Part shown: one piece after another, positions 1 to 32,175 of the stretch
Position numbering within the stretch: position 1 is the first letter of the stretch
How the letters are laid out: each line of letters opens with the position of its first letter
NCBI GenBank assembly: GCA_030950085.1
Contig: JAUZRW010000088.1
Span: 1-32,175 of the forward strand
DNA from: Anaerolineae bacterium
Lineage (GTDB): Bacteria; Chloroflexota; Anaerolineae; Aggregatilineales; Phototrophicaceae
DNA length: 32,175 bases
Reading direction: 5' to 3'
Made by a program: the position numbers and the translations under genes
Notes under the pieces: generated by a model
The model's database searches: none
What the model saw: only the letters and a program-made list of their open reading frames with translations
Told to the model about the DNA's origin: nothing

Positions 1-109
1 TTTAGGGTCATATACCTTCTCCGTGAATAACAAACACTCACAAAGGCAGGCAGCGCAAGCTGACAAAGGGTCGAACAAATAGGCTGTATGAGGCATTTCT
101 GAACGTCCA

Positions 110-2407
110 TCAGAACGTAACCTCTTGCTCTAATTGTGGCATTTCCCAGATGTCAATCGGAGCATCTACAAACGACAGTCGCCATGTCCGATAGGCTTCA
201 GATTGCCAGATGGGGTCGTTCTTGGAGTCGTATGCAGTTTTACGTCGTTTGCGTTTTGGGGGTGATTTGTATTGCGGTGAATTCAGCGCAAAGCCATTGA
301 TGCTGCGCCATGAGACTCGTGATGCCACTTTCATGAAACCGGCTGGATTGCGTAAGTCGCCCTTCTCGCGTAAATATTCCATGCGCCCCAATGCCTGACC
401 GACTGCTTTTCGTCCATATTTATCGACCAACTGCCGCGCTTCGATTTCTTGCAAATTGCCTGTTGCTTGATAAACTTTCTGCGCCAACCATTCATCGGTG
501 TCATCTGGCAATGGCTTTTTGTAATAACGGGTAGACCGTTTTGGCTGGGTTTTGGGTCGCTTCTGAGACGCTGCTTTTACAATATGTTGTGGTAAAAGCA
601 CACTGTCGTTTACAAGCACATCTGATTGAATCGGCATCGTTTGAGTCGGAATAATCACGGCATCTACAGGATAATCCGGTTTAAGAAACAGTCCTTCCTT
701 CGTAGGTGATTCCACACTTTGCTCTACCTGTATTTTGGGTAATGGCTCACGCTCATACCAGTACATTTTGAGACCTCGTTTTATGAGCCAGACTCCATGA
801 TGCTGTTTCAGCAACTTTTTGGCGATTTCCGACTTAGGTGGATAACGTTTGCCACGTTCATCTTGTAAGAAATAGGGTTGTATATCGAAGCCAGCACGCT
901 TCGCTGTATAAGCCGTGGGAATCTGGTTGACATTGCCCCAATCAATGCGCGTTTCTTCTAGTAACTGCCTCGATTGGATATTCTCGCGCTTCAAATAGCG
1001 TTGTATTGTGCGCGAAGATACACTGAGCCGATTGCCAAGCCAAGTCTGCGAATACTTGCCCGGACGACGCTTGATGACTTCGCGGTTGAGTGCCGCACGG
1101 TATATCGCTGGTGACTGAATATCTTCTACTGTAATCGGGTCTGCGCCCCTATTGTCGATATTCAATCGCTGACACAGCATCATTATGTCAGGAATAAGGT
1201 ATCGTCTCGGTGGTCGTCCCTGAGTTTTGTCACCTGCCGTCGTCTGTACAAAAACGCATTTTTTTGTAGCACTAGCAGGTAGTGCTAAATCAGCATCAGC
1301 ATGGGGTGGGTTTCTAAGGGCGGGGGTAATCGAAAATTTTAGAGCTTTTCGTACCGACGGACGACCGACACCATACGGCGATAGAACCGCCAACGCTTCG
1401 CGCTCTGTGATTGTATCTCTCGCTAATTTGCCATTGAGCAACAATCCCTCATACACGCGCAAGAATGCTGCACCATCAGCCGCTTTCAAAATAGCCTCAC
1501 GCAACGCATTGGGAACATAACTGGCAGTTGCTCGTTTGGTCGTTCGCTGTTTTTTGGGACGCGGCGGCTTGCTGAAAACGCTTCGGATACTTCGTTCAGC
1601 CTCTGCATGACGCTGATTGTATCGCTCCGCTTTATGTTGATGGGTCGGTTGCTGATTAGCATGAATACTCGCAAGGACAGCGATGACATCCGCTAAGCTA
1701 TAGCCTTCGTCACGCATCGTGCATCCAGTACGAAACAGGGCTTCGTTGCGGCTGTCGACTTCATTCACAAGATACTGATAAATGCGAAGGAAATCATCTG
1801 GTGACTTTGCATCAGCAGCAGGTTGAGACAATCCTATTGAGATTGTTTGTTGAATGCCGAATTCCAATAAAAATTCATTCAACCCGGATTCTGAAACCTG
1901 ATACAAAGGCGCATCTTTGACCACTTGCCACATCCGACCTGCAATCTGTGAACCTGCGCCAACGACATAGCTCCCTTCTGCTTTAAGATCGCCTCCGTGT
2001 AGTTTGCAGGTTTTTACTGGAAAATCTACTTGCAAGTAGATATGGAGTGTTCGCCGTAGACCCGACTGAACAATTCGAGTATTCATGAGCTGCGGATAGC
2101 GCCGGATAAATTCTGCTTGTGCTTGCTCTTCATCGAAGTCAATAACAATCAGCTTCGATATTTCCCCACAAACGACACCATAGGCTGTGCATTCTTCTGC
2201 GAACCATATTTCAATTTGCCGTTCAGTCGCTTGCTGCTGCTGATACTTTTTCCACGCCACCCGCGGACGCTTGCCACCTGTCGAATTTCCCCCACCGAGC
2301 AGGGGAATAATCGACCATCCGCGCTGCTGGGCATCTAACGCAGATGAAAGAATATTCAGTTCGTCGTTTAGGCGCGTTGAATACAACTCAGCCTGCACTG
2401 AAGTCAT
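110..2407 (-). CDS. Prim-pol domain replication primase/polymerase
   Basis: This 765-residue protein begins with a bifunctional DNA primase/polymerase (prim-pol, archaeo-eukaryotic primase-like) domain at about residues 16-185. Visible signatures are a GW..IPL start (30-35), the metal-binding D90-F-D92 motif, a conserved histidine at 122 and a later acidic residue D140 followed by GSYVVGAGS. These match the known layout of catalytic residues in plasmid prim-pol enzymes. The middle carries a helix-turn-helix-like stretch (about residues 455-485, with SSRTIQRYLK) that could bind an origin. The C-terminal half is basic and not recognised. No helicase P-loop was seen, so a host helicase would be needed. 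The start has a good ribosome site (AGGTGA). The gene follows parA-parB on the same strand, which suggests replication initiation of a plasmid or integrated element. Confidence is high for the domain and lower for the role. Confidence 0.85.
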   Translation of the reverse strand: MTSVQAELYSTRLNDELNILSSALDAQQRGWSIIPLLGGGNSTGGKRPRVAWKKYQQQQATERQIEIWFAEECTAYGVVCGEISKLIVIDFDEEQAQAEFIRRYPQLMNTRIVQSGLRRTLHIYLQVDFPVKTCKLHGGDLKAEGSYVVGAGSQIAGRMWQVVKDAPLYQVSESGLNEFLLEFGIQQTISIGLSQPAADAKSPDDFLRIYQYLVNEVDSRNEALFRTGCTMRDEGYSLADVIAVLASIHANQQPTHQHKAERYNQRHAEAERSIRSVFSKPPRPKKQRTTKRATASYVPNALREAILKAADGAAFLRVYEGLLLNGKLARDTITEREALAVLSPYGVGRPSVRKALKFSITPALRNPPHADADLALPASATKKCVFVQTTAGDKTQGRPPRRYLIPDIMMLCQRLNIDNRGADPITVEDIQSPAIYRAALNREVIKRRPGKYSQTWLGNRLSVSSRTIQRYLKRENIQSRQLLEETRIDWGNVNQIPTAYTAKRAGFDIQPYFLQDERGKRYPPKSEIAKKLLKQHHGVWLIKRGLKMYWYEREPLPKIQVEQSVESPTKEGLFLKPDYPVDAVIIPTQTMPIQSDVLVNDSVLLPQHIVKAASQKRPKTQPKRSTRYYKKPLPDDTDEWLAQKVYQATGNLQEIEARQLVDKYGRKAVGQALGRMEYLREKGDLRNPAGFMKVASRVSWRSINGFALNSPQYKSPPKRKRRKTAYDSKNDPIWQSEAYRTWRLSFVDAPIDIWEMPQLEQEVTF

Positions 2408-2491
2408 AGCTTGTCACCTGCGAATCTGAAGGGTATGTCCGATGAAAAAACGGCAAAAAGTGACGGTATGCGGTTGCAGACTGGCTCAAAC

Positions 2492-2570
2492 TGTGATAAT
2501 CTGAAGGTGTGAATTCAACAGACTATGTTTTGCCGTTGCCCGCCTGCGTAGAACTGGTGGGTTTTTGTTT
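2492..2570 (+). ncRNA. Possible short untranslated transcript opposite the primase leader
   Basis: On the plus strand an extended -10-like element (TGTGATAAT, 2492-2500) is followed about 40 bases later by a hairpin (CCCGCC at 2539-2544 pairing with GGTGGG at 2556-2561, one G-U pair) and a T-rich tail (TTTTTGTTTT). This would give a transcript of roughly 60 bases with no room for a gene, running away from the primase start and within the gap between parB and the primase. The G-U pair would be an A-C mismatch on the minus strand, which favours the plus strand. It could act as a control RNA of the replicon, but the -35 is poor and the assignment is tentative. Confidence 0.3.
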
Positions 2571-2609
2571 TAATGGGTGGCGCTCGTGCTACCTCAGACA
2601 TATCTAACT

Positions 2610-2635
2610 CCAAAAAAGGTCAACATGTGTTGACC
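2610..2635 (-). terminator. Intrinsic terminator of parAB (palindrome 2618-2635)
   Basis: Directly after the parB stop, an 8-bp-arm palindrome (GGTCAACA, 2-base centre, TGTTGACC) is followed on the minus strand by TTTTTT. This is the form of a Rho-independent terminator and would separate parAB from the primase gene. The same near-perfect 18-bp palindrome beside parB also has the look of a ParB binding site, and the sequence cannot tell the two roles apart. Confidence 0.65.
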
Positions 2636-3828
2636 TATCTGATATTTGTGAGTGCTTCTCTTGCTTTTTTGATGAAATCCTCAAAGCGATTTAAATAGGC
2701 TAGAGCCATATGAATATCACCTTGCTGTTTCACGATGGTATGAGCAAAATCAACGGGATTCTGTTTCTCAATCGTCTTAATTGCTGTCCGTGTAAATTTG
2801 GCTAATGGCGATTCCAGTTTAGTGTCTTCCTCATTAGGTATTTTAGTTTGATGAAGGATTGCTTTGACTTGCCGTCCTGAAAGCCCAAGCTGAATGATTT
2901 GCTGTAACATTTCAATATGAACTTCCGTTGGCAAATCTACAACATAGTGAAGAACACCCTCATCCAAGCCATGTCTGTCGGCTAATTCCCATGCTTCGTC
3001 TGACAGTAGAAGTAATTTCTTGTATTGATTCAATCGCTGCTTGGTTACACCACCCATCGCCGAAAGAATCGATTCCGTAAACTCTCGTTTGCCACGCAAA
3101 TCGAGTTCTAATGCTTGACGGTAAAAATCGTTGGTGACAGCTTCGTTGGGAATCTCACATCCATGTACCGTAAGTAATAACAGAGCAGCTTGCCGTGCCA
3201 TGGCAATCGCATTAAGCCCTTTCCGCGCTGTATTCTCTTTCGCTTGACGAAATGCTGAAGCACGTTCAGCAGGAATAACAATGCAGTCAATCATCCCATC
3301 ACTTTCGTAACCGGAGATGAAATTGCGCAGTAACCACGCTGCCCAATAACGGCGTTCGCCTGTTTCAATACGATAAAGTCGTGTCACACCTTGCGAAATA
3401 TCTACGACTGTCAATGGATTAACTTGCCCATCATCTCGAATAGTGATTGCCAGATTTACAAGGTCGCGTAGAATGTTTTCTTCGGGTGAGAGTTTGTCGG
3501 TTATCTCTTGGTCGCTTTCAGCATTAGGCAGTAATTCAAGTACATTAGCGAATGGGCGACCTTGCTGCCGTGCAGAAACTTGTGCAACCTGTACTAACTC
3601 TCTCAATGCCTGTGTTGGCGTGAGGCGGTTGTTGTGGAATTTGTGATGCAATTGCTCTGACAGCACACGACGCGGCTGAACTGGGTCGGGACGTACCATC
3701 TCCAACAAAATACGTTCTACTTTGATATGGTTGTCATTGAAATACTGCGGCAGGTCATCGCCGAGCATATCGTCCGTCACAGATGCCAGAAGCGCATCCA
3801 ACTTTTCTGTATCGTTAATTTTGCTCAT
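2635..3828 (-). CDS. parB: ParB-family partition protein with an inserted segment
   Basis: This 397-residue protein has the ParB N-terminal CTP-binding fold: an entry motif with P50-V-Q-P-R (about 47-54), a G-Q-V-N-P-L segment (134-139) and the GERRYWAA box (157-164). About 80 residues lie between the QPR motif and the VNPL segment, where most ParB proteins have about 15-20, so the domain carries an insertion. A helix-turn-helix DNA-binding region follows (GGVTKQRLNQYKKLL, about 255-275). ParB would load on a centromere-like site and activate the ParA ATPase for segregation. Its ribosome site GGAGGTG lies inside the end of parA and its ATG overlaps the parA stop as ATGA, so the two are translationally coupled. 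Confidence 0.85.
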   Translation of the reverse strand: MSKINDTEKLDALLASVTDDMLGDDLPQYFNDNHIKVERILLEMVRPDPVQPRRVLSEQLHHKFHNNRLTPTQALRELVQVAQVSARQQGRPFANVLELLPNAESDQEITDKLSPEENILRDLVNLAITIRDDGQVNPLTVVDISQGVTRLYRIETGERRYWAAWLLRNFISGYESDGMIDCIVIPAERASAFRQAKENTARKGLNAIAMARQAALLLLTVHGCEIPNEAVTNDFYRQALELDLRGKREFTESILSAMGGVTKQRLNQYKKLLLLSDEAWELADRHGLDEGVLHYVVDLPTEVHIEMLQQIIQLGLSGRQVKAILHQTKIPNEEDTKLESPLAKFTRTAIKTIEKQNPVDFAHTIVKQQGDIHMALAYLNRFEDFIKKAREALTNIR

Positions 3829-4646
3829 TGCACACCTCCCAAGTGCTTCACAAGTCGCCCGACCAATTGTGCATAGGCTTTGCTGGCAGAGGCTTTTGGG
3901 TCATAAGCAAAGATACTGCGGTGGCTGCGATGGGCATAAGACACAGCTTCATTCATTGGAATAACACCAATGAGCAATTTGCCGAGCATTGGATGACCTC
4001 TAAGTTCATTGAGCAGATGGCGATGTCCACGTACTCGCTTATCCATCTTTGTGACCAGCAGACCGCTCACCCGTAGATTCTGAATGCGCCAGCCTTCTCG
4101 TATCTCATTGATTTTGCCGATAACGCTCAATAGACCAACCGTTTCCAGATAACGCGGTTCAACCGGAACAATCGCGTCTGTGGAAGAAATCAGTGCCATT
4201 TCGGTCATCAGTGAAAATGAGGGGCGTGTATCAATAACAACCGCAGCATAGTGTGGCGCAATCTTCGCCAGTGGGTCAGCCAGTCGATAAGGCGCACCTG
4301 CCGTTCCCTGTAATTCACGTTCTGCTTGTTCTAGCAGGGGAGAGGCAGGTAACACATGCAGATTTTCATCCCATTTGGATGTCACGATACAGTTTGCCAA
4401 GACTTGCGATGCAGTCTGACGGTCTGCCATCAGCACAGTGTAGAGGCTGTCATCTGTACCATAGTCATTGCGACCTGTCGTAACAAGTGTGGCATGAGCT
4501 TGGCTGTCCGTGTCTATCAGCAACACTCGCGGATTTGGTGCGTTAGCGTTACGTAGTATACCAACAATCCCTAGTGCAATATTCGTTGCCGACGTAGATT
4601 TACCCACGCCGCCCTTATGATTAGTGAGTGCGAAAATGCGTGTCAT
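3825..4646 (-). CDS. parA: ParA-family partition ATPase
   Basis: This 273-residue protein is a deviant-Walker ParA/MinD-type ATPase. The P-loop KGGVGKST is at residues 11-18, with the signature lysine at 11. The acidic switch segment reads VVIDTRPSFS, and a VPVEP strand follows, all in the usual order. It lacks an N-terminal DNA-binding extension, so it is of the short ParA type. It would bind DNA non-specifically as an ATP dimer and move ParB-bound DNA. It is first in an operon with parB. A strong GGAGGA ribosome site precedes the ATG, and a plausible promoter (TATTCA at 4678-4673) leaves a leader of about 20 bases. Together with the prim-pol gene, this points to a plasmid-derived maintenance module. 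Confidence 0.92.
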   Translation of the reverse strand: MTRIFALTNHKGGVGKSTSATNIALGIVGILRNANAPNPRVLLIDTDSQAHATLVTTGRNDYGTDDSLYTVLMADRQTASQVLANCIVTSKWDENLHVLPASPLLEQAERELQGTAGAPYRLADPLAKIAPHYAAVVIDTRPSFSLMTEMALISSTDAIVPVEPRYLETVGLLSVIGKINEIREGWRIQNLRVSGLLVTKMDKRVRGHRHLLNELRGHPMLGKLLIGVIPMNEAVSYAHRSHRSIFAYDPKASASKAYAQLVGRLVKHLGGVQ

Positions 4647-4709
4647 TTTGTCTATTTCCTCCGCAAATCAGTTGAATAGAATCAGCAATTCTTGTGCAAA
4701 ACCAAGCAT

Positions 4710-4971
4710 TGGCAGTTTCGTGCTAGACTGTGTGCGAGAGTGCCGTCGCCTCCGCAACGGTGCTTCGCAGTTGCAGGGGGAGTCACGGCTCTTCCTGCTC
4801 ACTGCCATCACCTGTGTCAAAACGAATTTGCGAGCCGCTCGATATAAGCGTGCTGAGGAAATGTTAGTTGATGAAAGAAATTTGCGGAATTTGAAGGGGG
4901 AAAATGTTCGGAATAGGTCTTATCGGGTTCACCAAAAGATAAGCCCATGCAAATTCTGTATGGGCTTTTTT
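4710..4971 (+). ncRNA. Structured RNA candidate divergent from parA, ending at a terminator
   Basis: The plus strand can fold into a three-way junction. P1 is 7 bp (TGGCAGT at 4710-4716 with ACTGCCA at 4801-4807). P2 is 13 bp with one bulged G (4733-4746 with 4757-4769), displaying the loop CGCCTCCGCA. P3 is 10 bp (4773-4782 with 4789-4798) around TCACGG. P2 and P3 each hold G-U pairs that become A-C mismatches on the other strand, so the RNA should be plus-strand. The P2 loop and stem start contain CCTCCGCAA, the exact complement of the parA ribosome site region TTGCGGAGG. A terminator follows at 4941. No clear promoter was seen. An open frame across this stretch has no recognisable product. 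It matches no riboswitch, SRP, tmRNA or RNase P motif known to me. Confidence 0.5.
4941..4971 (+). terminator. Intrinsic terminator, plus strand
   Basis: An 8-bp stem (AAGCCCAT with ATGGGCTT), an 11-base loop and a run of T residues form a standard Rho-independent terminator. Because no convincing protein gene lies upstream on this strand, it supports a non-coding transcript from the parA leader region. The opposite strand lacks a comparable T tail. Confidence 0.7.
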
Positions 4972-5060
4972 GCTAATAAACTTCTATACGATAACACTAT
5001 CTGATGACAGGATGCGACAATGTTGGTGGTGTTTTCTCAGACACAGACGGCGATTCGCGT

Positions 5061-5096
5061 TATAATGAGTTTAGGTTATCCAAATCATTATGGGGA
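5061..5096 (+). promoter_or_regulatory. -10 box and ribosome site deciding the start at 5103
   Basis: A perfect TATAAT at 5061-5066 predicts transcription from about 5073, and GGGGA at 5092-5096 sits 6 bases before the ATG at 5103. The upstream in-frame ATG at 5004 would lie before the promoter, so 5103 is preferred. The -35 region is weak. Confidence 0.5.
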
Positions 5097-5102
5097 AATA
5101 TT

Positions 5103-5483
5103 ATGGCAACCATGGTATCGCGGACAGGTGTTTGGGGTATTGGTGAAGAAGACACTACTTTACCGACGCTTGAAGTGAGCAGTATTGAAACAGGGCAAGT
5201 TATCAAATTAACATGCCAATTTTTTGCCCGAACAATGACTGACAACTTAAATGATGGCTTTGAATATCGGCTTGAGGTCAATGGTGGGGCTGTCCCATTA
5301 TCACCGATTATGGGTCTGGTACAAGGGAGCGACTCATGGCAACTCTATACCCATATCGCTTTGTATGAAGCGCAGTCGAGTGACAAGATTGCCTTTAATC
5401 TGACCACAGCCGAGAGTGATATGAATGGCAAAGGTTCAATGATGAGTTTGCTATTATTGGCAGAGACGATTGAATTGAATTAG
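5103..5483 (+). CDS. Hypothetical protein, 126 aa
   Basis: This is a small soluble protein without signal peptide or membrane segment. It is rich in beta-type stretches (VIKLTCQFFAR, EYRLEVNGG, WQLYTHIALYEA, KIAFNLTTAES), which suggests a beta-sandwich, and it ends in a hydrophobic strand LLLLAETIEL. I do not recognise the family. It is preceded by a TATAAT box and a GGGGA ribosome site, and stands alone between the partition module and a repeat-rich gap. It could be cargo of the replicon or a host orphan. Confidence 0.6.
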   Translation: MATMVSRTGVWGIGEEDTTLPTLEVSSIETGQVIKLTCQFFARTMTDNLNDGFEYRLEVNGGAVPLSPIMGLVQGSDSWQLYTHIALYEAQSSDKIAFNLTTAESDMNGKGSMMSLLLLAETIELN

Positions 5484-5499
5484 CTCTACAATGCCAGTT

Positions 5500-5779
5500 T
5501 GTAGGGGGTGTCTCAGGCGCTCCCAAAATTCCCTAAATGGGCAGGTCTCAGACCGCGTCCCTACGACACAGTTTTTATAGGCGGCTTGGTGTTTTTCGGC
5601 GGACAACATGTAAGCTGTCCCTACAAATGACTCTTTTTGACCTGTAGGGACGTGATATATATCACGTCTGCTGTAATCGGGTATCTATTCAGCTATTCGT
5701 GAGATTTCTTCGGACAGGCAGAAGCCTGTCCCTACAAAATAATGATTTTTGAACCGTAGGGACGTGATTTTTCACGTCC
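5500..5779. repeat. Cluster of GTAGGGAC palindromic repeat units
   Basis: This otherwise empty 383-bp gap holds three related units. The best two have the order hairpin, CCCTACAAA, short spacer, GTAGGGAC, hairpin. Clear arms are GGACAGGC-AGAA-GCCTGTCC (5712-5731), CGTGATATATATCACG (5651-5666) and GGACGTGA-TTTT-TCACGTCC (5760-5779). The first unit (5500-5564) keeps only the outer GTAGGG...CCCTAC ends. Related units occur at 14688-14756, 22395-22418 and 31968-32046, always outside genes. No protein is encoded, so these are small non-autonomous or REP-like elements. Confidence 0.75.
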
Positions 5780-5866
5780 GCGATAACACAAGTTCATGGA
5801 TAGGTGAACTGTTACGTAATCGGAAATATCAACAAGATTTGAATCTGTGGTTCACTGAAATTATGG

Positions 5867-7150
5867 CTAACAACTACCACCGCCCAGCACATAATCACGT
5901 TGGTCGGCATTGTTGTTTTCATTGGTTTCTGTCACGAGATTATCGGGGTCAATACGAAAACGCGATGTATGACCTTCAAATACATTGGTAAAAACGGTCA
6001 AATACAAAGTGACAGTTTGGCTTTGACCGGGCGCGAGGCTGCCAATATTTGCTTCTGTTTGTGCGCCGACTGCCCCATTGAACAAGTCTTCAACCACGAT
6101 ACGGGTGGCTTCACTATTGCCTGTGCCACTATTGGATACAGTAATCATAATCTCCGATGCGTTACCACATTCAAATTCCGGCACTGTCGATGACGAGACA
6201 ATGCTCAAATCGGCAACTGCCACCGGAGTCGCCGTCGAAACAGGTGTCGGTGTAAATGGAACAGGTGTTGGGGGACCCGATTCAACGGGGATAGTTGCTA
6301 TATCGCCAATGACTTCGACAGTATCCGCAAAAATCCAACCTTCACCATTATAGTAACGAATCTTATACCATTGACCACTCGGATGCCGCGCTAATAAATC
6401 TTCAACAGCCCCCGCAGCGAGACTCCCGATGGGCGGCTGAAAATTTGTGCCAGCCCCACTGCGAATATTCGCACCTGTCACGACTCGGATTTGTGGGCGT
6501 GATGGCGTATCTGTTGCAGGCACAGTCGTCGGTGGCGGTGGGTCAGTTGCTTCAGGCGGATTTGTCGCTACTACCGTATTCGTGGGGGCAATCGTTGTTG
6601 GTTGGTCTTGGACTATTTGTGTATCTCCTGTTGTGGTTGGAGGTACTTGGGTTGGCGGTATTGTATTAGTCGTTGTCTGATTATCCGTTGTGCTTTGGCT
6701 GCCCGTGCTGCTTTGGGGAGCCGCAACGATATTAATCGGCACTTGGACAGGATTACTGGATGTCCCATCATTACGAGAGGCGACAGCATCAATCGTATGC
6801 GCCCCAACTCCGATTGCTGTCCAGCTATTGGTCACAACAAAACTCGGTGCGCCCCCAGAATTCGGCACAAGAGCTTCGCCGATAATTTGCCCATCTAGTT
6901 TAATGACGACACGGGCAATATCAGGACCCGCATTTTCCACACGAACAAGGATATTGACTCCCACCCCTTCATAATAGCTGTCATTGGGTTGTGGAGCAGC
7001 AATGCTGACGACAGGCACACCCTCATAAATCGGTTGCGTCTCTTCTTCTGGTTGAGCAATCAAGGAACACGCAGAAACAGCGAAACTAGCTAGTAACAAT
7101 AAGACAAGCAAGCGCCAGCGTGGGGATTTTTGTATAATAAGTCGTCGCAT
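5867..7150 (-). CDS. Lipoprotein with Ig-like, SH3b and CARDB domains
   Basis: The start at 7150 gives 427 residues and has AGGAG 11 bases upstream; a longer frame to 7177 has no ribosome site. A basic, then hydrophobic N-terminus ends in the lipobox V-S-A-C28, so the mature protein should be lipid-anchored on the outer face of the membrane. An Ig-like segment follows (about 45-140), then a Thr/Pro/Gln-rich linker, then a bacterial SH3 domain (ANIRSGAGTNF...WYKIRY...GWI), another TPTP linker, and a C-terminal CARDB-like beta domain. That last domain has the typical ...DPDNLVTETNENNN ending. SH3b domains often bind cell-wall peptides, so a wall-associated role is likely. The substrate is unknown. 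Confidence 0.8.
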   Translation of the reverse strand: MRRLIIQKSPRWRLLVLLLLASFAVSACSLIAQPEEETQPIYEGVPVVSIAAPQPNDSYYEGVGVNILVRVENAGPDIARVVIKLDGQIIGEALVPNSGGAPSFVVTNSWTAIGVGAHTIDAVASRNDGTSSNPVQVPINIVAAPQSSTGSQSTTDNQTTTNTIPPTQVPPTTTGDTQIVQDQPTTIAPTNTVVATNPPEATDPPPPTTVPATDTPSRPQIRVVTGANIRSGAGTNFQPPIGSLAAGAVEDLLARHPSGQWYKIRYYNGEGWIFADTVEVIGDIATIPVESGPPTPVPFTPTPVSTATPVAVADLSIVSSSTVPEFECGNASEIMITVSNSGTGNSEATRIVVEDLFNGAVGAQTEANIGSLAPGQSQTVTLYLTVFTNVFEGHTSRFRIDPDNLVTETNENNNADQRDYVLGGGSC

Positions 7151-7270
7151 GAGGAATAAAACTCCTAATTCTTTCATAAATATTGTAACAGTAGCGTATA
7201 TCAGGGATATTTGGCAAGGGATATTGTTGAGAGCTTGGGTAATACTTGGGTTTTTGAGGTACTTTGGAGA

Positions 7271-7295
7271 ATCAAAAACACCCCTATTCGGGGTG
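7271..7295 (-). terminator. Intrinsic terminator, minus strand
   Basis: A perfect stem CACCCC/GGGGTG with a 5-base loop is followed on the minus strand by TTTTTGATT. It lies between the L,D-transpeptidase and the lipoprotein gene, both on the minus strand, and so likely separates their transcripts. Confidence 0.6.
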
Positions 7296-7582
7296 AATTT
7301 AAGTGTGGAGGTGAAAAAAAATTATTTTAAGAAATTTATTGTTTGTTCCACACACCTTATCTACAAACAACAGTATAAAAATTCTGTGAAAATTTGTCAA
7401 GTCTTTTATATCTTATTTCAAGAAATTTATTGTGAAAAATGGCGCAAGTTATGCTGAGAAAAGACACAATCTCATGACACATTACCCAAAAATCTATTAT
7501 GACAGATTCTGACCTACATTGACCTTATGAAACATTTCAATTGAGACCTATTAAAACATACACCCCAAAGATGAGTAGAAGA
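7296..7582. other. AT-rich gap with a 14-bp direct repeat
   Basis: No gene is supported in this stretch. It is markedly AT-rich and holds two copies of AAGAAATTTATTGT (7329-7342 and 7420-7433), spaced 91 bp start to start. It lies downstream of the transpeptidase gene and upstream of the terminator that precedes the lipoprotein gene. Confidence 0.5.
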
Positions 7583-9331
7583 TTAGAATTGGTTTTGGGC
7601 ATCCATAAACTCTACAGCTTGCCGTGCGAGTTCACTTTCTGGTGCAAATTCATCCGATAAGATTTCAACCATCGTACCGACATCCGCCCATTCAAAGAGT
7701 TGAACCGCAACCTCATTATCGGACATCACACAGCCAAAAGTGCTGCGTACCTGACTACTACCGCCATCAAGATAGCCACCATTTGGCAACAAGACTGCCC
7801 CATGAAAACCATTCGTCAAGCCGGGTGCCACTTCATAAATGCCCATAAAATAATCCATTTGCCATTGTCCACACCCACTGTCACTACAGAGATTGAAAGA
7901 ACTACCATAGGCGACATCGACTTTTTCAAGAATCTGATAAATGCCAGGCGATGTGGGTGCATCGCGCATACCGATAGAGATAGCCCAATCGAATACGATT
8001 TCGCCATTTTCATAAGCAACGAGATAGAAGCGGTCTAAATCGACGACAATACGTTTATCACTGATGGGGTCTAGCGGCACAACCGTATCACGCGATGGCA
8101 GATTAATTTCTTGCCCAACAATCAATTGATTCCAATCGACACTCGGATTGGCATCACTAATGAGGCGGAAAGGCAAACCCGTTGAGCGCCCAATCGAGAA
8201 TCCGGTTTCGCCGCGTACAATCGTATGAACACTCGGCAAATAATTGATCCGTACTTGCACAGTGGTCTCCCCTGCATCAATCGCTTGGACAAGGGCGGCG
8301 CGTGCAAGTTCTTCATTGAGATAGCGCGGATTATCCCCATCATTAAGCAAGGTATTGACACCCTCGACAAAGCGTTCCAGACCATCTTCACGCACGGTCA
8401 AGCCATTGACTCCTGCTACCAACCAGCGAGCCATTTCTTCACGGGTTGTTTGCCACTGTTGTTCTTCATCTGTGAATGGGTCATAACCGATAATGGTTAA
8501 ATCACTGTTGACGAATGCGCGTGCCTCTTCCAGATAGGGTGTCGAATCTATCATGCGCGGTTGTGTCGTCGTGGTCAGTAAATCCAACTGCCCTTGTACC
8601 ATGATATTGATGGCATCATCGACAATCCGTTGGACAGTCAGCACTACGTCTAACTCGCGGCTGGCGCGTCCCGGTACGGCGACAACATCGCCCTCACGCC
8701 ATTCGTAACCGGCTTCATAGGGTGGGATAAAGACCTCATTCACAAGACTGAGCATATAATTCTGTGCTGTGCCATAATCCACCTCCAGTACAGGTTCAAC
8801 CTGATGCCCAAAGGGTAAGCCGGATAAGCCTGCATCTTTGGCGACTTGGGCTGTTGCTTGTGCATCCAAATGAATACCCAGTTCAGATGCGGTCACACTC
8901 CCCACTTGCCGTCCATGTAAACGGATATTGACACGCATCTCATTGTTGAATGTGTTTTCTAGTTGTGCGGTTGCAGCTTCGACACTCATACCGCCTAATC
9001 CAAGTCCCATGGTGCTAATATTGGGACCGATATTGGCGCTAAAAAATAAGGATAGAAAGAATAATAAGACAATAGCGCCCACGATGCCGACTATGATTTT
9101 CCAAAAGGAGGTACGATGTCGTAAATGCCAGAATATATCTTGAGCGACATTTAGGGCGACTGAAAACCCACGTTGCACAGGTTTGGGAATGCCCTCTGGC
9201 TTCAGATGGGAAAGTTTAGATAAGCCATCATTGACTGATGAAGCCATTGCCGCACGTCGTTCACGTCGTTTTGCTTGGCGTTCGCGTGCTTTACGTTTGC
9301 GGTTATCGCGTTTTTCGTTATTGGTATCCAT
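7583..9331 (-). CDS. L,D-transpeptidase (YkuD) with PG-binding and LysM domains, membrane-anchored
   Basis: The 582-residue protein has a very basic cytoplasmic N-terminus (1-75), one membrane helix (about 77-98), a repeat of PG_binding_4-like domains (about 110-370), a LysM-like segment (HTIVRGETGFSIGRSTGL...LIVGQEINLP, about 370-420) and a C-terminal YkuD domain. The catalytic region shows H510 and the block S530-T-F-G-C534, with C534 as nucleophile. The family consensus has HGC where this protein has FGC. It would form 3-3 cross-links in peptidoglycan or attach surface proteins. It stands alone on the minus strand with a weak ribosome site. Family assignment is firm; activity is likely but not certain given the altered motif. 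Confidence 0.88.
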   Translation of the reverse strand: MDTNNEKRDNRKRKARERQAKRRERRAAMASSVNDGLSKLSHLKPEGIPKPVQRGFSVALNVAQDIFWHLRHRTSFWKIIVGIVGAIVLLFFLSLFFSANIGPNISTMGLGLGGMSVEAATAQLENTFNNEMRVNIRLHGRQVGSVTASELGIHLDAQATAQVAKDAGLSGLPFGHQVEPVLEVDYGTAQNYMLSLVNEVFIPPYEAGYEWREGDVVAVPGRASRELDVVLTVQRIVDDAINIMVQGQLDLLTTTTQPRMIDSTPYLEEARAFVNSDLTIIGYDPFTDEEQQWQTTREEMARWLVAGVNGLTVREDGLERFVEGVNTLLNDGDNPRYLNEELARAALVQAIDAGETTVQVRINYLPSVHTIVRGETGFSIGRSTGLPFRLISDANPSVDWNQLIVGQEINLPSRDTVVPLDPISDKRIVVDLDRFYLVAYENGEIVFDWAISIGMRDAPTSPGIYQILEKVDVAYGSSFNLCSDSGCGQWQMDYFMGIYEVAPGLTNGFHGAVLLPNGGYLDGGSSQVRSTFGCVMSDNEVAVQLFEWADVGTMVEILSDEFAPESELARQAVEFMDAQNQF

Positions 9332-9437
9332 AATTTTTGCTCAGATGAACACTCACGAATACTTCGATTTATTAAAAACGTATTATTTTGAGTCCATTAT
9401 ATCAGTATTTATCCAAGCATGGAAACATAACAACTTC

Positions 9438-9782
9438 CTAACGTGCCTCAGTTCGATAATCTTCGCGTGGTGGCGAGAATACATCAATCGCCCATGTATC
9501 TTCTACAGCTTTTGCACTATGCGGAATACCACCGGGAATCGCATAACTATTTCCTTTGGTCAGGATATGAACTTCCTGACCAATCGTCATTTCGAGTTTC
9601 CCCGAAATCACATAGCCTACTTGGTCATTCATATGCTGATGAGTCGGCACAATTGCCCCTTTCTCTAGGAAAAATTGGCATAACATCGCCTCATCGGTTG
9701 TCGCCATTGTGCGACGATGAACCCCTGTCAGCATCTCAATTTGTTCGACATCCGTGGTCGAAACAAAGTATCCATCCGCCAT
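9438..9782 (-). CDS. Small cupin-domain protein
   Basis: A single-domain cupin of 114 residues. The first cupin motif reads PTHQHMNDQVGYVISG, giving metal ligands H48 and H50, with Q54 in the place of the usual glutamate. The second motif contains PGGIPHSA, giving H88. The fold is a small beta barrel. Such proteins act as isomerases, oxygenases or sensors, and nothing nearby identifies the substrate. The gene is close upstream of the transpeptidase gene on the same strand but separated by about 100 bases. Confidence 0.8.
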   Translation of the reverse strand: MADGYFVSTTDVEQIEMLTGVHRRTMATTDEAMLCQFFLEKGAIVPTHQHMNDQVGYVISGKLEMTIGQEVHILTKGNSYAIPGGIPHSAKAVEDTWAIDVFSPPREDYRTEAR

Positions 9783-9811
9783 AATCTACACCTCTACTCA
9801 ACAATTTAACA

Positions 9812-9850
9812 GAAGCCCCTGTCGGGGTTTTGCCTCGTCTCACACAAAAT
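9812..9850 (+). repeat. Terminator-like repeat, copy 1
   Basis: The sequence AGCCCC-TGTC-GGGGTTTT is followed by GCCTCGTCTCACACAAAATG. A closely related order (hairpin of C and G runs, then GCCTCACACAAAAT) recurs at 10156-10193 on the minus strand and at 29599-29636. No plus-strand gene ends here, so this looks like a mobile or dispersed hairpin element and not simply a terminator. Confidence 0.5.
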
Positions 9851-10033
9851 GATAGGGAAAGGTAACATTTATCAGTTTATCAAAGATTGCTAGTCAAACG
9901 AGAATCAATCGCTTACAGTGTAACGTACTCTCACCTAACCGTGATAATTCCATTGCGCTTTAGGTTATAGTGACTACTAATTCATAGCAATTGGTGAGAT
10001 ATAAACGATTTGGGTGCTTGTTCAATAAAATTA

Positions 10034-10113
10034 GGACTTACGCAGTTGACCGTTATTTTTGGGCGCACACGTGGGTACGCCCCTACAATTTTTGTACTCA
10101 AGTGCGTAACTTC
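10034..10113. mobile_element. MITE-like element, 80 bp
   Basis: The ends are imperfect inverted repeats (GGACTTACGCAGTTG and, inverted, GAAGTTACGCACTTG, 12 of 15 matching). The bases TA flank both sides, as expected for TA-targeting transposons such as the IS630/Tc1 group. The interior holds a hairpin built from GGGCG...CGCCC followed by CCTACA, resembling the other small repeats in the window. It encodes nothing, so mobility would need a transposase elsewhere. Confidence 0.5.
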
Positions 10114-10155
10114 TAAAAATATATGTGAGAACGTTTTAACATTTATCGCCTCTGA

Positions 10156-10193
10156 CAATTTTGTGTGAGGCGCGATGAAACCCCGAAGAGGCT
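10156..10193 (-). repeat. Terminator-like repeat, copy 2, downstream of the S1 gene
   Basis: On the minus strand CCTCTTCGGGGTTTCATCGC continues into GCCTCACACAAAAT, matching the copies at 9812 and 29599. It lies about 75 bases after the S1 gene stop and may terminate that transcript, although the stem is short. Confidence 0.5.
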
Positions 10194-10267
10194 CGTTATT
10201 GGACTTGGAATCAAAATGGGATGATACCATTACACACCATCCCATTCGCATTATCGTGCTATGATAT

Positions 10268-11530
10268 TTATTCTGATTCGTCAGTATCGCTATCCGTACT
10301 CGCTTCAATGTCTTCTGATACGTCGTCTTCAATTTCGGATGCGTCGGGCGCATCATCAAATACTTCTTCGGTTTCAGGGGCATCTTCTTCACGCTTGCTG
10401 AACATCCATGCTTGTTGCTCATCCACGCTGACATCATCAATGCTGAGTTCAATATGTTGCTGTGCCGTATCAATGCCGACAATCCGCACCAGTACAGGGT
10501 CGCCTTCGCGGAACATATCACGCGGAGTCGATGCACCGAGACTTGCCATGCGGCTGGTATGGACGAGACCTTGTGCGCCACCGGGAGCCGCGACAAACAC
10601 ACCGAAATCAACAACGTTGGTGACAACGCCTTCCATCAGTTGACCTTCATTGTAGCTTTCAATAAATGATTGCCACGGGTCGGGTAAAACAGCCTTGCGG
10701 TTGAGGGCAATCCGTTCGCGTTCAATATCGACACTATCAACACGCACCATGACTTCATCCCCGACAGCGAGAATATCGCTAGGATGATTGACGTGGCGAT
10801 GGTCAATGTTGGAGATATGAATCATGCCATCAACACCGCCGATATCGACAAATGCGCCGAAGTCTGTCAGGTTCACGACACGTCCCGGAATAATTTGTCC
10901 GATTTCGATTTCGCCCAAGCGTTCGCTACGAGCCGCACGACGAGCCGCACGTTCGGACAAAATCAGGCGGTTGCGTTTGGTCTCAACCTGAATCACTTTG
11001 AGTCCGAGCTTTTTACCGACAAGTTGGTCTTTAATTTCGCGCATCCGTCCCTGTGGTGTTGCAGGCGGCACACTTTCAATATGCGAATTGGGGACAAAGC
11101 CTGTCAAACGCCCAAAGCGCACCAACAAACCACCCTTGTTAGAATCAATCACCGTTGCTTCGGTAATTTCGTCGCTTTCCATCAAGCGCGTGGCAATTGA
11201 CCAATCTTCTAACTCTAATGCCTTATTGATAGAAACAATCAAGTCGCCGTCGCCATTATAAGGTTGCAAAACATAGGTTTGTACCTCTTTGCCCGGTTGC
11301 AATCCGTTGATGACTTCTTGCGATAAACGCGACAAATCTTTGCGCGTGACGACTGCATCTCGTTTGAGACCCACATCCAGAATAATTTCGTCTTGCTTCG
11401 CCTCTAAAATGACACCAGCGAGAATCTGTCCCCGTTCTGGAACTTCATACATATATGTGTCGAGCAATTCCTCGAACGACATATCTTCATTGTTATTTTC
11501 TTCGTTTTTGTTTTCCACTTCGAGTACCAT
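10268..11530 (-). CDS. rpsA: Ribosomal protein S1-like RNA-binding protein, four S1 domains
   Basis: With the start at 11530 the protein has 420 residues. AAGGAG lies 4 bases before this ATG, and the promoter at 11568-11595 excludes the longer frame to 11629. Four S1/OB domains occur in order, at about 30-105, 118-195, 207-280 and 294-368. The last two have the clearest consensus (G.V..L.DFGAFVDIGG.DGMIHIS and G.V.NVVDFGVFVAAPGG.QGLVHTS). A strongly acidic tail follows (380-420). Four domains is the short S1 form seen outside Proteobacteria. It would bind mRNA at the 30S subunit during initiation. The symbol is by homology; a related S1-domain regulator remains possible. Confidence 0.82.
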   Translation of the reverse strand: MVLEVENKNEENNNEDMSFEELLDTYMYEVPERGQILAGVILEAKQDEIILDVGLKRDAVVTRKDLSRLSQEVINGLQPGKEVQTYVLQPYNGDGDLIVSINKALELEDWSIATRLMESDEITEATVIDSNKGGLLVRFGRLTGFVPNSHIESVPPATPQGRMREIKDQLVGKKLGLKVIQVETKRNRLILSERAARRAARSERLGEIEIGQIIPGRVVNLTDFGAFVDIGGVDGMIHISNIDHRHVNHPSDILAVGDEVMVRVDSVDIERERIALNRKAVLPDPWQSFIESYNEGQLMEGVVTNVVDFGVFVAAPGGAQGLVHTSRMASLGASTPRDMFREGDPVLVRIVGIDTAQQHIELSIDDVSVDEQQAWMFSKREEDAPETEEVFDDAPDASEIEDDVSEDIEASTDSDTDESE

Positions 11531-11567
11531 TTGACTCCTTATGGGTTGTGAGACTCTATCGGACACC

Positions 11568-11595
11568 AAATTACCCCGCCGATAAATAGGGTCAA
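11568..11595 (-). promoter_or_regulatory. Promoter of the S1 gene
   Basis: On the minus strand TTGACC and TAATTT are separated by 16 bases. Transcription from about 11560 gives a 30-base leader ending at the AAGGAG ribosome site. Confidence 0.5.
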
Positions 11596-11630
11596 TAGAT
11601 AAGCACTCACGGAAGAAAGCCCGTGCCAAC

Positions 11631-12073
11631 CATTGCTTTATCTTGTTCTACGATTGTGCATGAATTGATAGACAGAGTAGGGGAATAAAAAGTGGTTTTT
11701 GTTGGGAAAGCCAATTGATTATTACACTGCCTCTTATCGCTAACGGTCATTGCACTCTAGTACATACTATCATAAGCAAATTTTGACTTCAATGCTGTAT
11801 TCTACTAGCTTCTTATGAGCCATTAGGAGCATAAGGTCTTGTCACTTATGGTACATTTCATAGATGCACGAGCGTTCACTTTCCTTACTTTGCACAATCG
11901 CTATCATGACACATTAAACCAGCTAAATCTAAAGCCATTCTTAAGTTAGCATACGCAAAAATTATCAGAATCGGATTGGAAATTGATGATGTCGGTATGA
12001 AACTTAGCCCGATTTTCGCTCTATGCGGTATGATTGGGGATAATCAGTGAAATTTTTAAGAAGGTGACAAGTA
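11631..12073. other. Intergenic region without a recognisable gene
   Basis: I see no coding frame, tRNA or clear repeat here. The right end holds a GATAAT box about 35 bases before the metallophosphoesterase start and its AAGGTG ribosome site, so the promoter of that gene is probably at about 12035-12050. Confidence 0.5.
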
Positions 12074-12841
12074 ATGCGCTTGGCTTTAATCTCAGATATT
12101 CATGGTAATTTTATCGCATTTGAAGCAATGTTGCATGATTTACAGGCTGTTGGTGAGGTCGATTTAATCTGGTGCTTGGGCGATTTGGCATTGGGCGCTA
12201 CCCGTCCGGCAGAATGTATGGCAAAGCTACATGAACTACAAGAACAGTATGGTAAAGATAAATTTAAGGTCATCGGCGGCAATACAGACCGCTACATCGT
12301 GACCAATAAGCGCCCTCATGTACCTGCCGCAAAAGACGCAGAGGCATTTGTCAAAATCAAAGCGCGTCATCATGAATTTGATGATATCGTGAATTGGACA
12401 CGCGACAAACTCAGTTGGGAAGATTACGACTTTCTAGCCAAAACATTGGGGCGCGAATTGCGTAAAAATGTCGCTGGCTACGGGACAGTGATTGGCTATC
12501 ATGCTATTCCCGGTGATGATGAACCGGTCTCACTGGGACGAGATTCACCCGAAGAAGAGGCGCTTGATGCCCTATTAGACCGTAGCGGACGCTTGGCAAT
12601 TGGTGGGCATACGCACTTGGTTATGGATAGGATTTTGGGCAAATGGCGAGCCATCAATCCCGGTAGTGTGGGTTTATCCTTTACTGATATCAATAAAGCA
12701 GAGTGGGCGCTCATCACCTTTGAAGGGGAGACGGCAACTGTTGATTTTCGCACTGTGCCGTATGATGTATCCGCAATGATGGCAGATATGGCAGCCGTCG
12801 ATTACCCGCACCCTGCTTGGTTACGACGTTTCGTGAAATAA
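12074..12841 (+). CDS. Metallophosphoesterase, YfcE/MJ0936-like
   Basis: This 255-residue calcineurin-like phosphoesterase shows all core metal-binding motifs: D8-I-H10-G-N, a GD motif at 36-37, G-N-T-D around 69-72, a GYH histidine (about 141), and the C-terminal GGHTH motif. It ends with the usual INPGSVG segment. Members hydrolyse phosphodiesters or protein phosphates with two metal ions. The natural substrate is unknown and the neighbours give no pathway. The AAGGTG ribosome site 7 bases upstream fixes the start. It is a cytosolic protein with no signal peptide. Confidence 0.88.
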   Translation: MRLALISDIHGNFIAFEAMLHDLQAVGEVDLIWCLGDLALGATRPAECMAKLHELQEQYGKDKFKVIGGNTDRYIVTNKRPHVPAAKDAEAFVKIKARHHEFDDIVNWTRDKLSWEDYDFLAKTLGRELRKNVAGYGTVIGYHAIPGDDEPVSLGRDSPEEEALDALLDRSGRLAIGGHTHLVMDRILGKWRAINPGSVGLSFTDINKAEWALITFEGETATVDFRTVPYDVSAMMADMAAVDYPHPAWLRRFVK

Positions 12842-12853
12842 GGGGAAACTGCA

Positions 12854-12901
12854 CACCCCACCCCCTAAATCCCCCTCCCCGAAGCAACAAAGAGGGGGAC
12901 T
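12854..12901 (+). repeat. C-rich hairpin downstream of the phosphoesterase
   Basis: TCCCCCTC pairs with GAGGGGGA (8 bp) across a 15-base loop, preceded by CACCCCACCCCC. The tail is not T-rich. A related but longer element lies at 24059-24129, so this is a dispersed repeat that may also act as a 3' end or mRNA stabiliser. Confidence 0.55.
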
Positions 12902-12973
12902 TGAATAATTTTGATATCATTTTTGGTGAAAAGCATTTTTCTAACTTGAGTCGTTACAAATAAAGGATAATTT

Positions 12974-13633
12974 ATGCCCGATACAGAACAATTTTTTGCA
13001 GATATGCAAGGTGAGAATCGGCAAGCGGCTTTGTTAGTCGCACAAGTTGGTGCTGCGCCGAATGAAATCCAACTGATTACACAAGTTGCTGAACTCGACG
13101 AATCGGTAGAAGGCTTGCGTCCGATTCGTTCTTATATCATTCGCGTACTGGGCGCATTAGAGCATCAAGTCGTTAATTTGGGGACAACAGTTGCTGAGGT
13201 TACAATCGAAACTGACCATCCCCTGCTGTATCAATACACTCAGAAACCAACCGCCGTCTTTTTTCGTGGAGAAGTCAAGAAGCCGGATGCTCTCACGACA
13301 GATATTGCACAGGCGCACGCTACAACTTTTTTTCCGTGGCGACACTTCCCTGATTATTTGAATACCGAACAGCCACTATCGACACTCTTTGAATCAGGCG
13401 GTGGCTTGATTGGTAATATGCCCGAAGCGTTGGCAAATCGTATTGTCAAAGTGCTAGAGCATCATGGTTTAGAGCATAAAATTACCCAAGATACGCCTTA
13501 TATACAGCTACACGATAATCCAGCACTCCTGCAAACACAATTGAAAGTATTACTCGTCGGGGGGTCTTATTTCGTAACTTATGCCTTCTCGATTCAGGAG
13601 ATGCGTGGCAAACAAAAGTCGGAAAATGAGTAA
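12974..13633 (+). CDS. Hypothetical protein, 219 aa
   Basis: The gene has an AAAGGA ribosome site 7 bases before the ATG and follows the phosphoesterase in the same direction after 132 bases and a C-rich hairpin. The protein is soluble, without signal or membrane helix. It has an acidic, helical N-terminus, a segment of alternating hydrophobic residues (VVNLGTTVAEVTIETDHPLLYQ) and a C-terminal part ending in a charged KSENE tail. I do not recognise a family or catalytic motif. It may be a lineage-specific protein. Confidence 0.65.
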   Translation: MPDTEQFFADMQGENRQAALLVAQVGAAPNEIQLITQVAELDESVEGLRPIRSYIIRVLGALEHQVVNLGTTVAEVTIETDHPLLYQYTQKPTAVFFRGEVKKPDALTTDIAQAHATTFFPWRHFPDYLNTEQPLSTLFESGGGLIGNMPEALANRIVKVLEHHGLEHKITQDTPYIQLHDNPALLQTQLKVLLVGGSYFVTYAFSIQEMRGKQKSENE

Positions 13634-13668
13634 CGACTCAGGGGTAAGACTCCTGAAGATGAATTTGT

Positions 13669-14034
13669 TTATGTGTCATCGCTGTCTTCATCGTTTTCAT
13701 CAAGTAGGCTGTTTAATAAGGCTTGTATCTTTGCACGTAAAGCTGGTAAGTCTTCAATCGCTTGCCAGACAAAATCTAAGATAATCTCATCATAATTGTG
13801 TGCCAAGAAATCACGAAAACCTGCCAGTTTGCGCCAGCCAATTTGTGGATTGGTATCGCGTAATTCTGGTGACAGTCGCTTTACAATCTCGCCAATAACG
13901 GTATAACAACGGATGACAGCAAGTTGCGCCATCTCATTTGCATAGAAAGCATCACGCCCAGATTGTGTGAAAGTGCTGACTTTATCCAAATATGTAGACA
14001 GGTCTTGCAGGTAGCCGCGTGTTGTCTTGCTCAT
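13669..14034 (-). CDS. hepT: HepT-like HEPN toxin (DUF86)
   Basis: The protein has 121 residues, the usual size for HepT, and is nearly all helical. The HEPN RNase motif RX4H is present as R74-D-F-L-A-H79, followed by N80 and Y81; in characterised HepT toxins the tyrosine of this HxY site is AMPylated by MntA. It would cleave RNA when unmodified. The ATG overlaps the upstream antitoxin stop as ATGA, so translation is coupled. A short acidic tail (DENDEDSDD) ends the protein. Confidence in the pair is high from the motifs and gene order. Confidence 0.88.
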   Translation of the reverse strand: MSKTTRGYLQDLSTYLDKVSTFTQSGRDAFYANEMAQLAVIRCYTVIGEIVKRLSPELRDTNPQIGWRKLAGFRDFLAHNYDEIILDFVWQAIEDLPALRAKIQALLNSLLDENDEDSDDT

Positions 14035-14342
14035 AGGGGGATGGCTTTCTGTCGAACAGTTTTTGTAACACGCCCCGCTTCTGGATGGTCTGTCAGCAAA
14101 TCAACATCGCACCCCAATAGGTCTTGCAAATCTAACCATAAGCCTACTTGGTCAAAAATACTCGTCCCATCACGGAAGCTCACCAGCAAGTCAACATCAC
14201 TTGTTTCTGTTGTTTCGTTGCGTGCCACACTACCGAATACACGCACATTATATGCACCGTTTTGTTCTGCCAATGCCAGAATTTCAGCACGTCGGGCGCG
14301 TAAATTGTCGAGTGTTGGCGCTTGCTTCGTGGTGTTGTCCAT
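14031..14342 (-). CDS. mntA: MntA-like nucleotidyltransferase antitoxin
   Basis: A minimal nucleotidyltransferase of about 103 residues. The signature GS-X10-DXD is present (G38-S39, D50-V-D52 counting from the GTG at 14345; subtract one from the ATG at 14342). A third acidic position lies in the CDVDLLT strand (D80/D82). Known MntA proteins neutralise HepT by adding AMP to its tyrosine. It is first in a two-gene operon with hepT, behind a readable promoter. The ATG at 14342 is preferred over the adjacent GTG. Confidence 0.88.
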   Translation of the reverse strand: MDNTTKQAPTLDNLRARRAEILALAEQNGAYNVRVFGSVARNETTETSDVDLLVSFRDGTSIFDQVGLWLDLQDLLGCDVDLLTDHPEAGRVTKTVRQKAIPL

Positions 14343-14379
14343 CACTTTGTCTCAGTTTATCTCCGTTATGCCTACTGAT

Positions 14380-14409
14380 ATTATAACTTAATCTGCTCTC
14401 AGCAATCAA
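14380..14409 (-). promoter_or_regulatory. Promoter of the mntA-hepT operon
   Basis: On the minus strand TTGATT (14409-14404) and a perfect TATAAT (14385-14380) are separated by 18 bases, placing transcription about 30 bases before the antitoxin start. Confidence 0.6.
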
Positions 14410-14813
14410 CTTGATGCCTTATTATGTTTTCAGGTCAGAATATATTGCACAGATTTGTGAGCATCAACAAAGAGCGTTTTATCTGTTGGAATCGATATAT
14501 TTGCGTGCATACCAATCAGCGAAGTATTCTAGCAGATAGCGATGCAAGAAGATGAAACCACCGCCTATCTTTCATTGATAACGAAAAAGTATCCCTACCG
14601 AAATACCCCACAGACCATTTCGGCGATACCAACAAAATGGTTCGAGAGTCAAGTAAACTCAGTGAACCACGGTTTTGTCTTTGCGTCGTCTAACATGTAT
14701 GCTGTCCCTACAAATGAACATCTTTGAACCGTAGGGACATGATATATCGCGTCCGTTATGACCAAAATGATGATAAACCACGAATCTGTGATGCACTGAA
14801 TTTAATCTATCTT
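14410..14813. repeat. Gap with a GTAGGGAC repeat at 14688-14756
   Basis: No gene is supported. The right part holds one dispersed repeat unit: an ACATGTATGC-type arm, TGTCCCTACAAATGA, a short spacer, TTTGAACCGTAGGGACATGATATAT and GTCC. It closely matches the unit at 5600-5666. The rest shows nothing recognisable. Confidence 0.6.
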
Positions 14814-15800
14814 TTAGGCGTTGGCAGCCTCTTCTTCTAGCAATTTCTGAGTCGCCGCAACCAATTTATCATGGAATTTGCCATTGCTGATGAGCATTCC
14901 CTTGTTGGGGAGGGTTTCACCGTGCGAGAAATCCAGTGGTGAGCCATCGACATCGGTTGCCATGCCACCAGCCGCAAGCACCAACGCTACACCCGGCGCA
15001 TGATCCCAAACCATGTGCGGACGGGTACTGTTGAGATTGGGCAAGCGCATATAAACGTCGGCATCGCCCGCCGCCACCATCGCATATTTCACCATGCTAT
15101 CTAAGTTTTCGATATGGGCATCCGTGAGTCCGGCTTTTTCGCGCACATTTGCCATCCGACTCTTGCTGGCATGTTTTTTCTCGAAACTTTGCACGACACG
15201 CACATTTTCGCTGCGGTCACTGACACGCAATACTTGTGCCTCACGATTATCAAGCGGTTGACGATATGCCTTGCCGTTTTCAATGTAGAATAATGCGCCA
15301 AAGTTTTCATCTTCGGGGTCATCATCATAGAGCGGCGTTCCCATGATAGCGCCCGCAACTTGCCCTTTTTCGATAATGCCGATACCCACTGCATAATGGC
15401 GCATATTGATAAAACCCTTTGTGCCATCAATGGGGTCGATAATCCATGTACGGTCAGATGTTTTATCACTGCCAGCATCTAACCATCTGACAATATCGGA
15501 CTGTAAAACATTCACATCCAAAATATGAGTCAGCAAACTAATAATTTCAGCTTTTTGGCTGTCACTAGTCAATGCAAGAAATTGGCTTCCTGCCTCTTCA
15601 GAGAGAACGGCATCGTCGGGGAAATGTTGCGCTAGCGCCCGTCCAATCAATGCTTGAGCGCCATAATCGGCAATCGTGACAGGCTCACTATATTGCTTAT
15701 CGGTGCTGATTTTGTTGAGGCTCATAATCGACTTAATCTGCACTTTACGACACAGCGTTAGTGCCTGTCGCACCGCTTCTTTAATGGGGTCGAGATTCAT
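14814..15800 (-). CDS. 3'(2'),5'-bisphosphate nucleotidase, inositol monophosphatase superfamily
   Basis: The protein (328 residues from ATG 15800, 332 from 15812) has the lithium-sensitive phosphatase metal site: PVTIADYGAQ, LSEEAG, the hallmark DPIDGTKGF (about residues 126-134 of the longer frame) and a C-terminal WDHAPGVALVLAAGG. The ...TKGF form and overall length are typical of HAL2/SAL1/CysQ enzymes, which convert adenosine 3',5'-bisphosphate to AMP. The shorter start is preferred because GGA lies about 9 bases upstream. It is a cytosolic enzyme standing alone, with a large permease gene upstream on the same strand. Inositol monophosphatase activity cannot be excluded. Confidence 0.83.
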   Translation of the reverse strand: MNLDPIKEAVRQALTLCRKVQIKSIMSLNKISTDKQYSEPVTIADYGAQALIGRALAQHFPDDAVLSEEAGSQFLALTSDSQKAEIISLLTHILDVNVLQSDIVRWLDAGSDKTSDRTWIIDPIDGTKGFINMRHYAVGIGIIEKGQVAGAIMGTPLYDDDPEDENFGALFYIENGKAYRQPLDNREAQVLRVSDRSENVRVVQSFEKKHASKSRMANVREKAGLTDAHIENLDSMVKYAMVAAGDADVYMRLPNLNSTRPHMVWDHAPGVALVLAAGGMATDVDGSPLDFSHGETLPNKGMLISNGKFHDKLVAATQKLLEEEAANA

Positions 15801-15885
15801 TATTTTTTCCATACGTTTAATGATAATCGAAGTCTATATTTACTGTAATGCGAAGCGCTAAAATACGCAACACTGCCAAGCCTTG

Positions 15886-18453
15886 TCATTCGCTGCGAAT
15901 CGCTTGTGAAATATTAATCCGCGCCAATTGCAATGCTGGATAAACACCTGCCAGCAGCGCCGCACCTATCGCCACACCAAGTGCTTGTGCAACTTCACCA
16001 TAGATAATAGTAAACTGCATTGTCCAACCAAAAGAGCGCACATTAATGACATAAACCAGTACCATCGCCAGCACAAGCCCGATGGGAATCGCCAATAAGC
16101 CAGCTACAATGCCCATTAAGCCCGTTTGAATGAACGTGAACAAGCGTAATTGGCTCGGAGTCATACCCGTTGCTCGCATAACGCCGTATTCGCGAGTGTG
16201 TTCCAGTTGCAAGGACATCAACGCTGATAAAATCCCAATGAAAGCAACCAGCGTTGCCAATAAGCGCAAAGCAACTGTAATTGTGAATGTGCGCTCGAAT
16301 ACTTCAAAGACATTGTTTTTGAGCGAAAGATTGCTCTGCACAATGACATCATAGGCAGTCAATTGAGCTTCAATGCGGTCAACTACAGTATCCACGGATT
16401 CACCTGCTGCGATAAAAGCGGCAAGAGCCGTCACGTAAGGGTCATCCCAATACAGGTCATATATCACGCGATTCATCAGCACAGAGCCTTGGTCGGTGCT
16501 GTAATCGTAGAAAACGCCAGCGATATCAAAGGTGACTTCGCCAGAATCTGTGAGCAGTGTTAGCGTGTGATTCTCGCGGGTGATGTCACGCCGAAAAGCG
16601 AAGGGTTCGCTGACCATAATCTGTCCATCTTGCAAAGCAGCATTGGCATCATCGGTATTGAGCCAGATATAGTCACGCGCATTGCCAGCAAGGTCAAAAT
16701 CGACAGCGACTAAGTTAATCGGCGGCAGGTTGGGATAATCGGGTGCTGTAACTAAGCGTGTACGATTCGTAGCAACCCGTTCGACTCCTTCAACAGCTGC
16801 GATGATATCGCGCAATAGGGGGTCAACATCTGTCCCCGCTTGATTGGCGGTTAATCGCGGTGGCGCAATATAAATATCCGCCGTCAGGGTATTTTCAAGC
16901 CAATTGGCTATGGTATTACGAAATGACCCAATCATAACGCTGACCCCAATGATGACACTCACCGCAATTGTCAAAGCAGCGACAGCGACACTGGTTCGGC
17001 TGAGAGAACGGATAATCGCTCGCGGTGCCATGCGCCCTAAAACACCAAATAGCCGATTTGTAACGGGTGTCACCAAGCGCATTGACAGTAACAAAACGAT
17101 AGGCGTGAACAATGCGCCGCCAAAAATCACAAAAAATAATGCCCCGAAACTAATCACGATACTGGTTGTTTGGATTTGCAAAAGCAGATAGCCTAATACT
17201 AGAAAACCTAGGGCTACTCCTGTGATGGTTGGTACAAGGGTAATTGTTTTTTCTTCGATTGAGGAACGTTTCATAGAACCTGTGGGCGGCGTTCGCATGG
17301 CTTCGACACTAGGGACAATTGCCGCCCCTGTGCTGGCAAGGATTCCCAGAAAAACACCTTTCAGCAGCGATAAGGGTGACACAGCAACTGTATTGACTGT
17401 GAGGCTAAAATAAAGGTCGTTTATGGTCTGCGAGACAATGCCGACTGTAAAGCGCCCAAAAATAATGCCGAGTCCCATGCCGAGTACCGTGCCAATCAAA
17501 CCGAGTATCACTGCCTCGCCAATAATGAAGGCGAAAATCTGGTCTTTCGTCGCGCCCAAACTGCGTAAAATGCCAATCACCGGACGACGTTGGACGACGC
17601 TAAAGGTGACGGTGTTGTAAATCAAGAAAATGCCGACAATGACCGCTAACAAGGATAGTGCCTGTAGGTTGATTTCAAATGCTTCGGTCATTTGGGCGAG
17701 GGCGCTACCACTCTCTTGTACTGAGGTGAGGGTGGCATTGACTGGTAAAATGTCGCGGATGGCATCGAGGTTTGCCTCATCATTGAGAATTAAGTCAATG
17801 CGCGAGATGCGCCCGACTGAGGCGGTGATTTCTTGGGCGGTAGCGATATCGGTCAATAGCAGATTATCGAGGGCTTGTTGGCTGAGGCGGTCTTCTGGAC
17901 GTAGCAATCCAATCACCCGAATCGTGTGCCGTTCGCTCCCAATATTGAGTGTGATAGACTCGCCCGGTTTGACATTAAGTTCATCTGCCAATGCTTGGCT
18001 AATCAGTATCGTATTGGGTTCGGAGATAAAGCGCGTAATTGCTTCAAAGGTGTTGATATCGTCTTCGCTGATGACTTCTACAGTCGTTAGATAATTGCGA
18101 AACGGCGGTTCGGCAAGTGGGTCAACACCGAGTAGACGAAGCGGCTGTGGGACACCCTCTGCGCGTACAAATTCTGAGACAATCGGCGCACTGAGTTTGA
18201 TTCCTAAATCAAGCCGAATCTGTGCGTAAAGTTCTGTCGGGAGACCACTAGCGCCGGCGCTAATTTGATGCGTCGCTCGTCCGCTAATGCTCTGTGCGGA
18301 GAGGTCAAAGGCGCGGCTGGCACTGCCATTGGCAATGTCGATAGCGATAATCACCGCGACACCCAAGGCTACCCCGATGATAAACAAAACACATTGGAAG
18401 AAACGACGGCTGATATACCGTAGTCCAAGCCGAAAAATGACAGGTCGCAGCAT
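15886..18453 (-). CDS. ABC transporter permease, FtsX-like, duplicated
   Basis: This 855-residue membrane protein has the organisation of large FtsX/MacB-type permeases: an N-terminal helix (about 18-42), a long extracytoplasmic domain, three helices of the first FtsX unit (about 265-400, including VIGILRSLGATKDQIFAF), a central pair of helices, a second extracytoplasmic domain and a last FtsX unit (about 715-855, including EYGVMRATGMTPSQL). The duplicated EYGV/VIGI-R-GAT motif is the coupling helix contacting the ATPase. No ATPase gene lies beside it, so its partner is elsewhere. Such systems export lipoproteins or peptides, or transmit mechanical force. The substrate is unknown. Confidence 0.87.
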   Translation of the reverse strand: MLRPVIFRLGLRYISRRFFQCVLFIIGVALGVAVIIAIDIANGSASRAFDLSAQSISGRATHQISAGASGLPTELYAQIRLDLGIKLSAPIVSEFVRAEGVPQPLRLLGVDPLAEPPFRNYLTTVEVISEDDINTFEAITRFISEPNTILISQALADELNVKPGESITLNIGSERHTIRVIGLLRPEDRLSQQALDNLLLTDIATAQEITASVGRISRIDLILNDEANLDAIRDILPVNATLTSVQESGSALAQMTEAFEINLQALSLLAVIVGIFLIYNTVTFSVVQRRPVIGILRSLGATKDQIFAFIIGEAVILGLIGTVLGMGLGIIFGRFTVGIVSQTINDLYFSLTVNTVAVSPLSLLKGVFLGILASTGAAIVPSVEAMRTPPTGSMKRSSIEEKTITLVPTITGVALGFLVLGYLLLQIQTTSIVISFGALFFVIFGGALFTPIVLLLSMRLVTPVTNRLFGVLGRMAPRAIIRSLSRTSVAVAALTIAVSVIIGVSVMIGSFRNTIANWLENTLTADIYIAPPRLTANQAGTDVDPLLRDIIAAVEGVERVATNRTRLVTAPDYPNLPPINLVAVDFDLAGNARDYIWLNTDDANAALQDGQIMVSEPFAFRRDITRENHTLTLLTDSGEVTFDIAGVFYDYSTDQGSVLMNRVIYDLYWDDPYVTALAAFIAAGESVDTVVDRIEAQLTAYDVIVQSNLSLKNNVFEVFERTFTITVALRLLATLVAFIGILSALMSLQLEHTREYGVMRATGMTPSQLRLFTFIQTGLMGIVAGLLAIPIGLVLAMVLVYVINVRSFGWTMQFTIIYGEVAQALGVAIGAALLAGVYPALQLARINISQAIRSE

Positions 18454-18574
18454 TTACGATTTCCTGATAATGACAAATTTCACAATTCTTCCCATTGTAC
18501 CGCCATTACCTGTGCAGAACATTAACGGAAACGAGATATTGTCCATAATGGCATGTTTATGTGTCTATTCAGGG

Positions 18575-18580
18575 TATAAT
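18575..18580 (+). promoter_or_regulatory. -10 box of the DNA methyltransferase gene
   Basis: A perfect TATAAT sits about 37 bases before the ATG, giving a leader of about 30 bases with an AGGGA ribosome site. The -35 is not recognisable. Confidence 0.4.
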
Positions 18581-18617
18581 ATAGTGACGCAATGTCTTCA
18601 ATCTAAAAGGGATTTGT

Positions 18618-19601
18618 ATGGAATTCATCAACAAAATATTACAAGGTGATTGTCGTGATGTCCTTAAGAATATTCCGGATGAATCAATCTCAGCTTGTAT
18701 TACAGACCCTCCATACAATTATGAATTCATCGGACATACGTGGGATGATGACGAAATTAAACGTCGTATTCAGAGAGTACAAGACAGCAATACATTAGTG
18801 AAAAATATTCCCTATGGTAGTGGATTGGCTGGCGGCGTTCGCAATGAGAATTGGTATAGTCGGGTAAGACAAAACATTCTCGACTATGGAGATTGGTGTT
18901 ATGAATGGGGTCAAGAGGCTTATAGAGTTTTGAAGCCCGGCGGCATTATCGCTGTTTTCAATAGTACTCGGACAATGGCTCATGTCCAAATTGCGCTTGA
19001 ACGAGCAGGATTTTATGCTAGAGATTGTATTGTATACCGTCGTCATAGTGGTATACCAAAAGGGCTTAACCTAAAATCTCAATTAAAAAGAAGAGACTAC
19101 GCAGATTATGAAGCATGGGATGGCTGGCATAGTTGTTTGCGTAATGAATGGGAGGCTATTGTCATCTTACAGAAGCCTCTGCAAAACAATTACATCAACA
19201 CCTTTCTAAAATATGATGTGGGGTTGTTTTATACTCAGAATGAAGATGGCTCTTTCCAGTCGAATATCATTGAAAATATACCCCGTGAGAAAAATACTGA
19301 TTTTAATGTGCATTGTACCGTGAAGCCTTTAGCCTTAATGGAAAAACTGGTACAAATGTTTGTTCCGCCATCTGATAAACATATTGTCCTTGACCCTTTT
19401 GCTGGTTCTGGAACAACCTTATTAGCCGCACGGAATCTCGGAAGAAGTTTTGTTGGGATAGAGATTGTTTCTGATTATATTGAAATCATAGAACAACGGT
19501 TAAGTGCAAAGAAATTTGATGATAGCTTGCGACCAGTAAGCGAGGATGATTTAGACACAAATCCTAACGATCAACCGTATAATCTCCCTTTATTTGACTG
19601 A
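18618..19601 (+). CDS. Type II site-specific DNA methyltransferase (N6-adenine or N4-cytosine)
   Basis: The 327-residue protein has catalytic motif IV D30-P-P-Y33 near its start, a target-recognition region in the middle, and AdoMet-binding motif I DPFAGSGTT (259-267) near its end, so it is a beta-class amino-methyltransferase. TVKPLALMEKL at 234-244 precedes motif I as usual for this class. The region is more AT-rich than its neighbours, suggesting transfer. Its last 38 bases overlap the 3' end of a convergent gene with an endonuclease-like motif, so it probably protects DNA against that enzyme. The recognition sequence cannot be read from the protein. Confidence 0.9.
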   Translation: MEFINKILQGDCRDVLKNIPDESISACITDPPYNYEFIGHTWDDDEIKRRIQRVQDSNTLVKNIPYGSGLAGGVRNENWYSRVRQNILDYGDWCYEWGQEAYRVLKPGGIIAVFNSTRTMAHVQIALERAGFYARDCIVYRRHSGIPKGLNLKSQLKRRDYADYEAWDGWHSCLRNEWEAIVILQKPLQNNYINTFLKYDVGLFYTQNEDGSFQSNIIENIPREKNTDFNVHCTVKPLALMEKLVQMFVPPSDKHIVLDPFAGSGTTLLAARNLGRSFVGIEIVSDYIEIIEQRLSAKKFDDSLRPVSEDDLDTNPNDQPYNLPLFD

Positions 19602-20121
19602 GAAAAGTCTTTAAGTCAAAGCCAGATTGTTCTTTGATAAATTGAAAGGTTTCATTGCCAACCAATACTTGCCAAGTTCCCTTTTTGCAAGCGGATATGG
19701 CGGCTGGTAAATTATCTTCACGCAAAATAAGGAATACAGGTTCATAGCCTTTTTCTCGCAAAAGTGACCCGTAGGACTTAAACTTTTTCAGTGTTCCAGA
19801 ATCCCCTGAACCAATGCGATACTTTGTGTCTATAGCATACTGACCGACTACAAAGTCACAGGGTTCATCTTTTCCAAATCGCAGTGCTGCGCCAAAATCA
19901 CTTCTCGTCTCTTGGAATAATTTGGTAACAATCAATTGCCAGCACATCCCTAATTCCCGTCCCCAATATTGTCTATTTTCTCTTTTCAGGGCAGGTGTTA
20001 GCTTGAAAACTTCCATGAGAAGGTCATAATCATCATTCTCGTCATCATACACTTTAGCGGTAAGCGAATCTTGATATTGTTTCAAAATTGCATGTAGACC
20101 TTCGCTTAACTTGTTATCCAT
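19564..20121 (-). CDS. Candidate type II restriction endonuclease, PD-(D/E)XK-like
   Basis: A 185-residue protein with an AT-rich gene. A nuclease-like core reads D89-F-V-V-G-Q-Y-A-I-D98-T-K100, which fits the D...(D/E)XK metal site, followed by a basic YRIG segment. E56 in a preceding helix could complete the site. Small size, helical N-terminus and position tail-to-tail with a methyltransferase all match a type II enzyme. I cannot name a family with confidence; an ApaLI-like enzyme is one possibility. The ribosome site AAGGAG is about 12 bases upstream. If not an endonuclease, it could be another DNA-binding protein. Confidence 0.65.
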   Translation of the reverse strand: MDNKLSEGLHAILKQYQDSLTAKVYDDENDDYDLLMEVFKLTPALKRENRQYWGRELGMCWQLIVTKLFQETRSDFGAALRFGKDEPCDFVVGQYAIDTKYRIGSGDSGTLKKFKSYGSLLREKGYEPVFLILREDNLPAAISACKKGTWQVLVGNETFQFIKEQSGFDLKTFLSQIKGDYTVDR

Positions 20122-20151
20122 TTTTGGGTAATTCTCCTTCTTGTCAAGAAT

Positions 20152-22368
20152 CTATGGCACAACCGCGATTGTTGCCAGCAAAACACGATTATCGGAGGCA
20201 GCGACACTTAAACGTCCGTCAGCATTGTATAAGCCCGCATAGAGGCGATAGATGCCTGTTGATTCTGGCATGGTCAGCGATAATTCGGCATAGAGTGGAT
20301 AGTCGGGTATCCAATTATCGGTTAGCAAGTTTGGCATCGGTTGGGGGTCAATTTGGGAAACAATGGTGTCGCTATCATCTACTAGATGCAAAAATAGTGT
20401 GTAATCATCTGGCACATCACGCAATGCCTCCCAAAGCAATTGCAAGCTGATTGTCTCATTCGGTGCAGCATTTGTCGGAATATCATAGCCACGCAGGGCA
20501 ATCATATCGCCAAAAATGAGGTCGCTTGTGGGCAATGTCGGTCTTTCTTGTGGGACATAAGGATTGAAAACGGCTAATGTATCCAGCACGAAAAAACCTT
20601 GATTTGCAGCAGTCGAAATATTGGTGATATTGCCATTGTCATCGGCAATCCAAACACCGATGCGTACCTGTCCACTGCGTTCTTGTGGCACATCGTCATC
20701 AACACGGAAACCCACCACTTCGCCATGAATTGCGCCGACTTGCCATGCCTCAGTCGTGCGATGCGGAAAACTCACCGCGCCAATCGGACGGTCTACACCT
20801 GTATAACGTTGCTCGTTGTCGATATAGGCAATGTAGAAATTGTATTGCGTCGTTGTCGGCTCGCTTACTTCCCAGAAAAGTTCAACCACATAAGACTCAA
20901 ATACAGGAATATAACCATCTGTCGCCGCAGACCAATAATCCGGCAAAGGTCGCCAACCCACTAAGCGCACATTGTCAAATTGTACATCAAGCGCAATCGC
21001 ATCAGTCGGGAGTTGCGTATAATCACGCTTAAGCGGCAGTTTCGGTACAGGATAAAGCGCCCAGTTGGAGAAGATGACCAGTGCTACAATGCCAATGATA
21101 GGCAACAGATAACGGCGCGTTAATTGTGGGATATTGATGCCATGCCGCACGCCATCGACGACACGCACTGCGAGATATGCTGATAACAAAATCAGTGGAA
21201 TCGCTGCCGGATGTCGCAAGCGCCCGTATATCCACACCATGAGAAATGATGTCATCATCCAGCCGCCCATGACACCGAAATACAAAAACGCCGCTTTGTC
21301 ATCATGCCACAGTACGGCTAATCCTAATAAGCCAAAAACAGCCAAAACCGTGAAATTCAAGGGGATGAGGCGCAAGATAGGCGCGGCATCTTGTCCACGA
21401 TAAAAATTGACATTGTTGGGGACTTCCAGATGATTCCAGAACAGAGCCAGTTTATAGCCTAATAAACTCAGAAAACGTGTCGGCGCAAAGCGAATATCGC
21501 GCCACAAAGCATCCTCGTAGGCTAAATCTATCGCTTCTATAGCCGGAACACGGTCATTTCGGGCGGCAGAATCACGGTTATTCGCCCAATACAATTCCAT
21601 GTTGCCGATGTTCACTACCGGAATAAACTTACCGCTTGCCCGATAGTTGTGAATCGTCGCCGGAGATATTGTCGCGGCTGTCATGATGACTAATATCAGC
21701 ACATGGGCAATTTTTGTCATCCACTTCGTCGGGCTTGCCAGCATCCAGAAAGCCGATAGGAATACAAATGGCAAAAAATTCACGCGAATCAGACTCATAA
21801 TGCCGGCGAGGGTGCCCATTAGCGGGGTACGCCACCATGTCAATTTTTCACGTTGCCACAATGTCAGGAAAATGAGAGGCACTAACAAGGCGATTGCTTG
21901 TGTTGCCAATACACCCGTTCCGCCGTAATAAATCGCAGAGGGATAAATCGCATAAAGCAAACCCGCGAGATAGCCTCCCCCTGCGCGTTGAGTCAGTAAC
22001 CAGCCACAGGCAATCAACCAACCCACTGTTAGCGCATCTATGAGGGCAATCGTCAGCAACAGCAGCGGCACAGAATCGCCGACTAAGCGAAAAATCGTCG
22101 CAACAACATAGGGCGGCCCCGGATGATAGAAGAAGGCTTTATCGGCTGGTGGAAATGTGCCATCCAGAATACTGTGTGCTTGTTGGATATAGGTATAGGG
22201 GTCACTGCCTGCAAAGGGTAAAAATTGTTCATCGGCATCGGCACGCTGCATAATGACTGTCACACGCAGAAAATACGCCAAGAACACAATCAGCAATGCA
22301 ATCGCAATATGTTGAATACGCAATCGGTTCGGGAATGTCGTTAGGGTTGTTGGCATTGGGTTGTGCAA
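20152..22368 (-). CDS. Membrane glycosyltransferase, GT39/ArnT-like
   Basis: A 738-residue protein with about ten membrane helices in the first 450 residues. An acidic loop follows helix 1 (ADADEQFLPFAGSDPYTYIQQA), matching the catalytic Asp region of dolichyl-phosphate-mannose mannosyltransferase-type (GT39/PMT_2) enzymes. A soluble C-terminal part (about 470-738) is beta-rich, outside the membrane, and resembles the accessory domain of Chloroflexota relatives. It would transfer a sugar from a polyprenyl phosphate carrier to a lipid or protein. The start is either TTG 22368, with AGGA just upstream, or ATG 22356. Substrate and acceptor are unknown. Confidence 0.78.
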   Translation of the reverse strand: MHNPMPTTLTTFPNRLRIQHIAIALLIVFLAYFLRVTVIMQRADADEQFLPFAGSDPYTYIQQAHSILDGTFPPADKAFFYHPGPPYVVATIFRLVGDSVPLLLLTIALIDALTVGWLIACGWLLTQRAGGGYLAGLLYAIYPSAIYYGGTGVLATQAIALLVPLIFLTLWQREKLTWWRTPLMGTLAGIMSLIRVNFLPFVFLSAFWMLASPTKWMTKIAHVLILVIMTAATISPATIHNYRASGKFIPVVNIGNMELYWANNRDSAARNDRVPAIEAIDLAYEDALWRDIRFAPTRFLSLLGYKLALFWNHLEVPNNVNFYRGQDAAPILRLIPLNFTVLAVFGLLGLAVLWHDDKAAFLYFGVMGGWMMTSFLMVWIYGRLRHPAAIPLILLSAYLAVRVVDGVRHGINIPQLTRRYLLPIIGIVALVIFSNWALYPVPKLPLKRDYTQLPTDAIALDVQFDNVRLVGWRPLPDYWSAATDGYIPVFESYVVELFWEVSEPTTTQYNFYIAYIDNEQRYTGVDRPIGAVSFPHRTTEAWQVGAIHGEVVGFRVDDDVPQERSGQVRIGVWIADDNGNITNISTAANQGFFVLDTLAVFNPYVPQERPTLPTSDLIFGDMIALRGYDIPTNAAPNETISLQLLWEALRDVPDDYTLFLHLVDDSDTIVSQIDPQPMPNLLTDNWIPDYPLYAELSLTMPESTGIYRLYAGLYNADGRLSVAASDNRVLLATIAVVP

Positions 22369-22394
22369 ATATCCTGCCTATGGATTGTTTTTCT

Positions 22395-22418
22395 ACAGGG
22401 ACACAATCTATTGTGTCC
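22395..22418. repeat. Small palindromic repeat unit
   Basis: CTACAGGGACACAAT-CT-ATTGTGTCC forms a 9-bp stem and shares the GGAC...GTCC arms and CTACA motif with the dispersed family at 5500-5779. It lies between the divergent glycosyltransferase and TPR genes. Confidence 0.5.
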
Positions 22419-22574
22419 GAAAATGACTAAACATAAAACATTGCTTGAATTTGTGACTTATTGAGTTTAGCAAGTAGGCTATCCACTGTCTAGCCTACGA
22501 CTAGCACGACAACCCTTACACACAATGCTATTTTCCGCTAAGATTCATAGCAATCGACAGTGATATGAAGTCAT

Positions 22575-23990
22575 ATGCGAATTAACCGAAATTACCAAAC
22601 CCCCATCTTCCGTAAACGTAAAGAAAAATCGCACGTATGGCGTAATCTATTTTTCTTGCTATTGCTGATGGCATCTGTAGGGATTTTTATCCTGCGCCAA
22701 AGACCCGACATGGTAGAAGACGCGACAAACCGTCTGCTCGGTATTGAGATAACCCCCACGCCTGCGCCGTCATCGTTAGCGATACAGGCGCAAGAACTGT
22801 TTTGGGAAGGTAAACTCGATAATGCGGCGGCATTGATGGCAGAGGCAGTTGAAATTGACCCCAATAATATCAGCTATCTGTATGAATACGGCATGTTGTT
22901 GATTGATTTGGACGATGGGCGTAATGGCAATGCAAATCAAGCAATTGACCTAGCCCGTCAAATTATCCAGATTAACCCTAATGACCCCCGTGGCTATGCG
23001 CTACGGGCGCGAGGATTAGTTTGGATAGGCAACAGTGCAGGGGCGATTCCAGTGGCACAAGCTGGATTGGATATCGCACCGCAATTTGCCCCCCTTCATG
23101 CCGCAATGTCACGCGCCTATATTGGGGCTGGGCGCTTGCGTGAGGCTCAAGAAGAAGGGATTCAGGCAATCGAATTTGCTCCGAGTGATGTGCGCTCTTA
23201 TTGGGCTTATGCCAGTTCATTGTTTTTCAGTGGGGCGCGAGACGAAGCCATTATCGAATACGAACGGACAACAAGTGTACATTCCGGCTTTCTCCCCCCT
23301 TATTTTGAACTTGCCTTACTCTATCTCGCATCGAATCGTGACCAAGAGGCGATTGATACTTATGACCGTATCTTGGGTGTGCAACCCTCAAATGCCCGTG
23401 CCTTACTACGGCAATGTGAAGCGTACCGCAAAATTGGTCAATTTGAACGGGCGCTAGGCTTGTGCCGCGATTCTGTGCAGACAGACCCTGAATTTGTACC
23501 CGCACAGTATCGCTATGGTATATTGTTGTACAATGACTTTGATTTCAATCAGGCGCGAGATGCTTTCCAAGCCTGTGTTGAACTCGATTCTGGCAATTTG
23601 GAATGTACATATCGACTTGGCTTGACGTATTATTATCTGGCACAAGATGATTACCGTATCAATTGCGAGAGTCAGCGATTATCGCCGTTGGATTGTACAT
23701 CGACAGAAACGTGTCAAATGGGATGGGCATTGTTGGAAGATTCTCTAATCATGGCACAAACACGCGATAATGTCGAAGCTGATATTGACATTATTCGTGA
23801 AGGACTAGGGGCAATTTCGGCTGACCCAGCATGTGCTGGTATCAGTGGGCGACCTTTCCCGACGCGCACCCTGCCGCCCGATGTGACAGCAACAGAAACA
23901 CCGCTTGTCACAGCATCACCCACAGCGACGATTCCGCCAACGCACACGCCGGATGTAATCGGTGACGATATGGACGACATGGGCGGATAA
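22575..23990 (+). CDS. Membrane-anchored TPR protein 1
   Basis: A 471-residue protein with a short basic start, one membrane helix (about 22-41) and then about eight tetratricopeptide-like repeats (for example WEGKLDNAAALMAEAVEIDPNN and YERTTSVHSGFLPPYFELALLYLASN). It ends in a Pro/Thr-rich and acidic tail (...TETPLVTASPTATIPP...DDMDDMGG). TPR domains bind partner proteins; here the repeats would face outside the cell. It is followed after 200 bases by a paralogue of the same design. The ribosome site is weak. No enzyme motif was seen. Confidence 0.8.
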   Translation: MRINRNYQTPIFRKRKEKSHVWRNLFFLLLLMASVGIFILRQRPDMVEDATNRLLGIEITPTPAPSSLAIQAQELFWEGKLDNAAALMAEAVEIDPNNISYLYEYGMLLIDLDDGRNGNANQAIDLARQIIQINPNDPRGYALRARGLVWIGNSAGAIPVAQAGLDIAPQFAPLHAAMSRAYIGAGRLREAQEEGIQAIEFAPSDVRSYWAYASSLFFSGARDEAIIEYERTTSVHSGFLPPYFELALLYLASNRDQEAIDTYDRILGVQPSNARALLRQCEAYRKIGQFERALGLCRDSVQTDPEFVPAQYRYGILLYNDFDFNQARDAFQACVELDSGNLECTYRLGLTYYYLAQDDYRINCESQRLSPLDCTSTETCQMGWALLEDSLIMAQTRDNVEADIDIIREGLGAISADPACAGISGRPFPTRTLPPDVTATETPLVTASPTATIPPTHTPDVIGDDMDDMGG

Positions 23991-24058
23991 GATGAAGAGA
24001 ATGGCATCGGAAGCATAGATGTAAAGTTAAGGGTAAATGGCTGTTTGATTTGGAATAA

Positions 24059-24129
24059 AACCCCTCCCCTCAATCCCCTCCCTAAATTCGGGGAGGGGAC
24101 GCTAAGCGCAGCGATGCAGGGGTGGGGTT
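24059..24129 (+). repeat. Long C/G-rich hairpin repeat between TPR genes
   Basis: Inner arms CCCCTCCC and GGGAGGGG (8 bp) lie inside outer arms AACCCCTCCCCT and AGGGGTGGGGTT (12 bp, one mismatch). It resembles the element at 12854-12901. It follows TPR gene 1 directly and may protect or terminate the mRNA, but no T run is present. Confidence 0.6.
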
Positions 24130-24189
24130 GAGAATAGCCGCCTTAAACCTGATACCTAATACCTTGAACCTGATATCTAAGAACTGACT

Positions 24190-25506
24190 ATGCAAATACG
24201 AACCCCAAAACGCTATCAAGGAATGCAGCGTCGCAGTGTTTTCTCCTGTGGGCGCTTTTTCATATCATTAATTATGGTGACGCTTATCCTGATTGGTGTC
24301 GGGATTTATTATAATCGTGACCTCATCCAACCGACGGCAGACCGCATTATCGGCAGCGCATTAAACAGTATAGAAGCTCGCGCCGCGACACAAATGGCAC
24401 CCCTCCCCACTGCCACGCCCGATCCATCTGTGAATTTAGTCAATGGCGGCAATGCGTGGGAACGGGGCAATATTACAGATGCCGTGGGTTTCTATGAACA
24501 AATTATCGCCTCTGTACCGAATGATGTCATGGTTTATCAGCGTATGACAGTTGGCTTGCTGACACGCGGCGAGGTACAGGAAGCACTCGATTATGCCGAA
24601 CACACCGTTACGGCTGACCCCTTTAGCCCTGATGCGTGGGCAACTCGTTCGCTGTTGATGAGTTGGCAAAATGATTATCAGCAAGGGATTGCGAGTGCTT
24701 TACAGGCACTAGATTTTGATAAAGACCATGCTCAAGCCAAGGCATTTCTCGCTTATGGGTATTGGGGTGCTGGACAAGTTGAACTAGCGAGTAGCCGTGC
24801 TGATGAAGCGATTGCGCTTGACCCTGATAGATGGGAAGGCTATTGGGTACGCGGCTTAATTCGTGAAAATTCGCTGCTCGATATCACAGGGGCATTAGAC
24901 GATTTTGGACGCGCTTTCACACTGGCATCAGAACAAAATCCAGCTATGGCAGGTATCACGGTTTCTGGGATGGCGCGGATTCTAGTTAGACCGGAATATC
25001 GCAATTATGACCGTGCTGTCGAACTGTTGGAACAAATGCGAAGTCTTGACCCCGATAACCGAGCTGTATTATATACATTAGGCGAAGTACAGTTTCGATA
25101 TCGTGGCGATTATGGTCAAGCATTGAGTCCGCTTACAGAATGTACGCGCATCAACCCACAAGATTATGATTGTCAATATTTGTTAGGTCGTACCTATAAT
25201 AGTCTCGATAATACCGATGCGGCATTATTGGCATTTGAAGCCGCGATTGAAGCGGGGTCTCCATGGGCGCGGCATTATTGGTGGGCGGCGAATATGTACA
25301 TTGCAGAGGGCAAATGTTCTGAGGCGACTCCCCTGTTGCAGACGGGATTCCGCATGGCGCAATTGGGTGATTTACCGGCTGACGATGAAGGCGCAGATGA
25401 TTTAATTACAGAGGCTTTCCCCGCTTTGATGTCAACCTGTCGTGTGTCATTTGGGGATGGTAATGCCCCCCTACAAACACCTACTGAGGCGACAGAAGAG
25501 GGTTGA
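24190..25506 (+). CDS. Membrane-anchored TPR protein 2
   Basis: A 438-residue paralogue of the preceding gene with one membrane helix (about 22-42), a Pro/Thr linker (APLPTATPDPS) and about seven TPR-like repeats, including YQGIASALQALDFDKDHAQAK and QALSPLTECTRINPQDYDC. Most of the protein would lie outside the cytoplasm. It ends in a short acidic tail. The stop lies only 10 bases from the stop of a convergent PIN nuclease gene. Role unknown; scaffolding of a surface complex is plausible. Confidence 0.8.
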   Translation: MQIRTPKRYQGMQRRSVFSCGRFFISLIMVTLILIGVGIYYNRDLIQPTADRIIGSALNSIEARAATQMAPLPTATPDPSVNLVNGGNAWERGNITDAVGFYEQIIASVPNDVMVYQRMTVGLLTRGEVQEALDYAEHTVTADPFSPDAWATRSLLMSWQNDYQQGIASALQALDFDKDHAQAKAFLAYGYWGAGQVELASSRADEAIALDPDRWEGYWVRGLIRENSLLDITGALDDFGRAFTLASEQNPAMAGITVSGMARILVRPEYRNYDRAVELLEQMRSLDPDNRAVLYTLGEVQFRYRGDYGQALSPLTECTRINPQDYDCQYLLGRTYNSLDNTDAALLAFEAAIEAGSPWARHYWWAANMYIAEGKCSEATPLLQTGFRMAQLGDLPADDEGADDLITEAFPALMSTCRVSFGDGNAPLQTPTEATEEG

Positions 25507-25516
25507 TTCTAAATAT

Positions 25517-25978
25517 CTATTTATCGTGTGGTGACGGGTAAGACTGTGGGTCTTCTACAATGAAGCCTTCATTTTGTGCGGCGCTTTTCAAGTCATTATC
25601 GCCTGCAACAAATGTAATTGAAACACCACTGATTTTTTTAGTTTCTATTGCACAGGCAAGTTGAATTGCGTCTAAAGTTCTCAGTTTATGTTTATAGACA
25701 AGCCTACGAGCGTTCGTAACAACTGTCGAATCAACAGGTACGACGAGATACTGATTTCGCGCATCCATGATGAAATTAAATCGGAGTAGCCCCATTTTGA
25801 CTTGAGATAGGTATCCTCTTCGATTAGTTGCTGCCAAAACACTATTTAATTCAATAAGTGTTATGTGTGCGATAACGATAACATGCCCATATTTTGGCAA
25901 TATCCAACTTAGAAGCCATTGTCTCCCTTTTTCTGGAATATATCGCTTTGCTAAGGCACTCGTATCAACGAAATAAAC
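25517..25978 (-). CDS. PIN-domain ribonuclease toxin with no canonical start codon
   Basis: In one frame the region encodes a complete VapC-like PIN domain of about 150 residues. It begins VYFVDTSALAKRY and holds the four usual acidic residues: D of VDTS, E of LIELNS, D of TLDAIQLA and D of AGDNDL. The first ordinary start in frame is a TTG at 25900, which would remove the first catalytic aspartate and about 26 residues. Upstream, the frame is closed by TAG at 25996-25994 with no ATG, GTG or TTG between. A GTG at 25980 directly after the upstream gene stop (TAAGTG) is out of frame by one base gained or lost. So the gene is either recently frameshifted or uses an unusual start. Confidence 0.7.
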   Translation of the reverse strand, partial: VYFVDTSALAKRYIPEKGRQWLLSWILPKYGHVIVIAHITLIELNSVLAATNRRGYLSQVKMGLLRFNFIMDARNQYLVVPVDSTVVTNARRLVYKHKLRTLDAIQLACAIETKKISGVSITFVAGDNDLKSAAQNEGFIVEDPQSYPSPHDK

Positions 25979-25980
25979 AC

Positions 25981-26406
25981 TTAATACTCCCCCCTATCTT
26001 CGTTGAGCATTTCCAGAATAGTAGGGGCATCGGGCGGAAGTTTGCCCACTTTTGCTATTTCTTCTGGTGATAGAATACGGCTTATCTCATCCTCAAAAAT
26101 AGGTGTTGAAGTTACTAAAAAGCCTGCATTCAGTAACTTGTTTTTAATTTGGTCATACTCAGCAGTTTTTAGAGAACTTTTGTATGGTTGGCTTTGGGGG
26201 GAAGAATTGTATGGTTGGCTTTGGGGGGAAGAATTGTAAGAATTCAAATCAATGCTGTAGTGGTCAATCCTTCCGACGACAGAAATCTCGTTTAGGCTTT
26301 CAACTTTACCAGCAATTTTTATGCCATCTGGATATGGTAGAATGCTGATTCGTTTTTCGCTGTATTCACTTGCGCCAATATCAGTAATAAGTTCCCTCAT
26401 CACCAT
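25981..26406 (-). CDS. Putative antitoxin-like protein with internal tandem repeat
   Basis: A 141-residue protein upstream of and adjoining the PIN gene. The N-terminal half is a beta-type segment (REL.TDIGASEYSEKRISILPYPDGIKIAGKVESL), the middle holds two 9-residue repeats (YNSSPQSQP) plus part of a third, and the C-terminus (ISRILSPEEIAKVGKLPPDAPTILEMLNEDRGEY) looks like the toxin-binding end of an antitoxin. Gene order supports an antitoxin role for the PIN protein, although I cannot name its family. It follows the preceding gene by 3 bases, so all three are one operon. Confidence 0.65.
   Translation of the reverse strand: MVMRELITDIGASEYSEKRISILPYPDGIKIAGKVESLNEISVVGRIDHYSIDLNSYNSSPQSQPYNSSPQSQPYKSSLKTAEYDQIKNKLLNAGFLVTSTPIFEDEISRILSPEEIAKVGKLPPDAPTILEMLNEDRGEY
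26181..26234. repeat. Perfect 27-bp tandem duplication inside a gene
   Basis: Two identical 27-bp units lie end to end (26181-26207 and 26208-26234), with the first bases of a third after them. The unit is nine codons long, so copy number can change without breaking the frame of the antitoxin-like gene. Confidence 0.9.
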
Positions 26407-26409
26407 CGT

Positions 26410-26733
26410 TCATTCCTCACTTTCAGGATGGGAAAATTTGCTTCTAAAATTGTCCAAATTCTCATTAAATGCGTTTACAAATTCTTCCATTCGACTCGCA
26501 TTGATTGTAATACGTGCTATACACTTAGCATGTATACTTTCAATAGAAGCAAGTTGTTCTTGCTTCTATTCAGGTGTAGTCCCTAGAACTAATGGCGGTT
26601 CTATATTGAAAAAAGATATGATAAATTCATGTTCGGTGTGTTGTACAACTAGATTAGTAGCATATCCTCTAGGCGTATCTTCATTGATTTCATAATCAAC
26701 TGGAACTAACATTTGTTGTATATCTTCACTCAT
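26410..26733 (-). pseudogene. DUF3467-like small protein gene interrupted by an in-frame TAG
   Basis: From an ATG at 26733 with a clear AGGAGA site, the frame reads a 107-codon protein broken by TAG at codon 56 (26568-26566). The first part starts MSEDIQQMLVPVDYEINED and runs through RGYATNLVVQHTEHEFIISFFN. The part after the stop, including ARITINASRMEEFVNAFNENL, continues in the same frame to a TGA at 26412-26410. The pattern (visible target segment, then a helix near the end that follows a beta strand) resembles DUF3467 proteins. The continuity of both halves suggests a nonsense mutation, stop-codon readthrough or sequence error. It is the first gene of the operon with the antitoxin-like and PIN genes. 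Confidence 0.65.
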
Positions 26734-26935
26734 TCAAGTCTCCTTTTGATTGTAAAACTAGAGTAACATTAATACGCAGTAAATGCTATAAAAACTGCCT
26801 TAGATTCGATATGCTTTTCAATCTACCTTGGCAATATTAGGCTGGGTCATATATAGATAGCACGTAATTCCACGAATAGATAGCAATTTGTTTCGTTTTA
26901 TAACAAACCTCAATGAGTCACAAGCAATTTTCTTG

Positions 26936-27679
26936 TTACAATGGTTTTTGAGCGGATAACATGATGCGGTCTGCCTTGATGCGCTGATGTTGACGTGCAG
27001 CAAAATTGTTATAGGTTTGGATGTGCTGGAAACCGACAGCTGCGACAAGATGCCTTATCTCTTGCGAGGTAATCATTGCCATACAGTGGATTTGTGTCGA
27101 TAGAAGTTGGTCATTACGGTAAAATGTATCGGTGTGCGTAAAGGTACTGTCGTACCAATCTATATCGTGGCGAATCACACGCTTTATCACAGCACCCGAA
27201 TTATCACGCATAAACGAAGGCTTTGGGGGTCGATAATGACGCAACATCCACAAAAAGTTGTATATATCCAAAAAAACGACACCGCCCGCTTTCAGCGCCG
27301 CGAAAATACGCGCTAAAGCATCTTCGCGCTCTGTGATAGTGAGCAAATAAGCGAAGGGGGCATTGACCGCCGCAATTAAATCATAGGTACCGGTCATGTG
27401 GATTGACTCAAAGCCGCCTTGTTGCACGCTGATAGTATCCGACTTTTGGGCAATTTGAGCCGCCGCCGCAAAATAAGTGCTATTCGGCTCTAAGGCATCA
27501 ACACGCCAGCCGAGTGCTGAACACGGTTCGAGTAAGCGCCCTGTTCCACAGCCAACATCCAGAAAATATGGCTCAGTCGGCAAGTTGTACGCTTGGACTA
27601 AGAACTGCAAAAACGGCACAATATGGCTGGGATAGGTATCAAACAAATTATACAGTTGGCTATCGAGCAAATCGGGCAT
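26936..27679 (-). CDS. SAM-dependent class I methyltransferase
   Basis: From ATG 27679 the protein has 247 residues. Motif I reads FLDVGCGTGRLLEP, an acidic residue ends strand 2 (VDALEPN), and YDLIAAVNAPFAYL is the motif IV region, all typical of the small-molecule class I fold. The C-terminal half, with an unusual RHYRPPKPSF loop, would select the substrate, which is unknown. The frame extends to TTG 27688, but ATG 27679 is more likely. It is divergent from a kinase-like gene with only 31 bases between the starts, so the two may share control. Confidence 0.85.
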   Translation of the reverse strand: MPDLLDSQLYNLFDTYPSHIVPFLQFLVQAYNLPTEPYFLDVGCGTGRLLEPCSALGWRVDALEPNSTYFAAAAQIAQKSDTISVQQGGFESIHMTGTYDLIAAVNAPFAYLLTITEREDALARIFAALKAGGVVFLDIYNFLWMLRHYRPPKPSFMRDNSGAVIKRVIRHDIDWYDSTFTHTDTFYRNDQLLSTQIHCMAMITSQEIRHLVAAVGFQHIQTYNNFAARQHQRIKADRIMLSAQKPL

Positions 27680-27710
27680 CGGGGTCAACTTTCAGGAAAT
27701 GGAATAATCA

Positions 27711-29087
27711 ATGACTTCACTTGTGTATCATAATCCAGATGTCACCTTTACATATTATCTCATTATCCCTCATGCTGATTCTAGCGAATATCGGGTTCTG
27801 CTCAACAAACATAATGGCTCATGGACGCTGCCGATGTATCAGCCGCAAGAGCATCACTTCGCAATCGTGCATCATATCAATCAATATCTCGCGGCGACAC
27901 TCGGTTTATTTACTGCGACATTGCGCTGTTTTCACACTCGCTTAGAGTCTGCGACGGATGAGCGGCGCTTCTATGCCATGGATAACCTGCACCCCGATTG
28001 GATTCCGCCACAAGGTTGGGCATGGATGAATGAGACGGATATTCAGAGTTTAGAATTTTTACACCCTTTCCAGCAAGTGATATTGCAACAATGGTTTGCT
28101 TGGATGCACAGCGATTCTTCTATGCGTTCGCCATGGATGCGACACGGTTGGTTTTCAGAGGCAGCGAATTGGATGTATGATTTGGCTGACCGTATGGCGA
28201 TGGATGGTATCCAACAAGTCGAGCAAGTACAGGCATGGTCGCGTTTTTGCAATTTACGCCTGCAAACCGAACATGATATTCTTTATCTCAAGGCATTACC
28301 AGAAATGTCTCATTATGAACCGGTGATTACCCGTGTTTTGGCACTGCGTTTTCCGGGCAATATCCCTGATGTGCGAGCTGTGCATGTCGAAAAAGGGTGG
28401 ATGCTCTTGCGTGATGTCGGCGCGACTCCTCTCACTGAAAACGAAGATATCGCTGTCTGGAAAAGTGTCCTGCGGCGCTATGCCGAAATGCAAGTTGACC
28501 TCATCGGCAACACACAATCTTTAATTGCGCTTGGTGTGCCGGATAGAAATATTGATTATTTATCATCACAAATTGAACGCTTGATGCACGATTTACCCAC
28601 CACACTATCTGTCGAAGAACAAAGTAAAGTCAAGAATTTATCTTCAACACTGCGTAGCCTGTGTTTTGAACTGACAGAATTCAACATCCCCTTATCTTTG
28701 ACTCATGGTGATTTTTGGGCGCAAAATGTGATGATTCGCCCCAATGGAGAAGCTGTGTTTTCCGATTGGTCAGATGCCTCTGTCTCGCACCCCTTTTTCG
28801 ATATCCCCTTTTTCTTATCAGAAATTGAGAGTGACTTACCGCATGTAGCCGATGCACATGAACAATTGCGCGATGCCTACCTTGATGTGTGGACGCGCTA
28901 TGCTCCCCTAGCGAATCTGCGCCGTGTCTACCAAATTGCGGAAGTCTTGAGTGGCTTGCATCAGGCACTGTTTTATTACGTCCATGTGCTACCCGCTATC
29001 GAGAGTAATGCCCGTTGGGAACTTCAGCATATGTTGCCGGTACTTTTGCGACAAGTTATATCGGCTGTAAAATTGTCGCATCGCTAG
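27711..29087 (+). CDS. Aminoglycoside phosphotransferase-like kinase with Nudix-like N-terminus
   Basis: The 458-residue protein has two parts. Residues 1-130 resemble a Nudix fold (VTFTYYLIIP...VLLNKHNGSWTLPM...), but the catalytic GX5EX7REUXEEXGU box is not intact. Residues 165-440 are an APH/choline-kinase-type domain with the catalytic loop H332-G-D-F-W-A-Q-N339 and the metal-binding D352-W. The fold phosphorylates small hydroxylated molecules or related substrates. The ribosome site AGGAAATGGA precedes the ATG. The divergent methyltransferase suggests joint metabolism of one substrate. The family is clear for the kinase and tentative for the N-terminus. Confidence 0.8.
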   Translation: MTSLVYHNPDVTFTYYLIIPHADSSEYRVLLNKHNGSWTLPMYQPQEHHFAIVHHINQYLAATLGLFTATLRCFHTRLESATDERRFYAMDNLHPDWIPPQGWAWMNETDIQSLEFLHPFQQVILQQWFAWMHSDSSMRSPWMRHGWFSEAANWMYDLADRMAMDGIQQVEQVQAWSRFCNLRLQTEHDILYLKALPEMSHYEPVITRVLALRFPGNIPDVRAVHVEKGWMLLRDVGATPLTENEDIAVWKSVLRRYAEMQVDLIGNTQSLIALGVPDRNIDYLSSQIERLMHDLPTTLSVEEQSKVKNLSSTLRSLCFELTEFNIPLSLTHGDFWAQNVMIRPNGEAVFSDWSDASVSHPFFDIPFFLSEIESDLPHVADAHEQLRDAYLDVWTRYAPLANLRRVYQIAEVLSGLHQALFYYVHVLPAIESNARWELQHMLPVLLRQVISAVKLSHR

Positions 29088-29136
29088 AAACTGTTGGAGA
29101 TAGCGAGGGCATTGTGAGCAAGGTCTGAAAAAAAGA

Positions 29137-29220
29137 TGAACCACTAAGGCACAAAGGACACAAAGAAACCTATTTAAAATGATGCTCTGCGTCTCTGATG
29201 CTCCGATTCTCTGCGTTATG
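29137..29220. repeat. Dispersed A- and G-rich repeat motif
   Basis: The stretch ACCACTAAGGCACAAAGGACACAAAG and the following CTCTGCGTCTCTGATGC..CTCTGCGTTATGC resemble a short intergenic motif common in diverse bacterial genomes. It encodes nothing and lies downstream of the kinase gene. Confidence 0.4.
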
Positions 29221-29264
29221 CTTTTTCTACGCACTTATCGGACTCTACAAAAATAAAATGATGA

Positions 29265-29270
29265 TATAAT
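29265..29270 (+). promoter_or_regulatory. -10 box for the zinc-ribbon gene cluster
   Basis: A perfect TATAAT lies about 70 bases before the first zinc-ribbon start. No good -35 is seen. Confidence 0.35.
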
Positions 29271-29339
29271 GTCGTACAAAATCGCACAAAAAACGTGATA
29301 CCTGTAGGATTTGCACCCATTAAATGAAAGATTAGAGGA

Positions 29340-29600
29340 ATGAAATCAGGAAAATGCCCAAAATGCGGCTCAAGTGATATCTATCGTAGCCACAAACCAG
29401 GTAATGAAGGTCGTATAGGGAATTGGCTATTTATAAAGGGTGAATTTTTTAGGAATAAGGGTGCACACCTCATTCATTATGCTTGTGGACAATGCAACAC
29501 TATCGAATCCTACGTGGCTGACGATGAGTCGATGCAAAATATCCGCGAAGAATGGATTCCGATGAATCCTCGTAAATCCAAACGCAAAAATGATGAATAA
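29340..29600 (+). CDS. Small zinc-ribbon protein 1
   Basis: An 86-residue protein with a CPKCG knuckle near the start (residues 6-10) and a second C-x2-C pair (YACGQCN, about 49-52), giving a four-cysteine zinc ribbon around a basic loop. The tail is strongly basic (PRKSKRKNDE). AGAGGA almost touches the ATG, so the ribosome spacing is tight. A paralogue follows at 29776 and fragments lie in between and after. DNA or RNA binding is likely from the charge, but no function is known. Confidence 0.7.
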   Translation: MKSGKCPKCGSSDIYRSHKPGNEGRIGNWLFIKGEFFRNKGAHLIHYACGQCNTIESYVADDESMQNIREEWIPMNPRKSKRKNDE

Positions 29601-29636
29601 GCCCCTTTTGGGGTTTCACCGCGCCTCACACAAAAT
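29599..29636 (+). repeat. Terminator-like repeat, copy 3
   Basis: AAGCCCC-TTTT-GGGGTTTC starts at the end of the zinc-ribbon stop codon and continues as ACCGCGCCTCACACAAAATG. It matches copies at 9812 and 10156. It probably terminates zinc-ribbon gene 1 here. Confidence 0.55.
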
Positions 29637-29681
29637 GGCAATGTGAGACAGGTGTTTGAGCATTATCACAGATAGTTTGTT

Positions 29682-29750
29682 AAACAAGCACAATGCGGAA
29701 AACACCGTGAACAAGAATTGAAACGCAAGCGTAAAAATAATGAGACGTAA
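29682..29750 (+). pseudogene. C-terminal remnant of another zinc-ribbon gene
   Basis: A frame without a start reads KQAQCGKHREQELKRKRKNNET then stop. Its basic ending is like the endings of the two intact zinc-ribbon genes (KRKNDE and KRKNDQRE). It probably marks a decayed copy between them. Confidence 0.35.
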
Positions 29751-29775
29751 TCTATCAACATACGAGGTTTTATAG

Positions 29776-30012
29776 ATGGCGATGCAAAAGGGAACTTGCC
29801 CTGAATGTGGCAGTAAAGAAATCTACATCCGCAACGGCTGGTTCAATAACATTATTGTGATGTTCATGCCACCGAAAACACAGGTCTATATTTGTGGCAA
29901 TTGTGGCTATGTGGCTGAATTTATCGAGCAAGGTTCACACCTTGACCATATCAAGAAAAATTGGAAGCCTCTTAATAAGCCCGATAAACGCAAGAACGAC
30001 CAGCGTGAATAG
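29776..30012 (+). CDS. Small zinc-ribbon protein 2
   Basis: A 78-residue paralogue of zinc-ribbon 1: CPECG near residues 8-12, a hydrophobic middle (NNIIVMFMPP), a second CGNCG pair (about 40-44) and a basic tail (PDKRKNDQRE). Both proteins share the SS/GSKEIYI segment after the first knuckle and a similar W-x-PLN/PMN end. It may be under shared control with its neighbours. Function unknown. Confidence 0.7.
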   Translation: MAMQKGTCPECGSKEIYIRNGWFNNIIVMFMPPKTQVYICGNCGYVAEFIEQGSHLDHIKKNWKPLNKPDKRKNDQRE

Positions 30013-30073
30013 CGAAAAATGTCCCAAATGCGGTTCAAAGTATAAGATATTGTCACCAAATTGTATCGAATAA
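30005..30073 (+). pseudogene. Truncated third zinc-ribbon frame
   Basis: A GTG overlapping the stop of the preceding gene opens a 22-residue frame, MNSEKCPKCGSKYKILSPNCIE. It carries the first CPKCG knuckle and a lone later cysteine, then stops. It is most likely a remnant of a tandem copy; a functional micropeptide is possible. Confidence 0.4.
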
Positions 30074-30242
30074 CGTATAGTTAATGAGTTAACTTTGCCA
30101 ACCTGTCACGCTCAGGCAAAATGGCTGCTATTTTTCACCCATCTTTTCTTGGCGCTCTGGGCGGTTCGTAGTCAAACAAGAGAAATACAAGTGCCGTTTG
30201 CAAATGACGCATCTGGCAAAAAATTGTAAAGGATATTGTTCT

Positions 30243-31943
30243 ATGGATAATCTGTTTAGTACATTTGACCTCAATGGTGTACTGCATACAGTGCGCTCAA
30301 CCGCGATTTCGTTTATCAACATGCAGCGCCAAAATGCTGGTACGCCTATAGATTATGTTGAATTTGTGCTGCCCTCTAGCATGAATCAATTGCCAGAATT
30401 TCGGAATATCATTCAGCAGCGTTTTCTCGGCAAGCCAACGATGAGTTTGTTGGAATTAGAAGCGGCGTTTGAGCGTATTGCTAATGACCCGCGACCTCAA
30501 GGGGTGATACTGTATTTTCGCGGTTTTGCGATGTCATTGGCAGATTTACAGACCTTACGCGGTTATATTGAAGGTTTGCGAATGAAGGGCAAGCGTGTTA
30601 TTGCCTTTGCGATGATGTATAGCACGGTAGATTATTATGTTGCTAGTGCTTGTGATGAGATTTTGCTACAACCCGGCGGCGGTTTGATGACAACTGGTAT
30701 TTTACAACAGCAAGTTTTTCTCAAAGACGGTCTGGATGCCGTGGGTATCAAGGCGGATTCGGTGGCAATCTCGCCCTACAAAACATTTGCAGACCGCTTT
30801 ACACGCACCTCGCCATCTGATGAAGGTCAAAAGATGACCAATTGGTTGCTAGATAGCACCTTCGATATGTTGTTAGACGGTATTGCCGAAGGGCGCAATA
30901 TCGAGGTTGATGCTGTGCGGGATATGATTGACCAATCGCCCTTAGTCGATCAGGCGGCTTTAGAAGGCGGTTATGTCGATGCCCTTATCAATGAAGAAGG
31001 CTTACAAAAATATCTGAAAGCTAAACATATTGTCTTATGGCAACAAGCGGACGGTATGATTCCGCTTAAAGTGCCGCATCCTAGCAAAGAATATGTGGCA
31101 GTGTTACGGGCGGCAGGTGCTATGATGCCGGGCGAAAGTGCGAATCCCCCTGTTGATTTGCCAATACCGATTGTGGGCGGTGAGCGCATGGGCGATATGA
31201 CGATTGTGCGTCAGGCACGCAATTTGATGATAGATGATAATTGCAAAGCGGTTGTCTTGTATGTCGATAGTCCGGGTGGTGTGGCTGTTGCAGCAGAAGC
31301 GATGACTTCGGCACTCAATGAATTAGCGAAGACAAAGCCGCTTGTGGTCTATATGGGCGGTGTGGCAGCATCAGGGGGTTATTATATTGCGACGGCTGCG
31401 GATTATATCGTCGCTCAACCCGGTACCATTACTGGCTCAATTGGTGTCATTATGATGAAACTGATTACCAGCGAAGCCCTAGAAAAAATCCACTTCAATC
31501 CTCATTTATATGAACGGGGCAAACACGCCGGAATCTATTCTTCTACACAAGCGTTTAGTGACGAAGAGCGCAACATTGTCATGCGTGGGATTGAGAATCA
31601 GTATCAGCAATTTGTCGAACGGGTAGCAACAGCCCGTAAAATGAAACCTGATACCGTTGATAAAGTCGCGGGTGGGCGTGTATGGACAGGCAAACAGGCG
31701 CTTGAACATGGTCTTGTGGATGAATTGGGCGGTCTCAATGAGGCGCTTAACAAAGCGCGGCAACTCGCAAATATCGCACCGGATAGCCCAATTGGGATTA
31801 TACAGGGCAGTGGAAAACCGCTTCCAGCACAGGTCGCCGAACAACTTGACCCAGCAGCCACGATTCGCTATTGGCACGATAATTTATTGCATATGACCAG
31901 TGGTTACAATCTGATGCTGATGCCGTTTGAATGGCGACAGTGA
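30243..31943 (+). CDS. sppA: Signal peptide peptidase SppA-type S49 protease
   Basis: The start at 30243 gives 566 residues and has AAAGGA about 10 bases upstream; the longer frame to 30198 lacks a site. Two S49 domains are present. K180 in ISPYKTFADRFTR is the expected general base in the N-terminal domain, and S377 in GVAASGGYYIATAADYI is the nucleophile, preceded by VDSPGG (341-346) and followed by TGSIGVI. This is the large, double-domain SppA layout. No N-terminal membrane helix or signal peptide is seen, unlike most SppA proteins, so its placement is uncertain. It would clear cleaved signal peptides or other membrane peptides. Confidence 0.9.
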   Translation: MDNLFSTFDLNGVLHTVRSTAISFINMQRQNAGTPIDYVEFVLPSSMNQLPEFRNIIQQRFLGKPTMSLLELEAAFERIANDPRPQGVILYFRGFAMSLADLQTLRGYIEGLRMKGKRVIAFAMMYSTVDYYVASACDEILLQPGGGLMTTGILQQQVFLKDGLDAVGIKADSVAISPYKTFADRFTRTSPSDEGQKMTNWLLDSTFDMLLDGIAEGRNIEVDAVRDMIDQSPLVDQAALEGGYVDALINEEGLQKYLKAKHIVLWQQADGMIPLKVPHPSKEYVAVLRAAGAMMPGESANPPVDLPIPIVGGERMGDMTIVRQARNLMIDDNCKAVVLYVDSPGGVAVAAEAMTSALNELAKTKPLVVYMGGVAASGGYYIATAADYIVAQPGTITGSIGVIMMKLITSEALEKIHFNPHLYERGKHAGIYSSTQAFSDEERNIVMRGIENQYQQFVERVATARKMKPDTVDKVAGGRVWTGKQALEHGLVDELGGLNEALNKARQLANIAPDSPIGIIQGSGKPLPAQVAEQLDPAATIRYWHDNLLHMTSGYNLMLMPFEWRQ

Positions 31944-31967
31944 TTCACAATTACCTGTTTTTCTGGC

Positions 31968-32046
31968 GGACACCCCGTTGGGTATCCCTACATATTCATG
32001 GATAGAACCTTCCTGAACTGTAGGGGCGGCATACATGCCGTCCCTA
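31968..32046. repeat. GTAGGG-type palindromic repeat after sppA
   Basis: GGACACCC-CGTT-GGGTATCC is followed by CTACA, a spacer, CTGTAGGGG and the hairpin GGCGGCAT-AC-ATGCCGTCC, then CTAG. Same layout as the units at 5500-5779, so a further family member. The rest of the window to 32175 shows nothing recognisable. Confidence 0.6.
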
Positions 32047-32175
32047 GACTTTGGCACATTAAAGTAGCCTACGGCGATATGTCGAGAGCTACTTTTCGTT
32101 ATAAAGTGTTATAAAAAGACGAAGTGAGGGCTAAGAGCGTGCCGCACCATAGATAGCATTGGACAAGCCCTGCAA

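Follow-up and report, generated by a model that had tools for sequence, protein, structure and literature searches.

A candidate structured RNA gene divergent from parA at the end of plasmid-like integrative elements in an order of Chloroflexota

C-rich motifs that bind ribosome sites are described for a number of small RNAs, namely RNAIII, RsaE, SprD, FsrA and LhrC (PMC4132741, in the excerpt available), while the control RNA of repABC replicons is an antisense RNA with repC as its target, encoded between repB and repC (PMC3155836, again in excerpt). Among the matches listed, open-licence titles and abstract openings describe no RNA of this kind next to parA, on tRNA-inserting elements or on elements of Anaerolineae, and the accessible parts of the open-licence literature, likewise among the matches listed, contain no description of the tRNA-inserting, plasmid-like element family treated here. 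The locus that is compared with these systems here lies on a stretch of 32,175 bases (the window), which is the entire contig C254 of an incomplete genome. Leftwards from 4646 it carries parA, then a ParB-like gene and then a Prim-Pol gene (as identified with Pfam; see the table), and no repC was found by Pfam among these three element genes. The parA product scores under the cut-offs of the NCBIfam ParA models. Elsewhere in the window, short interspersed repeats around GTAGGGACGTGAT and its inverse were noticed by eye in the intergenic stretch 5490-5790, and at 18618-20121 a DNA methylase gene (N6_N4_Mtase) is convergent with a 185-residue ORF without a Pfam match, which are possibly a restriction-modification pair.

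Features of the window around the candidate RNA gene, with strand and basis of assignment
Feature	Position	Strand	Basis
Bifunctional primase-polymerase gene	110..2407	-	Pfam Prim-Pol 1e-17
parB-like gene	2635..3828	-	ParB_N 2.3e-5, 24.8 bits vs gathering score 26.3
parA	3825..4646	-	Pfam AAA_31 7.1e-31
parA ribosome site, TTGCGGAGG on the minus strand	4658..4666	-	complement read on the plus strand
Extended -10 promoter element TG-n-TAGACT	4721..4729	+	conserved at homologous loci
Hairpin P1, loop ~4747-4756	4738..4765	+	11 alignment pairs, both sides changed in 7, 93.1% of cells paired, 58 distinct sequences
CCTCCGCAA, mostly in the P1 loop	4749..4757	+	9-base exact complement of the parA ribosome site
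Hairpin P2	4767..4805	+	15 alignment pairs, both sides changed in 12, 88.2% of cells paired
Hairpin P3 (tentative), conserved UGAGGAAA directly after (~4854-4861)	4833..4854	+	
Left attachment half-site and junction; TCACCA 4929-4934 = encoded 3' end of tRNA-Lys	4906..4934	+	boundary and inverted half-site at further loci; second half-site next to tRNA-Lys, contig C16
Host flank: probable displaced tRNA-Lys trailer and terminator (stem 4941-4967), here used by the RNA	4935..4971	+	inferred

Comparison between homologous loci shows a candidate gene, some 200 bases long, for a noncoding structured RNA on the plus strand, divergent from parA. The original prediction of a structured plus strand at 4710-4971 holds: its fold exceeds chance expectation (z -3.48, with 0 of 200 shuffles as good), the corresponding values for the minus strand being z -2.21 and 5 of 200. 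When 59 sequences (58 of them distinct) were aligned without structure, the tandem hairpins P1 and P2 had 90.3% of their cells paired, and the compensatory base changes looked for in homologues were present, both sides having changed in 19 of the 26 pairs; the covariation score of the two hairpins is 0.411 versus 0.261 in shuffles (0/500 as high), and sliding the pairing partner as a control lets the paired cells fall to 42-63%. Because G-U cells number 271 against 64 A-C cells (out of 1456 in the P1 and P2 alignment), the RNA strand is, by this comparison, the plus strand, which bears out the predicted strand preference of the G-U pairs. Ahead of P1, the promoter motif TGnTAnnnT occurs in 52 of 58 loci compared with ~1% in shuffles, and the transcript would start near 4736, i.e. 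downstream of the -10 element and not at 4710, where the RNA had been thought to begin.

The three-way junction that had been proposed for this RNA had to be abandoned: its closing 7-bp stem (TGGCAGT 4710-4716 with ACTGCCA 4801-4807) is fully paired in only one of 53 loci, the window itself, lies upstream of the -10 element, competes with the base of P2, and has 41.8% of its cells paired overall. As to P3, a stem of at least 5 pairs is found in 34/53 loci versus 27% in shuffles, which supports this hairpin weakly. The minimum-energy fold of 4736-4971, from the predicted start, contains both P1 and P2; in those of 4710-4971 and 4720-4931 P1 is absent and CCTCCGCAA is paired with TTGCGGA near 4881. 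Since P1 in the fold of the window thus depends on the chosen start, an alternative conformation, in which the loop pairs with TTGCGGA, is possible. Among the full-length RNAs, the minimum-energy fold contains P1 in 42 and P2 in 44 of 59. A conserved protein frame over the same bases was looked for as well and is not there: over the 3' part of the RNA the three frames stay open in 27, 16 and 25 loci, respectively, out of 57, and none does so consistently. A small protein encoded in the 3' half, which a few loci had suggested on inspection, is ruled out by this count.

Across the window, Rfam 15 gives no match at or above the gathering score, and a housekeeping RNA or riboswitch, of which no motif had been recognised beforehand either, is ruled out as the identity of the RNA. 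A relaxed Rfam search of window 4600-5100 and six homologous loci returned sub-threshold hits only; most of the nine weak ones in 4600-5100 fall on the terminator hairpin, and one (CcsR1, E 9.4) on P1-P2. A plain DNA search found relatives of the RNA in 5 of 61 genomes (own genome counted), and a pattern scan of the genome collection gave six stretches, i.e. three that were known already, two further loci (L010 and L011) and one Leptospiraceae match, the named relatives being Anaerolineae metagenome bins. The Leptospiraceae match (L009) is without parA and its surrounding sequence is unrelated; it was taken as chance and dropped. None of the viral contigs searched matched the RNA. With a first covariance model, built from six sequences, the RNA was found in 36/98 genomes of the same family, and with a second one, of the 5' half, in 42/154 genomes of the same order (17 of 61 genera, in four families), with up to nine matches within a single genome. 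A phylum-wide sample of 400 genomes, with nine candidates scored per genome shown, gave one, the window's own, and because of this the RNA family seems confined to one order of Chloroflexota, within the limits of fast filters. What is gained is a covariation-supported RNA family within that order.

For the counts, L072 and L121, which are absent from the 59-sequence alignment, were dropped beforehand, and L119, L094, L108 or L123 were also left out of some of them; these rows have either an RNA or flank that is truncated by the contig or an uncertain parA start. L011, which duplicates L070, was likewise removed. So was the second, convergent RNA copy in L084, where two copies meet tail to tail (6001-6213 and 6202-6407, with 79.1 and 28.6 bits). 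Two further loci are unusual: in L086 (6001-6265) the RNA is ~60 bases longer than in its relatives, the extra length being in the P3 region, and L074 (G027:3268861-3269063) has an altered RNA without parA, the 3' end of which converges on an intact tRNA-Arg.

The association with parA is close. Of the 83 parA genes of this family, 71 have the RNA within 250 bases and divergent, whereas 12 are without it, and in 56/61 loci a parA, intact or broken, starts divergently at a distance of 48-96 bases. All 36 genomes with such a parA carry the RNA, and two of the 38 RNA-bearing genomes are without a strong parA. At the level of single matches, 21/92 have no strong parA alongside, and several of these sit where a contig stops or next to a parA fragment. 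The promoter-like sites of the opposite strand occur here and there, with no clear position for a parA promoter.

The larger point, absent from the original prediction, is that the RNA forms one end of an integrative element. The conserved RNA block stops sharply, after which near-identical RNAs of the same genome run into different DNA (L068 and L069; L071 and L072). A half-site motif closes the RNA in nearly every locus listed; an inverted half-site completes it to a symmetric 48-base site in 14 of 58 loci, and single half-sites with differing flanks are found at other loci. In four loci (L097, L101, L113 and L116) a large serine recombinase gene is convergent on the RNA end, the product in L097 having a Resolvase domain (PF00239, 7.3e-21) followed by a Recombinase domain (PF07508, 1.5e-7). 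In the 30 recombinase loci obtained by searching the family, the 3' end of the recombinase gene abuts a tRNA gene in 23, the RNA in three and neither in four. RNA and recombinase also occur in the same genomes (33 with both, 5 with the RNA only, 4 with the recombinase only and 56 with neither; p 1.8e-16). A tRNA gene at the RNA end as a general rule was considered and rejected, as any tRNA is present there in 3/58 loci and the tRNAs are at the recombinase end instead. Comparison thus shows, as far as sequence can, that the 3' end of the RNA doubles as one half of the recombinase's attachment site, and that the RNA would sit at the end of a plasmid-like integrative element with ParA, a ParB-like protein, Prim-Pol and a large serine recombinase.

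In a genome consisting of one contig, tRNA-Lys (246,679-246,752) abuts a recombinase gene, a joined site is present at ~289,700 next to an RNA match that is weak (31.3 bits), and another RNA stops at ~435,770, ahead of a terminator; we read this as two elements in tandem in one tRNA. Two other arrangements were observed along the way. In about a dozen loci (G087:C44, G013:C40, G079:C337, C440, C325 and C197, G078:C237, C75 and C115, G085:C82, G082:C43 and G015:C16) a second recombinase match, covering residues ~4-301 only, lies 50-80 bases from a fuller serine recombinase match on the same strand, and these double matches may be paired or split recombinases. In L068, L081, L091, L092, L097, L100 and L107 an extra direct copy of the half-site follows a terminator-like hairpin just past the RNA end; such copies are perhaps scars of earlier insertions.

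In the window's own genome, a single match to such recombinases is present, on contig C16 (homologue 64% identical). The end of this recombinase gene reads into the half-site, after which an intact tRNA-Lys follows with its 3' end, TCACCA included, and the RNA end in the window reads the half-site, then TCACCA, then the hairpin terminator at 4941-4967. Joined by hand, the halves from the window and C16 give 48 bases, the same length as the intact sites, and C16 and C254 would be the two ends of one element. The two flank genes are not adjacent in relatives among the matches listed, and synteny thus yielded no empty site there. In other genomes, the closest counterparts of this tRNA-Lys gene often have a trailer with a hairpin and a T-run; a strict terminator test is passed by 6 of 22 such tRNA-Lys genes and by 26 of 57 RNA ends (31/57 fail it), compared with 0.7% in shuffled RNA flanks. 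Given the tRNA-Lys 3' end at the junction and the trailers of the tRNA-Lys relatives, the terminator in the window is most likely the displaced terminator of tRNA-Lys. The intrinsic terminator of the original prediction is therefore present as a terminator-like hairpin, but it was assigned to the wrong gene, since it lies past the element junction. This is a trap for the reading of other loci as well: the terminator found next to a new RNA may in fact come from a tRNA that has been displaced.

The loop that had been predicted to mask the parA ribosome site holds for part of the family. In the window the complementarity is exact over 9 bases, and in the window's clade the loop's longest exact match within the 25 bases that precede parA measures 5-11 bases and reaches 7 or more in 20 of 23 loci, while a match of at least 7 bases to the parA site is found in 0/32 of the remaining loci. 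CCUCC is present in the P1 loop in 23 of the 55 loci having both an aligned RNA and a parA leader (24/59 aligned loci overall), and in L080, L086 and L092 a loop CCUCCGU faces a parA site ACGGAGG. For other genes near the RNA, with the best of several starts taken per gene, a loop match of at least 7 bases occurs in 7/159, the longest being 11, 10 and 9 bases; in L092, for instance, a 10-base match precedes one alternative start of the gene that follows parB. When the leaders were reshuffled, 2 of 1000 arrangements (and 0 of 500 in a second run) were as good as the true pairs, figures that are inflated by relatedness, the covarying positions coming from few, related lineages. The mean loop-leader match is 7.30 for own pairs versus 6.86 for cross pairs, and CCUCC fits any strong ribosome site. 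Complementarity to the whole leader was not used, as that stretch also covers the complement of the RNA itself. For the loop of the other clade, the match to the parA leader is near -50 and weak (mean 6.1 bases versus 5.8 for cross pairs; 12/500 reshufflings as good). Because the match to the ribosome site is absent in 32/32 other loci, control of parA through this loop is, judged by complementarity, not the common function of the RNA family. From the proposal of a control RNA for a parA replicon, what is kept is a new, plus-strand structured candidate (with covariation, strand bias, a promoter and no reading frame), without the junction and, most likely, without a terminator of its own.

The best explanation, to which we would give an even chance, is an element-end RNA that is terminated past the attachment site and of which the P1 loop, in the window's clade, restrains parA. 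The layout strongly suggests that the RNA is terminated by whatever follows the attachment site: in the closed form a terminator on the recombinase side would end it, and in the integrated form, as in the window, the displaced tRNA terminator would do so. In the window's clade the C-rich P1 loop would pair with the parA ribosome site and lower ParA synthesis, and the ParA level would be set by the dose of the RNA gene; since the P1 loop of the other clade differs, the RNA there would have to act otherwise. Restraint of parA in the window's clade is thus a best guess at the mechanism and not a proven one. Because the 3' part of the RNA is an attachment half-site, recombination would also swap its tail, and the RNA could conceivably report the integration state, with one promoter giving rise to two RNAs that set parA differently per state. 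We regard this extension as quite unlikely; if it were true, partition of the free element would be set differently in the circle versus the integrated state. In any case, how such elements restrain their partition genes while integrated has become a testable question.

Other functions may account for the same observations. The RNA may control replication or incompatibility of the element, the variable P1 loop setting the specificity between co-resident copies, which would suit the up to nine RNA matches per genome, the plasmid-like gene content, and the P1 stem of the second clade, which is nearly constant around a variable loop. This is a possible but doubtful function, as no replication target was found, no antisense partner transcript is known, and the opposite-strand promoter-like sites are scattered. 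Instead of the RNA, the DNA itself could be what matters: the intergenic region between parA and the RNA would then be an operator or centromere bound by ParA or ParB, with the repeated CCTCCGC (GCTGGC in the other clade) and the P1-like motif in the parA leader as binding sites, and the RNA would be incidental. In the window, the loop sequence is indeed repeated directly, 91 bases away, by the complement of the ribosome site, and a DNA-binding protein could require such a repeat; in either clade the parA leaders, compared by eye, look like the 5' strand of P1 read in the same direction; and the type-2 loops show the above match to the leader near -50. Yet neither the helix covariation nor the excess of G-U over A-C cells, both of which need a folded plus strand, nor the conserved promoter of the RNA would be expected from a DNA site, and this reading is therefore unlikely.

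The closing of the RNA by the half-site motif at nearly every locus listed might finally mean that the structure serves recombination, either as an RNA or as a folded single strand that aids the recombinase or marks the excised state. Binding of the recombinase alone, however, accounts for the conservation of the half-site, and large serine integrases are not known to need an RNA, which makes such a role highly improbable.

With RNAIII, RsaE, SprD, FsrA and LhrC (as far as the available part of that source describes them) the RNA in the window's clade shares a C-rich hairpin loop that is complementary to the ribosome site of the target, and the sequence indeed has an unpaired C-rich motif complementary to a ribosome site (9 bases in the window). 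It differs from them in that the proposed target is the adjacent, divergent parA and that the RNA is on an integrative element; over half of the aligned loci are without the motif, and homology is not claimed. Like the repABC RNA, in the excerpt at hand, it is a small RNA in a replicon encoding ParA- and ParB-type proteins, but its place is upstream of parA, in divergent orientation, and no repC is seen. The element itself resembles the tRNA-integrating large serine recombinase elements in its Resolvase and Recombinase domains, its symmetric site of ~48 bases and its insertion at tRNA 3' ends, and it differs from these in having, at the other end, a structured RNA gene that seems to take over the displaced tRNA terminator.
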